64,000 nucleotides of DNA from Paenibacillus polymyxa M1 (GTDB taxonomy: Bacteria; Bacillota; Bacilli; Paenibacillales; Paenibacillaceae): the NCBI RefSeq assembly GCF_000237325.1, contig NC_017542.1:3320501-3384500 (forward strand). Direction: 5' to 3'. Positions 1-64,000 of this stretch are shown here, piece by piece (position 1 is the stretch's first letter; each line of letters opens with the position of its first letter). A model generated the notes under the pieces. It saw nothing but the letters and a program-made list of their open reading frames with translations, searched no databases and was not told where the DNA came from. The position numbers were made by a program, and so were the translations under genes.

Positions 1-2461
1 TATAATTGAAGGTCACACCTGTGTGCCGTGCATTCACAGAATCGGCACCTGGCGTATCCACCAGCACGATGCCCTGACGAGTCAAAGTGCAATCATAATA
101 AAGGTCGATATGCTCCACGAAGCATGATTTGCGCTCGGATGCGACAAAATCTCGATATTGCTCTAGATTCACCTGAAGCTGTTGTCCTAGCAAGCTTTCA
201 GCTTCTTCCCATCCAGCTGCAGCAGCCTTCAAAAAGCTGTAATGAGGCCTTCCCGCAGGATGAATACCTTCTGGTGATAACGCATTTACGGCTTCTTGCC
301 AGCCCACGGACGCTGGCTCTCCCAATCCTAATAACCGAAAAGAGTATTTAAGATCTTCCCGTAATGCGTCCACTGATTTCATGTAGACGTCAGCCGTGGC
401 ATGGCGCTCATGACTTGTAGGCGCCATAATGCGGTTAATCGCCGCTGTCGTCGGATGGGGCGATACGGGCAACACCGCTTCGCCCAACAAAGCGTTGGCA
501 AAGCTGGACTTCCCGGCGCTGAACGCTCCGAATAGCGCCAATGTAAAGCGCCCGCCCTCCAGTGCAGCGGCACGCGCATGTAAATCCCGAACAGCCGCTT
601 GCATGGCAGGGTACGGGCTTATTAATGCAGCGGCGGCCTTCAATCGTGTCGCTGCTGCATCCAGCCGCGTACGGCGGCCCCCGGCGGCAGACCGCGCTGT
701 CGTCGTGCTTGCTTGTGACTGCACCGATCCGTTGCGCGAGCCAGCAATGTCTGGACGCACGGCACCAGTTGATGCCGTATCTGTCGGGGCAGCAGCGGCA
801 GTATCGGCCGCAGGAGCAGGCGTGCCCACACGGGGCAACCCGCCAGGCGCGGAAGCCTGCGGCAGCATGCTACGCAGCAGGTCGGCGTGCGAAGCCAAGG
901 CTTGCAAGCGAGTGCTGTAACGGCTCGCAGCTTCCGCCTGCGCCAGCAACGCAGTGCGCGCATCCGCGAGAGCCTCGCGGCTGGCTTCGGCCCGTACCGC
1001 AAGCTGGGCCAGCAGGCGGTCTACCAGCGCCAACGCCTTGCGGCGGCAATCAGCGGTCACAGCAGCGCGCAGGTCCTTGCAATAGTTCAACGTATACTCC
1101 GGAGACAAAGCATTTTCCTTTACTGTCTGCTCTACCAGTTGCCGATCCATTGCAGGGCGGATGTCATCCAGCTCCTGTTCCATCGCAGCGGTCCACAAAC
1201 CTTGACCTTCTCCCCATGACCTCAGTAACTCACGCACATGAGGCAACAGTTGTCCCTCCACCTGATCACTCAGCATCCCTGCCAGCCGGTCCAAACGGCG
1301 CTCCTTTTCTCGCTCCGTCTTTCCTCCGGCAAACCATAACCCTGTTTTAAAGCCCGGCTTGCGGCTTTCTAAATATTCGCCAGCCGCTTCACGTAGCTCC
1401 GCAGGCGTGAGATGAGCATGTTCCAGTAGATGATCCAGTTCTTGACGAAGCCGTTTATGCTCCTGCTCTGGAAGCATCCTCCAGTGTTCATCCTCTTGCT
1501 GTAAGGCCTTCTGCTCTATGTCCAGGCGCAAAATGGCCTCTTCTCCACCTGCTTCTTTGAGCAGTGCGTTCAGTTCCTCTTCTTCAGCGGCCTGCACCGT
1601 CTCCACATGCTGCTCTACCAAATGGTGCATAGAAGACACTAAACTATAAGCCAAAAGCTCTGCTTTGCGCTCCAGCAAATTCGGAATCAAGTACGTCAAC
1701 TGCTCCCACTGATTCCAGGGGTGATTCTGTTCCTTCAAGGAAGTAAACAGAATGTCCGTGTAATGTACCTGCCAGGCATGAAAGCTGCTTTCCACCTCAT
1801 TACGATAACGTGTAAAGGATAGCTCCCGCTCTCGGTGCTTATCGATTTGATTGATTATCAAATATAGTGGCTTGCCCCAATCCGACAAACTTTTGGCAAA
1901 AGACAAATTATTCTCAGATTGGACATGATTGTAGTCCATCACATAAAAAACAATATCAGCCCAATGTAAAGCTGAATGTGTCGCCATCGCGTGTCCGTGG
2001 TCTGTGGAATCTACGCCGGGTGTATCCAGCAGCACTCCTCTGCCAGATAATATCGGTATATCCTCCCATACTTCAACTGATTCATAGGCTCCACCATTTT
2101 TACAATACTCAGCAAGCTCGGACAGGGAAGCTTCCACGATTTCCGGCTCCGGGTTTTCTACCGATCGGGCTGGATGAATAAGCACTCTCGAACGTCCATG
2201 ACGGATGGACACTACATTAGCGCTTGTAGGCACCGGTCCAGATGGCAGCACGGTTTTACCGCACAGGCTGTTAATCAAGCTCGATTTACCTGCTGAAAAA
2301 TGTCCACAAAAGGCAATGGTCAACTCTTGCGCATGCGCTTTTTCCATCAAATCCCCTAGCGCCCTCGCTCCCGCTTCATCCCCTGCTTTACGCAAGTTAT
2401 CCTGTATCTGTTCTATCGTATTCAACCACTTGTCCGCATCTCCTGTAATCGTTTGCATCAT
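1..2461 (-). CDS. dynA: Two-headed bacterial dynamin-like GTPase DynA (3' part beyond window)
   Basis: Reading leftward from an ATG preceded by AAGGAG, the frame stays open for 820 codons and leaves the window, so the C-terminus is missing. Two dynamin heads are visible. P-loop 1 is GHFSAGKSS at residues 53-61, with a DTPG G3 motif near 145. P-loop 2 is GAFSAGKSS near 644-652, with DTPG near 800. Two fused dynamin units are the hallmark of Bacillus DynA (YpbR), a membrane-tethering and fusion GTPase linked to envelope stress and phage tolerance. The segment at about 600-1080 is much richer in G+C and codes an Ala/Arg-rich stretch between the two heads. A two-base ATG-ATG ambiguity at the start (2461 or 2458) cannot be resolved. 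Family assignment is secure; the physiological role is inferred. Confidence 0.9.
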   Translation of the reverse strand, partial: MMQTITGDADKWLNTIEQIQDNLRKAGDEAGARALGDLMEKAHAQELTIAFCGHFSAGKSSLINSLCGKTVLPSGPVPTSANVVSIRHGRSRVLIHPARSVENPEPEIVEASLSELAEYCKNGGAYESVEVWEDIPILSGRGVLLDTPGVDSTDHGHAMATHSALHWADIVFYVMDYNHVQSENNLSFAKSLSDWGKPLYLIINQIDKHRERELSFTRYRNEVESSFHAWQVHYTDILFTSLKEQNHPWNQWEQLTYLIPNLLERKAELLAYSLVSSMHHLVEQHVETVQAAEEEELNALLKEAGGEEAILRLDIEQKALQQEDEHWRMLPEQEHKRLRQELDHLLEHAHLTPAELREAAGEYLESRKPGFKTGLWFAGGKTEREKERRLDRLAGMLSDQVEGQLLPHVRELLRSWGEGQGLWTAAMEQELDDIRPAMDRQLVEQTVKENALSPEYTLNYCKDLRAAVTADCRRKALALVDRLLAQLAVRAEASREALADARTALLAQAEAASRYSTRLQALASHADLLRSMLPQASAPGGLPRVGTPAPAADTAAAAPTDTASTGAVRPDIAGSRNGSVQSQASTTTARSAAGGRRTRLDAAATRLKAAAALISPYPAMQAAVRDLHARAAALEGGRFTLALFGAFSAGKSSFANALLGEAVLPVSPHPTTAAINRIMAPTSHERHATADVYMKSVDALREDLKYSFRLLGLGEPASVGWQEAVNALSPEGIHPAGRPHYSFLKAAAAGWEEAESLLGQQLQVNLEQYRDFVASERKSCFVEHIDLYYDCTLTRQGIVLVDTPGADSVNARHTGVTFNY

Positions 2462-2546
2462 AAGCTACGGTTTCACTCCTTGTTTCTTATCTGCACCAAA
2501 TAGCTATATTGTAGCATTCCTAAGCCACTGTGAGAATCATCACATT

Positions 2547-2596
2547 AAAAAAACTAAAAAAGCGCTCCCTGCCTGTACCTGGCTTTCGGGAACGCG
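2547..2596 (-). terminator. Rho-independent terminator of the glutathione peroxidase gene
   Basis: Imperfect stem GCGCTCCC / GGGAACGC (2562-2569 with 2588-2595). On the minus strand it is followed by a T-rich run (A-rich 2547-2561 on plus). It lies between the peroxidase stop and dynA. Confidence 0.65.
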
Positions 2597-2648
2597 TTCT
2601 TGTAAATGGCAAACCATAAGTTTATTTTATAATGTCCAAAACAGATCA

Positions 2649-3194
2649 TCACAGTAATGCTTCAATATATTCTTCCATATCCAGAGGGTCTGTCGTTGCT
2701 TCAAATCGTTTGATCACTTTCCCGTTCCGATCAATCAGGAATTTCGTGAAATTCCATTTGATCGAATCTCCTGGTAAGTACTCAGGATGACGCTCATGAA
2801 TTAAAGGAATAAGTATTTTGGCAACCGAATGTGTTTCATCAAAGCCCTCAAAGGGCAACGACGAAGCAAGATATGTAAACAACGGGTGAGCCTGCTCATC
2901 ACGTACATTCACCTTTTGGAACATGGGGAATGCGACCCCATAATTCAGAGTACAAAATGTTTGCACACTTTCATTGGAATCCGGCTCTTGATCGGCAAAT
3001 TGATTGCATGGGAACCCGAGAATCACCAAGCCTCTATCCTTATATTGATCATATAGACGCTGCAAATCCTGATATTGAAATGTAAAACCGCACTGGCTGG
3101 CCGTATTTACAATCAACACTACTTTATCTTTATAATCACTAAGGGTGATCTCCTTGCCGTTCATCGCAATGGCTGAATAATCATAAATGCTCAT
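2649..3194 (-). CDS. bsaA: Glutathione peroxidase family (thiol peroxidase, BsaA-like)
   Basis: A 181-residue protein of normal family length, with AGGAG just upstream of its ATG. It shows the peroxidatic cysteine in NTASQCGFT (around residue 36), the conserved glutamine in GFPCNQF and the tryptophan/asparagine pair in KWNFTKFL, which together form the catalytic tetrad of this fold. Cys in place of Sec is normal for bacteria. Bacterial members usually take electrons from thioredoxin and reduce peroxides in the cytosol. The gene appears to stand alone, with its own terminator on the left and a 180-bp gap on the right. That gap holds a small GGCTGGT/ACCAGCC hairpin at about 3309-3325. Physiological substrate is inferred from the family. 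Confidence 0.9.
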   Translation of the reverse strand: MSIYDYSAIAMNGKEITLSDYKDKVVLIVNTASQCGFTFQYQDLQRLYDQYKDRGLVILGFPCNQFADQEPDSNESVQTFCTLNYGVAFPMFQKVNVRDEQAHPLFTYLASSLPFEGFDETHSVAKILIPLIHERHPEYLPGDSIKWNFTKFLIDRNGKVIKRFEATTDPLDMEEYIEALL

Positions 3195-3371
3195 TTAAGA
3201 AACTCCTCTGAAAATGTAATTGAAGATTTCATATTTAAATATGTGAAATCATCCATATCCAGCGTTTTATGACGGTCTTCAAGGTTCGTGTAAATATGCG
3301 TCTGCGGGCTGGTTAGACCAGCCGAGCCGCCTATACCGGAACATGCAACGCATGTCGTCCGCTAATTACAC

Positions 3372-3644
3372 TTAATTAGCTGCAGTCTCAAGTACTGGCA
3401 GCAAAATTTCAAATACTTGACCATGCTGTAAGATCGTAATTCCACGGGATTTATCCTTCATTACGACCACTTCTGGTTTTTGTGACATACGCTCCAGGTA
3501 ATGCTCAGGGACATCACCAGAATGACTAACTGTGATTCCCTCTAGCTCGCGCTCTTCGTTTTCAGCAAACTCTGTTGTTACAATTTGCTCAAAAATATCG
3601 GAGAACGCCTCAAAATTATCTGTATATACCGAAATGCACTTCAT
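3372..3644 (-). CDS. Small conserved hypothetical protein (90 aa)
   Basis: A 90-residue acidic soluble protein with a good ribosome site (AAGGATGAAGAG) before its ATG. It has no signal peptide or membrane segment. I recall similar short proteins in paenibacilli, sometimes labelled as transhydrogenase-like, but no transhydrogenase motif can be seen here, so I give it no function. The sequence begins MKCISVYTDNFEAFSDIFEQ and has a compact alternating alpha/beta look. It is followed leftward by a gap and the peroxidase gene, and sits downstream of nth on the same strand, so it may be co-transcribed with nth. Codon use and ribosome site support it as a real gene. Confidence 0.7.
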   Translation of the reverse strand: MKCISVYTDNFEAFSDIFEQIVTTEFAENEERELEGITVSHSGDVPEHYLERMSQKPEVVVMKDKSRGITILQHGQVFEILLPVLETAAN

Positions 3645-3711
3645 TACTCTTCATCCTTTTCTACACATAAATGGTTAAACCCTCTATTACCTTTATAGGT
3701 CTTTCGGGTCT

Positions 3712-4386
3712 TTAAGCTCTACGTTTCTTATCTTTTCTGATAAGAGACGTTTTCATACGTTTCTTGCCTTCCCTGCACACATCCAGCAATGGACACACCT
3801 GACATTGAGGGTTTTGAGCTTTGCAATGGTAGCGTCCGAAAAAAATGAGCCGGTGATGGGTCACAGACCATTCATCCCTAGGTACCCTTTTCATCAGCTT
3901 TTTTTCCACCTCAAGCACTGAATCATCCCACCCTGCAAAGCCGAGCCGTTTGGAAACGCGCTCTACATGCGTATCTACCGCAATAGCTGGTACATCAAAG
4001 GCAGTAGATACTACGACATTAGCCGTCTTGCGGCCAACACCGGGTAGCTTGACCAGTTGATCATGCTCCGAAGGTATCTCTCCCCCGTACTGGTCTATTA
4101 AAATCCGGCAGAGGTTATGAATATGCTTGGCCTTGTTTCGGTACAAGCCGATTCTACGAATATCCTGCTCCAGTTCCTCAAGAGGAACAGCCAAATAATC
4201 CTCAGGTGACTTGTATTTTTGAAACAGGTCTGCCGTTACTTTATTGACCATCTGATCGGAGCATTGAGCAGACAATAACACGGCAATCGTTAATTCAAAA
4301 GCATTGTCATGGTTCAGCTCACAATGGGCATCCGGAAACATCGTACCGATGATGTCCAATATATGACGTGCGGTTGCTGCATTCAC
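3712..4386 (-). CDS. nth: Endonuclease III (DNA glycosylase/AP lyase)
   Basis: Base-excision repair enzyme that removes oxidised pyrimidines and cleaves AP sites. The helix-hairpin-helix LPGVGRKTANVV carries the catalytic lysine, VDTHVERV carries the catalytic aspartate, and the C-terminal C-X6-C-X2-C-X5-C motif (CKAQNPQC..C..C) binds a [4Fe-4S] cluster. I start it at GTG 4386, because AGGAGG at about 4394-4400 lies directly before it; a longer TTG start at 4407 would place that site inside the gene. The product is then 224 aa, usual for the family. In Bacillus subtilis nth follows asnS-dnaD; here it is about 41 kb away from them. A terminator-type hairpin sits right before the ribosome site. 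Confidence 0.95.
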   Translation of the reverse strand: MNAATARHILDIIGTMFPDAHCELNHDNAFELTIAVLLSAQCSDQMVNKVTADLFQKYKSPEDYLAVPLEELEQDIRRIGLYRNKAKHIHNLCRILIDQYGGEIPSEHDQLVKLPGVGRKTANVVVSTAFDVPAIAVDTHVERVSKRLGFAGWDDSVLEVEKKLMKRVPRDEWSVTHHRLIFFGRYHCKAQNPQCQVCPLLDVCREGKKRMKTSLIRKDKKRRA

Positions 4387-4405
4387 GGAAATCCTACCTC
4401 CTAGC

Positions 4406-4445
4406 AAAAAAAACGTCTTGATACGGGATAGCCCGCATCAAGACG
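4406..4445 (-). terminator. Terminator-like hairpin between the GerM-like gene and nth
   Basis: CGTCTTGAT (4414-4422) pairs with ATCAAGACG (4437-4445), with an inner CGGG/CCCG. Eight Ts follow on the minus strand (A-run 4406-4413). The T-run ends about six bases before the nth AGGAGG. It therefore ends the upstream transcript or acts as an attenuator for nth. Confidence 0.8.
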
Positions 4446-4599
4446 GTCACTCTAAATAATCATCCGGAAAGAAACGAATACTATTTGTGCATGACTGCCT
4501 GCATAGGCGAGAAATACACTCCTATATTATCATTATCTGTCACAGATTGCACGTGAAAAGTGTGTAAATTCTCAAGAAATTTTCATACAGTCTGATCGA

Positions 4600-5250
4600 T
4601 TAGCGGCTCATTGGGTGCTCCAAATCTACATGTCCCATTAAGGACTCCAGAGATTGACCATCTACGAGCAAATCCAGCGTTTTGACTTCCTTGAATTGGA
4701 ACATCGTTTGCTTCAAAGCATCGATAGCCAATTCCTCGCCGCCAGCTCCCAATCGAGCCTCATCCGGCAGGGAAATATCAAAGGTCAATGCACCGTTATC
4801 CAATTTGATCTTATGCACGGTAATTTTCTCGGACCACAACGGAATCAGAGCAGAATCACCGCTCTTTTGTAGAGCTTCAAACGCTTTTTGGAATTTTTCC
4901 AGCTCGCTCGGATAGGTAATTTCCTTTTTCTGTTCTTTCAAACCGTTCTCTTGTGTATCCGTATAGTACACTGTGATCTGTTGTGTTTGACGATCTCCTG
5001 ACTTTTCCGTGTCCGTCTTGGTCTTTGTAGGCTCCGTCGACGGAGTTGCAGGTGTTTGACTCGCTCCATTATTTTCAGCAGACTGAGCTGATGGATCAGG
5101 GGTCGTCTGTTCGGGTGTACTATTTTGTGCAGCTGAAGTTTGTGTTTCCTGAGATGGAGTCGCAGGAGCCGATGTTTGCTTAGAGGCACACCCTGCACCT
5201 GCAATGGCAAACAGTGCCAGCAGACCTGCAATTACGATTTTCTTGTTCAT
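4600..5250 (-). CDS. GerM-like lipoprotein with GerMN domain
   Basis: A 216-residue lipoprotein starting at the ATG that follows AAGGAGGGGG. The N-terminus is lysine-positive, then hydrophobic, ending in the lipobox AGAGC (Cys about residue 22). Next comes a low-complexity Ser/Thr/Pro/Gln linker to about residue 95. The C-terminal part (ITVYYTD ... FKEVKTLDLLVDGQ) is a GerMN-type domain as in Bacillus GerM, needed for sporulation and germination. In the sigma-E pathway GerM is thought to join the forespore channel complex. It lies downstream of two wall amidases on the same strand, a combination that fits envelope or spore-cortex remodelling. A true orthologue of gerM cannot be proven from one domain, so I leave the symbol empty. 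Confidence 0.8.
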   Translation of the reverse strand: MNKKIVIAGLLALFAIAGAGCASKQTSAPATPSQETQTSAAQNSTPEQTTPDPSAQSAENNGASQTPATPSTEPTKTKTDTEKSGDRQTQQITVYYTDTQENGLKEQKKEITYPSELEKFQKAFEALQKSGDSALIPLWSEKITVHKIKLDNGALTFDISLPDEARLGAGGEELAIDALKQTMFQFKEVKTLDLLVDGQSLESLMGHVDLEHPMSR

Positions 5251-5299
5251 ATGTCTGTCCCCCTCCTTACTTGACGTTGGCAAGCGATTTGTTGAAGAT

Positions 5300-6799
5300 T
5301 TATTTTACGTCGAGATACTCTGTGATTCCATCTGCAATCCCTTGAGCTACCCGGTTTTGAAAATCTTCATCAAACAGTGTTGCTTCCTCTTTTGCATTAC
5401 TCAGATATCCTACTTCAAGCAAAACAGCTGGCATAGTCGTTTCCCGAATTACATGGAAATTTCCATAACGAATGCCGCGGTCTGTCAGACCCGTCGCAGG
5501 AGCAAAGTACTTATGCATAACGTTGGCGAACGCTTTGCTTGCACTACGCTGGTAATACGTCTCTGTGCCGTTGGAAGCTGAGCTACCGCTGCTGTTAGCA
5601 TGAATGGACACAAACACGTTGGCTTTAAGATTTTCAGCCACTTTTACGCGCTGTTTAAGCTCCAAAAATGTATCATTGCTACGTGTTAACACAACCTCAA
5701 GCTTGGGGTTTTGTTTTAATATGCTTTCTACTTTCAGAGCCATCGCCAGGTTGAAGGTCTTTTCATAATTTTTTCTTGAAATACCAACTGCCCCGGAATC
5801 TTTTGCTCCATGTCCAGCATCAATAACAACGACCTTTTTACCATTGCTATTAACTGGAGATGTCTGCGTATCGTCCGGCTCTGACCCATCCGGTAACGTT
5901 GCGTCTGGCGTTGTATTCACTGAATCCTTGGAAGCCAGATCGACGATAACACGATTCGATCCATCATTATATGCGGTATAATTCATGGCATGTTTCAAAT
6001 CAATAACAACTCTCACCGTTGATGGTTCCTTTTGGAATAAAGCATATCGGATACCGGACACATCCGCTTCATTCTCAATGTCCAGCGAACCATTTAAGTT
6101 GCTATCCAGCTTCTGCTGGTCTCCAAAATTGTCCGCAAATGCAGTCGCTGGCAAATCCACCACTACCCGATCAGGGCCTGTCATCGTAAACGCTTTCGGC
6201 TTGACAGCACCCGCTGTTGTGATGGTTAAGCGGTTTTGGCTGAAACTGACTCCCTGCACCTGCGTCACACCTGAACTCGCATTATTGGTTGGCGCAGTTA
6301 CACTTCCTGTACCTGTACTGTTATTTCCGGACTTAGGAGGTGTAAATTCCCCGTTTCCAGACCCACTATTGCGGGTATATAATTTTACGGACTTGGAGCT
6401 GCTGTCCCATTTTACGTCCAGTCCCATTTGCTCGCCGATAAAACGAAGCGGTACAAGGGCATAATTGGAACGCAGCAGAGGCGAAGCATCCAGACTAATG
6501 TCGCTTCCATTGACAGTCGCCGTCTTACTTCCGATTATCATTCGGATCAAGGTACTGTCCTTCTCAATCGTGATGGTTCGCGCCTGCTGCTTCCATGTCA
6601 CGTCATATCCCAAATTTTCAGAAATTACGCGCAGCGGAACCATCGTACTTCCGCCAATTACTTGTGCCTTAGCACCACTAGGGACACTTAACTGTTGATC
6701 GTCGAGATAGATTTGTGTTCCACTCGAAGCCGCATGTCCATAACCCGGAACCGCCCACATGAAGACAAATAATAACAACAAAAAACCAAATTTCTTCAT
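5300..6799 (-). CDS. N-acetylmuramoyl-L-alanine amidase, stalk-domain/AMIN/Amidase_3 (copy 1)
   Basis: A 499-residue exported enzyme with a clear signal peptide (MKKFGFLLLLFVFMWAVPGYGHA) simplified here as a K-K start, hydrophobic core and A-H-A cut region. Residues about 28-140 hold two copper-amine-oxidase N-domain-like repeats, used as wall stalks. Next are a Gly/Ser/Thr/Asn linker, an AMIN domain (about 180-290), a Thr/Asp-rich linker and the zinc Amidase_3 domain (about 320-499). The latter begins VVVIDAGHGAKDSG with the first zinc histidine, contains VFVSIHANSSG with a further zinc histidine, and ends near AVLLEVGYLSN with the catalytic glutamate. It cleaves the amide bond between MurNAc and the stem peptide. 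RBS AAGGGTGA precedes the ATG. A paralogue lies immediately upstream. Confidence 0.92.
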   Translation of the reverse strand: MKKFGFLLLLFVFMWAVPGYGHAASSGTQIYLDDQQLSVPSGAKAQVIGGSTMVPLRVISENLGYDVTWKQQARTITIEKDSTLIRMIIGSKTATVNGSDISLDASPLLRSNYALVPLRFIGEQMGLDVKWDSSSKSVKLYTRNSGSGNGEFTPPKSGNNSTGTGSVTAPTNNASSGVTQVQGVSFSQNRLTITTAGAVKPKAFTMTGPDRVVVDLPATAFADNFGDQQKLDSNLNGSLDIENEADVSGIRYALFQKEPSTVRVVIDLKHAMNYTAYNDGSNRVIVDLASKDSVNTTPDATLPDGSEPDDTQTSPVNSNGKKVVVIDAGHGAKDSGAVGISRKNYEKTFNLAMALKVESILKQNPKLEVVLTRSNDTFLELKQRVKVAENLKANVFVSIHANSSGSSASNGTETYYQRSASKAFANVMHKYFAPATGLTDRGIRYGNFHVIRETTMPAVLLEVGYLSNAKEEATLFDEDFQNRVAQGIADGITEYLDVK

Positions 6800-7013
6800 T
6801 CGTCACCCTTCCATTCATAATTTTTTTGCCACATGCTCCGGTGCGGCGACCTGATATACGCGCTTATGTAATATCAGACAACCTTATAGACGTTATCTCA
6901 CACCAAAAGTTGCGAATATATTCCATCATAACAGAAATATACGTGCCAAAGAACTATTTTTGTCGAATTTTGACTAAAAATATGGACCATTTGCTTCCCG
7001 TCAAAAGTCGCAG

Positions 7014-7082
7014 CAAAAAAATAAAAAAAGCTACTTTTCACCCTCATGAATTTTCATTAAAAGGTGAGAAAGCAGCTTTTAT
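7014..7082 (-). terminator. Terminator of amidase copy 2
   Basis: Long imperfect hairpin AAAAGCTACTTTTCACC / GGTGAGAAAGCAGCTTTT, with Ts following on the minus strand (A-run from about 7014). It lies just after the stop of the second amidase, so the two amidase genes are probably separate transcripts. Confidence 0.8.
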
Positions 7083-7093
7083 TGCAAACTTTC

Positions 7094-8668
7094 TTAGTTG
7101 AGTGATTCAGTTACTCCTGTGCCTGTTCCAAGGTACTCTTTCAGGCCATCGACAATACCTTCGGCAATCTTCTGCTGTGTTTCTTCTGTGAACATGGCCG
7201 CTTCATTTGACAGATTACTAAGGTAGCCACATTCCAGTAATACAGCGGGCATTTGTGATTTTCTCGTCACCACATGGTTTGCCACCTTAATACCGTTATC
7301 CTTAAACTCGGTTGCTGCTACAAGATGTTTGTGCATGATCGTGGCCAGGCTCAAACTTTCCTGACGTGCATAATAGGTTTCAGACCCATTAGCTTTTCCG
7401 TTATTAGAAGTTGGCATACTGTTACCATGAATGGAAACAAACACGCTAGCCTGCTGATTATTAGCGAGCTGTGGCCGTTCATCCAGTGTGGGATACGTAT
7501 CTCCATTGCGAGTCAATACAATTTGAATATCAGGATCATTTTGGGCAAGCTGCTGGACTTTTAACGCTACCGCCAACGTAAATTCCTTCTCATGTCGTCC
7601 AGTCACACTGCCTGCTCCAGGGTCCTTACCACCATGTCCTGGATCAATTACGACGATTCGCCGTCCTTCGACATTCGTTGGAGCTACTATCTCCGGGTTC
7701 ACACTACGTTCACGCAACTGAAGGGTGATATCACCTATGCCATTTGTTGAAAGATCGTAATCACGTGCCTTATTCAAAGCAATGACGATACGTGCGCCCC
7801 CTTTTGTTCCATCCGCAGGAGCAAATCTGATTTCCTGTACATCCTCACTGTAACTATTCACCAACGCCCGCGTGCCATCCTTACGAACCGGGAACGACTG
7901 GAGAAGATCTGTCGACAGTGAAGTCTCCGGTAAATCTACAACTATACGGTCAGGTCCTGTCATTTTGGATACTTTAGGAGTTAGGTCTTTGTTCAGAGAA
8001 ATCTTTAACGTTTCATTCTCAAAAGAAATGTTTTGTACAAGCACCGCATTTGTAGTAGTCTGTTCTACATTCTGCTCCTTGGCAGTTGAAGGTACGGCTT
8101 CCGTATGCTTGTCTGCTTCAACCGGAGTTATTGTTGTCGCTGTTGCTGTAGACGTTTTATTTGTGCTTTTTGTACTCTGTGTTGACGTTTGCGACGGTTG
8201 TTGGGATTGAGACTGTTTATCCGCTGGTTGAGTTGCAATCTTCTGACTGAGATTTACGGATTTATTTTGATTATTCCAATCCACTTTTAACCCCATTTGC
8301 TCCCCGACAAAACGCAATGGAACCATGGTCGAGCTGCCCCGCAGCACAGGTGGTGCATCCAAACTAACTGTTTTTCCATTCACATCAGCCGATGTACGGC
8401 CTACATACATAGACATATCGGTACTGTTTTTTTGTATTGAAATTTTATAGGCTTGTGGCTCCCACTTAAACTGATATCCAAGCTGCTCCCCAACCACCCT
8501 GAGCGGTACCATGATTTTACCATTGACCATTTCAGGCTTTGCACCTGCGGGCGCTTCCACCCTTTTGCCATCCAAAAATAATTCTGCTCCAGCCGCATTC
8601 ACATGAGGGGAGGACGGCCATAACCAAATCAAGATAGCCGCTAGTATCACCCAACCATATTTCTTCAT
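7094..8668 (-). CDS. N-acetylmuramoyl-L-alanine amidase, stalk-domain/AMIN/Amidase_3 (copy 2)
   Basis: Paralogue of the downstream amidase with the same order of parts: signal peptide, two copper-amine-oxidase N-domain-like repeats (about 28-140), a Gln/Ser/Thr-rich linker (about 147-205), an AMIN domain and a C-terminal zinc Amidase_3 domain. The catalytic domain starts IVVIDPGHGGKDPGAG, contains VFVSIHGNSM and ends with AVLLECGYLSN, so the zinc ligands and glutamate look intact. I prefer ATG 8668 over 8674, because AGGGGA is then spaced six bases away; the product is 524 aa. It differs from copy 1 mainly in linker composition. Role: septal or peptidoglycan hydrolysis, probably in daughter-cell separation or sporulation. 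The exact stage is unknown. Confidence 0.92.
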   Translation of the reverse strand: MKKYGWVILAAILIWLWPSSPHVNAAGAELFLDGKRVEAPAGAKPEMVNGKIMVPLRVVGEQLGYQFKWEPQAYKISIQKNSTDMSMYVGRTSADVNGKTVSLDAPPVLRGSSTMVPLRFVGEQMGLKVDWNNQNKSVNLSQKIATQPADKQSQSQQPSQTSTQSTKSTNKTSTATATTITPVEADKHTEAVPSTAKEQNVEQTTTNAVLVQNISFENETLKISLNKDLTPKVSKMTGPDRIVVDLPETSLSTDLLQSFPVRKDGTRALVNSYSEDVQEIRFAPADGTKGGARIVIALNKARDYDLSTNGIGDITLQLRERSVNPEIVAPTNVEGRRIVVIDPGHGGKDPGAGSVTGRHEKEFTLAVALKVQQLAQNDPDIQIVLTRNGDTYPTLDERPQLANNQQASVFVSIHGNSMPTSNNGKANGSETYYARQESLSLATIMHKHLVAATEFKDNGIKVANHVVTRKSQMPAVLLECGYLSNLSNEAAMFTEETQQKIAEGIVDGLKEYLGTGTGVTESLN

Positions 8669-8802
8669 CCTCATTCCCCTAACTTATATATGTATTTTTT
8701 GTGCTACTTACAGACATAATCCTTCAGCCATTTTACATTTACAATACCATGATGAGTCGAACCGTCAACCCCTTATTTACCAATTTATTTTCTAAACATG
8801 AT

Positions 8803-8838
8803 AAAAGCCCGTAGGCAAAAGAGTTGCCAGTACGGGCT
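8803..8838 (-). terminator. Terminator of leuCD
   Basis: AGCCCGTAGGCAA (8806-8818) faces TTGCC-AG-TACGGGCT (8824-8838), a strong stem with a short T-rich tail on the minus strand. It lies downstream of leuD. Confidence 0.7.
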
Positions 8839-8899
8839 GTCTGTCTATCAAATAAATTAACTATATTTCTTCATATTGAAATTGGACCGGAAATGAACA

Positions 8900-9502
8900 T
8901 TATGCGCCTTGTTTCGCAGCACGCTTTTGCTCATAAGCCAGAATTTCAGACTCATGCTGGAGGGTCAAGCCAATATCATCCAAGCCTTGCAGCAGGAATT
9001 GACGGCGATGTTCATCCAGATCGAATTCAATACGCAGACCGTAATCGTCAGTGACCGTTTTTTCATTCAGGTCTACGTTTAATTGGTAATTATCATGCTT
9101 TGCCGTGCGCTGGAACAATTCCTCTACTTGCTCTTCAGACAGTTTGATCGGCAAAATACCGTTTTTAAAACAGTTATTATAGAAGATATCCGCAAAAGAC
9201 GGTGCGATTACACAACGAAACCCATAGTCCAAGATTGCCCACGGTGCATGCTCACGGGAGGAGCCGCAACCAAAGTTGGCGCGAGAAATCAGTACAGATG
9301 CCCCTGCATAACGAGACTTGTTCGGTTCAAATTCAGGATTAATATTGCCCGCCTCATCAAACCGCCACTCATAGAACAAAAACTGCCCAAAGCCTGTGCG
9401 CTCGATGCGTTTCAAAAATTGCTTAGGAATAATAGCATCCGTATCCACGTTCACCCGATCCACAGGCGCTACAATTCCTTTTAAAGTTGTGAAAGCTTCC
9501 AT
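8900..9502 (-). CDS. leuD: 3-Isopropylmalate dehydratase small subunit
   Basis: A 200-residue swivel-domain subunit that pairs with LeuC to convert 2-isopropylmalate to 3-isopropylmalate in leucine synthesis. The start region with NVDTDAIIPKQFLK and the segment SRANFGCGSSREHAPWAI are signature elements of the small aconitase-family subunit; the GCGSSREHA loop contacts substrate. A strong GGAGGAGG precedes the ATG. It lies 21 bp downstream of leuC, the usual order, and a hairpin terminator follows. No leuA/leuB/ilv genes are adjacent, so the Bacillus ilv-leu operon is split here. Nothing looks damaged. Confidence 0.97.
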   Translation of the reverse strand: MEAFTTLKGIVAPVDRVNVDTDAIIPKQFLKRIERTGFGQFLFYEWRFDEAGNINPEFEPNKSRYAGASVLISRANFGCGSSREHAPWAILDYGFRCVIAPSFADIFYNNCFKNGILPIKLSEEQVEELFQRTAKHDNYQLNVDLNEKTVTDDYGLRIEFDLDEHRRQFLLQGLDDIGLTLQHESEILAYEQKRAAKQGA

Positions 9503-9523
9503 CGTTAATTCCTCCTCCGTATC

Positions 9524-10948
9524 CTAGCGGACAACTTCTTCTTGCTTGAATTTCCAATCTCGTACATCGACAAAATGTCCATGAATCGCCGCAGCGGCTG
9601 CCATTGCTGGAGATACAAGGTGAGTACGTCCTCCGCGTCCCTGACGACCTTCAAAGTTGCGATTAGAAGTTGAAGCACAACGTTGCCCCGGTTGAAGTAC
9701 ATCTGGATTCATCGCAAGACACATGCTGCAACCCGCTTCGCGCCACTCAAATCCTGCTTCTTGAAAAATGACGTCCAGTCCTTCTTCTTCAGCCTGAATT
9801 TTCACACGACCCGAACCTGGTACCACGATTGCCGTGACTTTGTCAGAAACCTTGTAGCCTTTGGCTACTTCGGCTGCAGCGCGCAAATCTTCAATCCGAC
9901 CGTTGGTGCAGGAGCCGATAAACACATAATCAATTGCAATATCCGTGATCGGTGTGCCTGGCTTCAAATCCATATATTCAAGCGCTTTTTCAGCTGCTTT
10001 ACGTTCGTTTTCTGTCGGCAATTCTGCCGGAATGGGTACGGTTGAGGAAATATCTGTGCCCATACCGGGACTGGTGCCCCACGTTACTTGTGGAATTAAG
10101 GAATCCACGTCAAACTCCAGCACGACATCAAACTCGGCGCCTTCATCGGTGACAAGCTCTTTCCACTCAGCAACCGCCTGCTCAAATGCGTCACCTTGGG
10201 CTACATGTTGACGTCCACGCAAGTAGTTGAAGGTCGTTTCGTCCGGCGCAATCATACCTGCTCTGGCTCCGCCTTCAATAGACATGTTACACACTGTCAT
10301 GCGCTCTTCCATGCTCAACTCGCGGATGGATTCACCCGTGTACTCAATAACATAGCCTGTAGCGAAATCTGTACCGTATTTGGCGATGACACCCAAAATC
10401 ATGTCCTTTGCCGTCACACCAGGTTTGCGACGCCCTACAAAACGAACTTCCATCGTTTTTGCTTTTGCTTGCTGGAGACATTGCGTTGCCAATACGTGCT
10501 CTACCTCACTGGTTCCGATACCAAAAGCGAGCGCTCCGAACGCCCCGTGTGTGGAGGTATGGCTATCACCACAAACAATCGTTTTTCCCGGATGAGTCAG
10601 CCCCAGTTCAGGCCCCATAACGTGAACGACACCCTGATCCACCGTATCCAGATCATATAGTGTGACACCGAAATCGCGGCAATTTTGAGTTAATGTATCA
10701 ATCTGCTGCTTGGAAATCGGGTCCGTAATGTTGTAACGATCTTTTGTCGGTACGTTATGATCCATTGTGGCAAACGTCAGCTCTGGACGACGCACCTTGC
10801 GACCGCTAAGACGTAGTCCCTCAAACGCCTGCGGCGAAGTTACCTCATGTACGAGGTGAAGATCAATGTACAAAATACTCGGCTTGCCCGCTTCCTGATA
10901 GATGACATGGTTATCCCAAATTTTCTCGAACATGGTCTTTTTACTCAT
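9524..10948 (-). CDS. leuC: 3-Isopropylmalate dehydratase large subunit
   Basis: Catalytic [4Fe-4S] subunit of isopropylmalate isomerase. Family landmarks include [21 protein letters not shown] near the N-terminus, [21 protein letters not shown], and cluster cysteines in FIGSCTNGR and in [15 protein letters not shown] 10948 is chosen because GGGGTGA lies a few bases upstream; a TTG one codon earlier is less likely. The 474-aa length is typical. The upstream 300 bp contains a 13-bp palindrome about 100 bp before the start and no T-box, unlike many leucine genes. Control is therefore likely by a DNA-binding regulator. Confidence 0.97.
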
Positions 10949-11045
10949 CAATATTCACCCCTGTGTTTTTCGAACCTAGTGGAGAGAAGCTGTACGGCTC
11001 TCTCTTGGATGTCAACAATATACCACGACGTGTCTGATTGGTCTA

Positions 11046-11058
11046 AGATATGATATCT
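11046..11058. promoter_or_regulatory. Palindrome upstream of leuC, possible operator
   Basis: AGATATGATATCT is a perfect odd-centred palindrome about 100 bp upstream of the leuC start. LysR-type sites are often AT-rich interrupted palindromes in such positions. No regulator gene is adjacent, so this is a weak inference. Confidence 0.25.
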
Positions 11059-11119
11059 ATAGAAGTGATAGTCTTGACCTATAAGCGCGCTTAAGAAAAT
11101 ATTGAGGCAAGACTAAAAC

Positions 11120-11158
11120 ACCAAAGGCCGAAGGTTATTTTTCCTTTTGACCTTTGGT
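11120..11158 (-). terminator. Hairpin downstream of the amylase gene
   Basis: ACCAAAGG (11120-11127) pairs with CCTTTGGT (11151-11158), with further pairing inside. Only a short T run follows on the minus strand. It probably ends the amylase transcript before leuC. Confidence 0.55.
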
Positions 11159-11250
11159 ATGACTCTATTTTTATATCATTATCGTTTTGCGCTAAAACAT
11201 TGAGATTGAGTGCATCACCATACCGTACACCGTCAATCTCCGATGACTGC

Positions 11251-14109
11251 TTACTTCAAATAGGTTCCCGTTTCTCCAATTCCACCACTGCCATTCAAAA
11301 CATATACCCTTGCATTTCCTTTACCGGAGCAAGTCAAGGTAATTTTGCCATCCGTAACTTTTTTGGAATCACCGGTCACTGCATCCACATAGGTTCCGTT
11401 CGGAATTCCGGAAAACGTTGCGTTTCCCGAAATCGTGACCAACGCAAAGCTGTCAATGCCTTTGGCGCTGTCGGTATATCTTCTCTTAAACGCAAGATTA
11501 CCCGTTACATTTTCTGTAGAATACTGGCCTTTTTGCAAGGCAGGAACAGCTCTTCTAATTAAATTTAGCTGTCTGATATGTTTCGCCAGAGGATGGTTGA
11601 GTGATTCCGCAAGCGTGCCAGTAGCATTTGTGTATTTGCCATAATCTTGTACCATAACACTGCCTTCTATGTGATCGCCGTAGTAAGCCCGTCCCGTTTT
11701 GCTTAGCGGTGCATTTGGACCCGGATCAATGACTGCCCCCTTTTGAAATTCGATTTCGGAGCCATAGAAGATGGCGGGTATTCCGCGGAAGGTGAACATC
11801 AGATCGAGATTCTCGGCCCAAGTATCTTGTGTGCCCGCAAATCTTTGATTTTCCGGAGCCTGGTCGGGCGCATAGTCATGGGAGTCGACATAGGTTACAT
11901 TCCAGGTGGCATCATTGTAGTATTGATCTCCACTTCTCATATTGAAGGCTTCATGCGCGGTCTTGAATGCCCAATGCATAGGAAAATCTATCACATCCAT
12001 ACCCGATTTCATCGAATAGTCAGGCGTATGATAGGTATTGCCGATTAAGAAAGCATTGTTCGAGGTTGGCTGTCCTGCTGTAGTAGAGTTATCCGTCCAC
12101 TCTTGTTCAACCGACATTTTATTAGAGGCATAGTCATTTTTCCCATCGCCCGGATATGATTTTGAAGCCTTCCAAGTATAGAATGGCGTTGAAATCGCTG
12201 GAATCCCGCTGTTCCAAACATCTCTGTACCGGGTGGCTACTTCTCCAAAAACATAGAAATCCGAGCCGCCTCTTGTCTTCCAGGCAGGAATATAGTACTT
12301 GTTGAAAATATATCGGCTCACATGCTTCACTGTATCGACACGGAAAGCGTCAACGCCCATGTCTATATAGTGATTGTAGGTATCAATTAAATATTTGTTA
12401 ACTGCAGGGTTTTCCGTGTTCAAATCCACGCAATCTCCCGCTATCTGACCAGTCTGAACAGTATAGGACTCCCAGGAAAGACTTTTCTCTGTATGGTAAA
12501 TATTATTATTCGTTTCGGCGGTCTTCATTAAAGCGAGCCTTGCCTGATACTGCTGATCGGGTGTCATGGAATCATAGTTTGACGGCAGCTTATCCGTAGT
12601 TTTCACCAAGTTGTTACCGGTATCCGGTTTAGCCGGATCTTTCTTAAACATGGGGTACAGATTCTCTTCACCAAAATTACCGGTATGATTGACGACGATG
12701 TCCTGAATAACCTTCAGCCCTTTGGCATGGGCCGCATTGATCAAATCCTGATAAGAAGCTCCCGCCGATTCATACCTTGGATCTACTTTGGCAAAGTTTA
12801 TAGCATGGTAACCATGATAATCATAACCGCTGGCATTCTGCACAACAGGTGTAATCCAGATGGCACTAAATCCGAGGGCTTTGATATAATCGAGCTTTTG
12901 AATCAGTCCCTTAAAATCTCCTCTCCAAGCCGGGTCCGAATCCGGATTACGCGCCTTGGTATCATCCCATGCATGCACATTGTTGCTTGGATCACCATCA
13001 TAAAACCGGGAAGTAATCACGAAGTAAATAGTGTCTTCCCGAAAATCACCCTTATCTCCAATATTATAAACAAAGCTCTGTTTGGTTTGATTCCCAGCAC
13101 CGTCTATAACAAGAAATTTTAATGTCGTGGTCTTGGAAATAAGGATGGACGGTCCGGTCAATCCGTCCAGTGCGTTACCGTGGATGTAGACTTTTGAGCT
13201 TGTGGTAGGTTCCGTACCATCCTCCGTGTAGTATGCCTTGGTCGTTGCCGCCTTGTTATCTTTCAGGTTGAAGGATACCGTCACAGAGGAACCGGAATGC
13301 CCGGCAGGCAAATTCGCCGTGATTGTTGGAGCTTGCAGATCAGCATTCAGGTCAATTACATAATCGAAAGAGGATACATCTCCAGTTTGACCGATTGAAT
13401 TGACAGCGATGGCTTTGATAGTCAAAGAGGAAGCAACCTTGATTGGAGTGGTATACAAGGTCGAGGAGGTCGTAGGTGTCGAACCGTCTATCGTATAATA
13501 AATCTTATCGCCACTGTTGGTGCTGGACAGCGTTACCATTTGGGCGGAATCGTATGTTTTCGGCTCGGGAGAGATGGAAACCACCGGAACTTTTGGAGTT
13601 TCCGGGTTGGCATCATACCATACGTTATCCGTGTAATACCAGCCCTCTTTCACACTGCGGGACAAGTCGGCCGTCTGTTTGCCACTACTATCATTAAAGA
13701 TGAGACTTGAGCCTGTCGCCTCGGCAATGGTATAGCTATACCAGTCGTTTCCGTCCGACTTCATCAGAATTCCGGGCCACGCCCCACTAATCGGAACGGT
13801 TGCCGGATTCAAATTCCAGTAATGGATTCGAATTGCTGAATTCCAGCTTGCAGGCTTTTTAAAGTGAACCGTTAATCCGTTTTGAGTTGATGTAGGTAAT
13901 GTAGGTGATGCTGTAGGTGCATACGTCGCAGTAACGGTAGAAGTGGCCGATGCGGTTGGCAGTGGAAGAGCATTCACTGTGGAATGCGTATAGGCGGCTG
14001 TATAATCGGTGTTACTGGCCGAAGCACCGCCAGGTAAACCGAAAAAGTTCAAGCAAAGCGACAATATAATCAACCAAGAAATAAAACTCCCTGTTTTTTT
14101 TCTTAGCAA
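11251..14109 (-). CDS. Secreted multidomain alpha-amylase (GH13)
   Basis: A 952-residue exported starch-degrading enzyme. I start it at TTG 14109, which follows AGGAGGGTG; the next residues (LRKKTGSF plus a long hydrophobic stretch to GGASA) form a signal peptide. After a Thr/Ser/Ala-rich spacer come a starch-binding module like CBM25/26 (about 75-165), two chitobiase-C/FN3-like repeats (about 170-250 and 255-345), and a GH13 barrel. Its conserved regions are DIVVNH, GVDAFRVDTVKH (nucleophile Asp), VFGEV (acid Glu) and VDSHD (transition-state Asp). A beta-rich C-terminal domain follows. It hydrolyses internal alpha-1,4 bonds; exact subfamily and product pattern are not certain. Upstream lie a promoter, a cre-like site and a LacI-type operator, fitting maltose/starch induction and glucose repression. 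Confidence 0.92.
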   Translation of the reverse strand: MLRKKTGSFISWLIILSLCLNFFGLPGGASASNTDYTAAYTHSTVNALPLPTASATSTVTATYAPTASPTLPTSTQNGLTVHFKKPASWNSAIRIHYWNLNPATVPISGAWPGILMKSDGNDWYSYTIAEATGSSLIFNDSSGKQTADLSRSVKEGWYYTDNVWYDANPETPKVPVVSISPEPKTYDSAQMVTLSSTNSGDKIYYTIDGSTPTTSSTLYTTPIKVASSLTIKAIAVNSIGQTGDVSSFDYVIDLNADLQAPTITANLPAGHSGSSVTVSFNLKDNKAATTKAYYTEDGTEPTTSSKVYIHGNALDGLTGPSILISKTTTLKFLVIDGAGNQTKQSFVYNIGDKGDFREDTIYFVITSRFYDGDPSNNVHAWDDTKARNPDSDPAWRGDFKGLIQKLDYIKALGFSAIWITPVVQNASGYDYHGYHAINFAKVDPRYESAGASYQDLINAAHAKGLKVIQDIVVNHTGNFGEENLYPMFKKDPAKPDTGNNLVKTTDKLPSNYDSMTPDQQYQARLALMKTAETNNNIYHTEKSLSWESYTVQTGQIAGDCVDLNTENPAVNKYLIDTYNHYIDMGVDAFRVDTVKHVSRYIFNKYYIPAWKTRGGSDFYVFGEVATRYRDVWNSGIPAISTPFYTWKASKSYPGDGKNDYASNKMSVEQEWTDNSTTAGQPTSNNAFLIGNTYHTPDYSMKSGMDVIDFPMHWAFKTAHEAFNMRSGDQYYNDATWNVTYVDSHDYAPDQAPENQRFAGTQDTWAENLDLMFTFRGIPAIFYGSEIEFQKGAVIDPGPNAPLSKTGRAYYGDHIEGSVMVQDYGKYTNATGTLAESLNHPLAKHIRQLNLIRRAVPALQKGQYSTENVTGNLAFKRRYTDSAKGIDSFALVTISGNATFSGIPNGTYVDAVTGDSKKVTDGKITLTCSGKGNARVYVLNGSGGIGETGTYLK

Positions 14110-14146
14110 GTTAACACCCTCCTGATAAAATTTAGTAGCTAGATCG

Positions 14147-14160
14147 TGCAACCGGTTGCA
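14147..14160. promoter_or_regulatory. LacI/GalR-type operator before the amylase gene
   Basis: TGCAACCGGTTGCA is a perfect 14-bp palindrome with a central CG pair, the form bound by LacI-family sugar regulators. It lies about 38 bp upstream of the proposed TTG start and so inside the 5' leader. Which regulator binds is unknown; a maltose repressor is plausible. Confidence 0.6.
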
Positions 14161-14245
14161 TAAAAAATAAAAAAAAAGAAAGACACTTATTTTGGATAAA
14201 ATGAATCCATTGATCGCCTCCCCCGTGTTATGTAAGGAAAACCAT

Positions 14246-14259
14246 TGTACGCGCTTACA
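14246..14259. promoter_or_regulatory. Cre-like site (CcpA) in the amylase leader
   Basis: TGTACGCGCTTACA differs by one base from the palindromic cre form TGTAAGCGCTTACA. It lies downstream of the predicted promoter, a common roadblock position for catabolite repression of amylases in Firmicutes. Confidence 0.55.
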
Positions 14260-14325
14260 AAATAAACTCTTAAAAAAGCCCGTTTAAATACGGATCTAAA
14301 ATAATCAATGATTTTTCCTTTTTTG

Positions 14326-14355
14326 ATTATATCATCCATACTTTTCCTTGGTCAA
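14326..14355 (-). promoter_or_regulatory. Sigma-A-like promoter for the amylase gene
   Basis: On the minus strand TTGACC (14355-14350) and TATAAT (14331-14326) are 18 bp apart. The start of transcription would be near 14319, giving a leader of about 210 nt that contains both operators. Confidence 0.55.
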
Positions 14356-14495
14356 TGTATTTGCTAGTGTGTAGATTTCCTCCGACCATAATCACTCTTT
14401 ATGAAAAACCAATGGCTACTTTTCCAGAACTCTCTCGCTCGCTAAATTCCCAGTATACCTACCTCCAATCTAAACTATGTAAAATTTTGGTTGGG

Positions 14496-14511
14496 TGTAA
14501 TGAATTTCACA
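14496..14511 (+). promoter_or_regulatory. Fnr-like box upstream of the formate dehydrogenase/hydrogenase operon
   Basis: TGTAATGAATTTCACA matches the Fnr/Crp form TGTGA-N6-TCACA with one mismatch. Its centre (14503.5) is exactly 29.5 bp before the first base of a TACCAT hexamer at 14533-14538. This places it at -41.5 for a start near 14545, the class II activator position. Confidence 0.6.
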
Positions 14512-14532
14512 TCTTTCCGGGTCAACCTGTTC

Positions 14533-14538
14533 TACCAT
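14533..14538 (+). promoter_or_regulatory. Candidate -10 element of the fdh-hyd operon
   Basis: TACCAT matches TATAAT at four of six positions. No good -35 hexamer is present, as expected when an Fnr dimer at -41.5 replaces it. The predicted leader to the first gene is about 125 nt. Confidence 0.45.
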
Positions 14539-14670
14539 AGAAGAGTGATACGCCGTGCTGGGCAGACCATTTTGGTCGGGACGTTTACTTCCTGTTCTAA
14601 ATTAGCTACAGAGGCTGTCTAGCATGCGCGGCAAGTACGCCTTTATTTTGATTCGAAGCGGAGTGTCCAG

Positions 14671-15036
14671 ATGTTGAATACCGAATTGGAATACCGTGAG
14701 CGCATCAGGAAGCTGGCCGTATGTATTGTCAAGCATTACCGAGGAAAAGGACCGGACAACGTTAAGGTTTCTTTGAACTCACCACTCCGAGTTACAGTAG
14801 AGATCCAAGGTACTTTGTCTAATCTGTCCGAAATTCTCGTTCATGAAGGCGCTGTGGAAAAGGTCAGTGATTACTGGAATGTCCTTCGTCCTTATCTGGA
14901 AAAGGAGTTTATGAGGGAAGCCGAAAAAACACTTGGCAGTCCCTTCACTTACACTTGGGAGGTCTGCCCCTCCGTCCATGGAGACGGACATATTATCATT
15001 ACTCTTGAACTACAACACATACCCCGGTTGGATTAG
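14671..15036 (+). CDS. DUF2294-type protein preceding formate dehydrogenase
   Basis: A 121-residue soluble protein resembling the DUF2294 family. As I recall, Bacillus subtilis YrhF, next to the YrhE formate dehydrogenase gene, has this domain, so the neighbourhood here repeats that association. The sequence shows a start region rich in charged helix residues and a conserved-looking stretch VKVSLNSPLRVTVEIQGTLS, and it lacks cysteine clusters or membrane helices. GGAG precedes the ATG. It is the first gene after the Fnr-type promoter and ends about 130 bp before fdhF, so it is likely co-transcribed. Function is unknown; an accessory role in formate metabolism is an inference from position only. 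Confidence 0.75.
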   Translation: MLNTELEYRERIRKLAVCIVKHYRGKGPDNVKVSLNSPLRVTVEIQGTLSNLSEILVHEGAVEKVSDYWNVLRPYLEKEFMREAEKTLGSPFTYTWEVCPSVHGDGHIIITLELQHIPRLD

Positions 15037-15164
15037 CGGGAAGGAGATTATCTCCTCGCTCGCGGATAAGCCAGTACAGAATGCAGCGTAAAGCGGCATT
15101 TTTGTATTGGCTTTTTTTATGTTACGAGTTTCATCTATTTCATATAAAAAGAGGTGCTGCACAC

Positions 15165-17327
15165 ATGGCAGACAAGGTATTAACAGTATGTCCTTACTGC
15201 GGAAGCGGTTGTCAGCTTCATTTGCTAGTGGACAAAGGACAGGTAATTGGCGCGGAGCCAGCTAATGGCCGTACAAATGAAGGAACATTGTGTCTGAAGG
15301 GACATTATGGGTGGGATTTTCTGAATGATCCACAGATTCTGACTGCACGCTTGCGCAAGCCCATGATTCGCAAAAATGGAGTCATGGAGGAAGTGGAATG
15401 GAATGAAGCCATTCAGTATACTGCCGAACGGCTGTCAGCAATTAAGGAAAAGTATGGACCTGACTCTATCATGGGGACGGGTTCCGCACGCGGTCCGGGG
15501 AATGAAGCCAATTATGTCATGCAAAAGTTCATGCGGGCAGTCATTGGCACCAATAATATTGATCACTGTGCCCGTGTTTGCCACGGTCCTTCCGTAGCAG
15601 GCTTAACCTACTCGCTTGGGGATGGGGCTATGTCCAACTCTATTCCTGAAATTGAACATTCTGATCTCCTTTTCGTATTTGGATACAATGCGCCAGAAAC
15701 GCATCCAATCGTCGCAAGACGTATTGTAGCTGCCAAGCAAAGAGGTGCCAAAATTATTGTATGTGATCCTCGTATGACTGAAACAGGGCGCATCGCGGAT
15801 ATGTGGCTACCTCTTAAAGGCGGCTCGAACATGGCTTTGGTGAACGCCTTTGGTCATGTGCTAGTACATGAAGGGCTGTACGACAAAAGATATGTCGAAG
15901 CAAACACAGAAGGCTTTGCCGAATATGTAGAAAACATTAAAAAATATACACCTGAATATGCGGAAGGTATTACGGGTGTCAAGGCTGCTGACATTCGGGC
16001 GGCTATGAGGGAATATGCCAAGGCTCCTACCGCTACAATTCTATACGGAATGGGCGTATGTCAATTTTCACAGGCCGTTGATGTGGTAAAAGGTCTCGCT
16101 TCCCTTGCCCTGCTTACTGGTAATCTGGGCAAGCCAAATGTAGGTATTGGACCTGTACGTGGACAAAACAATGTCCAGGGCTCCTGCGACATGGGTGCAT
16201 TACCCAATGTGTATCCTGGTTACCAGGATGTCATCGACACTGCAGTTCGCAAAAAGTTTGAAAAAGCATGGGGTGTTGAGCTACCGCGTAAAAAAGGTTA
16301 TTCACTTACAGAAGTACCGCATCTCATCCTGAAAGAGAACAAGCTGAAGGCTTATTATATTTTCGGCGAAGACCCTGTACAAAGTGATCCGAACGCTGCC
16401 GAGCTGCGTGAAGCGCTAGAACAATTGGAATTTGTCGTAGTACAGGATATTTTCATGAACAAAACGGCGCTACACGCGGACGTCATCCTCCCTTCTACCG
16501 CTTGGGGCGAGCATGACGGGGTGTATTCTTCGGCAGATCGGGGCTTTCAGCGTATCCGTAAGGCCGTCGAGCCGCAAGGTGATGTAAAGCCTGACTGGGC
16601 CATTATTAGTGAGGTTGCTACCGCCATGGGCTACCCTATGTCCTATGCGAACACAGAGGAAATCTGGGATGAAATGCGAAGCCTCAGTCCTTTATTCGCT
16701 GGTGCCAGCTACCAGAAAATGGAGGAACAAGGCGGCGTACAATGGCCATGCCCTACAGAGGATCATCCAGGTACACCGTATTTGTACAAAGGCAATCAAT
16801 TTTCCACACCTAGTGGTAAAGGTCGATTATTCGCCTGCGAATGGCGCCCGCCGCAAGAACAGCCGGATGCGCAATTCCCGCTTGTTTTATCTACAGTCCG
16901 TGAGGTAGGTCATTACTCCGTGCGTACTATGACTGGCAACTGCCGTGCATTGCGCCAGTTGTCTGATGAGCCTGGATTTATTCAGATTAGCCCTGAAGAC
17001 GGAGCAGATCTGAACATTCTAGATGGCGAAATTGTGGCTATCTCCTCGCGTCGGGGACGCATTATGGCGCGGGCACAAATCAGTGACCGTGTGCAGAAAG
17101 GTGCGACCTACATGACCTATCACTGGTGGGTTGGAGCATGTAACGAGTTGACCGCCGATTTTCTCGACCCAGTATCCAAAACCCCGGAATTAAAATACTG
17201 TGCCATCCGGTTGGAGCGGATTGCCGACCAAGCGCAGGCTGAACGTGATGTACATGAATCATACCAACAGATTCGTAAACAAATGAACGTTCAGGAAGCC
17301 GTTTTAGCTGACAAGGTGACGAGATGA
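15165..17327 (+). CDS. fdhF: Formate dehydrogenase catalytic subunit, FdhF type (Cys form)
   Basis: A 720-residue molybdopterin oxidoreductase. The ATG after GAGGTG is chosen; a longer frame from 15081 adds a poor 28-residue extension. A [4Fe-4S] site is formed by C9, C12, C16 and C43, followed by the conserved lysine in CLKG. The catalytic position in HCARVCHGPSVAGL (C139) is cysteine, where E. coli FdhF has selenocysteine 140; the following histidine is kept. Size and lack of N-terminal ferredoxin extensions match FdhF of formate-hydrogen lyase and of hydrogen-dependent CO2 reductase. It interconverts formate and CO2 and hands electrons to iron-sulfur subunits. The next gene overlaps its stop (ATGA), so the two are translationally coupled. 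FdhD and cofactor genes are not in this window. Confidence 0.93.
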   Translation: MADKVLTVCPYCGSGCQLHLLVDKGQVIGAEPANGRTNEGTLCLKGHYGWDFLNDPQILTARLRKPMIRKNGVMEEVEWNEAIQYTAERLSAIKEKYGPDSIMGTGSARGPGNEANYVMQKFMRAVIGTNNIDHCARVCHGPSVAGLTYSLGDGAMSNSIPEIEHSDLLFVFGYNAPETHPIVARRIVAAKQRGAKIIVCDPRMTETGRIADMWLPLKGGSNMALVNAFGHVLVHEGLYDKRYVEANTEGFAEYVENIKKYTPEYAEGITGVKAADIRAAMREYAKAPTATILYGMGVCQFSQAVDVVKGLASLALLTGNLGKPNVGIGPVRGQNNVQGSCDMGALPNVYPGYQDVIDTAVRKKFEKAWGVELPRKKGYSLTEVPHLILKENKLKAYYIFGEDPVQSDPNAAELREALEQLEFVVVQDIFMNKTALHADVILPSTAWGEHDGVYSSADRGFQRIRKAVEPQGDVKPDWAIISEVATAMGYPMSYANTEEIWDEMRSLSPLFAGASYQKMEEQGGVQWPCPTEDHPGTPYLYKGNQFSTPSGKGRLFACEWRPPQEQPDAQFPLVLSTVREVGHYSVRTMTGNCRALRQLSDEPGFIQISPEDGADLNILDGEIVAISSRRGRIMARAQISDRVQKGATYMTYHWWVGACNELTADFLDPVSKTPELKYCAIRLERIADQAQAERDVHESYQQIRKQMNVQEAVLADKVTR

Positions 17328-17953
17328 GCGGCGCGCGCAACACGCTGAGCCGTCCGACAAACAGAATGGGGTCAGCCGATAGAACAAGTGCTATTGCTTC
17401 CTCATTCGTCGTTGCAGACGGCGGGCAATGTATTGGCTGCAAAGCCTGTGAACTGGCGTGTTTTGCCGTTCATGGGCAGGCGGGCGGCATAGGCGCTTCG
17501 GTCGGAACCGTCAGTGTGCCTGTGGTTCCCAAGGTATATGTAGTGCGCGCCGGAGATACGTACGTGCCAGTGCAATGCCGGCATTGTGAAAATGCCCCCT
17601 GTGCACATGCCTGCCCGGTGCAGGCCATTCGCCAGGAGGATGGCGTAGTCATGATTGATGAGGACCGATGCATCGGCTGCACCTCCTGTGTCTTGGCCTG
17701 CCCCTTCGGAGCAATCGAGGTGTCTCCAGTCTATCGAGCCGGACACGTTATCACGCAGTCCGGTCTGACTCACCGTGCGAATCGAACCGCGCTTCCCCGC
17801 ACTGCGGCAAGCAAATGCGATCTGTGCGCGGAAACAGAGAACGGACAGCCTGCTTGTGTAGAGGCCTGTCCAAATCATGTGCTACGGCTGGCCAATGGTA
17901 TATCCGACTCGCCTCCAGAGCCTCGGCGGGAAGTCTTTTTCCCACGCCTGTAA
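17324..17953 (+). CDS. HycB/HydN-like ferredoxin subunit with four [4Fe-4S] sites (copy 1)
   Basis: A 209-residue electron-transfer protein starting at an ATG that overlaps the fdhF stop by four bases. Sixteen cysteines fall into the four groups typical of HycB/DmsB-like subunits: CIGCKACELAC, CRHCENAPCAHAC, CIGCTSCVLAC and CDLC...C...C near the C-terminus. No twin-arginine signal or membrane helix is present, so it is cytosolic. It probably connects FdhF with the hydrogenase as a nanowire subunit. An N-terminal extension of about 25 residues rich in Ser/Arg is less conserved-looking. It is the first of two such genes that flank hydA. Confidence 0.9.
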   Translation: MSGARNTLSRPTNRMGSADRTSAIASSFVVADGGQCIGCKACELACFAVHGQAGGIGASVGTVSVPVVPKVYVVRAGDTYVPVQCRHCENAPCAHACPVQAIRQEDGVVMIDEDRCIGCTSCVLACPFGAIEVSPVYRAGHVITQSGLTHRANRTALPRTAASKCDLCAETENGQPACVEACPNHVLRLANGISDSPPEPRREVFFPRL

Positions 17954-17985
17954 GGTCAAAATCAGCCGCAGAAAGGTAGAAAAAC

Positions 17986-19488
17986 ATGTCAACAACAGAC
18001 AAGATCTCTTCGCCTCCATGTATGAGGACGTCTGATTCTACAGACCCCGTCATTCATATTGACCCAACGCTCTGTACTGGATGCAGACGCTGTGCGGGTG
18101 TTTGTCCGGTAGATGCCATAGAGGGACTGCCTGGAGAACCTCAAACCGTGAACGCAGACCGCTGTGTTATTTGCGGTCAATGTGTGCAAATCTGCAGCGT
18201 ATACGCCACAGATTGGGCAGATTCATCTCCGCAGGCAGCCGCCATCAAACGTCAGGAACGTATACGTGAACGCGATATGCCTGCCGACACCGGCGAACCG
18301 CTCTTTGCTGCCTATTATAGCTACAGCCTGAATAAGGTAGCTGACATGATGAAGAAGCCAGGACAGCTTCGAATCGTGCAGTGCGCCCCAGCCATTCGTG
18401 TGTCACTCGCGGAGGAATTTGGTATGCCGTTTGGTACCCTAACACCCGGAAAAATGGCCGCTGCCCTTCGTCGCCTCGGCTTTGATCGAGTATATGATAC
18501 GAATTTCGGAGCTGACGTAACCATCATGGAAGAAGGCACTGAGTTGATTCGCCGCGTAACCGAGGGTGGACCGTTACCGATGTTCACATCCTGCTGTCCA
18601 GCTTGGGTCCGTTTTGCCGAGATTGAATACCCCGATCTGCTAGACCATCTATCCAGTTGCAAATCGCCAATGCAAATGGTGGGAGCGCTGGTCAAGACCT
18701 ATGGTGCACAGCTGGATGAGGTGGAGCCTGCGAATATTTACAGCGTCGCGATCATGCCATGTACCTGTAAACAATTTGAATGCGATCGTCCCGAAATGGA
18801 ATCCGACGGTTATCGTGATGTGGATGAGGTATTGACCACGCGTGAGCTTGCATACTGGATCAAGCAACAAGGCATTGATTTTATGAACCTGCCTGATGAG
18901 GAATTTGATGCACCGCTAGGGCAATATTCAGGCGCAGGTACTATTTTTGGTGTAACTGGAGGAGTTATGGAAGCTGCCATCCGCACAGGTTATGAACTGC
19001 TGACGAATGAGAAGCTGCCAAAGCTCCAGCTGGATTTTGTCCGTGGCGAGGAAGGCATTCGAGTAGCGGAGGTACAGGTGGGCGAATTGCAGCTCAAGGT
19101 AGCGGTCGTCGCTGGACTCCAGCATGCCTATCAGCTCCTGGATCGTGTGCAGGCAGGCGAATGTGATTATCATTTTATTGAGGTGATGGGCTGTCCAGCT
19201 GGGTGTATCAGCGGAGGAGGGCAACCCAAGCTCATGTTAGAAAAACAAAAAATCGAGGCTTATCGTGCGCGTAAATCGTCCATCTATGGACATGATGCTG
19301 CATCTCAGGTGCGCAAATCGCATGAGAATCCTTTTATCATCAAGCTGTACGATGAATTTCTAGGTGAGCCGCTAGGTCATGTATCACACCATCTGCTGCA
19401 CACGACCTTTCAAAAGCGTGGACCCGGCAGGCAGAGCCGCAGCAGTGATATGTCCGTCAAAGGACATATCGATTATCCCATTCATTAG
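17986..19488 (+). CDS. hydA: [FeFe]-hydrogenase catalytic subunit
   Basis: A 500-residue monomeric-type [FeFe]-hydrogenase that makes or oxidises H2. Two [4Fe-4S] ferredoxin motifs lie near residues 30-75 (CTGCRRCAGVC and CVICGQCVQIC). All three H-cluster signatures are intact: L1 TSCCPAW (201-207), L2 MPCTCKQFE (257-265) and L3 EVMGCPAGCISGGGQP (399-414). It has no NADH-binding or quinone-linked modules. AAGGTAG lies before the ATG. Its position between two HycB-like genes and after fdhF matches HydA2 of the Acetobacterium woodii hydrogen-dependent CO2 reductase. The direction in vivo (H2 release from formate or CO2 reduction) cannot be read from sequence; H2 release during fermentation is likely in this host. 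Confidence 0.95.
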   Translation: MSTTDKISSPPCMRTSDSTDPVIHIDPTLCTGCRRCAGVCPVDAIEGLPGEPQTVNADRCVICGQCVQICSVYATDWADSSPQAAAIKRQERIRERDMPADTGEPLFAAYYSYSLNKVADMMKKPGQLRIVQCAPAIRVSLAEEFGMPFGTLTPGKMAAALRRLGFDRVYDTNFGADVTIMEEGTELIRRVTEGGPLPMFTSCCPAWVRFAEIEYPDLLDHLSSCKSPMQMVGALVKTYGAQLDEVEPANIYSVAIMPCTCKQFECDRPEMESDGYRDVDEVLTTRELAYWIKQQGIDFMNLPDEEFDAPLGQYSGAGTIFGVTGGVMEAAIRTGYELLTNEKLPKLQLDFVRGEEGIRVAEVQVGELQLKVAVVAGLQHAYQLLDRVQAGECDYHFIEVMGCPAGCISGGGQPKLMLEKQKIEAYRARKSSIYGHDAASQVRKSHENPFIIKLYDEFLGEPLGHVSHHLLHTTFQKRGPGRQSRSSDMSVKGHIDYPIH

Positions 19489-19558
19489 TACGTTCAACAC
19501 ATAGATATAATCATTAGAAATTATAATTTGCCGTTAGTTAGAGAGGAGTCGAGTTAGT

Positions 19559-20149
19559 ATGAATCGTTTTGTTTTAGCTGATCCCGATCAGTGTATCGGC
19601 TGTCGTACCTGTGAAATCGCATGTGTTATCGCACATTCATCGGAGAACCCTTTTATCTCGCCAGATGACGAGTTTCATTTTCACCCTCGCTTAAAGGTGA
19701 TCAAATCCTTTGGAGTCACCGCACCTGTCCAGTGTCGTCACTGTGAGGATGCTCCATGTGCTAATGCTTGCCCGAACGGCTCCATTACGAACGCAGACGG
19801 CTGCATTCTTATTAACAGTGAAAGTTGCATTGGCTGTAAAACCTGCATGATCGCCTGCCCTTACGGCGCGATTACCATGGTGCCTCAATACAGAGACGGA
19901 CAGCCGGTCGTGCAAGACGGACTGTACACTAATGTGTCGGGTCGTTTGCAACCCAAAGAACGCATGATTGCCAGCAAATGTGATTTGTGCGAAGGTGTGG
20001 ATGGCGGACCGGCCTGTATTGGAAAATGTCCAACGCAAGCCCTCAAGCTGGTCGAGCCAGATCTGGTTCATGCACGGGTTGAGGAAAAACGAGCTGCAAG
20101 TGCACGTCAGCTGCTGCATATGACACGTATTCCGGCGACGGGTCTATAA
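19559..20149 (+). CDS. HycB/HydN-like ferredoxin subunit with four [4Fe-4S] sites (copy 2)
   Basis: A 196-residue paralogue of the ferredoxin gene upstream of hydA. The four cysteine groups are CIGCRTCEIAC, CRHCEDAPCANAC, CIGCKTCMIAC and CDLCEG...C...C. GAGAGGAGTCGAG precedes the ATG, after a 70-bp gap from hydA. The insert between groups one and two (HSSENPFISPDDEFHFHPRL) is longer than in copy 1, so the two are not recent duplicates. In HDCR complexes two different HycB subunits link the dehydrogenase and the hydrogenase, and this pair fits that arrangement. It ends one base before the next start codon, suggesting tight coupling. Confidence 0.9.
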   Translation: MNRFVLADPDQCIGCRTCEIACVIAHSSENPFISPDDEFHFHPRLKVIKSFGVTAPVQCRHCEDAPCANACPNGSITNADGCILINSESCIGCKTCMIACPYGAITMVPQYRDGQPVVQDGLYTNVSGRLQPKERMIASKCDLCEGVDGGPACIGKCPTQALKLVEPDLVHARVEEKRAASARQLLHMTRIPATGL

Positions 20150-20150
20150 C

Positions 20151-21599
20151 ATGACTCCGTCTTCTCCTCTGGTCAAAGTTATGCGGACCGAACGGGATGC
20201 ACTAGGAGACATGGAAATTCCTGCGGAGGCCTTGTACGGTATTCACACCGCACGTGCGATGAACAATTTTGCAGTCAGCGGCAGGCCCGTGAACAGAAAC
20301 CTGATTCAGGCTCTTGTATTGGTGAAAAAAACGGCTGCTCAAGTCAATGGTGAGCAGAAACGGCTACCTACTCACCGGGTATCTGCCATTGTAAATGCCT
20401 GCGATGAATTACTCGCTGGACGGCATCAAGATATGTTTACCGTAGATGCCATGCAAGGCGGCGCAGGCACCAGTACCCATATGAATGTAAATGAGGTCAT
20501 TGCTAATTTGGCCATCGTACAGCTAGGGGGGCAGCCAGGGCAATATGAGCTTGTACATCCGCTGGATGATGTGAACTGCTGCCAATCTACGAATGATGTC
20601 TATCCTACGGCGCTACGAATTGCTGCGATACGCCTGCTGCGCCCTTTATGTGACACGCTGTCTTCGTTACAAAATACTTTACAGCAAAAAGAAATAGAAT
20701 ATGCCGACCTGCTCAAGCTAGGCCGCACACAGCTAATGGATGCCCTGCCTATGATGGCCGGGCAAGGCTTTGGTGCCTACGCAAAAGCTATAGCGCGTGA
20801 CCGTTGGCGCCTCTATAAAGCCGAAGAACGGCTGCGAGAAATCCCAATTGGAGGCACGGCGATTGGCACAGGTATGAATGCGCCTCGGGCTTACAGCTAC
20901 CGGATGGTCGAAAAGCTGGCGGACGAGACTGGATTAGGACTATGTCGTAGCGACCACCCCATGGACCCGATTCAAAATATGGATGTCTTCGTTGAGGTAT
21001 CGGGTCTACTTAAATCCGCTGCCGTAAATCTGCTCAAAATATCTGGCGATTTTCGTCTGCTGGCCTCTGGTCCTTTCGGTGGTATCGGTGAATACATGCT
21101 GCCTCCGGTCCAAGCTGGCTCCTCTATTATGCCAGGCAAGGTCAATCCGGTGATGGCAGAAATGGCCGGATTGACAGCGATGCGCGTGATGGCCAATGAT
21201 GCGGCTATCACGATGGCTGCTGCCTCTGGACAGCTGGAGCTGAACGCGTTCCTACCGTTGATTGCCGAGTCGCTGCTGGAATCTCTGCACATTCTCAGCA
21301 ATGCCGTTCAACTGTTCGAGGAACGGTGTGTGCGCGGTCTGATCGTACATGAGGAACGCTGCTCTGCTAATCTGCACAGCTCAGCTGTGATGGCTTCTGC
21401 GCTAGTCGCGGAACTTGGCTATGATGAAGCTGCTTCCATTGCATCAGCAGCCATTGCACAGGGGCGCTCACCAGAGGATATTGCAGAGGATCGCGGTCAA
21501 CTGACCCGTGCGCGGATTGACCAATTGTGCCATCCCTATACCGTTACCAAGCCCGGAATTCCGGGGCAGGAAGAAGGAACTCACCATGGGAATGAATGA
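20151..21599 (+). CDS. Aspartase/fumarase-superfamily lyase in the hydrogenase operon (AspA-like)
   Basis: A 482-residue protein starting one base after the preceding stop. It has the family landmarks: GAGTSTHMNVNEVIANLA, CCQSTNDVYPTALRIA, GGTAIGTGMN and the flexible catalytic loop GSSIMPGKVNP. The overall match is to L-aspartate ammonia-lyase, which releases ammonium and fumarate from aspartate. AspA-like lyases occur beside [FeFe]-hydrogenase maturation genes in other anaerobes. The bridging dithiomethylamine of the H-cluster needs nitrogen, so local ammonium supply is a reasonable inference, not a proof. The C-terminal tail overlaps the start of hydF by 14 bp. A housekeeping aspartase may exist elsewhere; an altered substrate cannot be excluded. 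Confidence 0.85.
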   Translation: MTPSSPLVKVMRTERDALGDMEIPAEALYGIHTARAMNNFAVSGRPVNRNLIQALVLVKKTAAQVNGEQKRLPTHRVSAIVNACDELLAGRHQDMFTVDAMQGGAGTSTHMNVNEVIANLAIVQLGGQPGQYELVHPLDDVNCCQSTNDVYPTALRIAAIRLLRPLCDTLSSLQNTLQQKEIEYADLLKLGRTQLMDALPMMAGQGFGAYAKAIARDRWRLYKAEERLREIPIGGTAIGTGMNAPRAYSYRMVEKLADETGLGLCRSDHPMDPIQNMDVFVEVSGLLKSAAVNLLKISGDFRLLASGPFGGIGEYMLPPVQAGSSIMPGKVNPVMAEMAGLTAMRVMANDAAITMAAASGQLELNAFLPLIAESLLESLHILSNAVQLFEERCVRGLIVHEERCSANLHSSAVMASALVAELGYDEAASIASAAIAQGRSPEDIAEDRGQLTRARIDQLCHPYTVTKPGIPGQEEGTHHGNE

Positions 21600-22839
21600 T
21601 ACCCCGAGAAGCAACCGACCACATATCGTTCTGCTTGGTCGCCGAAATGCAGGCAAATCCAGCATTCTGAACACCTTGACCGGCCAGCCCGCCGCTGTGG
21701 TATCACCTATAGGAGGAACGACTACGGACCCCGTTTTCAAGCCGATGGAGCTACTTCCTGCGGGTCCCATTGTTCTGGTGGATACCGCCGGACTGGACGA
21801 TGAGGGTGAGATCGGGGAGCTGCGCCGCAACAAAACGCTAGAAATTCTTAATAGTACAGACTTGGCTCTGCTGGTCATCGACGCCACTGTTGGCGTCGGA
21901 CCATTCGAGCATGAGCTGCTTGAAAAGCTACGCACTAAAAAGATTCCTGTCATTGGGGTACTTAATAAAATAGATACCCTTGCTGAATCAGATCCGATGG
22001 CTGCAACGCTGGGGAACGAATTGAATCTCACACTGATTCCTTTCAGTGCCGCTATGCTTCGGGGGGACACTGAACTGAAAAAGGCCATCACGAATACACT
22101 CCCCCAAAACGAAGATCGCTTCCGCATCGTAGGTGACTTGTTATCACCTGGCGATCTGGTCGTGCTGGTGGTTCCTATCGATAAAGCTGCGCCAAAGGGT
22201 CGATTGATTCTGCCGCAGCAGCAAACGATCCGTGATACGCTAGAGAGCGATGCCATCGCTGTAGTGACCAAAGAGCATGAACTACGTTTGACGCTGGAGC
22301 GACTGGGGCGCAAGCCCCGCCTGGTCATTACCGATTCACAGGTCTTTATGAAAGTCGCAGCCGACACACCCAAGGATGTACCTCTTACCTCTTTCTCTAT
22401 TCTGTTTGCCCGTCATAAAGGCGATCTGGACGAACTGGTGCGAGGGGCAAGAGCCATTGATCGCCTCAAGGATGGAGACCGTGTACTCATTGCCGAAGCC
22501 TGCACTCACCAATGCCAATCTGACGATATTGGTCGAGTGAAGATCCCTCGTTGGCTCCGCCAAACGATAGGCAAACGTCTCATTATCGAGCATGCATCCG
22601 GCTCCAGTTTCCCTGACGATTTGAGTGAATATGCGTTGGTTATTCATTGCGGTGCCTGCATGCTCAATCGGCGTACAATGCTTCACCGAATGTCTGAAAC
22701 GAAAGCGGCCGGCGTGCCGATTGTGAACTATGGTGTTTTTATCGCTTATGTCCAGGGGGTCTTCCCCCGTGCTATTGAATGCTTCCCATCTGCTATGCTG
22801 GCCTGGGAGCAAGCGGCTGAAGCCGGAAGTTATTCTTAA
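21586..22839 (+). CDS. hydF: [FeFe]-hydrogenase maturation GTPase HydF
   Basis: A 417-residue scaffold/carrier protein on which the di-iron subcluster is completed and delivered to HydA. ATG 21586 is chosen because AGAAGGAA precedes it and the product then begins in the family style, MGMNDTPRSNRPHIVLLGRR. The P-loop GRRNAGKSS is at residues 18-26, G2/G3 are in GGTTTDP and DTAGLDDEGE, and NKID is present. The C-terminal cluster-binding motif is complete: C306 (CTH) and H354-C355-G-A-C358. It overlaps the aspA-like gene and ends before a strong bidirectional terminator facing hydG. Confidence 0.96.
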   Translation: MGMNDTPRSNRPHIVLLGRRNAGKSSILNTLTGQPAAVVSPIGGTTTDPVFKPMELLPAGPIVLVDTAGLDDEGEIGELRRNKTLEILNSTDLALLVIDATVGVGPFEHELLEKLRTKKIPVIGVLNKIDTLAESDPMAATLGNELNLTLIPFSAAMLRGDTELKKAITNTLPQNEDRFRIVGDLLSPGDLVVLVVPIDKAAPKGRLILPQQQTIRDTLESDAIAVVTKEHELRLTLERLGRKPRLVITDSQVFMKVAADTPKDVPLTSFSILFARHKGDLDELVRGARAIDRLKDGDRVLIAEACTHQCQSDDIGRVKIPRWLRQTIGKRLIIEHASGSSFPDDLSEYALVIHCGACMLNRRTMLHRMSETKAAGVPIVNYGVFIAYVQGVFPRAIECFPSAMLAWEQAAEAGSYS

Positions 22840-22870
22840 AATCTCATCATTAATATTTTTTCTCTAGACA

Positions 22871-22912
22871 TACAAAAGCAGCCGCGTTGGAATCAGCGCG
22901 GCTGTTTTTGTA
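22871..22912. terminator. Bidirectional terminator between hydF and hydG
   Basis: AAAAGCAGCCGCG faces GCGCGGCTGTTTTT, a GC-rich stem with Ts on both strands. It separates the converging hydF (plus) and hydG (minus) transcripts. Confidence 0.9.
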
Positions 22913-22989
22913 TGTTCAAATGCTATTATTATTAATAATAAGAATTTTCATAGCGTGACGTGAAAGGATACTGCCAATAATATATAATG

Positions 22990-24402
22990 CTAAAAATACA
23001 AATCGCGCTCGCCTGCTTCTAATCGTTCAAGTCTGTCGAGCGTCAAACGGCGCGTCGATTCACGTGGGATACGCTCCAGATTCTCTCGCAACGCGGCAGC
23101 TCCCAGTTCACGTGCCTCCTCATCCCCATAATCCAGTAGATATTCTTGGAAGGTCAGCAGCGAATTCGGCTGGCACACATTATGAATTTGTCCGGATTTG
23201 GCAAGCTCCATGAAGCGATCTCCGGTTCGTCCCTCACGGTAGCAAGCTGTACAGTAGCTTGGCATATATCCGCCACGGCACAGACTTTTAATAATTTCCG
23301 ATGGTGAGCGATGGTCTCCCACCTCAAATTGAGGCTTATCCTCCGTGTCCTGTTTGGCATAGGCCCCTACGCCCGTAGCTGATCCAGCACTAATCTGTGA
23401 CACGCCTAAACCAATGACACGGTCTCTATATTCCGGCTCCTCGCGTGTAGACAGGATCATACCAGCATAAGGGACAGCCAGTCGAAGGACGGATACAATT
23501 TTCATAAAATCATCATCGTTGACCAAGTACGGATATCGCTCCAGGTCTACATTTTCAGCCGGACGCAAGCGTGGAACCGAGACCGTGTGAGGCCCACAGC
23601 CAAAGACTTCTTCCAAGTGCTCGGCGTGTTTCAGCATGGCTACAGTTTCATAGCGGAAATCATACAAACCGTACAACACACCGATCCCCACATCATCTAT
23701 ACCTGCACGCATAGCCCGGTCCATTGCGGTGGTGTGCCAATCAAAGTCCCGTTTTGGTCCTTGTAAGTGAAATTTGCGATAGCTTTCTCGGTGATACGTT
23801 TCCTGAAATAGAATATACGTTCCAATACCCACCTCTGCCAACTTCCGATAATCCTCTTCGGTAGTGGATGCAATATTCACATTGATCCGCCGAATGCTGC
23901 CGTTATCTACTTTGACCTCATAGATCTGGCGCAGACAATCAACGATATAGTCAATGGGACAATGGACTGGGTCTTCGCCCGCTTCCAGTACGAGTCGCTT
24001 GTGTCCCAGTTCTTGAAGTACTCTGACCTCTTCCACCAATTCCTCCGGGGTCAAGCGGCTACGCGTAAAGCTATCATTGGTATGTTTATAACCACAATAT
24101 TCGCAGTTATTAACGCAATGATTGCTTACATATAAAGGAGCGAACAGCACAATCCGATTGCCATAAATCTGCTCTTTGACTGCCCTCGAAGATTTGAACA
24201 TCTCTTCCAATAATTCAGGATCATCCACATGCAAAAGAGCCGCCGCTTCACTTGCATTCAGTCCGCGGCAGGCTCTACCCTTTTCTAAAATTTCCAAAAT
24301 GCGTTGTCGATTGGTTGCCTCTTGTTTCCCCTGCTCCACTGCAGCCATAATCTCTGCTTCATTAATAAAATCCGCCGACACTTTCTCCCGTACTCCACTC
24401 AC
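22990..24402 (-). CDS. hydG: [FeFe]-hydrogenase maturase HydG (radical SAM tyrosine lyase)
   Basis: A 470-residue radical SAM enzyme that splits tyrosine and makes the CO and cyanide ligands of the H-cluster. The SAM cluster motif CVNNCEYC (C96, C100, C103; C-X3-C-X2-C) is followed by the family's EAGEDP region. The C-terminal auxiliary-cluster motif C384-X2-C387-X22-C410 separates HydG from the thiamine enzyme ThiH, so the assignment is firm. It lies 49 bp downstream of hydE on the same strand, and both probably come from the Fnr-type promoter near 25.6 kb. Length is normal and all key residues are present. Confidence 0.96.
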   Translation of the reverse strand: MSGVREKVSADFINEAEIMAAVEQGKQEATNRQRILEILEKGRACRGLNASEAAALLHVDDPELLEEMFKSSRAVKEQIYGNRIVLFAPLYVSNHCVNNCEYCGYKHTNDSFTRSRLTPEELVEEVRVLQELGHKRLVLEAGEDPVHCPIDYIVDCLRQIYEVKVDNGSIRRINVNIASTTEEDYRKLAEVGIGTYILFQETYHRESYRKFHLQGPKRDFDWHTTAMDRAMRAGIDDVGIGVLYGLYDFRYETVAMLKHAEHLEEVFGCGPHTVSVPRLRPAENVDLERYPYLVNDDDFMKIVSVLRLAVPYAGMILSTREEPEYRDRVIGLGVSQISAGSATGVGAYAKQDTEDKPQFEVGDHRSPSEIIKSLCRGGYMPSYCTACYREGRTGDRFMELAKSGQIHNVCQPNSLLTFQEYLLDYGDEEARELGAAALRENLERIPRESTRRLTLDRLERLEAGERDLYF

Positions 24403-24451
24403 GTATACCCATCTCCTTATTTATGGTTACTGCAATGTTTCCGTCACGTTC

Positions 24452-25471
24452 TCACACTGTCCCCTGTCTCATAAGCTGTCGTTGCACTCTCAAACTATCG
24501 CCGCGCCCCATATCAACTTCAAATCCAGCTCCACGGATCCGCAGCTCCAAGCAATGTCTACATTGGGCAGACTCATCACCCAAACATATTTTATTCTCAT
24601 AAATCGCATACTTAGGCCTCACCGCCAGTGGCGACAAATTAGGCATCACCACATTCGCTCCCGCCTGAAGCGCCTTCTCCCTTCCTTGGGGATGAATCGT
24701 CCCCATGGCCGTGGATGCCGGAATAAGCGCATCTGGAACGACCAATCGGGATAATGAGATGATATCAAGTGCCTTTTCCATGCTCCCCTGGCTGGCCTCA
24801 CGAAGCGGCGTGTTGCTATGTGGTAAAAAGGGGCCAATCCCGATCATATCTGGGGACAGACTATGCAAATAGACCAAATCGTCTGCTAATTCACTGTTCG
24901 TTTGTCCTGGCAATCCCACCATACATCCAGCCCCGATCTGAAAGCCGATACGTTGCAAAGCCAGCAGACGGCTACGCCTGCTTTCGATCGTCATCGTCGG
25001 ATGCAGCTTGGCGTACAAACTGGGTGAAGCTGTCTCATGCCGGAGCAAAAAACGGTCCGCACCCGCCTCGTATAATCGCTCATAAGTTTCGTCATCCCGT
25101 TCACCGATGGACAATGTAACCGCCACATCTGCAAAACGGCTTTTAATTTCCCGAATTAGTTTCGTCAGCCGAGCAGCCGTAAACCAGTAATCTTCCCCAC
25201 TTTGCAAAACAAAGGTCCGATAACCCAGTTCATACCCCTCCGCACAGCAGGCCAGAATTTCTTCCGGCTGCAAACGGTAACGGTCTGCCTGTTTATTCGA
25301 AGCACGCAGCCCACAATACATGCAATCCTGACGACATATACTTGAGAATTCAATTAATCCTCGTAAAAAAACACCTTTGCCATAACGCTCCAATTTGGTG
25401 CGAGCTGCCAGTTGACGCAGTTGAGCTCGTAGCGCCGGCTCACTATCCAGACGTGTTAGCAGTTCCGTCAT
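24452..25471 (-). CDS. hydE: [FeFe]-hydrogenase maturase HydE (radical SAM)
   Basis: A radical SAM protein that works with HydG and HydF in building the H-cluster subcluster. The motif CRQDCMYC (C46, C50, C53 from ATG 25471) is C-X3-C-X2-C, preceded by the family's FLRGLIEFSS. The 339-residue form from ATG 25471 lacks part of the usual N-terminus. The in-frame codons upstream (25472-25528) read like the missing HydE start (DELLLRLADGKEWTHTE), but contain no ATG, GTG or TTG before a TGA at 25531. A well-placed ATG at 25532 with GAAGAAGGG is in another frame. Either a non-standard start (CTG 25504 or 25510, or ACG 25525) is used, or there is a base error. HydE identity itself is secure. Confidence 0.92.
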   Translation of the reverse strand: MTELLTRLDSEPALRAQLRQLAARTKLERYGKGVFLRGLIEFSSICRQDCMYCGLRASNKQADRYRLQPEEILACCAEGYELGYRTFVLQSGEDYWFTAARLTKLIREIKSRFADVAVTLSIGERDDETYERLYEAGADRFLLRHETASPSLYAKLHPTMTIESRRSRLLALQRIGFQIGAGCMVGLPGQTNSELADDLVYLHSLSPDMIGIGPFLPHSNTPLREASQGSMEKALDIISLSRLVVPDALIPASTAMGTIHPQGREKALQAGANVVMPNLSPLAVRPKYAIYENKICLGDESAQCRHCLELRIRGAGFEVDMGRGDSLRVQRQLMRQGTV

Positions 25472-25592
25472 TTCTGTATGCGTCCATTCCTTGCCATCAG
25501 CCAGACGCAGTAATAATTCGTCCGTGACTCATCCCTTCTTCCCTCGTCCATCCGGACTTTACATCATCAGCGACTTATATCGTACATGTATT

Positions 25593-25598
25593 ATTCTA
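25593..25598 (-). promoter_or_regulatory. Candidate -10 element for hydE-hydG
   Basis: TAGAAT on the minus strand (five of six matches to TATAAT) has its first base exactly 29.5 bp from the centre of the Fnr-like box at 25620-25635. The transcription start would be near 25586. Confidence 0.5.
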
Positions 25599-25619
25599 GC
25601 AACATTAGAGAGAATATAA

Positions 25620-25635
25620 CGTGACTAGTTTCACA
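25620..25635 (-). promoter_or_regulatory. Fnr-like box upstream of hydE-hydG
   Basis: On plus this reads CGTGACTAGTTTCACA; on minus TGTGAAACTAGTCACG. It matches TGTGA-N6-TCACA with one mismatch at an outer position. Its centre is 25627.5. Spacing to the -10 element is identical to that of the fdh-hyd operon. Confidence 0.65.
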
Positions 25636-25700
25636 AAAAATCCCATTTTCTGAAAACCAATTTCATTCTCAACTTAAAAACTACATATTCATCTCTACAC

Positions 25701-25740
25701 AAAAAAAAGCTGCCTCCTCCCTTATGGAAGAAACAGCTTC
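25701..25740 (-). terminator. Terminator of the alkaline phosphatase gene
   Basis: On minus AGCTGTTTCTTCC faces GGGAGGAGGCAGCT, followed by eight Ts (A-run 25701-25708 on plus). It directly follows the phosphatase stop. Confidence 0.85.
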
Positions 25741-25758
25741 TGTCGATGGTTCTGTTTA

Positions 25759-27375
25759 TCACTGAATCAAATCAATCGCTTGCTGGGGTACAAAATAATC
25801 AACGCCGTTAAATACGACTACACCGTTGAGCGTAGAATTTTTACCATTGAGTGTAGCAATATTTTTGTATACTGGAAGCTCCAGCTTGTTACTGCCTTTG
25901 GTCACTGTAATGACTTTTGTGTCTGCAGTAAACTTGGCTCCTTTAGCTTCAAAAGCGGCTTTTGCAGGAACAAACAGTTGCTTGCTGACTGTATCCAAAT
26001 CCAGTCCAAGTACACGTGTCATATACTTATTTACATCCGTATTGTCGATTACACCGGATGGACGGTCTCCGTTCGGCGCGTACGTGTACAACACAACATC
26101 GCCTCCTGTATGTCCACCCGTAGTCCAGCCAATATTGGCACGTTTGCTAATCATCGGTCCGACGGCATAATTCATGCTACCTTCTTTAGCATTTTTAATT
26201 GTCTTTACTTCTTCGTCTGTCAAATCGGTGATGCCAAAATACGTGGAAAGCACCTCTTTAATATTGCTGCGATCTGCATTCAGCTTGGCTTCCAAGCCTT
26301 CCCCCGTTAGCTTCGCTTTTTTCAGCGGGTCTATAAAAGAAGCCAAAGGCGTTTTGTCATAATTGCTAGTTGTATCACTGCTACCAATCGTCAATCCACC
26401 GTTTCCGTGGTCTGTCACTGCTACGACGACAGTATTTTGATTTTGCTTGGCGTAATCCAGAGCCACTTTCACGGCATCGTCAAATGAAAGCACGTCACTA
26501 ATAATTCCCGTTGGATCATTAGCATGTGCAGCCCAATCCACTTTACTGCCTTCTACCATTAAGAAAAAGCCTTTATCATTTTTGGATAACACATCAATGG
26601 CTTTCGTTGTCATTTCTGCCAAACTAGGTTCCTTGGATGCATCGCGATCCAAGTTATACGCGAGGGCTTCGGGAGAAAAGCTGCCCCAGAGCTTGTTGGA
26701 GGTCGAATTTTTCAACCCTTCAGGTGTTGTGACAAAATCATAGCCCTGGTCTTTAATTTGAGCAATTATATCTTGGCCGTCCTTACGCCCTGCTGGCTCC
26801 AAAAACTTGCCTCCTCCACCTAACACAACGTCAACTCCGTTGTAGGCTTGTTGCATGCTGAGTGCATCATAATTTTTACGGTCAGGATAATGTGCGGTAA
26901 AATCAGCTGGTGTCGCATGCATAATCTCCGAAGTAGCAATAATTCCGGTCGATTTCCCTGCTAGCTTGGAAGCCTCCAGAATGGAAGCTACAGGTTTTTT
27001 GGCATCACCTGCTGCGATCGGTTGTTGTCCAGGCATCGTCGCTTCATCCGGAAGAACACCTACATAGCCAGTATGTGATTTATGTCCTGTGGCAAAAGCT
27101 GTACCCGCTGGAGCAGAATCGGCAATCGGTGCATCCGCGGAATGCGTGCGCACCATGCCGCTTGCCATGCTGTCTAACGTTAAAGATGATCCTTTGTACC
27201 ATCTAGCCAGTGCAGTAGCGTCATTAGCCATACCGTCTGGAATCAGAATAATTACATTTTTAATTGATGTATCCTTCTCGACTGCCATCGCTGTCCCGCC
27301 GCTTACGGTTAGCATCATTGTCGCTACGAGTGCAGCCACCGATTTTTTCGTATGTATCCCCCAACATTTTAGCAT
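25759..27375 (-). CDS. Secreted alkaline phosphatase (PhoA family)
   Basis: A 538-residue exported phosphomonoesterase. GGGAGGAAAATGA precedes the ATG. A signal peptide ends near GGTAMAVE. The alkaline-phosphatase fold shows IILIPDGMAND (metal Asp), the nucleophile region ADSAPAGTAFATGHK, VEGSKVDWAAHAND, VAVTDHGNGG and GWTTGGHTGGDVVLYTY with zinc histidines. The C-terminal about 90 residues after VPAKAAFEAKG form an extra beta-rich domain like the copper-amine-oxidase-type stalk seen in paenibacilli. It probably scavenges phosphate outside the cell. A TTAACA is present near 27440 on minus, but no clear tandem Pho box, so phosphate control is only presumed. It is divergent to a LysR gene. Confidence 0.93.
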   Translation of the reverse strand: MLKCWGIHTKKSVAALVATMMLTVSGGTAMAVEKDTSIKNVIILIPDGMANDATALARWYKGSSLTLDSMASGMVRTHSADAPIADSAPAGTAFATGHKSHTGYVGVLPDEATMPGQQPIAAGDAKKPVASILEASKLAGKSTGIIATSEIMHATPADFTAHYPDRKNYDALSMQQAYNGVDVVLGGGGKFLEPAGRKDGQDIIAQIKDQGYDFVTTPEGLKNSTSNKLWGSFSPEALAYNLDRDASKEPSLAEMTTKAIDVLSKNDKGFFLMVEGSKVDWAAHANDPTGIISDVLSFDDAVKVALDYAKQNQNTVVVAVTDHGNGGLTIGSSDTTSNYDKTPLASFIDPLKKAKLTGEGLEAKLNADRSNIKEVLSTYFGITDLTDEEVKTIKNAKEGSMNYAVGPMISKRANIGWTTGGHTGGDVVLYTYAPNGDRPSGVIDNTDVNKYMTRVLGLDLDTVSKQLFVPAKAAFEAKGAKFTADTKVITVTKGSNKLELPVYKNIATLNGKNSTLNGVVVFNGVDYFVPQQAIDLIQ

Positions 27376-27612
27376 TCATTTTCCTCCCAGACCTTTTTTG
27401 TACAACCAGAACTAAGATTAATTAGGTTTTATCAGGAGAATGTTAAGGGAATTCATTATCTGTATTAAAAGGCGCTATTTGTGAAAAAACACTTCATCTA
27501 TATAAAACTTGTGACACATAAGATTCGTTAGGATTGGGCATTTAATTTTATTATTGTATAATCAGTCTATAATGTAATAGGAAAAGCTTATAAGATAGGA
27601 GCATGAAATTCG

Positions 27613-28530
27613 ATGGAGTTCAGACAGCTTCAGTACACCCTGCAAATTGCAGCGGAAAAAAACTTCTCACGTGCCGCAGAAAAACTGCATATTGCCCAGC
27701 CTTCTTTGAGCCAGCAATTGTCCAAACTGGAAAAAGAGCTTGGGGTGCTGTTGTTTCAACGCAACACCAGCACGGTGGAATTAACACATGCCGGAGCAAG
27801 CTTTGTGGAAAAGGCAAAAAAAATAGTCGACGCGGTGGAGCAACTCCGACAGGAAATGGACGATATCTCTCAACTGAGAAAAGGGAAGGTCGTCGTTGGC
27901 AGCATGCCTATCACGGGCTCCCATTTGCTGCCGCATGTGCTGCCTGTATTCAAGAGGGCTCATCCAGACATTGAAATCGTGTTAGTCGAAGATTCCTCCA
28001 TGAATCTGGAGAAAAAAACGGCAAGTGGCGATACCGATCTCAGCCTGCTCTCTCTTCCCTTAGTAGAACCTACACTTTCTTATGTGCCCATCGGTGAAGA
28101 ATGGATTGATCTCGCCGTTCCTCCGGGTCATCCCCTAGCCGTGCGTAAAATCGGTGACCAGCCGCAGCCCGTGCATATGGAAGAACTTAAAGACGAGCCT
28201 TTTGTCGTCCTGAAAAAAGGGCAAGGCTTTCGCAAGCTGACGATGGATCTGTGTCATCAAGCAGGCTTTGAACCCAATGTGGTGTTTGAAAGCACTAATA
28301 TGGAGACACTCCAATCGCTCGTTGCGACAGGTATGGGCGTGACACTCGTCCCCCGTTTTATCGCACGGGCCGCCAGTAGCGAGTTTGTTCCAGCATTGCT
28401 GCCACTAGCCGAACCTACCCCCAGCCGCACCCTAGCGATTGCTTACCGGAACGGACGTTATTTGTCTAAAGCTGCCGAAGCTTTTATTGATACCTTCCGA
28501 GAAACGGTCAAGCAACTTTCTCAAAAGTAG
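27613..28530 (+). CDS. LysR-family transcriptional regulator
   Basis: A 305-residue regulator with ATAGGAGC upstream of the ATG. The winged helix-turn-helix occupies residues about 1-60 (MEFRQLQYTLQIAAEKNFSR, then AEKLHIAQPSLSQQLSKLEKELG). A linker helix and a two-lobed substrate-binding domain (about 90-300) follow, with VVVGSMPITGSHLLPHVLP at its start. It may bind a small ligand and usually controls itself plus a divergent neighbour. The divergent neighbour here is the alkaline phosphatase, across 237 bp. I see no T-N11-A site that I would trust. The target and ligand are unknown. A long hairpin follows the stop codon. Confidence 0.9.
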   Translation: MEFRQLQYTLQIAAEKNFSRAAEKLHIAQPSLSQQLSKLEKELGVLLFQRNTSTVELTHAGASFVEKAKKIVDAVEQLRQEMDDISQLRKGKVVVGSMPITGSHLLPHVLPVFKRAHPDIEIVLVEDSSMNLEKKTASGDTDLSLLSLPLVEPTLSYVPIGEEWIDLAVPPGHPLAVRKIGDQPQPVHMEELKDEPFVVLKKGQGFRKLTMDLCHQAGFEPNVVFESTNMETLQSLVATGMGVTLVPRFIARAASSEFVPALLPLAEPTPSRTLAIAYRNGRYLSKAAEAFIDTFRETVKQLSQK

Positions 28531-28548
28531 CCTCGAACGTGAAAATGA

Positions 28549-28586
28549 CCGTCTTCCTCCCCAGCCCAAGCCAGAGAGGAAGACGG
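28549..28586 (+). terminator. Hairpin after the LysR gene
   Basis: CCGTCTTCCTC (28549-28559) and GAGGAAGACGG (28576-28586) form a perfect 11-bp stem. No T run follows, but a second small hairpin (GGGGCTTCGCCCC) comes next. It probably ends the LysR transcript. Confidence 0.6.
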
Positions 28587-28599
28587 CCCTGGGGCTTCG

Positions 28600-29045
28600 C
28601 CCCTATACTTTCAATACTGCAATTAGATCACGGGTTCGATTACACTGTTGCGATGTTGCTTCCATCTGTCTTCAACGAACCACATTTCATGTTCATTTGA
28701 AATTCATGTCAGCCTCGCCTGATTACTCTACGCTTGCTCGGAAACTCCACTTTATCCATCCCGCATCACTTCTTTCCTTAAGGTCTCTAGTCTTGGTATC
28801 CAAGAATGTCCTACCTCAGTTCCAATGTGCTGTGTGATCCCAAAGTGTCTGTCCTCGCCTTGTTGTGATCAGGGTCTCCCTAGATGTGGTGGACTTTTGT
28901 CCTGATCATAGCCCATTTCATAGTTGTTTCCGACAACCTGTCTATTTAAGCCTCTCGGCCGCGACAGGCCATCCCTATTCGCCAGTTCGGATCTACTTTG
29001 GTTATCCATCGTTATCAACCTCCTGGTGTCGGGATACTATTATAA
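28600..29045 (-). other. Hairpin-rich non-coding stretch, candidate structured RNA or mobile-element remnant
   Basis: About 450 bp with no long frame on either strand. Short self-complementary units are dense: TTTCA/TGAAA (28685-28702), CTTGG-TAT-CCAAG (28793-28805), TGATCAGG/CCTGATCA (28866-28873 with 28901-28908), GGAC-TTTT-GTCC (28891-28902, sharing two bases with the previous arm, so the two are exclusive), GTTGT/ACAAC (28923-28937) and GCCT/AGGC (28950-28969). A TATAAT lies at the right end. I do not recognise an Rfam family or insertion sequence. It follows the 273-codon gene on the minus strand. Confidence 0.4.
28869..29009 (-). CDS. Possible 46-residue peptide inside the hairpin-rich stretch
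   Basis: A short frame with a perfect AGGAGG (29024-29019) nine bases before its ATG, running to a TGA at 28869. The peptide is polar and basic (MDNQSRSELANRDGLSRPRG at the start), with no signal or membrane helix, and resembles nothing I know. The ribosome site is the best reason to list it. Its sequence also carries several RNA hairpins, so the frame may be accidental or belong to a degenerate element. Confidence 0.25.
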   Translation of the reverse strand: MDNQSRSELANRDGLSRPRGLNRQVVGNNYEMGYDQDKSPPHLGRP

Positions 29046-29086
29046 TACACCTATAGGCTGTATCTGAAACAGGCGGGACAATTTTT

Positions 29087-29887
29087 TTATCGGGAAGAAC
29101 CAAATGCTTGCTGCACGTCGGCTTCACTTACTTGTGTCTTAATAACCAGTTTCGAAGGATCTTGAGGCGAATATATAACCTCTATTATGCTTCCCTGCTG
29201 CAGTTTGGATAGTTGGGAAGAGAAAACATCCTTTTGCGTGGTTACATTAAATGTTTCGCCACTGCTTTTCGTCACTGTCAGCGTAAATTGAAGCTTGATT
29301 TTATTGGGCCCCGCTTCCCCCATGGGTGTGACATCCAGTATCTTCGCATAGGCTTGCTCACCGGTTTTGGCAATTTCCATCAGCTCAGGCGATACGCCCT
29401 GCTTGACCATCTGCTCATTCATTAACGCTTGCAAATCCATTTGCGACACCTGACCTTTCAGGTCAAGACCTACCTTCATTTTGTCTTTCTCAGATACGAT
29501 CAACGGAACGATCGAGCCCGGCTGAAATTGAGCCATGGAGGTCAAAGGAATAATTGTCGTCAAAGCAGTATCATATTTGTCTTCTCCCTGTTTGGTTACG
29601 GTCAACCCGAGCTTTACCTGCGGCTGATTATTTACATAAGTCCCTGTTTGTTGAACACTTGTAATGATTCCCACTCCAGGAACACCCTTCTTGACTTTAC
29701 CGCCTCCAAAAAATAGACCTAAAATACCCGGTAGAAATATAAGCGCAAATCCTGTATAAATTAACGGCCGATACCACGGAGCATCCATAATCAAAAATGG
29801 ATCATCCCATAAATATTCAGCCAGAAAAGGCGAAAACCCTACGCCAAACACCAGAAGTACCCCAATCAGACTCAAAAATCCTTTCAT
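29087..29887 (-). CDS. Membrane-anchored protein of unknown function with tandem beta-rich domains
   Basis: A 266-residue protein with two N-terminal hydrophobic segments (about 3-22 and 39-58) and a long soluble remainder. The soluble part contains two similar beta-rich units, about 70-150 (VGIITSVQQTGTYVNNQPQV...) and 185-255 (AKILDVTPMGEAGPNKIKLQ...). The second resembles the C-terminal half of the neighbouring 139-aa protein, so the two genes are probably related by duplication. ATG 29887 is chosen with AAGGGG upstream; an upstream TTG at 29908 is possible. Both genes lie on the same strand 71 bp apart and are likely one operon. I do not know the function. Confidence 0.75.
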   Translation of the reverse strand: MKGFLSLIGVLLVFGVGFSPFLAEYLWDDPFLIMDAPWYRPLIYTGFALIFLPGILGLFFGGGKVKKGVPGVGIITSVQQTGTYVNNQPQVKLGLTVTKQGEDKYDTALTTIIPLTSMAQFQPGSIVPLIVSEKDKMKVGLDLKGQVSQMDLQALMNEQMVKQGVSPELMEIAKTGEQAYAKILDVTPMGEAGPNKIKLQFTLTVTKSSGETFNVTTQKDVFSSQLSKLQQGSIIEVIYSPQDPSKLVIKTQVSEADVQQAFGSSR

Positions 29888-29958
29888 CCTCCAAAACCCC
29901 TTTTTCAATCATCTATTTTAAAAATATGCCCGCAAGAATGGTGAAACGCTCCAATCAT

Positions 29959-30378
29959 TTATGCTGTCACCAGCCCCATATAAATCAGCTCTGATGGATT
30001 TACCGGATTGCTACCCAGCCCCACTGTATCTCCGGGCCGCGGAATTTGCAGCTTGGAAACGAGTGTTTCCAGTGTTTTTTGGTATCGATTGCCGTTAACT
30101 TCCGTCACATCTAGTACAAGCACCACAATCGGATCAAAATTTACGAGCTTCCCGGTATCTGTTACCGAAATGACAACCGCAGTCGCTGCCATCGCCAATC
30201 CACCGTTAGCCGCTGCTTGAGCTTGTCTTGCCGAGTTTAAGCTCTGGTTGATCTGTTCCCGATGCTCTTTGGGGACCAGACCTTTCATAAGTAATCCGGA
30301 TAAGCCCTTATTCATCAGTTGATCTGCATGTTCTATCGCATCCTGCTGTTTTTTCTTCTTGCCGAAAAAGTTCATCAT
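29959..30378 (-). CDS. Small soluble protein related to the neighbouring membrane protein
   Basis: A 139-residue protein starting at ATG 30378 (or the next codon) after GAGGTG. The N-terminal third is a charged helix (FGKKKKQQDAIEHADQLMNK), then an Ala/Gln-rich part, then a beta-rich unit at about 70-135 of the style VVLVLDVTEVNGNRYQKTLE...IPRPGDTVGLGSNP. That unit parallels the second repeat of the downstream membrane protein (short-chain OB-like or SHOCT-associated fold cannot be told apart by eye). No signal peptide. It is the first gene of a likely two-gene operon. Function unknown. Confidence 0.7.
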   Translation of the reverse strand: MMNFFGKKKKQQDAIEHADQLMNKGLSGLLMKGLVPKEHREQINQSLNSARQAQAAANGGLAMAATAVVISVTDTGKLVNFDPIVVLVLDVTEVNGNRYQKTLETLVSKLQIPRPGDTVGLGSNPVNPSELIYMGLVTA

Positions 30379-30470
30379 GTGGCTGCACCTCATATTTTGT
30401 ATTGTTGTTGTGCCTTATGAATTCAGTATAGAAGACGGTATCCGGCATCACAATATGTTTTGGCACATAC

Positions 30471-30516
30471 AAAAAAACCGAAAAAACAGCAGCTTTAAAC
30501 TGTATTTTGTCGGTTT
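30471..30516 (-). terminator. Terminator of the XRE-TPR regulator gene
   Basis: AAACCGA...ACAG faces CTGT...TCGGTTT, with seven Ts following on minus. It lies about 100 bp after the regulator stop and also insulates the next gene. Confidence 0.75.
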
Positions 30517-30615
30517 AGTTTTGAACTTTGGGGCAGTTTGCACAAAATTTTGCGCACTTCGGAGCATTCTTTTACACGATCATCTGATCGTTTTGTGAAA
30601 AACGAATGCATCAGA

Positions 30616-31896
30616 CTATTTTTTACGCAAAAGATAGACCAGTTTACGATAATAGGCTGATGATTCTTTATAACGACGACTGTCCTCGGACACTACAGCC
30701 AGCGTTTCATATAGTTGCTCAAGCCGCGCAGGATGCTGGAGGGCTTCAAAATAAGGCAAGCATTGCTGAGCATGCTTCCAAAAAGCATCCTGTTTTCCCT
30801 GGGCAAGCGCAAGCTGGCTTTCATAAAAATCAAGCCCCATTTGCTGATCCGTTGTCAGATTAGTTTTACGCAGCTGATCCAGATGCTGTGAGAGCAGCCC
30901 CCAGTTTTTCCGGGCAAACGCAATCTCGCAGCGATATATCAGCGTAACGGGCAGCATCATTTGTTGCATTTCCTCTCGCTCCCGACTCACCAGTGCTTCA
31001 AAACGCACCACTTCCTCCAAGGCCTTATCCAGCTCGCCAATCGACGTCAGCATAATAATCCGATTGTTCAGGATCGTCGTGAGCATATCTGCTGCATTTT
31101 CCAAATAGACCAAATTGGCCTCCGCCATAGACAACGTTAACAGTGCTTCCTGTACAGAACCCATAGCAAAACAATATCCGCTGTAAGCCACATACAGACC
31201 CGTCAAACGGTGAAAAAGCCGATCATCATATACTCTGCGCATCGTCTGCTCAAATACCTGCTTTGCCTGATCAAATTGCTTGACCTGAATGCAGGCCTCC
31301 ATCATAATGTTTTGCGCATTGAGCCAGTTTTCCGTCCCTTCTTCCACCAGACGGATTAGCTGCGTAACATTATTTAGTACATCATAATAATGATTTTTAG
31401 AGCGGAAATACTGAATTTTATAAAATAAAATTGCTTTTTTTAGCGGTACAGGCAGCTCCACCTCATCCGAGCGACCAAACTTCTCCAAGTAAAAATTCAA
31501 ATAGGTTTGATGCAAATAATCATAGGCCGTTGGGTCATTTAACTGTTGAAAATAAACAGCCTTCATTAAATAAGTCGTCAATTCCACCACGAGCGAATCG
31601 TTGCGATCCTCCAACTGATCCACATAGCTTTCCGTAGCGGGATTAGCCAGTTTGGACAGCTCTGTGAAAATCTTATCCGCTGTAGCCAGCGTCTCCTCAT
31701 CTTCTGCTGATGCGCGCAATAGGTAGGAAGGTTGTACACCTAGCCGTTCAGCAATTTGCTCAGCCAGATCCTCGGCCAGCGGGTAACGATCAGCCAGTAT
31801 ATTCGCAAAATGTGCAGGTGTAACCAATCCGTCTACCAACTCTTTACGGGATAGGTTTTTCTTTTTACACAAAAATTCAATACGTTCCTTAAGCAT
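30616..31896 (-). CDS. XRE-type regulator with C-terminal TPR-like repeats
   Basis: A 426-residue protein. The first 60 residues are a helix-turn-helix (LCKKKNLSRKELVDGLVTPA then HFANILADRY), and the remainder is all-helical with TPR-like pairs, for example residues about 180-420. This layout is that of RRNPP-type regulators (PlcR, NprR, Rgg), which respond to imported peptides; larger family members of this type are common in paenibacilli. No signal-peptide precursor gene is visible in the flanks, so peptide control is only suggested. It follows mtnU on the same strand, with 21 bp between stop and start, and could be co-transcribed with it. Targets are unknown. Confidence 0.8.
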   Translation of the reverse strand: MLKERIEFLCKKKNLSRKELVDGLVTPAHFANILADRYPLAEDLAEQIAERLGVQPSYLLRASAEDEETLATADKIFTELSKLANPATESYVDQLEDRNDSLVVELTTYLMKAVYFQQLNDPTAYDYLHQTYLNFYLEKFGRSDEVELPVPLKKAILFYKIQYFRSKNHYYDVLNNVTQLIRLVEEGTENWLNAQNIMMEACIQVKQFDQAKQVFEQTMRRVYDDRLFHRLTGLYVAYSGYCFAMGSVQEALLTLSMAEANLVYLENAADMLTTILNNRIIMLTSIGELDKALEEVVRFEALVSREREEMQQMMLPVTLIYRCEIAFARKNWGLLSQHLDQLRKTNLTTDQQMGLDFYESQLALAQGKQDAFWKHAQQCLPYFEALQHPARLEQLYETLAVVSEDSRRYKESSAYYRKLVYLLRKK

Positions 31897-31917
31897 GGAT
31901 TATCCTTTCTACACTGA

Positions 31918-32736
31918 CTATCGGTCATACAGCAGGGGACGCCGATCTTCAAACACCGGAATACGCCCACGCACGTCCTGAACCAAGGCTGATTCAATTG
32001 ATCCTGTGAGAATCTGCTCTTGCTCTCCGCCCTCGGCAATCATTTCTCCCCATGGATCTATGATGAGCGAATGCCCGAAGAAATCGGTATCTCCGCTACG
32101 ACCTACCCGGTTACAAGCGATGACATACATCTGATTTTCAATAGCCCGTGCGGTCAGCAGGGTACGCCAGTGATGAAGCCGGGGATGAGGCCATTCTGCG
32201 GGTACGATTAGCAAATTTGCGCCGGACAGAGCCAGACTGCGGGCCAGTTCAGGAAAACGGATATCGTAGCAGATTGACGCCCCAGCCTGAATCCCGCCAT
32301 CCAGTGCGAATACAACCTTTTCCTCGCCAGGCTGTAAATATTTCTCTTCATCCATAAGTCGGAACAGATGAATTTTGGAGTACGAAGCTATCTCTTTGCC
32401 TGTACGGTCAAAAACGAGCATCGTATTATACACATGACCGTCGCTTTTTTTCTCTGCGATTGACCCTGCTACTACATTCACTTGATGGGTGGCGGCAAAT
32501 GCTGCTATCCATGCCCGAGTCTCCGTCCCTTCTTCGTCCGCCAGCTCATGAATGCGATCCAAGGCATAACCCGTATTCCACATTTCCGGTAGAACAATCA
32601 GATCTGGCTTTTGTTCGGCCTTCACCGCTTGTTCCATTAAAGATCGGATATGACTGTGGTTTTCGGGGGGATTTCCTATCTCTATATGAGCTTGTATAAG
32701 TGCCACACCGAATGGCTGAGCTTCCTGATACGTCAA
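31918..32736 (-). CDS. mtnU: Carbon-nitrogen hydrolase, omega-amidase MtnU type
   Basis: A 272-residue nitrilase-superfamily enzyme. The Glu-Lys-Cys triad is visible at E51 (LIVLPEMWNTGY), K120 (ASYSKIHLF) and C155 (GASICYDIRFPE). In the methionine salvage pathway the MtnE aminotransferase uses glutamine and makes 2-oxoglutaramate, which an omega-amidase hydrolyses to 2-oxoglutarate. The divergent neighbour is that aminotransferase, supporting the name. The start is TTG 32736, with GAGGATGAAGGA just upstream; spacing to it is not ideal. No SAM riboswitch is visible in the 176-bp divergent gap. The XRE-TPR gene follows closely. Confidence 0.87.
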   Translation of the reverse strand: MTYQEAQPFGVALIQAHIEIGNPPENHSHIRSLMEQAVKAEQKPDLIVLPEMWNTGYALDRIHELADEEGTETRAWIAAFAATHQVNVVAGSIAEKKSDGHVYNTMLVFDRTGKEIASYSKIHLFRLMDEEKYLQPGEEKVVFALDGGIQAGASICYDIRFPELARSLALSGANLLIVPAEWPHPRLHHWRTLLTARAIENQMYVIACNRVGRSGDTDFFGHSLIIDPWGEMIAEGGEQEQILTGSIESALVQDVRGRIPVFEDRRPLLYDR

Positions 32737-32912
32737 AGTCCTTCATCCTCTCTGTGAGCCGGAACTTCCCGTGTCCTGTCGTCCGGTATTTTCTCCCATC
32801 ATAGCCCGATTAATCTGGATTACGCAACCATGAAAGCTCAATTCCCCCTATACAACTCGGTAAAATCGTGATAGATTGTTTCTTAAACTATTCCAAAAGG
32901 TCGTGTACATTG

Positions 32913-34094
32913 ATGACTCATTTTTCTATTCCCTCTGCTGACGTCATGAAACAGTTACCCACTCAATTTTTTGCCACACTTGTACAAAATGTAAATCGTG
33001 AAATTGCAGCAGGGCATGATGTCATTAATCTCGGTCAGGGAAACCCAGACACTCCTACTCCACCCCATGTTGTAAAAGCTTTACAGGAATCAGCAGATAA
33101 CCCGCTGTACCATAAATATTCACCTTTTCGCGGCTACAGCTTTCTCAAAGAAGCCGTTGTCCAGCGCTATCAGGAGGATTACGGTGTAACGCTTGACCCG
33201 GAAAGCGAGGTCGCCATCCTGTTTGGCGGGAAAACAGGCTTGGTTCAGCTACCGCAAGTTTTACTCAATCCGGGCGATCTGTGTCTCGTCCCTGATCCCG
33301 GATACCCGGATTACTGGTCTGGCGTAGCCTTGGCTAAAGCGGAAATGTCATTTCTCCCCTTAAAGGAAGAGAACCGTTTTCTGCCCGATTATGAGGCCAT
33401 TGCCGAAGAAGATCGCCGCCGCGCCAAATTAATGTTTCTTAATTATCCGAACAATCCCACTGCGGCAACTGCCCCACTCTCCTTCTACGAGGATACGGTT
33501 GAATTTGCGTTACGTAACGGTATTGTGGTTGCCAGTGATTTTGCCTATGGCGCTATTGGATTCGATGGCGAACGGCCAGTGAGCTTCCTTCAGGCTGAGG
33601 GGGCTAAGGACGTGGGAATTGAGTTCTATACCTTGTCCAAAACATACAACATGGCCGGCTGGCGTGTTGGTTTCGCGCTCGGTAATGCCAAAATTATTTC
33701 ACTGATTAATCTGCTGCAGGACCATATTTATGTAAGCCTGTTTGGCGGCATCCAGGCTGCAGCGGCGACAGCTCTGACGTCTTCGCAGGAGTGCGTAAGC
33801 CAGCTGGTGGCCCGCTATGAATCACGCCGTAACGCTTTTTATGATGCACTTGGGCATATAGGTTGGAAGGCGCCACGCCCAAGCGGCTCCTTCTTCAGTT
33901 GGTTACCTGTGCCGCAGGGCTATAGCTCGGCTTCTTTTGCCGATCTGCTACTGCGTGAAGCCAAGGTGGCTGTCGCTCCAGGGATCGGCTTTGGTAGCGG
34001 CGGCGAAGGGTATGTGCGGGCAGGGCTTCTGAGCTCAGAAGCCCGACTGACCGAGGCAGCTGATCGAATTGGCAAGCTAAACCTGTTTGGTTAA
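32913..34094 (+). CDS. mtnE: Methionine salvage aminotransferase MtnE type (class I PLP)
   Basis: A 393-residue PLP-dependent transaminase that should convert 4-methylthio-2-oxobutyrate to methionine in the last salvage step. ATG 32913 is selected; the longer frame from 32868 adds 15 residues without support. Landmarks are NLGQGNPDTPTPPHVVKAL, the cofactor-site FLNYPNNPTAA, ASDFAYGAIGF and the lysine motif YTLSKTYNMAGWRVGF, where the PLP lysine follows LS. Similarity to aspartate and pyridoxal aminotransferases (PatA, DapL families) is high, so specificity is taken from context: mtnU diverges from it and mtnW, mtnX and mtnB lie downstream. The next transcription unit begins 26 bp after its stop. 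Confidence 0.85.
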   Translation: MTHFSIPSADVMKQLPTQFFATLVQNVNREIAAGHDVINLGQGNPDTPTPPHVVKALQESADNPLYHKYSPFRGYSFLKEAVVQRYQEDYGVTLDPESEVAILFGGKTGLVQLPQVLLNPGDLCLVPDPGYPDYWSGVALAKAEMSFLPLKEENRFLPDYEAIAEEDRRRAKLMFLNYPNNPTAATAPLSFYEDTVEFALRNGIVVASDFAYGAIGFDGERPVSFLQAEGAKDVGIEFYTLSKTYNMAGWRVGFALGNAKIISLINLLQDHIYVSLFGGIQAAAATALTSSQECVSQLVARYESRRNAFYDALGHIGWKAPRPSGSFFSWLPVPQGYSSASFADLLLREAKVAVAPGIGFGSGGEGYVRAGLLSSEARLTEAADRIGKLNLFG

Positions 34095-34119
34095 GCCGTA
34101 TTTTCCAGCTACAACTTCT

Positions 34120-34149
34120 TTGCCAAACCTGGTCTTTTCGTGGTATTCT
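34120..34149 (+). promoter_or_regulatory. Promoter of the T-box-proBAC-mtnWXB operon
   Basis: TTGCCA (34120-34125) and TATTCT (34144-34149) are 18 bp apart, giving a start near 34156 just ahead of the T-box stem I. This indicates transcription separate from mtnE. Confidence 0.6.
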
Positions 34150-34169
34150 GTATCCAATATCATTTAGCG

Positions 34170-34401
34170 CGTTGAAGGGACTATTAAGAGAGACCCGGTC
34201 CTGTTCAGAGAGTAAATTCCGATAGGCTGCAAGAATTTACCTGGACTCTCTCCCAACTCCTATCCCCGAGCGCCCTGCGCAATCAGGCGGTCCCTGCCGT
34301 TAACAGGTTTTAAGTGGGATGATCATGAATCATCAATGAAGGTGGTACCGCGGAAGCACAAACTTTCGTCCTTTGCATACAAAGGATGGAAGTTTTTTTG
34401 C
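34170..34401 (+). promoter_or_regulatory. T-box leader (proline type) upstream of proB
   Basis: The conserved T-box AAGGTGGTACCGCGG is present at about 34338-34352, followed by a terminator stem AACTTTCGTCCTTTG / CAAAGGATGGAAGTT with a T run ending at 34400. Upstream, stem I has GAGAG/CTCTC at its base and TAAATTC/GAATTTA above. Directly after GAATTTA comes CCT-G, a proline codon followed by a purine, in the specifier position. The bulge TGGT would pair with a tRNA ending ACCA, as tRNA-Pro does. Uncharged tRNA-Pro should thus stop termination. Stem I is shorter than in classic T-boxes. Confidence 0.88.
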
Positions 34402-34434
34402 ATTAAAAAGAGTAAAATTAAGGAAGTGGACGTC

Positions 34435-35541
34435 TTGTCAACACGTATCGTCATTAAAATCGGTAGCAGCTCACTGACTGGAGTGGAAGGTGGCCTGAAT
34501 CGGGAAGCCATCGCTTATTTTGCTAGGGAAATCAGCTTGCTTCGTGCAAAAGGCCATGAAGTGCTGCTGGTTACATCAGGCGCTGTAGCCGCCGGATTCC
34601 GAGAGATTGGGTATCCCTTTCGGCCCAAACTGCTGCATGAGAAGCAAGCGGCAGCTGCCGTCGGCCAAGCTCTTCTCATGCAAGCCTATGAGCAGGCTTT
34701 TAAAAATTTTGACCTCGTGATCGCGCAGGTTCTGCTCACCCGTAGTGACTTTTTAAGCCGCAAACGGATGAACAACGCCGGAATGACTGTAGAAGAATTG
34801 CTGCGCCAGCAGGTTATCCCGATTTTTAATGAAAATGACACCGTATCGATTGACGAATTAAAATTCGGCGATAACGATATGCTGTCTGCACTAGTTGCCA
34901 ATCTGGTCAAAGCCCAGCATTTGATTATCATCACGGATACCGATGGTGTATATACGGCTGACCCGCGCAAGCATCCAAACGCCGTACGTTTTGAACGTAT
35001 CGAGGAAATTACTGAAGAGATTTATGCATTAGCCGGAGGTTCTGGATCAGCAGTAGGGACTGGCGGCATGCGCTCCAAAATCGAGGCTGCCAAAGTTGCT
35101 ACACGCGGCGGTGTGCCTGTATATGTCGGCCGAGTAAGCGCAAATGGTGATCTGAACGCAGCTGTCGAAGGACACGGACCGGGCACTTATTTTGATACCC
35201 ACCTCTCTTCACTGCCGATGAAAAAACAATGGCTTGGATTTATGTCCACCCCTCTGGGCTCGGTGCATGTAGACCAAGGGGCCGAAGAAGCGTTGGTACA
35301 CGGAGGACATAGTCTGCTTCCGGTTGGCGTACGGCGTGTCGAGGGCAGCTTTCATGCCGGAGATGTCGTTGAGGTACTGGGACCGGAAAACAAGGTGTTA
35401 GGACGAGGCATCGTCAATTATGATGATGAACAGCTTAGAATGGTACAAGGTTTACCTAGCGGCGAGGTTGTGGGCAAAATTGGTCCCATCCATCGGCTTG
35501 AGGTGATCCACAGGGATGAATGGATTACATTATGTATGTAG
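34435..35541 (+). CDS. proB: Glutamate 5-kinase
   Basis: First enzyme of proline synthesis, phosphorylating glutamate. TTG 34435 is chosen because AAGGAAGTGG precedes it and the N-terminus then reads MSTRIVIKIGSSSLT; a longer frame would run into the T-box terminator. The kinase domain (about 1-255) includes LLVTSGAVAAGF, FNENDTVSIDELKFGDND and TDTDGVYTADPRKHP. A PUA domain follows (about 275-365). The product has 368 residues, the usual length. It is 12 bp from proA, which has GGGAGG before its start. Confidence 0.97.
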   Translation: MSTRIVIKIGSSSLTGVEGGLNREAIAYFAREISLLRAKGHEVLLVTSGAVAAGFREIGYPFRPKLLHEKQAAAAVGQALLMQAYEQAFKNFDLVIAQVLLTRSDFLSRKRMNNAGMTVEELLRQQVIPIFNENDTVSIDELKFGDNDMLSALVANLVKAQHLIIITDTDGVYTADPRKHPNAVRFERIEEITEEIYALAGGSGSAVGTGGMRSKIEAAKVATRGGVPVYVGRVSANGDLNAAVEGHGPGTYFDTHLSSLPMKKQWLGFMSTPLGSVHVDQGAEEALVHGGHSLLPVGVRRVEGSFHAGDVVEVLGPENKVLGRGIVNYDDEQLRMVQGLPSGEVVGKIGPIHRLEVIHRDEWITLCM

Positions 35542-35553
35542 GGAGGCCATAAT

Positions 35554-36846
35554 ATGAGTGATTTAACAACAAACACAGCAACAACAGCGGATAACCATTT
35601 CAGCGAAGTACGCACCAAAGCAAGTCTTGCGAAAAAAAGTGCCGGGGTTATGAACCGACTGACTACAGCACAAAAAAACGAGGCATTGCTTGCTATGGCA
35701 GAAGCTCTAGTGAACCATGCAGAAGAGCTGATTGCAGCAAACCATAATGACCTGAAACGTGGACGGGAACTGGGAACATCCGAATCACTGCTCGACCGCC
35801 TCAAGCTGACCGAGGAGCGAATCGGGGCTATTGCCGAAGGATTACGCCAGATTGCGGCGCTACCTGATCCAGTCGGCGACACGCTTGAGCAAATTGAACG
35901 TCCCAATGGTCTACGAATTGAAAAAATACGTGTACCGCTGGGTGTCATCGGTATCATATATGAAGCGCGTCCAAATGTAACCGTGGATGCAGCGGGCCTG
36001 TGCTTGAAAACAGGCAATCCGGTTGTACTGCGCGGTGGTTCGGCTGCTCTCTCCTCCAACCGCAAGATCATTGAAGTGCTTCAGCAGGCGCTAGACGCAA
36101 CAGCCGTGCCACGCGAGGCGCTTCAACTCATTGAAGATTCAGATCGTGCCTCCGTCAATGAAATGCTCACCTTGAACGGCTTGCTGGATGTGATTATTCC
36201 ACGCGGCGGGCGTTCACTCATTCAAAATGTTGTTCAGAATGCTACCGTGCCTGTCATCGAAACCGGGGCTGGCGTATGCCATACATTCTTGGACGCTACA
36301 GCAAATACAGAAATGGCCGAAGCGATTACACTCAATGCGAAGGTACAAAGACCGTCCGTGTGCAACTCGATGGAAACACTACTCGTACACTCGGATTATG
36401 CACAAGCACATTTAACAGGATTAGCTGAACGTTTTCGTGATGCCGGGGTTGAGCTGCGCGGCTGTGTAAGGACACGAGAACTGGCTCCTTGGGCTGTTCC
36501 TGCCACGGAAGAGGATTATGGTACCGAGTACAATGATTACATCTTAAACGTTAAAGTCGTACACAATTTGGACGAAGTACTGGAGCATATTGCCCGTTAT
36601 GGTACGATGCATTCAGAGTGTATTGTCACTGAGAATAAAGCTCATGCCGATCGTTTTCTGCAAGAAGTGGACGCGGCAGCCGTGTACCACAATGCATCCA
36701 CCCGCTTCACGGATGGCTTCGAGTTTGGATTTGGGGCGGAGATCGGAATCAGCACACAAAAATTACATGCCCGCGGCCCCATGGGATTGCCTGCCTTGAC
36801 TTCAACCAAATACCGCGTGTACGGTACTGGACAAATCAGGGAATAA
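35554..36846 (+). CDS. proA: Glutamate-5-semialdehyde dehydrogenase (gamma-glutamyl phosphate reductase)
   Basis: A 430-residue NADPH-dependent enzyme that reduces gamma-glutamyl phosphate. The start ATG follows GGGAGGCCATAAT. The aldehyde-dehydrogenase-like fold shows GVIGIIYEARPNVTVDAAGL and GNPVVLRGGSAAL, then QRPSVCNSMETLL (read here as VQRPSVCNSMETLLV) with the catalytic cysteine. The C-terminus HARGPMGLPALTSTKY is typical. It belongs to the proB-proA-proC run; the next start is 38 bp downstream with its own GGAGG. Nothing is unusual except its operon partners, which include methionine-salvage genes. Confidence 0.97.
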   Translation: MSDLTTNTATTADNHFSEVRTKASLAKKSAGVMNRLTTAQKNEALLAMAEALVNHAEELIAANHNDLKRGRELGTSESLLDRLKLTEERIGAIAEGLRQIAALPDPVGDTLEQIERPNGLRIEKIRVPLGVIGIIYEARPNVTVDAAGLCLKTGNPVVLRGGSAALSSNRKIIEVLQQALDATAVPREALQLIEDSDRASVNEMLTLNGLLDVIIPRGGRSLIQNVVQNATVPVIETGAGVCHTFLDATANTEMAEAITLNAKVQRPSVCNSMETLLVHSDYAQAHLTGLAERFRDAGVELRGCVRTRELAPWAVPATEEDYGTEYNDYILNVKVVHNLDEVLEHIARYGTMHSECIVTENKAHADRFLQEVDAAAVYHNASTRFTDGFEFGFGAEIGISTQKLHARGPMGLPALTSTKYRVYGTGQIRE

Positions 36847-36884
36847 TATCATAAATCAATCCGTATCTTTGGAGGTATGAATCC

Positions 36885-37751
36885 ATGTGTGAATCACAAA
36901 CAAAAGTTTTAATTAACGAGCAAATTACGTTTTTCGGGGCAGGTTCAATGGCTGAGGCTATTATTCGTGGGATGACGAATCGTTCTGTCGTCAAACGTGG
37001 CGGTATTACCGTCATCAACCGCAGTAATCAGGCTCGTCTTGAAGAACTTCAACAGCAATACGGAGTATTGTTCCAAACTGAAGATGCCGCCAAAACAGAA
37101 CTGCTGCGTCATTCTCCAGTGATCGTGCTTGCCATGAAGCCTAAAGATGCTGCCGGAGCACTTGAACAGCTTGGTCCCCTCCTGTCAGATGAACAGCTGA
37201 TCATTTCAGTCATCGCCGGATTGTCTATTCGTACCATGCAAACGTTGCTTGGTCGTAAGCAGCCAATCGCGCGGACGATGCCCAATACATCCAGCTCAAT
37301 TGGACTGGGAGCCACAGGCATCAGCTTTTCCAAGGAGATCAGCGAAAGTCAACGTAAAAACGTGCTTACAATGTTCGAATCTGTAGGTACAGTCACGGTT
37401 ATAGAAGAAGAGAAAATGGATGTATTGACCGGCATTTCCGGAAGCGGCCCTGCGTATGTCTACTACTTAATGGAAGCCATGATTGCTGGGGGAATCCGCG
37501 GTGGCTTGACTCCTGAACAAGCGCACGAACTAACAGTGCAAACTGCGCTTGGTGCAGCACGCATGGTGCAGCAAACCGGAGAGGAGCCTTCTGCCCTTCG
37601 TCACAAAATTATGTCTCCTAATGGTTCCACGGTAGCTGCATTGGAGACACTGGACAAAGGTGACTTCTACGAAACAGTGATTGCGGCGGTGCAGCGCTGC
37701 GCTGAACGATCCCGCGAGATGGGAGCTGTACTTAAGGAGGGAATTGAGTGA
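36885..37751 (+). CDS. proC: Pyrroline-5-carboxylate reductase
   Basis: A 288-residue NADPH-dependent reductase that makes proline from pyrroline-5-carboxylate. The Rossmann motif FFGAGSMAEAIIRGM is at about residues 15-29, and the C-terminal substrate region GISGSGPAYVYYLMEAM is present. GGAGG lies 12 bases before the ATG. The last four bases form GTGA with the start of mtnW, so translation is coupled. With proB and proA it completes proline synthesis in one T-box-controlled unit. In Bacillus there are paralogues (ProI, ProG, ProH); which one this corresponds to cannot be settled by eye. Confidence 0.95.
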   Translation: MCESQTKVLINEQITFFGAGSMAEAIIRGMTNRSVVKRGGITVINRSNQARLEELQQQYGVLFQTEDAAKTELLRHSPVIVLAMKPKDAAGALEQLGPLLSDEQLIISVIAGLSIRTMQTLLGRKQPIARTMPNTSSSIGLGATGISFSKEISESQRKNVLTMFESVGTVTVIEEEKMDVLTGISGSGPAYVYYLMEAMIAGGIRGGLTPEQAHELTVQTALGAARMVQQTGEEPSALRHKIMSPNGSTVAALETLDKGDFYETVIAAVQRCAERSREMGAVLKEGIE

Positions 37752-38959
37752 GCTATTGCCTGGCGACCTACCGAATATACGATGACAAAGCTGATTTTAA
37801 CCAAAAGGCCCAATCTATTGCCATCGGCATGACGGTGGGCAGCTGGACTGAGCTCCCGCAGGCCAAGCGGGATGCGATGCAAAAACATCTCGGCTCTGTT
37901 CAATCTGTAGATATTCACGATGGAGGCCCCGGTGAGCGATACGCCGACTTGACGATTGCTTACCCGGATGTCAATTTCAGCCGAGACATTCCCGCATTGC
38001 TAGTTACAGTCTTCGGCAAAATTTCGATGGACGGCCGAATTAAGCTGATGAAGCTGGGGTTCTCGGAAGCATTCCTCTCTGCTTTTTCAGGACCGAAATT
38101 CGGTATCAGCGGCTTGCGCGAGCAGCTTGGCGTGTATGACCGGCCTCTGCTCATGAGCATTTTTAAATCCGTGATTGGGCTCAATTTGGAAGAACTGCGT
38201 GAACAGTTTACCCGTCAGGCTCTCGGCGGCGTCGATCTGATCAAGGACGACGAGATCTTATTTGAAAATGCGCTGACGCCGATTGAAAAACGTGTCGAAG
38301 CCTGTATCCGAGCTGCCGAAGAGGCTGAGCGTGAAACTGGTAAAAAGCTGCTGTATGCCGCTAATTTAACCGGTCCAACCTCGCAGCTCAGGGCGCAAGC
38401 CCTCAAAGCTATCGACGCAGGCGCGAACGCGTTACTGTTTAACGTACTGGCCTACGGTTATGATGTGCTGCATGAACTTAGCAGCGATCCTGCCGTTTCA
38501 GTACCGATTGCAGCCCATCCTTCATTAGCAGGTGCTGCTTACCCCTCGCCTCATTATGGTATTTCGGCGTCCGTCCTGCTTGGTCAGCTTATGCGGCTGG
38601 CTGGCGCTGATCTCGTCCTCTTCCCTTCTCCTTACGGTTCAGTGACGATGCCACGTGAGGAAAACATGGCGATCCGCGATGAGCTGATCACCCCTGATTC
38701 ACCGCTGAAGGCCTGCATGCCTGTCCCTTCCGCAGGGATACACCCCGGCCTAGTGCCGCTCATTGTCCGCGATTTTGGTACCGATGTGGTGGTTAACGCT
38801 GGAGGCGGTATTCACGGACATCCGCTGGGTACGGAAGCTGGCGGACGCGCCTTTGTGCAAGCGATTGAAGCGGTCCAGCAAAATGTCCCGCTGGTACAAT
38901 ACGCCCGCACTCATCCCGAGCTGCAATCTGCGCTCGACACGTGGGGAGGCGAACGATGA
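37748..38959 (+). CDS. mtnW: 2,3-Diketo-5-methylthiopentyl-1-phosphate enolase (RuBisCO-like)
   Basis: A 403-residue RuBisCO-like protein of the MtnW type, acting in the methionine salvage pathway before MtnX. The GTG start overlaps the proC stop and follows AAGGAGGG. The metal-site lysine region is GGVDLIKDDEILFENALTP, where the lysine is carbamylated in the family, and the C-terminal phosphate-binding segment is VVNAGGGIHGHPLGTEAGG. It does not carry the full set of RuBisCO residues and should not fix CO2. The stop overlaps mtnX by four bases (ATGA), so the enzymes are probably made together. Confidence 0.93.
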   Translation: MSYCLATYRIYDDKADFNQKAQSIAIGMTVGSWTELPQAKRDAMQKHLGSVQSVDIHDGGPGERYADLTIAYPDVNFSRDIPALLVTVFGKISMDGRIKLMKLGFSEAFLSAFSGPKFGISGLREQLGVYDRPLLMSIFKSVIGLNLEELREQFTRQALGGVDLIKDDEILFENALTPIEKRVEACIRAAEEAERETGKKLLYAANLTGPTSQLRAQALKAIDAGANALLFNVLAYGYDVLHELSSDPAVSVPIAAHPSLAGAAYPSPHYGISASVLLGQLMRLAGADLVLFPSPYGSVTMPREENMAIRDELITPDSPLKACMPVPSAGIHPGLVPLIVRDFGTDVVVNAGGGIHGHPLGTEAGGRAFVQAIEAVQQNVPLVQYARTHPELQSALDTWGGER

Positions 38960-39633
38960 GCACTGCCAAGAAGCCTGTCATTTTTTGCGATTTTGACGGG
39001 ACCATTACAAACAGCGATAATATTGTCGCTATTATGAAGCATTTTAAGCCTGCGGGCTATGAGCCCATCATGCATCAAATCGTGAGCGGACATATGTCCA
39101 TTCGTGAAGGCGTAGATGCGATGTTCGCCCTGATGTCTTCAGAGCTTAAAGAAGACATTATCTCATATGTACTTGGACAAGCGGGTATACGTGAGGGCTT
39201 TGCACGCTTTTTGGACTTTGTACGAGAGCAGCAGATTGAATTTTTTGTTACTAGCGGGGGCATTGATTTTTTTATTGATCCATTGCTAGAACCGTTCGAC
39301 ATCCCGCAGGATCACATCTTTTGCAACGGAGCGGACTTTTCCGGGGCTCACATCCAGATCACGTGGCCGCATCCATGTAATGAGCCGTGTAAGAATGACT
39401 GCGGCATGTGCAAAACGACCGTCATTCGTCAATACCCTCCCGAGCAATACGAACGGATTTTGATTGGCGACAGTCTGACCGATTTTGAAGGTGCCAAAAT
39501 TGCCGATCTTGTGTACTCCCGCTCGCATCTGACATTAAAGTGTCAAGAGCTTGGCGTACCGCATGTACCCTTTGAGACATTTGATGATATTATCGAGGAT
39601 TTAAAGCAAAAACAGGAGCAGGGGGTACTGTAA
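38956..39633 (+). CDS. mtnX: 2-Hydroxy-3-keto-5-methylthiopentenyl-1-phosphate phosphatase (HAD)
   Basis: A 225-residue HAD phosphatase. The first motif FCDFDGTITNSDN has the nucleophilic aspartate, motif II lies in FFVTSGGIDFF, and the metal aspartates in ILIGDSLTDFEGA. A cysteine-rich insert near 145-160 (NEPCKNDCGMCKT) is seen in MtnX proteins. The ATG overlaps the mtnW stop and GGGGAGGCGAACG precedes it. It removes phosphate from the enolase product. The stop TAA shares its last base with the mtnB start. Confidence 0.93.
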   Translation: MSTAKKPVIFCDFDGTITNSDNIVAIMKHFKPAGYEPIMHQIVSGHMSIREGVDAMFALMSSELKEDIISYVLGQAGIREGFARFLDFVREQQIEFFVTSGGIDFFIDPLLEPFDIPQDHIFCNGADFSGAHIQITWPHPCNEPCKNDCGMCKTTVIRQYPPEQYERILIGDSLTDFEGAKIADLVYSRSHLTLKCQELGVPHVPFETFDDIIEDLKQKQEQGVL

Positions 39634-40289
39634 TGAGTTTTAACTTGGCAGACATTTCATTCGAGGAAAAACGCCGTTCGTTGGAAGAACTCGCTGATGT
39701 CAAGGAGCTATTCGCCTCTCGTAACTGGTTCCCAGGCACAAGCGGCAATTTATCGATCCGAATCGGTGATTTTCATCCTGAACAATTTTATTTTGCAGTC
39801 ACCGCTAGCGGCAAGGATAAGACCAAACGCACTCCTGAGGATTTTCTATTCGTAGACCAATACGGAAAAGCGGCAGAAGCCACAAACCTCAAGCCAAGTG
39901 CTGAAACGCTCATCCATTGCGAAATTTACCGCCTGACAGGCTGTGGAGCAGTTTTTCATGTGCATACCGTGTTTAACAACCTGATTTCCGAATATTACGG
40001 CGAGCAGGGCTTTGTACCTGTGCAAGGCATCGAGCTCATTAAGGCTTTTAACATTTGGGAGGAAAATGCCGCCATCCAGATTCCCGTGCTGCCAAATTTT
40101 GCTGATATCGCCTCGATTGCCAAGCTGGTACCAGGCGTGTTGAATGATCAAGTTCCAGGAATTTTATTGCGTAATCATGGCATTTATGCATGGGGTCGTG
40201 ATGTGTTTGAAGCTAAAAAGCATTTAGAGGCGTTTGAATTTCTGTTTGAAACGACCTATCGCTCCCTACTACTAAAAACTTCGAAATGA
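39633..40289 (+). CDS. mtnB: Methylthioribulose-1-phosphate dehydratase
   Basis: A 218-residue class II aldolase/adducin-family zinc enzyme. The zinc site is made by HVHTVFN (two histidines) and RNHGIYAWG (third histidine), with TSGNLSIRI near residue 32 as the phosphate-binding segment. It dehydrates methylthioribulose-1-phosphate, one step before MtnW, so the order here (W, X, B) is not the order of action. It is the last gene of the operon, followed by a terminator. MtnA, MtnK and MtnD, needed for a complete pathway, are not in this window. Confidence 0.92.
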   Translation: MSFNLADISFEEKRRSLEELADVKELFASRNWFPGTSGNLSIRIGDFHPEQFYFAVTASGKDKTKRTPEDFLFVDQYGKAAEATNLKPSAETLIHCEIYRLTGCGAVFHVHTVFNNLISEYYGEQGFVPVQGIELIKAFNIWEENAAIQIPVLPNFADIASIAKLVPGVLNDQVPGILLRNHGIYAWGRDVFEAKKHLEAFEFLFETTYRSLLLKTSK

Positions 40290-40349
40290 ATAAATCCTAA
40301 ATATTAAAGATGCATATCATTGAATTGTAAAAGTGGTCAGTGAATATCG

Positions 40350-40389
40350 AGAACGGAACCTAGCGAAAGCACGGAACGTTCTTTTTTTT
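40350..40389 (+). terminator. Terminator of the pro-mtn operon
   Basis: AGAACG (40350-40355) pairs with CGTTCT (40377-40382), with extra pairing in the loop, followed by eight Ts. It lies 60 bp after mtnB. Confidence 0.85.
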
Positions 40390-40533
40390 ATTAAAAAAGC
40401 AACCTGTCCTACTAGCGACATAAAATCTAATCTTTTTTTCTCAAATTGAGCTTTTAAATCCGATGAAGATATCACTGAAAATTGAAAGGCAACTGGGGTG
40501 ATAAGGTGAGTTGAGAATTAGAGGATACCATTT

Positions 40534-40698
40534 GTGATTACTGACTTTAACATAAAGGTGTTATCTTCAGATTTTGTACATGCAACATACTGTACTGAGT
40601 CGATTGATACCGGAAATAAGTCATTAAGAAGTTCCATTTGGAAATTAAATGAAGGGCAATGGCAAATGATTTTTCATCAGGGAACCCCAACCCAGTAG
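40534..40698 (+). pseudogene. C-terminal remnant of a DUF4440/SnoaL-like protein
   Basis: A 54-codon frame from GTG 40534 reads VITDFNIKVLSSDFVHATYC ... SLRSSIWKLNEGQWQMIF and ends HQGTPTQ. This is the C-terminal pattern of DUF4440 proteins (NTF2-like fold), where RSSIWK and MxFHQGT are typical. The N-terminal half is absent; the same frame meets TAG at 40519. No plausible ribosome site lies before the GTG. The rest of the 500-bp gap (40390-40787) holds nothing else recognisable. Confidence 0.65.
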
Positions 40699-40787
40699 GA
40701 GCCCATTCTAAACCCTCGATCTCCTAAATCCTACAAACATCTTAGAATATTTTCATTGCCTGGCAAATTCCTTTTACTTGATGTTGT

Positions 40788-40813
40788 AAAAAAACGTCCC
40801 CTATTGGGGACGT
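40788..40813 (-). terminator. Terminator overlapping the end of the flavin reductase gene
   Basis: ACGTCCCC-TATT-GGGGACGT with seven Ts on the minus strand (A-run 40788-40794). The stop codon of the gene (40801-40803) lies in the hairpin loop. Confidence 0.9.
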
Positions 40814-41412
40814 TCCAGCGTGAATTGCTCTCCTAGCTTCGCATAGTTGTTTCCAGCCAACCGACTCACCGGACGCAACTCCTTGGCAATCACATATGTA
40901 TTTTGGTACGCTTCCTCCGACAAATGATACTGCACTACACGCCCAATTAATAGATCACAGGCAGGTGTGTCCTCCTTGCCTCCCAGCGGTATCACTTTCT
41001 CCAAAATACATTCCAACCGTATTTTCGCTTCAGTCACACCAGGAACGGCGATTTTTGTACTCTTAATCGGGGTAAGACCTGCCAGTGCAACCTCACTCTC
41101 CTCCGGCGCCAGACGGGAAGCCGTCACATTCACCGCCCCCACATTGTCTTCGTCTGTAATATGTACGACAAAAGCATTATGCTCCATCGCATTACGTGCT
41201 GTATCTTTGGAAACTCCATCGACACGCTGTACGGATACAGACAGCAGTGGCGGCTCGGCGGCAACGATGGAAAAATAACTGAACGGAGCACCATTCAGCA
41301 CGCCTTCGCTGCTCAAAGTCGTTACAAACGCTACCGGCCTTGGGATAATACTTCCGGTCAACAGCTTATAATTTTCACGCTCTGTAAGTGTGTCAGGATT
41401 CAATGAAATCAT
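40801..41412 (-). CDS. Flavin reductase-like FMN-binding protein
   Basis: A 203-residue protein of the flavin reductase (DIM6/NTAB) family. GAGGGAAAAA precedes the ATG. The flavin-binding split-barrel shows LTGSIIPRPVAFVTTLSSEG near the N-terminus, then APFSYFSIVAAEPPLLSVSV, followed by KDTARNAMEHNAFVVHITDE. Members reduce free FMN or act as flavoproteins; substrate cannot be told here. The gene stands alone, with a terminator overlapping its stop and a gap of about 115 bp to the next gene on the same strand. Length is normal. Confidence 0.85.
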   Translation of the reverse strand: MISLNPDTLTERENYKLLTGSIIPRPVAFVTTLSSEGVLNGAPFSYFSIVAAEPPLLSVSVQRVDGVSKDTARNAMEHNAFVVHITDEDNVGAVNVTASRLAPEESEVALAGLTPIKSTKIAVPGVTEAKIRLECILEKVIPLGGKEDTPACDLLIGRVVQYHLSEEAYQNTYVIAKELRPVSRLAGNNYAKLGEQFTLERPQ

Positions 41413-41526
41413 TTTTTCCCTCTTTTCCGGTTACATTCGCTCTTCGAATGCATATCATCAAGTTACGCTCCCTTACAAGTATCGCGCGTATAATACAAAA
41501 TGTAAAGCTGAAGCTGGAAACACTCT

Positions 41527-42309
41527 CTATTTTTCAATCACATTTCCCTGACTGTCACGCACAGTAACCGCTATTCCCTCAGGTACCGCAATGGTAACGT
41601 CCAGCTGATGATGTGTTTGCATAAAACGTGTGGGAACCTGGCTGAGAAGTACATATAGTGTATCTCCAATATGCTTGGTCTGATACAGCTCGGTTCCTTT
41701 GAAATCATCCTCATTGCCTGTATATACATAACTCCCGAACACATGCACCTCCGGTGAGGTGGTTGCGTCAATTTTGACCGCATAAGGATCTTCACCCTGC
41801 ACAATCACCTTAGTTACTCCGGCAGGCAGTTTTTCATGCCAGTCTGGAAGAATCCTTGTTTCCTGAACCGAACTCATTATTTCTCTAACTTGCGGAGTGA
41901 TCCCCAGTGAACTGACCAATGCAAATCCGATACAACAAAAAACCAATACCGCCGTAATAAACATACTGAACAGGTCATAGCGAATGCGCTCACGTGTCCC
42001 TTTCCAAGCAGTATACATTAAAATTTCCAGTCCCAGCAAAACAAATACGACAGGCCACCAGGTTAGCGCCTGATCCAGTATGCCTGCTCCCCAAAACCTG
42101 GAAGCAAACGTTACACCGCCCAGCAGCACCAAGAACAGCCCCATGGATAGCCTTCCGACTTTCCACACCCCTGTTGGCGCGTTGGAGTTCTTAGAGGGAC
42201 CATTCTTATGGGATGAAGTGCCCAATAAGCCTATCGCCCCATTCACATCGTTCTGAGAGTGATGGGCTCCCTTGAAGGAAGCCTCACTCTTTGAAAATTC
42301 AGTATCCAT
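41527..42309 (-). CDS. Membrane protein with LiaF-like transmembrane region
   Basis: A 260-residue protein. A polar N-terminus (about 1-50) is followed by three hydrophobic segments (about 53-70, 80-97 and 110-133) and a periplasmic-facing beta-rich C-terminal domain. The transmembrane part with GLFLVLLGGVTFASRFWG and WWPVVFVLLGLEILMYTAWK resembles the LiaF/DUF5668 type found with ECF or cell-envelope stress systems. It lies two bases downstream of another membrane gene and is in a group behind an ECF sigma factor on the same strand. This makes an envelope stress role plausible, but no direct evidence is present. Confidence 0.75.
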   Translation of the reverse strand: MDTEFSKSEASFKGAHHSQNDVNGAIGLLGTSSHKNGPSKNSNAPTGVWKVGRLSMGLFLVLLGGVTFASRFWGAGILDQALTWWPVVFVLLGLEILMYTAWKGTRERIRYDLFSMFITAVLVFCCIGFALVSSLGITPQVREIMSSVQETRILPDWHEKLPAGVTKVIVQGEDPYAVKIDATTSPEVHVFGSYVYTGNEDDFKGTELYQTKHIGDTLYVLLSQVPTRFMQTHHQLDVTIAVPEGIAVTVRDSQGNVIEK

Positions 42310-42310
42310 T

Positions 42311-43576
42311 TTATCGTTTCTCCTTTGCTCGCTTAGATTTGGAATTACCGATCATCATCCAAACACCGCCGCCAATTAATAGGAAGGAGACAATAATGGT
42401 TCGTAAATACATGTCAACTATATTGTAAATTTGTCCATCCGGGAACAGACGGTCCAGTGTGGGAACAAGTACGTTAATCAGGATGTAGTATGCACCTAGC
42501 AGAAGCAGTCCCAAGCCTACCCAACGGTGATATTGAGCAAACATACCGATCACAGGCTTGTCGATCAGCTGCTCCTGTCCATAACGGCTTACCTGCTGCA
42601 ATGCATCAAAAAAGCTGTAAAACCACACCACCGGGATTAGGAACAAAAAGAGTGAAAGATGCAGCACATCCAGTATATAGATAAATCCTAAAAACAGTAG
42701 CATGAGCTGGAGTCCACGTTTTTGCAAACCAATATACATATGCCCAGCACCGGGAAATACCGATAAAATGGTAGCCAACATTTTACTACGACGTCCCTCA
42801 ACTCTTCCATACTCCAGTTCCTCAAACAAAGTCCGGTCCTGAAGAATGTCCCCGGCTTGTTTACGATGTACATGCTGCACCGCATCAAACATGCAATACA
42901 ACCAAATAATCGGCAACACGCCCGCAAACGCCAAAAATCCGGATTCGTTCGTTATGCTCGTAATAAAGACGAGGATCGCGCCAAAGCCAAAGAAGGATAG
43001 CAGAAAAGACAAGCCACGCTGCATCAGCCCCAAATGAAGGTGTCCCAATCCAGGAATAAATGACAGCAAAATCGTAAAAAATCGTTCATTGTCCGATCCT
43101 TTTTGAAAAGCAGGTGATCCTGCCATACCATAATGTCCTTGTTGATAATGGTTATACCCCGGCGCATATCCCATACCTGCCCCCGGGGCATTCGTGCCTG
43201 TGTCTGTTGCCCCCTCTGGTACCTCTCCTGTTAAATCCGCCTGTCCATAAGGTCCACTTTGCGAGTAAAAGCCATATGGATTGGGTCCTGCATGAGGGGG
43301 ATAAGGAGCAGCGACTGCGCGAGGATCGTAACGTAATAAGCTAATCACGATATGCAGCATGCTGAGTCCCCATAAAAGAGCAGCAATAAAAATACTCACC
43401 AAAAAAGGCGTTCCGTCACTTGCTACCACTGAAAAAAATATTCCCCCTGCCAGACATCCGAAAAACAAAATGGTATATACAAACGCATTGGCTTTTCTGG
43501 TCCAGTAATAGTGTCCTACACCCGGAATAATGTTCAATAGAAATGCCAAGAGCTTGCTTCGTTCCGTATAAGCCAT
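42311..43576 (-). CDS. Polytopic membrane protein with repeated TM2-like units
   Basis: A 421-residue integral membrane protein. The motif of a small membrane pair, for example LLAFLLNIIPGVGHYYWTRK at the N-terminus, is repeated near residues 165 (LLSFIPGLGHLHLGLMQRG) and 265 (LSVFPGAGHMYIGLQKRG). This indicates three tandem TM2-like or DUF5683-like units. A Pro/Gly/Tyr-rich hydrophilic linker (about 95-155) separates the first and second. The C-terminal region adds two further helices. The start ATG is preceded by AGGAAGTG. It is followed two bases later by the LiaF-like gene. Function unknown; co-location with an ECF sigma/anti-sigma pair suggests membership of one regulon. Confidence 0.75.
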   Translation of the reverse strand: MAYTERSKLLAFLLNIIPGVGHYYWTRKANAFVYTILFFGCLAGGIFFSVVASDGTPFLVSIFIAALLWGLSMLHIVISLLRYDPRAVAAPYPPHAGPNPYGFYSQSGPYGQADLTGEVPEGATDTGTNAPGAGMGYAPGYNHYQQGHYGMAGSPAFQKGSDNERFFTILLSFIPGLGHLHLGLMQRGLSFLLSFFGFGAILVFITSITNESGFLAFAGVLPIIWLYCMFDAVQHVHRKQAGDILQDRTLFEELEYGRVEGRRSKMLATILSVFPGAGHMYIGLQKRGLQLMLLFLGFIYILDVLHLSLFLFLIPVVWFYSFFDALQQVSRYGQEQLIDKPVIGMFAQYHRWVGLGLLLLGAYYILINVLVPTLDRLFPDGQIYNIVDMYLRTIIVSFLLIGGGVWMMIGNSKSKRAKEKR

Positions 43577-43666
43577 TGCTACACTTCCTTTCTATTTACG
43601 GGATCTTGATACAAATTCCCAACAGATGGTTGACTTTAAACTTGTTCATCTTACCCTTAACTTAAT

Positions 43667-44137
43667 TTAGGGCTTTAATTTATCGAGCCAGGTTGTCGTA
43701 GCTTGCATGACTTCTTCACTGTAAGAGACGCGTTCTTTTGGAGGAATCGGCTTATCGCCTGTTTGCGGCATCATTTTGTCAAAGGCTCCACTGGAAAGCA
43801 AGATCAACGTCAGACTTGCGGCAACAACATAGTGAAACACAGGTTTTTCAAACCAGCGGCGTTTTTTGAATAAAACTTGATTTGGTTCCATTTCTATCTC
43901 GGGAAGAACCGCCATTACCTGATCTGTGAAGCGCTCCGTGTCCATCCAGGCAGAGTAATCTTTCAAGGTTGGCTCTAATTGCTCCAGTGCGACAAGATAT
44001 AGCATAAGCGCCTGTTCATCTTCCAATAAGAGCTTTTCCAGTCGGGTAGATTCCTCTATCGAACAAGCTCCTGAAATGTATGCATGCCAGTCATTCGTTT
44101 GCCCTTCCATCCACGGTCTATCCTGTTGGTCAGTCAT
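43667..44137 (-). CDS. Anti-sigma factor partner of the ECF sigma
   Basis: A 156-residue single-pass membrane protein. The ATG overlaps the sigma stop by ATGA and follows AGGAGGAGG. The N-terminal part is acidic-helical (about 1-100, WHAYISGACSIEESTRLEKL), one hydrophobic segment lies near 108-128 (YVVAASLTLILLSSGAF), and the tail is extracellular and polar. Position directly after an ECF sigma gene, size and topology are those of anti-sigma proteins that hold the sigma at the membrane. The zinc-binding HXXXCXXC motif is not present, so it would be a ZAS-negative type. Similarity to RsiW-like proteins is only general. Confidence 0.8.
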   Translation of the reverse strand: MTDQQDRPWMEGQTNDWHAYISGACSIEESTRLEKLLLEDEQALMLYLVALEQLEPTLKDYSAWMDTERFTDQVMAVLPEIEMEPNQVLFKKRRWFEKPVFHYVVAASLTLILLSSGAFDKMMPQTGDKPIPPKERVSYSEEVMQATTTWLDKLKP

Positions 44138-44682
44138 TGCCATTCCTCCTCCTTCCAGTGATTTCGAATCCATAGTCGTGCCCGGTAGAGTCTGGACTCT
44201 ACCGTTTTTAAAGCTACCTGCGTCTCTTCTGCAATTTGGTCGTAGGTTTTACCCTGCATATAGTAAGCTTGAATAATATCCCGATGCTGCTGGGGTAACT
44301 GGGCGATTTTTTGTGATAGTTCTACCGTTTGCTCTTCGCGAATGAGACGGGCCAGTACATCCTCATCCGGGGAAGGGAGCTGCACAAGGGATTGCGCCAC
44401 GTCTATAAGCTCTGCGGGCCGCCTATCTTGTTTACGTTTGATATCCAACGCTTTATGAAGCGCAATTCGGCTCAGCCACGTTTTAAACCCTTCGTTCCGG
44501 TACTGGGGGAGAGACTTGTACACCTGAACGAACGCCTCCTGCGCGGCATCCTCCGCTTCCTTGCTGTCATGCAGTACCGAATAAGCCACATGAAATACAT
44601 GCTTGCTGTACAGCTCTACGATCTCACGGAACGCCTGCCGATCACCAGACCGGATTCGTTCAATGATTCTCTCTATATCAAT
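44134..44682 (-). CDS. ECF-type sigma factor
   Basis: A 182-residue sigma factor. Region 2 (about 20-85) includes AEDAAQEAFVQVYKSLPQYR and TWLSRIALHKALDIKRKQ; region 4 (about 115-170) includes LPQQHRDIIQAYYMQGKTYD and TVESRLYRARLW. The most likely start is ATT 44682, which is in frame and follows GGGAAGGGGGAG with good spacing. No ATG, GTG or TTG is in frame between a terminator hairpin (44752-44792) and this point. Starts inside the hairpin (TTG 44775, GTG 44766) would place the coding sequence in a terminator. It probably regulates its own operon with the membrane genes downstream. Confidence 0.85.
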   Translation of the reverse strand: MDIERIIERIRSGDRQAFREIVELYSKHVFHVAYSVLHDSKEAEDAAQEAFVQVYKSLPQYRNEGFKTWLSRIALHKALDIKRKQDRRPAELIDVAQSLVQLPSPDEDVLARLIREEQTVELSQKIAQLPQQHRDIIQAYYMQGKTYDQIAEETQVALKTVESRLYRARLWIRNHWKEEEWQ

Positions 44683-44743
44683 GACGCTCTCCCCCTTCCC
44701 AATACTATAGACGCCAGGAATTTTTCTCCCCCTGCATATTTCG

Positions 44744-44792
44744 AAAAAAAAATTTAAAAAGGACACACCCTCCAAATCGGAAAGGTGTGTCC
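44744..44792 (-). terminator. Terminator ahead of the ECF sigma gene
   Basis: GGACACACC (44761-44769) and GGTGTGTCC (44784-44792) form a perfect 9-bp stem. On the minus strand TTTTTAAATTTTTTTTT follows. It ends the dnaD transcript and bars an upstream start for the sigma gene. Confidence 0.88.
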
Positions 44793-44935
44793 TCTATCAT
44801 TAAAGTCTACTTAATCACTTTAATTTTCTGCCCTTCATCTGCACAGGCGAAACTCCCCGGTTGTCCATGTATCGCCCTTTCAATGTGAAAGCCATAGTGC
44901 ATCAATTTACTACCTAAAAGGCTCAGTCTGCTACT

Positions 44936-45664
44936 TTAATTGCGACCGCCACCACGGAATCGCTGGGCATATTCTTTCGCATCCTGTGCATTACGGACCC
45001 GGTTTCGGCTCCATTCTAGCAAAATACGATCTATATACCGGAAATGTACCTTCCCAGCAAACACCGCTTCCTTCAAAGCCAGTAAAATCAGTTCCTCCGG
45101 ATACCGATCCTGATCCACCCAACTGCTGATCGTCTCGTACTCCATCGGTGATAATGGTCGTCCGAATTCTTTCTCAAAAATCGTAAATAAATTTCGTTCT
45201 TCTGTAATTGGGGATTCTGATAATCCATTCAGTAAATCGGGCTTCCCGGCAAACAAAATGTCATCTTCATCGCGCTGCTCCGAACGCTCGGCGATCATAC
45301 ATTCAGCCAGCTTGCGATACAGACCCGCCAAGTTATAACGTTCAAATTGGACGGATGAGCTGCGGTCTTCCACGGAATCTATTCGCAAAAACCCTTCTTT
45401 CATGAGCTTACTGAAATAAAGCGCGATTTCGTTTGCAGTGCATCCGATACGAGCCTGCAATTGCTCCCATGTCGGAAATTCATTACGTTCCGCTTGTTTA
45501 AATGCAAGTAACTGCATCAGTAGCAGCATTTCACCATCCGTCAGCCGAAGCGTCCGATAATGCTTGAGCAGAGCGTAGGGAATTTGAACCATTCCGGTTT
45601 CCATAGCATAGGCTACTCCCTCCGCCCATTCTGCCGCTGATGTCTTGTCGAATGATCCTGTCAT
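44936..45664 (-). CDS. dnaD: DNA replication initiation protein DnaD
   Basis: A 242-residue primosome protein that helps to load the replicative helicase. The N-terminal winged-helix region (about 25-110: YALLKHYRTLRLTDGEMLLL) and the C-terminal DnaB/DnaD domain (about 155-230: FTIFEKEFGRPLSPMEYETI, with the YRYIDRILLEW-type motif read here as FRYIDRILLEW) are both present. It starts four bases after the asnS stop on the same strand, as in Bacillus where asnS and dnaD are neighbours. In Bacillus nth follows; here an ECF operon does. The 150-bp gap after it holds the strong terminator. Confidence 0.93.
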   Translation of the reverse strand: MTGSFDKTSAAEWAEGVAYAMETGMVQIPYALLKHYRTLRLTDGEMLLLMQLLAFKQAERNEFPTWEQLQARIGCTANEIALYFSKLMKEGFLRIDSVEDRSSSVQFERYNLAGLYRKLAECMIAERSEQRDEDDILFAGKPDLLNGLSESPITEERNLFTIFEKEFGRPLSPMEYETISSWVDQDRYPEELILLALKEAVFAGKVHFRYIDRILLEWSRNRVRNAQDAKEYAQRFRGGGRN

Positions 45665-45667
45665 TGA

Positions 45668-46963
45668 TTATGGATACAAACGATACAGCATGCGTGGGAA
45701 CGGAATCGTTTCACGTACATGATCGAGTCCACAAATCCATGCTACTGTACGCTCCAGTCCCAATCCAAAGCCAGAATGCGGAACGGAACCATATGTGCGA
45801 AGATCCATATACCATTGATAGGCTTCACGTGCCAGGTTATGCTCGTTAAAACGTTCTTCCATCAATGCTGGATCATCAATCCGTTGGGAACCCCCGATAA
45901 TTTCGCCATAACCTTCAGGAGCGATCATATCAGCACACAGAACAACCTCTGGGCGGGCTGGGTCAGGTTTCATATAGAATGCTTTAATGTGAGTCGGCCA
46001 ATGCGTAATGAACACAGGCTTGTTATATCTTTCGGCAATAGCTGTTTCATGAGGAGCACCAAAGTCTTCCCCCCACGGGATATCGAATCCTTCACCTTGA
46101 AGGAAGGCAATCGCCTCATCGTACGTAATCCGTGGGAACTCGCCTTGAATTTGCTCCAGCTTCGAAACATCGCGTCCGATGGCTTCAAGCTCCTTCGCAC
46201 AATTTTTCAGAACTGACTGCACGATATGGCTTACAAACTGCTCCTGAACGCGCAAGGATTCTTCATGATCCACAAAAGCCATCTCAGGCTCGATCATCCA
46301 GAACTCAATCAGGTGACGACGTGTTTTGGACTTTTCCGCACGGAAGGTTGGACCAAAGGAATATACTTTACCCAGCGCCATTGCCGCAGCTTCCATGTAC
46401 AACTGTCCGCTTTGTGTCAAATAGGCATCTTCGTCAAAATATTTGATATGGAACAACTCTGTTGTGCCTTCTGCAGAAGAAGGAGTCAAAATAGGCGGGT
46501 CTACCTTCGTAAAACCGTTGCCGTTGAAAAATTCCTGTATAGCACGGATAATTTCCGCCCGTATGATCAGGACTGCACGTTGCTTGGCGGAACGCAGCCA
46601 CAAATGGCGATGATCCATCAGGAAATCTACACCGTGCTCTTTAGGGGTAATCGGGTAGTTTTCGGTCAAATGAATTATTTCTATACCTGTAACCGTTAAT
46701 TCATAGCCCGATTGACTGCGCGGCTCCTCACGCACGATTCCAGTTACATATAGGGAGCTTTCTTGAGTCAAGGATTTGGCATCATTCCAAATATCCTCAG
46801 ACACTTCGCTTTTTACGATAACCCCTTGAATATACCCGCTACCATCACGTAGTTGCAGGAACTGAATTTTACCGCTAGATCGCTTATTGTTTACCCAAGC
46901 GCCGATTGTAACCGTTTCCCCTACATGGCGGCCCACTTGGGCAATCGTACTTTTATTTGTCAT
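45668..46963 (-). CDS. asnS: Asparaginyl-tRNA synthetase
   Basis: A 431-residue class IIb synthetase. ATG 46963 follows AAGGAGAGAG and gives a normal N-terminus ([20 protein letters not shown]). The OB-fold anticodon domain (about 10-105) precedes the catalytic core with ERERL-like substitution in [40 protein letters not shown] (motif 2) and [17 protein letters not shown] (motif 3). It charges tRNA-Asn. A hairpin (46988-47022) lies directly before its ribosome site. I found no T-box signature upstream. Confidence 0.96.
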
Positions 46964-46987
46964 GACCGTCTCTCTCCTTGAACCGAA

Positions 46988-47022
46988 AATCAAACAGCCC
47001 TTCCCCTTGGGTCAGGCTGTTT
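46988..47022 (-). terminator. Hairpin between ackA and asnS
   Basis: AAACAGCC (46992-46999) pairs with GGCTGTTT (47015-47022), followed by a short T-rich tail on minus. A second inverted repeat (CATGTGG/CCACATG, about 47040-47067) lies upstream. Either the ackA terminator or an attenuator for asnS. Confidence 0.55.
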
Positions 47023-47095
47023 GCTCTCGCTGTTTGGTGCATGTGGTACTTAAACCATAGTTCCACATGTATAAAGTTTAAACTTAGGGACCGAA

Positions 47096-48292
47096 CTACT
47101 GAACCAGACGGAACGTGTCACGGGCAATTACCAGTTCTTCGTTTGTTGGAATGATCAGTACTTCTACCTTTGAATTTGCAGTTGTAATCCGACGAATCTC
47201 GCCAGAACGAATAGCATTCAATGATTCATCCAGCTCGATACCGAGGAATGTCAGTTGTTCCAACACTCTCTTACGCAGAACGATGGAGTTCTCGCCTACG
47301 CCTGCCGTAAATACAATTACGTCTACCCCGTTCATTGCGGCAGCATACGAACCAATATACTTGCGCAGACGGTATTCATACATTTCAAATGCCAATGTAG
47401 AATTAGCTTCGCCTTTTTCCATACCTTCAGTGATTTCACGCATATCACTGCTGATACCAGAAATAGCTAGAAGTCCACTATGCTTGTTCAGCATCGAATT
47501 GACCTCATTGACAGTCAATTCTTCTTTGTTCATGACATAAGGTACGATTGCTGGATCCAAATCACCACTACGAGTACCCATCATCAGTCCTTCCAGTGGA
47601 GTCATACCCATGGAAGTATCTACAGACAAACCGCCTTGAACTGCTGTTACACTACCACCATTACCGATATGGCAAGTGATAATCTTCAGGTCTTCCAAAG
47701 GACGGCCGACAAATTTGGCAGCTTCCTTACTTACAAAGTCATGGGAAGTGCCGTGTGCACCGTAACGACGTACCTTGTACTTATTGTACAACACTCTTGG
47801 TATGGCGTACATATAAGCTTTTTCTGGCATGGTTTGATGGAACGAAGTATCAAACACCACAACTTGTGGTACTTCTGGCATATTCAATTCAGCCGCTTTA
47901 ATCCCCATCATGGATGCGGGATTATGCAGTGGAGCCAGGTCGAACAAGCGACGGATTTCACTCTTCGCTTCAGGAGTTACGAGCGCTGACTGTTTGAAGA
48001 TTTCGCCTCCATGAACCACACGATGGCCCACAGCCTGAATTTCGCTAATACTGGAGATAACACCATGCTCTGCATCTGTGAGTGCATTCAGCACTTTACG
48101 GATGGCAGTAGTATGCTCCAAAATTTCGCTAACTTCAGTGTATTCTTCCTTATTGGTTGGTTTATGCGTCAGAATTGAGGAGTCCATACCGATACGCTCT
48201 ACCAATCCTTTTGCCAAAACGGACTCGTCCGTCATATCATACAATTGGTATTTCAGGGAAGAACTCCCTGCGTTGATTACGAGAATTTTCAT
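47096..48292 (-). CDS. ackA: Acetate kinase
   Basis: A 398-residue enzyme of the phosphotransacetylase/acetate-kinase route, making ATP from acetyl phosphate during fermentation. MKILVINAGSSSLKYQL at the N-terminus, VVFDTSFHQTMP, GAHGTSHDFV, CHIGNGGSVTAVQGG and GVGENS in the C-terminal half are all family hallmarks. The ATG overlaps the stop of the upstream dehydrogenase (ATGA), an unusual pairing that suggests co-expression. pta is not adjacent. Its activity would complement formate/H2 formation by the 14-25 kb module during anaerobic growth. Confidence 0.96.
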   Translation of the reverse strand: MKILVINAGSSSLKYQLYDMTDESVLAKGLVERIGMDSSILTHKPTNKEEYTEVSEILEHTTAIRKVLNALTDAEHGVISSISEIQAVGHRVVHGGEIFKQSALVTPEAKSEIRRLFDLAPLHNPASMMGIKAAELNMPEVPQVVVFDTSFHQTMPEKAYMYAIPRVLYNKYKVRRYGAHGTSHDFVSKEAAKFVGRPLEDLKIITCHIGNGGSVTAVQGGLSVDTSMGMTPLEGLMMGTRSGDLDPAIVPYVMNKEELTVNEVNSMLNKHSGLLAISGISSDMREITEGMEKGEANSTLAFEMYEYRLRKYIGSYAAAMNGVDVIVFTAGVGENSIVLRKRVLEQLTFLGIELDESLNAIRSGEIRRITTANSKVEVLIIPTNEELVIARDTFRLVQ

Positions 48293-49161
48293 ATCCGGTC
48301 ACCATCCTTGTCATACTTAAAGAAGCCTTCGCCCGATTTCACGCCCAGATTACCTGCACGCACCATTTTCTTCAGGACGATGGACGGACGGTATTTCAGT
48401 TCGCCAAATTCACGGAACATCCGCTCCAAAGCAGCCAAAACGGAATCCAGACCAAAGCGGTCAGCCATTTCCAAAGGACCGTTTTGGAAGTTGTAGCCGA
48501 TGCGCATAGCATCGTCAATGTCTTCCGCGGAAGCTACGCCCTCTTGAAGTACATGAGCTGCTTCGTTAATTAGCAGACAGATAATCCGGCTAGTTACAAA
48601 GCCAGGAGATTCATAAATCATGACTCCTTTTTTCTCCACGATTTCTTCCACGAACATTTTCGTGTTTTCAAAGGTATCGTCTGAAGTTTTCAAACCACGA
48701 ATAATTTCTACAAGATCAATACGGGATACTGGATAAATAAAGTGCATACCAATAACACGCTCTGGATACTTGGTCGAGCTGGCAAGCTCGGTCAGGCTCA
48801 GCGTGGATGTATTACTTGCAAGAATAATGTTGCTTGGACACACATGATCCAGCTCTTGGAAAACAACTTTCTTCTCGTCCAGATTCTCTGTAATGGTTTC
48901 AATGACCATATCACAGCTAGCGAGCTCCGCCAGATGGGATACTTTTTCAATGCGAGATAAAATCAGTTTTTTCTCTGCTTGGGTGATTGCCCACTTTTCC
49001 AGTTGCTTGTCTAGACTTGTTTCAATCATATTATAAGCGTAGTCTAGTTTCTCTGGTGTCTGCTCTACTAACAGCACATCGATTCCTTTGGACGCGAGCA
49101 TTTCAGAAATACCTTGTCCCATGGTGCCGCCGCCAATGACGCCGATTTTTTTAAATTGCAT
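48289..49161 (-). CDS. 3-Hydroxyacyl-CoA (3-hydroxybutyryl-CoA) dehydrogenase
   Basis: A 290-residue NAD-dependent dehydrogenase. ATG 49161 is chosen (AAGGGTGGAG upstream; the frame to 49227 adds an unsupported 22 residues). The Rossmann motif IGVIGGGTMGQGISEML starts at residue 6. ASNTSTLSLTELA, HFIYPVSRIDLVEIIRG with the catalytic histidine, and FVTSRI are conserved. Length and lack of a crotonase part place it with Hbd/MmgB. It could serve fatty-acid breakdown or butanoyl/2,3-butanediol-linked fermentation; the coupled ackA favours a fermentative setting, but that is inference. Confidence 0.9.
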   Translation of the reverse strand: MQFKKIGVIGGGTMGQGISEMLASKGIDVLLVEQTPEKLDYAYNMIETSLDKQLEKWAITQAEKKLILSRIEKVSHLAELASCDMVIETITENLDEKKVVFQELDHVCPSNIILASNTSTLSLTELASSTKYPERVIGMHFIYPVSRIDLVEIIRGLKTSDDTFENTKMFVEEIVEKKGVMIYESPGFVTSRIICLLINEAAHVLQEGVASAEDIDDAMRIGYNFQNGPLEMADRFGLDSVLAALERMFREFGELKYRPSIVLKKMVRAGNLGVKSGEGFFKYDKDGDRI

Positions 49162-49271
49162 GGTTCTTAACTCCACCCTTTCCTGGTCACTCTCATATAT
49201 TGTATCCTTCTTTGTCGAAAAATACATGTTTATGTCCCAATAGATAATAATATCTTAGCACGGACTAAAAG

Positions 49272-49306
49272 TAAAAAAAAATAACCAGCATAAAAAATTA
49301 TGCTGG
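49272..49306 (-). terminator. Terminator of the FtsH-like gene
   Basis: CCAGCATAA-AAAA-TTATGCTGG, a 9-bp perfect stem, with nine Ts after it on minus (A-run 49273-49281). It overlaps the stop codon of the protease gene. Confidence 0.88.
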
Positions 49307-50800
49307 TAATAAAGCATTTTCACTAAATTGACATCTAAATTGATCCCCAGACAGAGTTTCTTCCTTCATCAGAATGTCAAGAGAATTGTCGAACACAGGA
49401 CGATGCTTTTCCAGCAACTCCAAAGTCCGATTATGCAAGTCATTCATAATTTCGCCATTTTCCCGCATAAGTTCCTCTTTTGTAACCATTTCCATGTTAA
49501 TAATCCCAAGAGAAGTCAAACCGGAAGTCATCATCGTATGAACAATGTTCAGCGCCTGCTCAAAATCATTACTTGAGCCCGTACTTCGACCGCCATAGTA
49601 CATTTCTTCCGCAGTAGCCCCTGCGAGCGAGATCATAATCTGCTCCTCCAGGTACTGCTTGGTATATAAATAATGTTCTTGCTGTGGATTGTGACGCACG
49701 TAACCGAGCGCTTTCCCACGCGGGCTGAGCGCTACTTGACTTACGCTACCGGGACGGACGATTTCAGCCATAATAGCATGTCCCAGCTCGTGAATCGCTA
49801 CACGTTTTTTCTCTTCCAATGTTGATTCTCGGTCTGTTTTTTCACCCATCATCACCTTGTCAATCGCCATGGATAGATGACTCTGTGCAATCATTTGACG
49901 ATCCTGTCTCATTGCATAGATGGCCGCTTCATTCATGACGCTCTCCAACTGTGCACCGGAAAAACCGTAAGACTCCTCAGCGATTTTGTCCAAATTAGCA
50001 TCTTCCTGAATCGGTTTGTTTTTGGCATGAATTTTAAGGATATGAAGACGGCCCTTCTTATCAGGCAAGTCTACTTGAATATGGCGGTCAAAGCGTCCTG
50101 GACGCGTTAAGGCGCTGTCCAGCATTTCTTTACGGTTTGTTGCCGCAATAAGTAATATCCGCGGTGTATCTGCCGAATAAATGCCATCCATTTCTGTCAG
50201 CAGCTGATTCAAAGTCTGATCATATTCTCGTTGCTGTCCACCCTCACGCTTACCACCAATAACATCAATCTCGTCAATAAAAATAATTGCATTTTCTTTC
50301 TTTTCCTTGGCTGCACGAGTGCGAGCCTCCCGAAACAACTCACGGACACGACCTGCACCGACACCCACGTACATTTCAACAAATTCACTGCCTGAAGCTG
50401 CAACAAACACAGAATTGGTGTAGTGTGCAGCTGCTTTCGCCATCAGCGTTTTTCCTGTTCCCGGAGGGCCTGTAAGCAAAACGCCTTTCAATGGACGAAT
50501 ACCAAATTTGGAAATTTCATCATGACGATTCAAAAAATCCAAGGCTTCACGCAATTCCTGTTTAGCGCTTTCTTGTCCACCAATTTCCTCAAAAGTCAGC
50601 TTGTCCGGACCATTTTTTTTACGTTTGCGCTCTTGCCCAGCACCTACGGCCAAGCCGCCACGAGCATGCATGAGCATTAACAAGCCGCTGAGCATCACGC
50701 CCGCAACCAAAAGAGGGATAATATTCACCCCAATAAAAACGAGAAATATAATGGTCACCGGCACAATACCGATTAATATTTCCTTGATCCATCTAGGCAT
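49298..50800 (-). CDS. FtsH-like AAA+ metalloprotease, short form
   Basis: A 500-residue membrane-bound ATP-dependent zinc protease. ATG 50800 overlaps the stop of the upstream gene by eight bases. Two close hydrophobic segments (about 5-46) have almost no external domain between them, unlike classic FtsH with about 75 residues there. The AAA+ domain has Walker A GPPGTGKT, Walker B AIIFIDEID and the SRH ALTRPGRFDRHI. The M41 protease part has HELGH in IHELGHAIMAEIV and a third ligand region later. The housekeeping ftsH of about 650 residues should be elsewhere, so this is a paralogue. The upstream membrane gene may replace the missing external domain in trans. Confidence 0.9.
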   Translation of the reverse strand: MPRWIKEILIGIVPVTIIFLVFIGVNIIPLLVAGVMLSGLLMLMHARGGLAVGAGQERKRKKNGPDKLTFEEIGGQESAKQELREALDFLNRHDEISKFGIRPLKGVLLTGPPGTGKTLMAKAAAHYTNSVFVAASGSEFVEMYVGVGAGRVRELFREARTRAAKEKKENAIIFIDEIDVIGGKREGGQQREYDQTLNQLLTEMDGIYSADTPRILLIAATNRKEMLDSALTRPGRFDRHIQVDLPDKKGRLHILKIHAKNKPIQEDANLDKIAEESYGFSGAQLESVMNEAAIYAMRQDRQMIAQSHLSMAIDKVMMGEKTDRESTLEEKKRVAIHELGHAIMAEIVRPGSVSQVALSPRGKALGYVRHNPQQEHYLYTKQYLEEQIMISLAGATAEEMYYGGRSTGSSNDFEQALNIVHTMMTSGLTSLGIINMEMVTKEELMRENGEIMNDLHNRTLELLEKHRPVFDNSLDILMKEETLSGDQFRCQFSENALLPA

Positions 50801-51326
50801 TAGGCCATACCCCCATTTGCTGAGATTGACGTGGCAAAACGATAAACTTAGTCGCATTGCCTTCGCTGAGTCGGATATAGACATTGTTTGAATCCATATC
50901 GGTATCAGCCTTGATACCTGCTTTTTTCTTTTTCATCTGCTCAACTGTAGATGAAATTTGAGTATACTTTTTATTTTCCATCGCTTCGGCTACAGGAAAC
51001 ATAGCCTCAGACCACCATTGATTCAGTGCTGAATTGGAACGATCTGCGATATCCAGCTTAATGGTACGGCTGCCAATGATGGATTGCCCTTTTTGCTTAA
51101 CCACATCAACCAATCCGGCCACATCCGCCTGCGGTTTGAGATCTAGTTTCAATACGACCTGATCCTGTTTAATATCTATTTGAGCGCTTGTCACGCCTGG
51201 ATATTGAGATACCAGTTTTTCCAGAGGACTTTGCATTGTAACCTGACGGTAAATGAACCATCCCCCAAACATCAACAAGGCTGCCAAAACAGCCGCCACA
51301 ACAATAGGAACTGCACGCAATTTCAA
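50793..51326 (-). CDS. Single-pass membrane protein upstream of the FtsH-like protease
   Basis: A 177-residue protein. TTG 51326 is selected because AGGAGG lies seven bases before it; the longer frame from 51386 is poor. A hydrophobic segment (about 6-27, VPIVVAAVLAALLMFGGWFI) is followed by a soluble region of about 145 residues with mixed alpha/beta look and no cysteines or motifs I recognise. The stop overlaps the start of the FtsH-like gene, so the two are translationally coupled. A function as adaptor or substrate-binding part of the protease is reasonable but unproven. Confidence 0.75.
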   Translation of the reverse strand: MKLRAVPIVVAAVLAALLMFGGWFIYRQVTMQSPLEKLVSQYPGVTSAQIDIKQDQVVLKLDLKPQADVAGLVDVVKQKGQSIIGSRTIKLDIADRSNSALNQWWSEAMFPVAEAMENKKYTQISSTVEQMKKKKAGIKADTDMDSNNVYIRLSEGNATKFIVLPRQSQQMGVWPNA

Positions 51327-51500
51327 ACAACATCCTCCTCTCAAAATGTAAAACCCAGAAGAAACGGGACGAATGTCAACAAACAACCAAATTGCATGAT
51401 CTTATAGAGATCAGCAACTCATTTTTCTATCATTTTTGTCTATCACTTATAAAATATAGTATATCATAACGTGAATCTAATATCGAAGGCAATGTGTGGA

Positions 51501-51533
51501 GGAGTTGGAGTTGGAGTTGGAGTTGGGGTTGGG
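51501..51533 (+). repeat. Hexanucleotide tandem repeat (GGAGTT)
   Basis: Four perfect GGAGTT units (51501-51524) followed by one GGGGTT variant and GGG. No gene spans it; it lies between the membrane-protein gene and the kinase island. Confidence 0.85.
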
Positions 51534-51584
51534 CAAAATCATTGGTTATCGGTGAGGAGGGGGAGACACTGCGTGTAGGATTTA

Positions 51585-51603
51585 ATCTTATGATCGCTGT
51601 TGC
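51585..51603 (+). repeat. 19-bp repeat, left copy (inverted to 53758-53776)
   Basis: ATCTTATGATCGCTGTTGC is the exact reverse complement of 53758-53776. The two copies flank the three-gene kinase island about 2.2 kb apart. Confidence 0.9.
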
Positions 51604-51689
51604 CATGGGATTCTCTTGATAGTATAAAACATTTAAGGATTAGAATCCCATGGCAAAGGCGAACGCTCCGCTTCTTAAGATTCTAATCC
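51601..51689. repeat. Nested inverted repeats left of the kinase island
   Basis: TGCCATGGGATTCT (51601-51614) pairs perfectly with AGAATCCCATGGCA (51642-51655). GGATTAGAATC (51637-51647) also pairs with GATTCTAATCC (51679-51689). Alternative hairpins can form. The latter motif recurs in degraded form near 53803-53817 on the other side of the island. Confidence 0.8.
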
Positions 51690-51962
51690 TCCACTTCGCT
51701 ACTGCCTGCTATAAAGATGAATTTGCTTAAAGAGAGTAGTTAGTTTTTTCGGTAAATAAGTATGAGACTGAAATATGCAAAGCTGTTTTTTTAAGAAACT
51801 TCATACATAACCACAAGAAATACAGACCTAAAAAACAACCATTGAAGACCTACCTCAGAACCATTGCCCTGAATAATACACGCTTTCAATCAATTGGGTA
51901 GCATCCGCTTGTGCCCAGTCCGATATACTTGCTCTCTCGTAATTTGCTGATTCGTTGATTCA

Positions 51963-52166
51963 ATGATCACAACCGAAACAATACAACCTTGTCAAGGCGA
52001 TATCTACGATAATTTAACTACCGAATTGTTTCGTAAATACAAGGATAGAATTGGGTTGAAGCAGCTCTTCTTCTTCAATAGGATCATATCTATACCAACT
52101 CTCTCTGAGGGACATACACTAGAACTAGAATCAAATAGACCCACTTTGGAGGAGGAGGGATCATGA
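51963..52166 (+). CDS. Small hypothetical protein, first gene of the kinase island
   Basis: A 67-residue acidic protein (start MITTETIQPCQGDIYDNLTT). The stop overlaps the next ATG (ATGA), which favours a real coupled gene. But no good ribosome site lies before ATG 51963, so the true start may be elsewhere or translation weak. No motif is recognisable, and it has no membrane helix. In position it could be the small partner in a two- or three-part system with the kinase-like proteins. Lower confidence than its neighbours. Confidence 0.5.
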   Translation: MITTETIQPCQGDIYDNLTTELFRKYKDRIGLKQLFFFNRIISIPTLSEGHTLELESNRPTLEEEGS

Positions 52167-52966
52167 TTCAGGCCGTCAACTATATTAGACCACTTATTGG
52201 ATGGAGTTTACCTCACTTGATGGAATGCAGCGATGGTAATTTATATGTAGTCAAACTGTCAAGCAATCCTCAGGGAGTTCGGGCTCTCGCGAATGAGATG
52301 ATATCCTGCTGGATAGCAAAGCGATTAAATCTCCCTGTTCCCGATAGTCAAGTTATCTACATTCACGACACTTTAAGGATTCAATACTTAAACCTAGGGT
52401 ACAATCTAGGACATGGTCCTCATTTTGGTAGCCGATATGTTCCTGATTGTACGCACCAACCTACAGATGTAGAACTTGCCGGTTGTATTAACATTACTCA
52501 GGCCGCTGATATGATTGCATTTGACCACTGGTTGGATAATAATGACCGCTATTTGTGGCAAGAATCTGGTCAAAATATCTTGGTATCTAGGGGGGAGTTT
52601 CCAAAACTGTGGATGATTGATAATGCCAATATATTCAGTGGACCAAACTGGACGGTGCAGTCGATGTTAAGTTCAGTTTCTATGCATCGCACGTTTTGGG
52701 GTCCTTTGTATGCTAAATTTGTTCCCTTTTTGGATGGTCCTGATCCATTTGGCAAAGCAATAGCTAACATCAAAGCGCTGCCTATAGGCGATCTGCTTGA
52801 AGTTATGGCTGTAATGCCAATTGAATGGGGGGTTACTCATGAGGAAATCACAGCAGTCTCGTATGCATTAAATAGCCGAAATAAGAATCTTCCCTATTGG
52901 CTGAGTCTCCTGCAAGCTAATTTTCCAGTGTGGAAAGGTCATTCGGAGGGGTGTGATAAAGTATGA
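52163..52966 (+). CDS. HipA-like kinase-fold protein
   Basis: A 267-residue protein with GGAGGAGGAGG before its ATG. The central segment DMIAFDHWLDNNDRYLWQ, followed by NILV, matches the HipA/PI3K-like catalytic loop (N-N-D-R...N), and LWMIDNANIFSG is the metal-binding aspartate region. The N-terminal part (LMECSDGNLYVVKLSSNPQG and ANEMISCWIAKRLNLPVP) resembles the ATP-binding lobe, with the lysine in VVKL. The N-terminal HipA extra domain is missing. HipA phosphorylates glutamyl-tRNA synthetase in persistence systems, but small HipA-like kinases in Firmicutes are otherwise uncharacterised. The stop overlaps the next start. Confidence 0.75.
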   Translation: MIQAVNYIRPLIGWSLPHLMECSDGNLYVVKLSSNPQGVRALANEMISCWIAKRLNLPVPDSQVIYIHDTLRIQYLNLGYNLGHGPHFGSRYVPDCTHQPTDVELAGCINITQAADMIAFDHWLDNNDRYLWQESGQNILVSRGEFPKLWMIDNANIFSGPNWTVQSMLSSVSMHRTFWGPLYAKFVPFLDGPDPFGKAIANIKALPIGDLLEVMAVMPIEWGVTHEEITAVSYALNSRNKNLPYWLSLLQANFPVWKGHSEGCDKV

Positions 52967-53556
52967 CAGTCTTCAATATCCAGGTATACCCTGGCGTTCA
53001 TCGGCCTGGTTCTCCCTATGAGGTACAGTGGTGCAATCCGGCTGGCTTACCCTTTCTTGGGGCAGGCGCACAAGGTGCAGTTTTTCAACTATCGACAACT
53101 ACTTGTGTCAAGGTCTATGCTAATGAATTCGATACTCAGCAGGAGGCTGACTCCCTCCTTAGGGCTTCCTCCGCATCGTTTGTTCCCCAAGTTTACGAAG
53201 TCGGTCAAAACTATATCATAATGGAATTTATTCAGGGACAAGGCATTAAAGCATTTCTTTCTGTCCAGCAATCATTTCCTTCTTTTCTTGCTAAAGGATT
53301 GTTAACGATACTTTATGAAATGAAACGAGTTGGATTTACTAGGATTGATACTGCATTGCGCCATGTATACGTTACGCCCGAGGAACAGATCAAGGTGATT
53401 GACCATGTGAATTCGTATAGGACAGTTCAACCATATCCGGCAAGAATGCTAAGTAGTCTTGCAAATATAGGTTATTTAGCCCCTTTTATTCACTATGTCA
53501 AGAGGGAAGACCCAGCGATATACACTGAATGGAATCAAGCATCTATTATTCCTTAG
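52963..53556 (+). CDS. Protein-kinase-like protein with degenerate catalytic loop
   Basis: A 197-residue protein coupled to the HipA-like gene by ATGA. The glycine-loop-like GAGAQGAVFQL is followed by TTCVKVYANE with the ATP lysine, then YIIMEFIQGQG (hinge) and IDTALRHVYVTPEEQIKVID. In that loop the aspartate is kept, but the usual Asn is His and the DFG is replaced by DHV. It resembles small RIO/YrzF-type kinases of Bacillus, where such substitutions may be normal. Whether it phosphorylates anything is unclear. Together with the previous gene it gives two kinase folds in one operon. Confidence 0.7.
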   Translation: MTVFNIQVYPGVHRPGSPYEVQWCNPAGLPFLGAGAQGAVFQLSTTTCVKVYANEFDTQQEADSLLRASSASFVPQVYEVGQNYIIMEFIQGQGIKAFLSVQQSFPSFLAKGLLTILYEMKRVGFTRIDTALRHVYVTPEEQIKVIDHVNSYRTVQPYPARMLSSLANIGYLAPFIHYVKREDPAIYTEWNQASIIP

Positions 53557-53678
53557 GATCAAATTGAAAATTTAGGATTCTATTTTCAGTCTAAGCCTTT
53601 ATTTTCACATAAGAGTTAGTTAAGTAGGCAAGTAAAGGCGCTTCGCTGGCTTACAGCCAAGCTTGCGGGGTAGTAGTT

Positions 53679-53721
53679 AAAAAGACGGAAATACGAATTT
53701 TATCGTATTCACGTCTTTTTT
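53679..53721. terminator. Bidirectional terminator after the kinase island
   Basis: AAAGACG...AATACGA faces TCGTATT...CGTCTTTTTT, with A- and T-runs on both sides. It ends the plus-strand island transcript. Confidence 0.88.
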
Positions 53722-53757
53722 ACCCTTGAAATATTTAATATAATAACGAATCCCTTA

Positions 53758-53776
53758 GCAACAGCGATCATAAGAT
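53758..53776 (-). repeat. 19-bp repeat, right copy (inverted to 51585-51603)
   Basis: GCAACAGCGATCATAAGAT is the exact reverse complement of the left copy at 51585-51603. It lies 37 bp beyond the island terminator. Confidence 0.9.
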
Positions 53777-53853
53777 CAAATGGACTACGCAGCGCTCCTA
53801 ACGATTCTAACTCTCCAAACCCTGCTAATCACCATAGCCACACCCACATCACT

Positions 53854-54378
53854 CTAATTATTGGGCAAAGTATACTTTATCCCCGTCGATGCTCCATCTG
53901 AGAAACGGTAAAAGGTATAGTTATGATGGCTTTCATCATCGTAAAACAGTTGCCATACATATTCGCCATTGAACACACTCGGTTGGAGCCTTACAATTTT
54001 TGCATTTGGAAGTTGCTGCTGAATTATCGCTGTCATTTTTTGCTCGTCGACTCCGTTTTTCATCAGCTCGGTATGAACACCGCTTGGATCTGCGACAGGT
54101 ATGTTAGGTTGTCCTTCCATTTTTTGAAAAGGAACCCACACCATTATATTTTCATTCTGTGCGTTTTTTCCTTGAACCACCCAATATATCTGATCCCACA
54201 CAGACTTCCATGTCTGAGTCGTGCTAACCAGACCACCTGATTGCTTGGCCTTAATGATAGCGGCATTTTTCTCAGCCACCTGGTCTTGAGTAACATAGGA
54301 ATAATACCAGAAAATGCTGACCAGGATCAGTATTACGGCCAAAATGGCGACCGCTATCCATTTCTTCTTATTTTTCAA
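53854..54378 (-). CDS. tseB: TseB/YpmB-like cell wall elongation regulator
   Basis: A 174-residue membrane-anchored protein (DUF5590 type). A positively charged start and one hydrophobic helix (about 7-27, WIAVAILAVILILVSIFWYY) are followed by two PepSY-like units (about 30-90 and 95-170), for example YWVVQGKNAQNENIMVWVPF. In Bacillus TseB tunes the cell-wall transpeptidase PBP2A and lies beside dinG/asnS; the same region is conserved here. AGAGAGGAAGCAC precedes the ATG. It is the last gene of the run dinG-rex-mtaD-tseB. No terminator is obvious after it. Confidence 0.87.
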   Translation of the reverse strand: MKNKKKWIAVAILAVILILVSIFWYYSYVTQDQVAEKNAAIIKAKQSGGLVSTTQTWKSVWDQIYWVVQGKNAQNENIMVWVPFQKMEGQPNIPVADPSGVHTELMKNGVDEQKMTAIIQQQLPNAKIVRLQPSVFNGEYVWQLFYDDESHHNYTFYRFSDGASTGIKYTLPNN

Positions 54379-54415
54379 ACCTGTGCTTCCTCTCTAAGGG
54401 GATGTGACACCTGAA

Positions 54416-55717
54416 TTAGCGCGACAGCAGCCCTTCAAAGGCGGCTTGTGCCTCATGTTTGATACGTTCCTCGTCCATCGTCAGGCATTCGCCGTTTTTC
54501 ACAACCTGACGACCGTCTACCCACACATGGGCCACGTCTTTGGCACTTGCAGAGTATACGGCATGGGAAATAAGATCTGTACGCGGCAAGAAATGGGCCT
54601 GATTCAGATCTAGCGCGATAAAGTCAGCCTTGTTGCCTGCTGCCAGCGCTCCTACTTCTTTTAAACCAATCGACTTTGCACCATACTCTGTTGCCAGACG
54701 CAGTGCTTCATTTGCAGGAACTGCTGTTGGGTCGCCAGATACTCCCTTGTGAATGAGTGCCGCCAGACGCATTTCCTCGAACATATCCAGGTTATTATTG
54801 CTGGCAGGACCGTCTGTTCCAAGAGAAACAGTAACTCCTGCACGCAGCAATTCAGGCACTCTAGCTACACCACTTGCCAGCTTCAAGTTGCTGCCTGGAT
54901 TATGTGAAACCGCCACACCTCGTTCCGCTAATAAAGCTATCTCTTCGTCGTTCAAGTGTACGCCGTGGGCAACAAGTGAAGGGCGGGAGAAAAAGCCAAG
55001 CTTATCTAAGTGTGCAACTGGACGCAAACCGTAGTCGCGTACGTTTTGCTCAACTTCGGCGATGGTCTCGGACATGTGCGTATGCAATGGTAAATCGAGA
55101 TCATGTGCTGCTTGAACAAATTTCTCAATAAACGCTGGCGGGCATGTGTATGGGGCATGCGGAGACATCATCGTTGTGATACGTCCGTCTGCTTTTCCAT
55201 GCCAGTTACGGGCAAAAGTCACGGCCTCAGCCAGCTTGATCCGCTGTTCTTCTTCTGAACAGAGTCCAATGGCTCCACGCATCAAACTTGCACGGATGCC
55301 CGACTCTTCAGCTACACGTGCCACCTCATCCATATGATCGTACATATCCAAGAAAGTTGTGGTTCCACCTTTCAGCATTTCCAGCACTGACAAGGATGTT
55401 CCCCAGTACACATCCGTAGATGTAAACTTGGCTTCCATAGGCCACATTTTTTCCTGAAGCCACACTTGAAGTGCCAAGTCATCTCCATACCCTCGCAGCA
55501 GAGACATCGCCGCATGACCATGAGTATTAATCAGACCAGGCAAAAACAATAACCCGTTACCGTCGATTGCTTCCGTCTCTTCCTCACCCGCAGGCAGAGT
55601 CTCGCCAATGTAAGTAATACGGCTATCCTCCACAATCATAAAACCATGGATTACCCCAGCTTCAGGTCCATTCACGGCAAAAGAACCGTTTTTAATCATC
55701 CATTTATTCACTGTCAT
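54416..55717 (-). CDS. mtaD: 5'-Methylthioadenosine/S-adenosylhomocysteine deaminase
   Basis: A 433-residue amidohydrolase. ATG 55717 follows GGAAGAAGC and overlaps the rex end by 14 bp; the frame to 55831 is unsupported. The metal site is complete: LPGLINTHGHAAM (HxH), THMSETIAEVEQN, VAHGVHLNDEEI with histidine, and SLGTDGPASNNNL with aspartate. It converts methylthioadenosine or S-adenosylhomocysteine to inosine derivatives, or acts on related guanine/adenine compounds; the TRZ/ATZ family is promiscuous. The position between rex and tseB is not operonic by function. Length is normal. Confidence 0.88.
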   Translation of the reverse strand: MTVNKWMIKNGSFAVNGPEAGVIHGFMIVEDSRITYIGETLPAGEEETEAIDGNGLLFLPGLINTHGHAAMSLLRGYGDDLALQVWLQEKMWPMEAKFTSTDVYWGTSLSVLEMLKGGTTTFLDMYDHMDEVARVAEESGIRASLMRGAIGLCSEEEQRIKLAEAVTFARNWHGKADGRITTMMSPHAPYTCPPAFIEKFVQAAHDLDLPLHTHMSETIAEVEQNVRDYGLRPVAHLDKLGFFSRPSLVAHGVHLNDEEIALLAERGVAVSHNPGSNLKLASGVARVPELLRAGVTVSLGTDGPASNNNLDMFEEMRLAALIHKGVSGDPTAVPANEALRLATEYGAKSIGLKEVGALAAGNKADFIALDLNQAHFLPRTDLISHAVYSASAKDVAHVWVDGRQVVKNGECLTMDEERIKHEAQAAFEGLLSR

Positions 55718-56357
55718 ATTGTGCTTCTTCCTTTCCGTCCTCCAGGTAATAAGCGAGGCTAAGCAAATCAGTTGTAAAGTCTGTGGCATGTATCCGAATG
55801 TTAGCCGGTGCCTTGAGAATGATAGGTGCAAAGTTTAAAATCGCTCCAATTCCACTCTCAATGAGCCTATCAGCTACGTGTTGTGCCTCAAAATCAGGTA
55901 CAGTAATAATCCCGATTCGAATATTTTTTTCTTTTACAGTCGTTTCCAATTCATCCATCGGCTGAACGACTAAGGTATTGATTCTGGTCCCAACCTTATC
56001 CGGGAACGCATCAAATACCGCCACAATCTTCATATTGTCTTTTAAATAAGCGTTATAGTTTGATAGGGCTTGACCCAGATTACCCGCTCCGACCAATACT
56101 ACATTAATTTGCTGGTCGATTTTCAGAATATGGCGTATTTTCTCAATTAGATAAGAAACATCGTAACCGATACCCTTCCGACCAAAATCGCCAAAATAGG
56201 CAAGATCTTTACGAATTTGGGCCGGATTCAAATCTAACCTCTGTCCCAGCTCTTGAGAAGAGACCGTAGCCACCTCCCGTTTGTGCAGTGCATTCAGATA
56301 ACGTAAATATACGGGTAATCTCCGTACGACAGCCTCTGAAATTTTATCTGATTTCAT
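55704..56357 (-). CDS. rex: Redox-sensing transcriptional repressor Rex
   Basis: A 217-residue repressor that senses the NADH/NAD ratio. The N-terminal winged helix (about 10-70: RLPVYLRYLNALHKREVATV, then SQELGQRLDL) recognises TTGTGA-type sites. The C-terminal Rossmann region has VVLVGAGNLGQALSNYN near residue 85 and FDAFPDK. It ends in the swapped helix (LLSLAYYLEDG). In Gram-positive bacteria it controls fermentation and anaerobic genes. No convincing palindromic Rex site is visible before the formate/hydrogenase operon. It lies 27 bp downstream of dinG. Confidence 0.96.
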   Translation of the reverse strand: MKSDKISEAVVRRLPVYLRYLNALHKREVATVSSQELGQRLDLNPAQIRKDLAYFGDFGRKGIGYDVSYLIEKIRHILKIDQQINVVLVGAGNLGQALSNYNAYLKDNMKIVAVFDAFPDKVGTRINTLVVQPMDELETTVKEKNIRIGIITVPDFEAQHVADRLIESGIGAILNFAPIILKAPANIRIHATDFTTDLLSLAYYLEDGKEEAQYDSE

Positions 56358-56384
56358 ACTTGCTCCCCCTAATTGTAACGGACT

Positions 56385-59267
56385 TTAGGTGTCCGTCCGT
56401 TGTGCCTCTGTCTCCGGGGCGGATTGGAGCCATTCGGCGATGCGGGGCACCATTTGCTCCGACGGCATATGCTCCATTTTTGGTCCCGGTAACGAGTACA
56501 AAAAGTGCTTTCCATAATAGGATTCGATCACACGCGTATCGTAAACGATAACGACTCCGTGGTCGCTCGCTGTACGTACCAATCGTCCAAATCCCTGTTT
56601 GAAGCGAATAACTGCTTGTGGTACAGACAGCTTCATAAATGGGTTCTTCTTCTGCTGCTGGAGCAGCTCGCTTTTTGCCTCCAGTAACGGGTGATTGGGC
56701 GGTTGAAACGGCAAGCGAACGATGGCCAGACAAGTCAAAGCCTTCCCTGGAATATCGACGCCTTCCCAGAAGCTGCTGGTTCCCAGCAATACAGAAGCCT
56801 TGGCTTCCTGAAAACGACGGGTTAGCTTGCTGCGGCTCCCACTGTCCACACCTTGTCCTAACACGGTAATATCACTGGATGCCAACGCCTCTTTGAGCGG
56901 CTCATACACTTGCCGGAGCATCCGATAGGAAGTAAACAGAACGAGCATTCTCCCCCGCGTCGCCTGAGCAGTCGCTCCTAGAGAGCTAACGAGCATTTCT
57001 ACAAAGTGTGCATCCCCTACACTGCCCTTCACACTCGGAAAATCCCGCGGAATGACCAGCAACACCTGATCCCTGTAATTAAAAGGTGATGGGAGCTGTG
57101 ACGTCATTAATCGTCCTTGATCCGCGGCCTCCTGCAAGCCGAGTTGATCGGTCATGTACTGAAACGACTTATCTACCGATAAAGTAGCAGATGTCAGAAT
57201 AATACTTCTTTTTTTGTCAAAAAACATTTCTTTCAGCTGGCGGCTCACATCGACGGGCACCGCATAAAATTGCAATGATTTACTACGGAATTGCCCACTC
57301 GCTTCGAGCCAATATACAGTTGTTTCATCATCGAGTCGTATAAAGAAGCGCAAATTTTCCCTAATCCCCGCCAAATCCTTAAGCAGACCCGTGATATCTG
57401 TAATGAGACTATCCGCCGCATAATCGTCGTGTTCTTCCTTGACATCCAGCATCAGCTTGTCGCCCTTGCGCAAAATTTCACTCAACGTTACATAAAGCTG
57501 ATTTTCCAACGCCGCCGCTTGATCCCACTTTGCAGGCTTGGCCGACGGTTTGAGACGCGAAGAAAATTGTCCCGTTTCACCCGGTGTGGCATCAGAGCGC
57601 TCTGGCAACATACCAAACAGCTTATCGCTTAGCAGGTCCCAAGTTTCCTTAACCTCTAACACGAGTGGGTACAGCTGATCAATGGTCGAGGCCCATTCCG
57701 TCGACTTCTCATGCCCCGACTTTGCCAACTGCTGACGTAACGAAGGCAATTGTCCGTTCTTACTGTCCTTGAACAATCGAGTCAGCGTATGCACGAGTGT
57801 GAAATATTTCATATGCATGCCTAAGTGCTTACCGGCTACTTCCTCTAAATGATGGGCTTCATCAATTACAAGATGTTCATAGCTAGGCAATAGCTGGTGA
57901 CTTGCTTTGACGTCAGTGAACAGCTTGGAGTGATTCGTAATAACCACATCCGCTGTTCCTGCTTCATGACGTGCACGATGATAGTAGCACTTGCGGAACC
58001 ATGGGCAAGAACGGCCGAGACAGGACTCGGAATCACTAGCTACTGTTTCCCAAAAATCCCCTCCACGGTTGCTCAGGTTCAGTTCCTCATCATCACCAGT
58101 TTCTGTCAGAGTCAGCCAGACAATCATTTGAGCCGCTGTAATCAAGTCTTCCTTTGGTGTCGCGAAGTCTCTTCTGTTTATTTTATGTTCAAACTTACGC
58201 AGACACAAATAATGCCCCCGACCCTTAAAAATGGCAGCCCGGAACGGGAACGGAATCACTTTTGTCAGCATCGGAATATCACGCTCTCGCAATTGCTCCT
58301 GCAGATTAATGGTATGCGTGCTTACTGTGACCCTCTGCCCATATTTTACACTGTGATATAGTGACGGAAGCAAATAGCCTAGGGACTTCCCTGTTCCTGT
58401 ACCCGCCTCGATCAACAAATGCTTATCTTGACTCAGGGCTTGATTTACACCCTCAATCATTTGTGTTTGCGCCTCGCGCTCCTCATATTGGCTCAAGGAT
58501 GAACGCAAATTGTCCCGCACATCATCCATATACTCCTCAAAGGAAACGCCTGAGAGTGGATTCGGATCATCTTCTCTACGTGGAGTAGCCAATTCGGTCC
58601 AATCTTCCACTTTAAGCGCAAGCTGACGAAAAAACTGATGTTTCTCCAAATCCTGAATAGGGTCTAGCTCTTTCTCTTCTCGTATGCCGTCAAGAAACCA
58701 ACCCAGGTCACTGTCTTCCTCTGCGAACAAATCGCTGAGCCGCTGTATCGTTATCAGAGGTAATGCCTGAAGCTCACCCAGACACTTTAAAAACACCTCA
58801 GCCGTAGCCAACGCGTCGCTGTCTGCTTGATGAGGGCGGTCATGCGCCAGCCCAAACTCTGAGGAAACAAAACCCAACTGATAAGAAGATAACGATGGAA
58901 ACATAATTTTCAGAAAATCCATCGTATCCAAAATTCTACCGCTAAAGGGTAAATATCCACACCGGTCCAAAGCGCTTTGCAAAAAATTGAAATCAAACGC
59001 CACGTTATGACCGACAAGCACGACATCGTCCAGCATAGGCACGAGCTCCATCATCATTTCTTCGAGTGCAGGTGCATCCTTGACGTCATCATCTGTAATT
59101 CCGGTCAATCCGGTGATAAAAGGTGGAATAGATCTGCCAGGGTTTACATAAGAGCCGTAAACACGGGAAATGCTGTTATCATGATCTATAATTGCAAGTC
59201 CGACTTGAATGATGTCATCCGCGGACTGGGTGCCTGTCGTTTCAAAATCCAATACCGCAAATTTCAT
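56385..59267 (-). CDS. dinG: DinG-family helicase with N-terminal exonuclease domain
   Basis: A 960-residue fusion. The N-terminal part (about 1-165) is a DnaQ-like 3'-5' exonuclease with FAVLDFETTGT (ExoI DE) and HNVAFDFNFLQ; its later residue HRPHQADSDA is in DRPHQADSDA. The helicase part has Walker A GTGTGKSLGYLLPS near residue 290 and DEAHHLEE near 470, and the C-terminal motifs TSATL and QGFGRLVR. The four cysteines of the XPD-type iron-sulfur domain are partly visible (LGRSCPWFRKCYYH). In Bacillus DinG is reported to be mainly an exonuclease. It is usual for this chromosomal neighbourhood and is followed closely by rex. Confidence 0.94.
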   Translation of the reverse strand: MKFAVLDFETTGTQSADDIIQVGLAIIDHDNSISRVYGSYVNPGRSIPPFITGLTGITDDDVKDAPALEEMMMELVPMLDDVVLVGHNVAFDFNFLQSALDRCGYLPFSGRILDTMDFLKIMFPSLSSYQLGFVSSEFGLAHDRPHQADSDALATAEVFLKCLGELQALPLITIQRLSDLFAEEDSDLGWFLDGIREEKELDPIQDLEKHQFFRQLALKVEDWTELATPRREDDPNPLSGVSFEEYMDDVRDNLRSSLSQYEEREAQTQMIEGVNQALSQDKHLLIEAGTGTGKSLGYLLPSLYHSVKYGQRVTVSTHTINLQEQLRERDIPMLTKVIPFPFRAAIFKGRGHYLCLRKFEHKINRRDFATPKEDLITAAQMIVWLTLTETGDDEELNLSNRGGDFWETVASDSESCLGRSCPWFRKCYYHRARHEAGTADVVITNHSKLFTDVKASHQLLPSYEHLVIDEAHHLEEVAGKHLGMHMKYFTLVHTLTRLFKDSKNGQLPSLRQQLAKSGHEKSTEWASTIDQLYPLVLEVKETWDLLSDKLFGMLPERSDATPGETGQFSSRLKPSAKPAKWDQAAALENQLYVTLSEILRKGDKLMLDVKEEHDDYAADSLITDITGLLKDLAGIRENLRFFIRLDDETTVYWLEASGQFRSKSLQFYAVPVDVSRQLKEMFFDKKRSIILTSATLSVDKSFQYMTDQLGLQEAADQGRLMTSQLPSPFNYRDQVLLVIPRDFPSVKGSVGDAHFVEMLVSSLGATAQATRGRMLVLFTSYRMLRQVYEPLKEALASSDITVLGQGVDSGSRSKLTRRFQEAKASVLLGTSSFWEGVDIPGKALTCLAIVRLPFQPPNHPLLEAKSELLQQQKKNPFMKLSVPQAVIRFKQGFGRLVRTASDHGVVIVYDTRVIESYYGKHFLYSLPGPKMEHMPSEQMVPRIAEWLQSAPETEAQRTDT

Positions 59268-59359
59268 TCGAGCTTAATCCTTTCTTATGACACATACAAA
59301 AATAATAACTCTGTATAATAGCATAGCAGAAGATTGTCTGTTTGGAAATTAAGACAGCC

Positions 59360-59406
59360 AAAAAAGACGATGCACACACCGCCTAAGGAGGTGAGCATGC
59401 ATCGTC
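59360..59406 (-). terminator. Terminator after the TPR gene
   Basis: GACGATGC (59366-59373) pairs with GCATCGTC (59399-59406), plus inner ACC/GGT, and six Ts follow on minus. It separates the TPR gene from dinG. Confidence 0.82.
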
Positions 59407-59424
59407 TTACTCGGTGTCTGACAA

Positions 59425-60063
59425 CTACATCCAAGTCAACAAGGAACTGTCGTATCGAAGCTTTTCGGCACCGGACAAACAGGCTTGCATATTGTGCAGT
59501 GGCTCGGGCAGCGTTGGATCGAACTGATGCGCGAGAGCAAAATATTTTTGCGCCTCTTTTACGTCTGCCTGCTTTGCCATCAAACAGCCTAGCGCATTAT
59601 AGATGACCGCTTTTAGCCCTGACTGTTCAGTCAGGTGTAGCACCTTTTGAAACTGGCTTATAGCCTCTGCTGGATCATCCAGTTGAAAATGCGCCATTCC
59701 CATATAGATACGACTCTGCCAGCTGTCCGGAAAATGCTCCAGCACCTGCTCAAATTGCTGGATTGCCTCCGGGTACATAAGTAATCGATAATACCCCTGT
59801 CCCCGGTTAAATGCCGGTAGCTCCTTTTCAGGCAGCTCAGCGTCAGACATGTCGGCCTCTGCGGAAAAGCCGGCTGCACGCAGGCAAACCATTTTTTCCT
59901 CAAAGGCCAGCCACTCATCCATAATTCCGTCACTCATTCTCCGCAGCAGACTCCAGTGCTGTAGCAGCTCCTGTCTGCGGGGGCCCTGGGCTGATGGGTA
60001 ATGCTTCACGATATCATCTAACATGCTGTTCATTTCTGCGAATACATGCTGGAACATGTGCAT
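59425..60063 (-). CDS. TPR-repeat protein
   Basis: A 212-residue soluble helical protein. AAGGGCGGG precedes the ATG. The C-terminal two thirds hold three or four TPR units, for example GYYRLLMYPEAIQQFEQVLE, and MAHFQLDDPAEAISQFQKVL, then ALGCLMAKQADVKEAQKYFA. The N-terminal part (about 1-75) is a separate helical segment. It lies between panD and dinG on the same strand, where other bacilli have small unrelated genes; no partner can be named. A scaffold or protein-interaction role is general to TPRs. Confidence 0.8.
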   Translation of the reverse strand: MHMFQHVFAEMNSMLDDIVKHYPSAQGPRRQELLQHWSLLRRMSDGIMDEWLAFEEKMVCLRAAGFSAEADMSDAELPEKELPAFNRGQGYYRLLMYPEAIQQFEQVLEHFPDSWQSRIYMGMAHFQLDDPAEAISQFQKVLHLTEQSGLKAVIYNALGCLMAKQADVKEAQKYFALAHQFDPTLPEPLHNMQACLSGAEKLRYDSSLLTWM

Positions 60064-60139
60064 CCCGCCCTTACGAAAGATGGATTAATACACTCACATT
60101 TTTCGCTTAAAAGACGGGTTTCATCCGCATTCCCATTCA

Positions 60140-60523
60140 TTACATGATCGTTGCGTGTACTTCCTTGTTCATCGTTTGGGCTGGTTTATTATGTTCATCC
60201 ACAAATACCACAGTTGGTTTGTATGTTTTGGCCTCTTCATTTGACATGGAAGCATAGGAAATAATAATGACTGTATCACCAGGCTGGACCAGACGGGCTG
60301 CCGCACCGTTGAGACAAATCACGCCGCTCCCACGTGGTCCGGGGATCACATAGGTTTCCAGTCGAGCTCCATTGTTATTGTTTACAATTTGAACCTTTTC
60401 ATTCTCCAGCAGATCTGATGTCTCCATTAAATCTTCATCTATGGTAATACTGCCCACATAGTTCAGGTTGGCTTCAGTAACCGTCGCGCGGTGAATTTTA
60501 GATTTCATCATGGTTCTAAACAT
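60140..60523 (-). CDS. panD: Aspartate 1-decarboxylase (pyruvoyl enzyme)
   Basis: A 127-residue proenzyme that makes beta-alanine from aspartate for pantothenate. The self-cleavage site is Gly24-Ser25 in YVGSITID, which yields the pyruvoyl group on Ser25. [18 protein letters not shown] and [20 protein letters not shown] are typical. The start overlaps the panC end by eight bases, so it is translationally coupled. It is the last pan gene. Length is usual. Confidence 0.97.
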
Positions 60524-61454
60524 GGGAAAGTACCTCCACTTTCTGTATTCTTATATTATCAATCAGTCGGGTATTCCCAAATTTTACGGCTAGCGCAACA
60601 ATGACATCTTCTTGCACATCACATAGGCGCTGCTCAGGGCGAAGAGGCTCCAGGCCAGGAAATGTTAATATTTCAATGTAGTCAATATCTGCCAAAGGAG
60701 ATGAGGCGATGGTCGACTCCACCATTTGATGTAACTGCTCAATCGTAATGGTGTTCTGTACAATATCTTCGCTCACTTCTTGCACCTTGCGCAGTGACTG
60801 GGACAGCACCAACGCCTGCTCACGCTGTTCCGCACTCAAATATACATTGCGGGAGCTAAGAGCCAAACCATCGGCCTCTCTGACAATAGGACAAGGTATG
60901 AGGGTCACATTCATATTGAGATCAGCCACCATTTGTTGAAGCACAGCAACCTGCTGCGCATCCTTCATTCCAAAGAAAGCCAAATCAGGACCTACCATGT
61001 TAAACAGCTTAGCTACCACTGTAGTTACACCATCAAAATGGCCAGGACGGGAAGCGCCGCACAAACGGTCTGTAAGAGCGGATACGTGAATTTTAGTTTG
61101 AGTTGGCTGCGGATACATTTCTGCTACAGTCGGCATAAATACAATATCCACGCCTTCACGTCGCGCTACTTCCAGATCACGAGCTTCATCGCGAGGATAG
61201 CTGTCCAGATCTTCGGTAGGTCCAAATTGAATCGGATTTACGAAAATGCTAAGCACCACCGTATCTGCCATTTCACGCGCCTTTTGCATCAAGCTTGCGT
61301 GCCCTTCGTGCAGGTATCCCATGGTTGGTACAAAGCCGACTTTATGTTGCAGTAAAGAGGCAGAATCGTGTAAAGTTTTTGCTCCATTGGCTCCAAGTTG
61401 GCGACGTTCGGCAATAACCTTGCGTAGTTGAGCCACTTCTCTTACGATGATCAT
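60516..61454 (-). CDS. panC: Pantothenate synthetase
   Basis: A 312-residue ATP-dependent ligase joining pantoate and beta-alanine. The nucleotide-binding HIGH-type region is [15 protein letters not shown] at about 39-53, [19 protein letters not shown] follows, and the KMSKS-like site is in [11 protein letters not shown]. Between the first segments is a short linker ([13 protein letters not shown]) not present in every homologue. The ATG overlaps panB by four bases. It belongs to panB-panC-panD, as in Bacillus. Confidence 0.96.
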
Positions 61455-62359
61455 GACTGAGATTCCACCTTTTCCTTAGCTTGTTCCTGCGCTTGTCCTT
61501 TTGCCTGTCCGTACAAGGACTCCAGGGACTCCACAACACGGTCATCCGCGCTGAACACATGCTCTGCGGCCGGGAATGCCCGTCCTTTTACATCGCTCAC
61601 ATACTGCTCAATGCTGCTGCGGATCATGCCGCCTACATCTGCATAAGTTTTAACAAAACGTTTGCTGAAATATGGCGATGCATATTGAATCAGATCGTGG
61701 TAAACGAGTACTTGACCGTCACAGCCACGTCCTGCACCGATTCCAATGGTTGGAATGGAAAGTTCTTTAGAGATCGCCGTTGCCACTTCCTCAGTCACCA
61801 ATTCCAAGACAATACCAAAGGCACCCGCCTGCTCTAATGCCTTGGCATCTGCCATCAACCGGCGTGCGTCTGCTTCGTCCTTACCTTGAATGCGATAGCC
61901 GCCAATTTGATTAACCGATTGCGGAGTAAGCCCGATATGGCCCAGTACAGGCACACCTGCCTGAACAGTCGCTTTTACGACATCGGCAATCTCAGCTCCG
62001 CCCTCCAATTTAACAGCATGCGCATGTCCTTCCTGCATCAGACGGCGGATGCCTTGAAGACTTTCGGATATGCTGCTGTGATATGTCATAAACGGCATGT
62101 CCGCTACGATAAATGTATGCTCAGCGCCTCTTGCGACTGTCCGGGAATGGTACACCATATCATCCAAGGTCACAGGGATGGTTGAATCGTAACCAAGAAC
62201 TACGTTACCCAGCGAGTCACCCACGAGAATGATATCAATTCCCGCCTCCTCGGCTATTTTAGCCGATGGATAATCATAGGCGGTCAGCATACTGAGCGGA
62301 ATGCCCTCTTGCTTCATTTTTCTCATTTTTACAATATTCAGTGCTTGTTTTCCTGCCAT
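61451..62359 (-). CDS. panB: 3-Methyl-2-oxobutanoate hydroxymethyltransferase
   Basis: A 302-residue TIM-barrel enzyme that starts pantothenate synthesis. ATG 62359 follows GGAAGGGAG; a longer TTG start at 62392 would lie at the terminator tail. MLTAYDYPSAKIAEEAGIDI, LVGDSLGNVVLGYDST (Mg-binding Asp), AVKLEGG and IGIGAGRGCDGQVLVYHDLI are the family motifs. A terminator-type hairpin with a T-run ends about 15 bases before the ribosome site, so expression probably depends on read-through. A C-terminal extension (KGQAQEQAKEKVESQ) is charged and of low complexity. Confidence 0.95.
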   Translation of the reverse strand: MAGKQALNIVKMRKMKQEGIPLSMLTAYDYPSAKIAEEAGIDIILVGDSLGNVVLGYDSTIPVTLDDMVYHSRTVARGAEHTFIVADMPFMTYHSSISESLQGIRRLMQEGHAHAVKLEGGAEIADVVKATVQAGVPVLGHIGLTPQSVNQIGGYRIQGKDEADARRLMADAKALEQAGAFGIVLELVTEEVATAISKELSIPTIGIGAGRGCDGQVLVYHDLIQYASPYFSKRFVKTYADVGGMIRSSIEQYVSDVKGRAFPAAEHVFSADDRVVESLESLYGQAKGQAQEQAKEKVESQS

Positions 62360-62392
62360 TGCGAATGGCTCCCTTCCATCTTTTTTTGGCAC

Positions 62393-62440
62393 AAAAAATA
62401 ACCTTTTATGAACGCCTGTACATCTGCGTCATCAAAAGGT
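62393..62440 (-). terminator. Terminator-like hairpin directly before panB
   Basis: On minus ACCTTTTGATGACGC faces GCGTTCATAAAAGGT, a 15-bp stem with two mismatches, followed by ATTTTTTG. No room for a promoter remains before the panB ribosome site. It could be the birA terminator with read-through or a leader attenuator. Confidence 0.8.
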
Positions 62441-62465
62441 CCGAACAGCCAAAAAAGACACTCAT
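62406..62465 (-). CDS. Possible 19-residue leader peptide before panB
   Basis: ATG 62465, with GAAGGGAC upstream, opens a frame of 19 codons (MSVFFGCSDLLMTQMYRRS) whose stop lies inside the 3' arm of the terminator hairpin. A ribosome here would cover the hairpin. No run of one amino acid is present, so a classic amino-acid attenuator is not supported. Confidence 0.2.
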   Translation of the reverse strand: MSVFFGCSDLLMTQMYRRS

Positions 62466-62705
62466 TTTGAGATCGTCCCTTCTGTCTCGGTCCTGTTCGG
62501 CTCAGAGCAGAATCCAACGTAACCTTCAAATGAAGTTATGATGGTCTTACAAACTTGCTAAAGTAGAGCAATGTGCCCTTGGAGTGCAGCTCGGACCGTC
62601 CGATGCCGCCTCCTGCACAGTATAACAAAAAACACCAGCTTTTTCACGTGAAGTTTTACACAGGAAACAGAAAGATTGTGGTCGTATACTCGGCTAGGGT
62701 CGCTT

Positions 62706-63680
62706 CTACAATTGTATATCCCCTGAAATAACCTGAATCCGCTCACCCTGATTCGTTTCTATTACAAGCGCTCCTGAAGGGTCCAAGCCAACCGCTGTAC
62801 CTTCTACCGCTATCCCTTGTCCTGTATGTGCCCGTACGCTGCGGTTCATCGTCACAGATAATGCCTCCCACAGCATGGCTATTGGCTGGAACCCCTGCTC
62901 GGCATATAGCTTGCTTAGCAGCTCCATTTCTTCCAAAACAGCAGCAATCAGCGCAGTACGGTCAACTTCAAGCCCTGCCTCTATTTTCAAAGATGTCCCT
63001 ACATGGGATAACTCTTCCGGATAATCTTCTACATTCAAATTAACGTCGATGCCAATGCCTGCAATGCAATAGCGAACCCTTTGATCCTCTGTTGCAGATT
63101 CCAACAGAATACCGGATACTTTGCGACCATGAATCAGCAGATCGTTTGGCCATTTAATGCCTGCCTCCACACCCGTCAGTCGGCGAATAGCCCTACACAC
63201 CGCCACGCCTGTTAACAGGGTTAGCTGTGGGGTAAAGGCCAAGGGCTGGGTGGGGCGCAATACAATGCTCATCCAGATACCTTTGCCGCGAGGGGAATAC
63301 CATTTCCGCCCCAGACGTCCCCGACCTGCCGTTTGTTCCTCCGCAAGCACTAACGTTCCCTCCGGCGCACCTTCTTCTGCCAAACGCATAGCATCCTGCT
63401 GGGTAGATACCGTTGAATCCAGAACGACGATACGCTGGCCAAACGATTGAGTATTCAACATATCTGCCAGTTTGGAGGCTTCCAGCCGATCTGGCTGAGA
63501 AATCAGCCGATACCCCCGACGTGAGGAGGCATCGATATTATAACCCAGTTCACGCAGTTTGTTGATCTGCTTCCATACCGCTGTACGACTAACCAACAGT
63601 CGTCGGCTAATTTCCTCCCCGGATACGTAATCGGATGAACCTTCCTCCAGTATGCCTAACAATCTTTCATGATTATTCAC
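62706..63680 (-). CDS. birA: Biotin-protein ligase / biotin repressor
   Basis: A 324-residue bifunctional protein starting at GTG 63680, which overlaps the cca stop. The N-terminal helix-turn-helix (about 15-60: GEEISRRLLVSRTAVWKQIN) makes it a repressor-type BirA. The catalytic domain has EEQTAGRGRLGRKWYSPRGK (biotinyl-AMP loop), IWMSIVLRP and GIKWPNDLLIHGRKVSGILL, with the Lys-Trp-Pro-Asn motif. A C-terminal SH3-like domain follows (about 270-324). It attaches biotin to acetyl-CoA carboxylase and can repress biotin genes. Neighbours match Bacillus (cca-birA-panB). Confidence 0.96.
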   Translation of the reverse strand: MNNHERLLGILEEGSSDYVSGEEISRRLLVSRTAVWKQINKLRELGYNIDASSRRGYRLISQPDRLEASKLADMLNTQSFGQRIVVLDSTVSTQQDAMRLAEEGAPEGTLVLAEEQTAGRGRLGRKWYSPRGKGIWMSIVLRPTQPLAFTPQLTLLTGVAVCRAIRRLTGVEAGIKWPNDLLIHGRKVSGILLESATEDQRVRYCIAGIGIDVNLNVEDYPEELSHVGTSLKIEAGLEVDRTALIAAVLEEMELLSKLYAEQGFQPIAMLWEALSVTMNRSVRAHTGQGIAVEGTAVGLDPSGALVIETNQGERIQVISGDIQL

Positions 63681-64000
63681 TACTCATCACCCGTTTCACT
63701 TCCTGAAGCAATGTTTCTGTTTCATTCGGGATATCTCCGCAAGCGACCGCTTGTAAAAGCCGTTCCATCATCTGGCCCAGCCAAGGTCCACCTGGTCGAT
63801 TCATTGCCTGAACCAGTTCATTTCCAGTAATATTTAAATCTTTGATACGAACGACGACAGCCTGCTGTGTCCACGAGTTAGCCAGTTCGGCAATTTTCTT
63901 TACATGCTTTTCTACCCATGGCGGTAATCCACGGAATGAAGAAGGCAGTGTCTTGTGAAGCTCCAACCAGTCTGAAGCTGTATCCTTTCCCAGCTTAATT
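63673..64000 (-). CDS. cca: CCA tRNA nucleotidyltransferase, C-terminal part (5' part beyond window)
   Basis: The frame is open from the right edge to a TGA-type stop at 63673 (about 109 codons seen). The segment DLNITGNELVQAMNRPGGPW with LGQMMERLLQAVACG is the C-terminal tRNA-binding part of Bacillus-type CCA-adding enzymes. The catalytic GGxxRD domain is outside the window. Position before birA agrees with Bacillus order, and the stop overlaps birA by eight bases. A TTG at 63966 is not a start, because the frame continues upstream with no ribosome site. Confidence 0.85.
   Translation of the reverse strand, partial: IKLGKDTASDWLELHKTLPSSFRGLPPWVEKHVKKIAELANSWTQQAVVVRIKDLNITGNELVQAMNRPGGPWLGQMMERLLQAVACGDIPNETETLLQEVKRVMSSE

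Follow-up and report, generated by a model that had tools for sequence, protein, structure and literature searches.

Results and Discussion

An operon of the soil bacterium Paenibacillus polymyxa M1 combines a formate dehydrogenase gene and an [FeFe]-hydrogenase gene behind a small DUF2294 gene, which raises the question of how its transcription is controlled and what its product does. The DNA analysed, hereafter the window, is 64,000 nucleotides long. The named genes are all present, intact and in the order given before, as judged by the open reading frames of the window and profile matches: DUF2294, fdhF, hycB, hydA, hycB, aspA, hydF and then the convergent hydG-hydE (Table 1).

Table 1. Positions in the window of the genes, RNA elements and upstream box of the operon.
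Feature	Position	Strand	Evidence or remark
FNR-like box TGTAATGAATTTCACA	14496..14511	.	175 nt ahead of DUF2294; 1 mismatch to TGTGA-N6-TCACA
DUF2294/PF10057 (MpsC-like) protein, 121 aa, proposed RNA-binding antiterminator	14671..15036	+	profile search, model
Attenuator RNA: GGUU-N-GAUU, hairpin P1, terminator hairpin P2, U-run	15021..15120	+	model R1, 87.3 bits
GGUU, 5' arm of proposed antiterminator; can pair with AGCC 15069-15072	15026..15029	+	alignment
Hairpin P1 with internal loop	15032..15067	+	alignment
Intrinsic terminator P2 and U-run	15068..15118	+	alignment, fold
fdhF, formate dehydrogenase H-type, Cys139, 720 aa	15165..17327	+	TIGR01591 910 bits; PDB matches
HycB-like four-cluster ferredoxin a	17324..17953	+	top PDB match T. 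kivui HycB4, 190 bits
hydA, group-A4-type [FeFe]-hydrogenase	17986..19488	+	T. kivui HydA2 667 bits; tree
HycB-like four-cluster ferredoxin b	19559..20149	+	HycB4 162 bits, HycB3 149 bits
aspA, aspartate ammonia-lyase	20151..21599	+	NF008909 606 bits
hydF maturase	21586..22839	+	TIGR03918 561 bits
hydG maturase	22990..24402	-	TIGR03955 650 bits
hydE maturase	24452..25471	-	TIGR03956 459 bits

Attenuator RNA upstream of fdhF

A conserved RNA between DUF2294 and fdhF had been overlooked in the original prediction. It is approx. 100 nt long, its fold z-score is -4.9, and in all 20 aligned sequences the 5' arm of the terminator can pair alternatively with the upstream GGUU. The leader thus contains a terminator and a mutually exclusive antiterminator, a trait of protein-dependent antitermination. 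Both sides change in 10 of the 24 pairs (shuffle mean 6.0; sliding gives at most 4), and in P1 this is the case for 8 of the 13 pairs. Since no both-side changes were found in the GGUU/ARCC arm among the aligned sequences, this pairing rests on its invariance.

The genome of the window holds a single strong copy of model R1, the next match scoring 23.5 bits. In Rfam 15 no family matched the attenuator RNA over threshold, and the window gave no match at the gathering score. With loose E-values one chance match was obtained in 1 kb of the window, outside the element, and in three loci of the hydrogen-dependent CO2 reductase (HDCR) type the element itself gave no match. The elements of canonical DUF2294 genes gave three hairpin matches of 22-27 bits (L135, L142, L144), each at most about half of the gathering score. 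On sequence grounds the attenuator RNA appears to be new and undescribed.

Co-occurrence of the RNA with DUF2294

The RNA was found at 75 bits or above in 22 of the 23 loci having DUF2294 (the exception, L037, scored 32.6 bits) and in 1 of 25 loci without the gene. Among 296 Paenibacillales genomes the strong RNA and the DUF2294 protein occurred in the same 18, always adjacent; such a co-occurrence would mostly be expected from linkage alone. In 206 Clostridiaceae genomes, 26 of the 30 stand-alone PF10057 genes had an R1 or R2 match within 600 nt on the same strand, directly 3' of the gene in 25 of these 26, whatever gene came next, and a recognised RNA accompanied 2 of the 12 long or fused PF10057 genes. 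The gene downstream of the switch differs and can encode an MCP, a GGDEF-EAL protein, an MFS transporter or PurK. The two are unlinked in C. magnum, with the RNA (76 bits) on contig C4 and DUF2294 on contig C2, and only a degenerate 22.8-bit remnant is left next to DUF2294; this separation would fit a DUF2294 protein that acts in trans. The genome of the window has a second, canonical DUF2294 (111.8 bits), with no R1 match nearby and no R2 match above 22 bits in the surrounding 19.5 kb.

Three conserved motifs were intact in all 27 further RNAs having DUF2294 in the genome (26 by script, one by eye) and in none of the three RNAs from genomes without a PF10057 match (G459, G391, G458); the motifs were picked from invariant columns, but after the sequences of these three had been seen, and since G459 and G458 look related, the three may represent two independent cases. 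Their RNAs scored 63-67 bits, not below several that have the protein (49-69). These three genomes have retained the RNA although no PF10057 protein is detectable in them, so the RNA may work without one.

The last observation leads to the strongest alternative, in which Mo/W-enzyme operons are controlled by the RNA as a ligand-binding riboswitch or as another protein-free attenuator, and DUF2294, just the first cistron upstream, does an unrelated job. In the three of 206 genomes the RNA always precedes fdhF, and moeA, mobAB, moaA and fdhD were seen by eye in the clostridial clusters looked at. However, the constant partner of the RNA is DUF2294 and not fdhF: canonical DUF2294 genes are accompanied by another version of the switch, which precedes transporter genes or purK, and in G452 and G500 DUF2294 and the RNA stand next to MCP or GGDEF-EAL genes. 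Together with the broken motifs in the RNAs lacking the protein and the lack of a match over threshold in Rfam, this makes a protein-free switch rather unlikely.

Attenuation by the ribosome, or plain intercistronic attenuation, would mean that termination of DUF2294 translation, which overlaps GGUUNGAUU, determines the share of transcripts extending beyond the terminator. In the window and in the other Paenibacillus loci printed, the DUF2294 reading frame does end within the 5' part of the element, but the elements of C. magnum, G459, G391 and G458 have no preceding DUF2294 reading frame, and in G500 the element sits upstream of the DUF2294 gene; this explanation is therefore improbable.

DUF2294 protein and proposed control

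The window protein scored 18.2 bits against PF10057, below the cut-off of 23. Among its relatives L114 reached 48.4 bits, and PF10057 is precomputed in 95 of 100 matches; polymyxa-group matches are without it. The DUF2294 call is weak on the window protein by itself and, by sequence comparison, well supported via its relatives. In Pfam MpsC was its top match, followed by two other weak names (E 0.23-0.26). The predicted model (pLDDT 85.6) has a helix, two strands, two helices and two strands, and this fold gave no confident match to any RNA-binding protein. Two receiver-domain fusions of PF10057 were verified among the proteins scanned with Pfam, having Response_reg and MpsC only. The Pfam scans revealed neither an ANTAR domain nor a CAT RNA-binding domain in the window protein and the relatives scanned.

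In BglG/LicT systems the regulator gene is often immediately upstream of its switch, as DUF2294 is here. These systems share with the present leader an antiterminator stem with internal loops that overlaps the terminator arm (PMC3369936), but DUF2294 has neither a CAT nor a PRD domain and the RNA sequence differs. In ANTAR proteins (EutV, NasR) the output domain binds RNA, as we propose for PF10057, and is frequently joined to a receiver domain; their leaders likewise contain a hairpin and a mutually exclusive terminator (PMC3369931, PMC3369936). In contrast, the protein domain here is PF10057, and conserved hexanucleotide loops carrying A1 and G4 were not seen by eye in alignment A2. MpsC of S. 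aureus belongs to the same family, PF10057, and its name assigns it to a Na+-translocating/bicarbonate system. Deleting mpsC, however, left growth unaffected, and the gene is reported not to lie beside mpsAB in bacteria other than staphylococci (PMC6689103).

DUF2294 is probably an RNA-binding antiterminator of the fdhF operon. By default the AAGCCAGUAC arm would form terminator P2 and RNA polymerase would halt ahead of fdhF. In its active state the DUF2294 protein may bind P1 and stabilise the extended form with the GGUU-AGCC pairing, which would remove the foot of the terminator and let transcription continue, so that the attenuator would gate transcription through the operon. The genes, the RNA, its covariation, the mutually exclusive pairing and the tie to DUF2294 genes are demonstrated at the sequence level; that DUF2294 binds this RNA and favours read-through we infer. 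Formate, CO2/bicarbonate and the state of the Mo-cofactor are guesses for the signal. As a whole, the operon of a formate-H2 complex gated by an attenuator RNA, with DUF2294 binding leading to read-through, is the explanation we hold with moderate confidence.

The wider reading has a chance only slightly better than even: PF10057 (DUF2294, 'MpsC', YbcI) may be an unrecognised family of RNA-binding antiterminators, stand-alone or as response-regulator output domain, each with its own two-hairpin attenuator, controlling HDCR-type complexes and elsewhere transporters, purK with PEP carboxylase, chemoreceptor and cyclic-di-GMP genes. If so, a family named for sodium/bicarbonate transport would be a new antiterminator class, and its leader RNAs a new class as well; both partners were found here in Bacilli and Clostridia. 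HDCR-type complexes are sought after for storing hydrogen and reducing CO2, and a way to regulate them would be gained.

Predicted enzyme complex encoded by the operon

The locus had been described as a soluble formate dehydrogenase/[FeFe]-hydrogenase module of the HDCR or formate-hydrogen-lyase type, and this description was supported. The four genes of the set stand together, the same four-subunit soluble set as in the HDCR of A. woodii and T. kivui, and the three maturases are there with their profile matches. No membrane (HycC/HycD) or NAD(P)H-linked subunit was found among the genes identified in 14671-25471. The HydA motifs TSCCP, MPCxxK and ExMxCxxGC were seen by eye. The active-site cysteine of FdhF is residue 139, as claimed, when translation starts at ATG 15165; this start, with AGAGGTG upstream, is more likely than 15081, a position within an RNA hairpin. 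In case of hydF, ATG 21586 is the more likely start.

In the PDB, HydA matched the T. kivui HDCR structure 7QV7 best (runner-up 413 bits), as did both HycB-like proteins, each scoring higher with HycB4 than with HycB3. In a tree HydA grouped with HDCR HydA2 of T. kivui in a 31-row clade (support 85/94, not starred; outgroup branches long). Among the PDB matches of FdhF, E. coli FdhH scored 1006 bits and was thus closer than T. kivui FdhF, which scored 734 bits. All four genes occur together in 15 of the 16 Paenibacillus loci found; the remaining one (L013) is a contig that begins inside hycB. That FdhF and HydA form no complex, and are a separate formate dehydrogenase and ferredoxin-linked hydrogenase sharing an operon by chance, would agree with the affinity of FdhF and with the clostridial loci L123 and L125, which have fdhF and both hycB and no hydA in the stretch read, but is very improbable in view of the HDCR matches of the other three subunits and the constancy of the set. 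A soluble HDCR/group-A4 complex of FdhF, two HycB-like ferredoxins and HydA is supported as the predicted product.

The enzyme cluster is not new: HDCR-like clusters of Paenibacillus were named, and a lyase role proposed, in a 2018 review (PMC6288185), in the available text of which neither DUF2294 nor the attenuator heading the window operon is mentioned. Unlike the acetogen enzymes, that of the window belongs to a spore former that ferments, according to the literature on the genus, from which we take it that the complex would mainly split formate to H2 and CO2; its locus also links aspA, hydF, hydG and hydE. The C. beijerinckii CbFdh/Hyd of a non-acetogen, likewise of group A4, was measured working in both directions (PMC12905484), and this species encodes the same DUF2294 type too (P0072).

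The H-cluster would be built by the products of aspA, hydF, hydG and hydE. A part of aspA in its synthesis is known (PMC11736057), and following that source AspA is the probable supplier of NH4+ for the dithiomethylamine ligand. The view of aspA and DUF2294 as unusual members did not hold, since aspA is present in all 16 Paenibacillus loci and DUF2294 precedes fdhF in 15. HydA of the window matches that of P. ottowii at 98%.

Upstream of DUF2294 stands a sequence resembling TGTGA-N6-TCACA, the FNR box consensus. No such box with up to 2 mismatches was present in 400 bp in the eight other Paenibacillus loci scanned; it is identical in all seven polymyxa-group sequences.

Gene cluster and enzyme type

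The formate dehydrogenase/hydrogenase cluster of the original prediction was found by gene calling and protein-family matches to be present and intact. The host belongs to the polymyxa complex of Paenibacillus; the HydA of the window was 98% identical to that of P. ottowii, and the two were grouped at 100/95 in the HydA tree.

Positions of the features in the window and in the compared loci
Feature	Location	Strand	Remark
121-aa DUF2294-like protein, fdhF, HycB-like ferredoxin, hydA, second HycB-like ferredoxin, aspA, hydF	window	+	in this order
hydG, hydE	window	opposite	facing the fdhF-to-hydF genes
FNR-like palindrome	window 14496-14511		upstream of DUF2294; kept in 7/7 polymyxa-group sequences
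Predicted attenuator element	window 15021-15120		between DUF2294 and fdhF
hycB-b/aspA junction	window 20149-20151		no intervening gene
Transposase-like gene, IS110-like by eye	L022:11563-12378		P. sinensis HN-1; separates hydA from hycB-b
Tandem PF10057 gene	L147:1477-2205		terminator-like hairpin AAACCGAAATAGAGC shortly after
Canonical DUF2294 gene	L059:5764-6162		window genome
Gap before second fdhA	L059:12075-12667		about 0.6 kb

The predicted likeness to the hydrogen-dependent CO2 reductase (HDCR) was upheld as well. HydA gave 667 bits against HydA2 of the T. kivui HDCR (7QV7; next chain 413), and both ferredoxins matched the same structure best (HycB-a: HycB4, 190 bits; HycB-b: HycB4, 162 bits and HycB3, 149 bits). 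FdhF scored higher with E. coli FdhH (1006 bits) than with T. kivui FdhF (734 bits). In a 52-row tree, in which the outgroup rows had long branches, HydA fell within a 31-row clade including T. kivui HydA2 (support 85/94, branch unstarred), and the 17 Paenibacillus rows cohered at 98/100. The subunit set is therefore of the HDCR type, with a group A4 [FeFe]-hydrogenase.

Passages of PMC6288185 describe putative HDCR clusters in many Paenibacillus, cite Grau and Wilson (1962) for H2 evolution from formate by P. polymyxa extracts and propose that the complex could serve as a formate-hydrogen lyase. According to parts of PMC11736057, aspA is linked to hydF and AspA is able to provide the nitrogen of the dithiomethylamine ligand, and PMC12905484 reports such a complex from C. 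beijerinckii, a non-acetogen, measured in both directions. Thus the type of enzyme cluster, its occurrence in the genus and the role suggested for it are already published.

Among 48 loci collected via HydA, 16 were from Paenibacillus; aspA was present in all 16 and DUF2294 in 15, the exception (L013) beginning inside hycB. Eight further loci, from Clostridium, Sarcina and Desulfosporosinus, likewise had DUF2294 ahead of fdhF, which brings the total to 23/48. The fdhF partners of four clostridial and Desulfosporosinus loci (L021, L023, L024, L051) were interrupted by an in-frame TGA at the position of Cys139, with a SECIS_3 match below threshold at the TGA site in L023 and L051; these are the predicted selenocysteine versions of the enzyme, the Paenibacillus copies having cysteine. 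By eye, hycB-b and aspA were separated by a moaA-like radical SAM gene in the three inspected Paenibacillus loci outside the polymyxa group (L015, L018, L022), unlike in the window, and these loci had an fdhD-like gene beyond the cluster. Judging by the FNR-like palindrome, the unit as a whole may be induced under anaerobic conditions.

A predicted attenuator RNA

A terminator-like hairpin was found between DUF2294 and fdhF, and its lower stem (ARCCAGUAC/GUAYUGGY) was conserved across Paenibacillus, Clostridium and Desulfosporosinus. Together with a hairpin upstream and the GGUUNGAUU block it forms one element, which was modelled as R1 from an alignment of 20 sequences (A2). Both-sided changes occurred at 10/24 pairs in 36 cells, compared with means of 6.0 pairs and 10.9 cells after shuffling and at most 4 pairs in slid versions. 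The GGUU motif can pair alternatively with the 5' arm of the terminator in 20/20 sequences, with no double change in this pairing among them, and partial-structure energies favoured the terminator in all 20. In these features the RNA is built as a regulated attenuator would be. The fold z of the window RNA was -4.9. Rfam 15 gave no match over threshold for the element in the window and in three HDCR loci.

Ten canonical DUF2294 genes (L135-L144; L139 truncated by the contig end) were followed by another element of the same logic, UUGGAAGAC..GUAAGCCAAUA..UAUUGGCUUUUUU, modelled as R2. Its alignment (A3, 10 sequences) had both-sided changes at 16/28 pairs and the alternative UUGG/CCRA pairing in 39/40 cells. 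In 206 genomes R2 gave 11 matches of at least 61 bits, 10 of them directly 3' of a PF10057 (DUF2294) gene, including one outside the building set (G515:C50); the eleventh (G404) lay at a contig end that overlaps in sequence with the end of the contig carrying DUF2294. Eight weak matches (35-40 bits) lay away from PF10057. The E-values of both models are rough.

Distribution of the RNA and of DUF2294

In the window genome R1 gave 87.3 bits at the element and 23.5 at the next place. It reached at least 75 bits in 24/50 sources, namely the window, 22/23 loci with DUF2294 and 1/25 without it (L029, C. magnum); L037 gave 32.6 bits. Among 296 Paenibacillales genomes R1 was strong (at least 80 bits) in 18 and weak (31-36 bits) in 4, and the DUF2294 profile (A1) marked the same 18, though relatedness of the genomes inflates such counts. 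Since the RNA and the gene are linked, this co-occurrence is expected, and therefore the unlinked cases carry weight.

In the 23 genomes behind the clostridial and other HDCR loci, R1 reached at least 75 bits in 8, with weak matches in G310 (35.9), G312 (29.4) and, as a second match, G299 (31.3). DUF2294 was present in exactly nine, the eight with strong R1 and G310. In C. magnum (G302) the RNA precedes an fdhF on contig C4 and DUF2294 lies on contig C2, adjoined only by a degenerate RNA remnant (22.8 bits). In the Clostridium-family loci L123 and L125 the RNA, fdhF, both hycB and Mo-cofactor genes were retained; hydA was not seen in the stretch read and PF10057 was not matched in their genomes.

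The 206 Clostridiaceae genomes gave 19 R1 matches of at least 49 bits, 15 at a PF10057 gene, one in C. magnum and three in genomes where PF10057 was not matched at E 0.001 (G459, G391, G458, two of which look related). These three RNAs still scored 63-67 bits, and in each of them one or more of three motifs (GGUUNGAUU, UNGC, UAARCC) were broken. All three motifs were intact in 27/27 RNAs outside the A2 rows from genomes with DUF2294 (26 checked by script, L159 by eye); the motifs were picked from invariant A2 columns after the three exceptional sequences had been seen, and some of the 17 Paenibacillales RNAs are perhaps from species also in A2, while none of the 10 clostridial ones is an A2 row.

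PF10057 had 42 matches in the 206 genomes, 30 as stand-alone genes and 12 in longer ones. Of the stand-alone genes, 26/30 had an R1 or R2 match (counted down to 33.5 bits, the weakest sole support being G310 with 35.9) on their own strand at a distance of up to 600 nt, 25 times at the 3' side and once (G500) at the 5' side; of the longer genes only 2/12 had one. The stand-alone genes without a counted RNA were those of G404 (contig break), G302 (unlinked), G495 (32.8 bits in local search) and G433:C4, followed by a hairpin not covered by the models. The genes downstream of the RNA varied: fdhF, MFS transporter (the one scanned fitted L-lactate transporters best), purK (in G515 followed by PEP carboxylase), DUF3360, MCP, GGDEF-EAL and xanthine permease. 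The constant partners are DUF2294 and the RNA, rather than any downstream enzyme.

Role of DUF2294

Most likely DUF2294 acts on the element as its RNA-binding antiterminator, because its pairing with the RNA is constant across varied downstream genes, the pair is unlinked in C. magnum, the RNA motifs are broken where the protein is missing, and some PF10057 proteins are fused to receiver domains, as are ANTAR regulators according to passages of PMC3369936. In Pfam scans of three longer proteins, L146 and L153 were Response_reg + MpsC and L147 was a tandem MpsC. PMC3369936 also describes the LicT antiterminator stem as likewise interrupted by two internal loops. The protein model (pLDDT 85.6) gave no telling match in structure comparison.

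The family is named for MpsC; in the portions of PMC6689103 concerned, mpsC deletion caused no growth defect and mpsC was not collocated with mpsAB outside staphylococci. Among the open-licence PMC papers listed, none described this RNA switch and none dealt with DUF2294 together with formate dehydrogenase; DUF2294 alone retrieved a fungal secretome paper.

The window genome's own canonical DUF2294 gene, with no recognised RNA switch (R1, R2) adjoining, lies by eye within a molybdenum cluster (modAB, moaDE, moeB-like, fdhD, moaA), about 6.5 kb from a second, larger fdhA (980 aa). The formate dehydrogenase of this second fdhA may also be under attenuation. In the gap preceding it, a terminator-like hairpin that is very long (CACCATAAACACAAGTGC..) and is not covered by R1, R2 or Rfam at gathering ends about 45 nt before fdhA.
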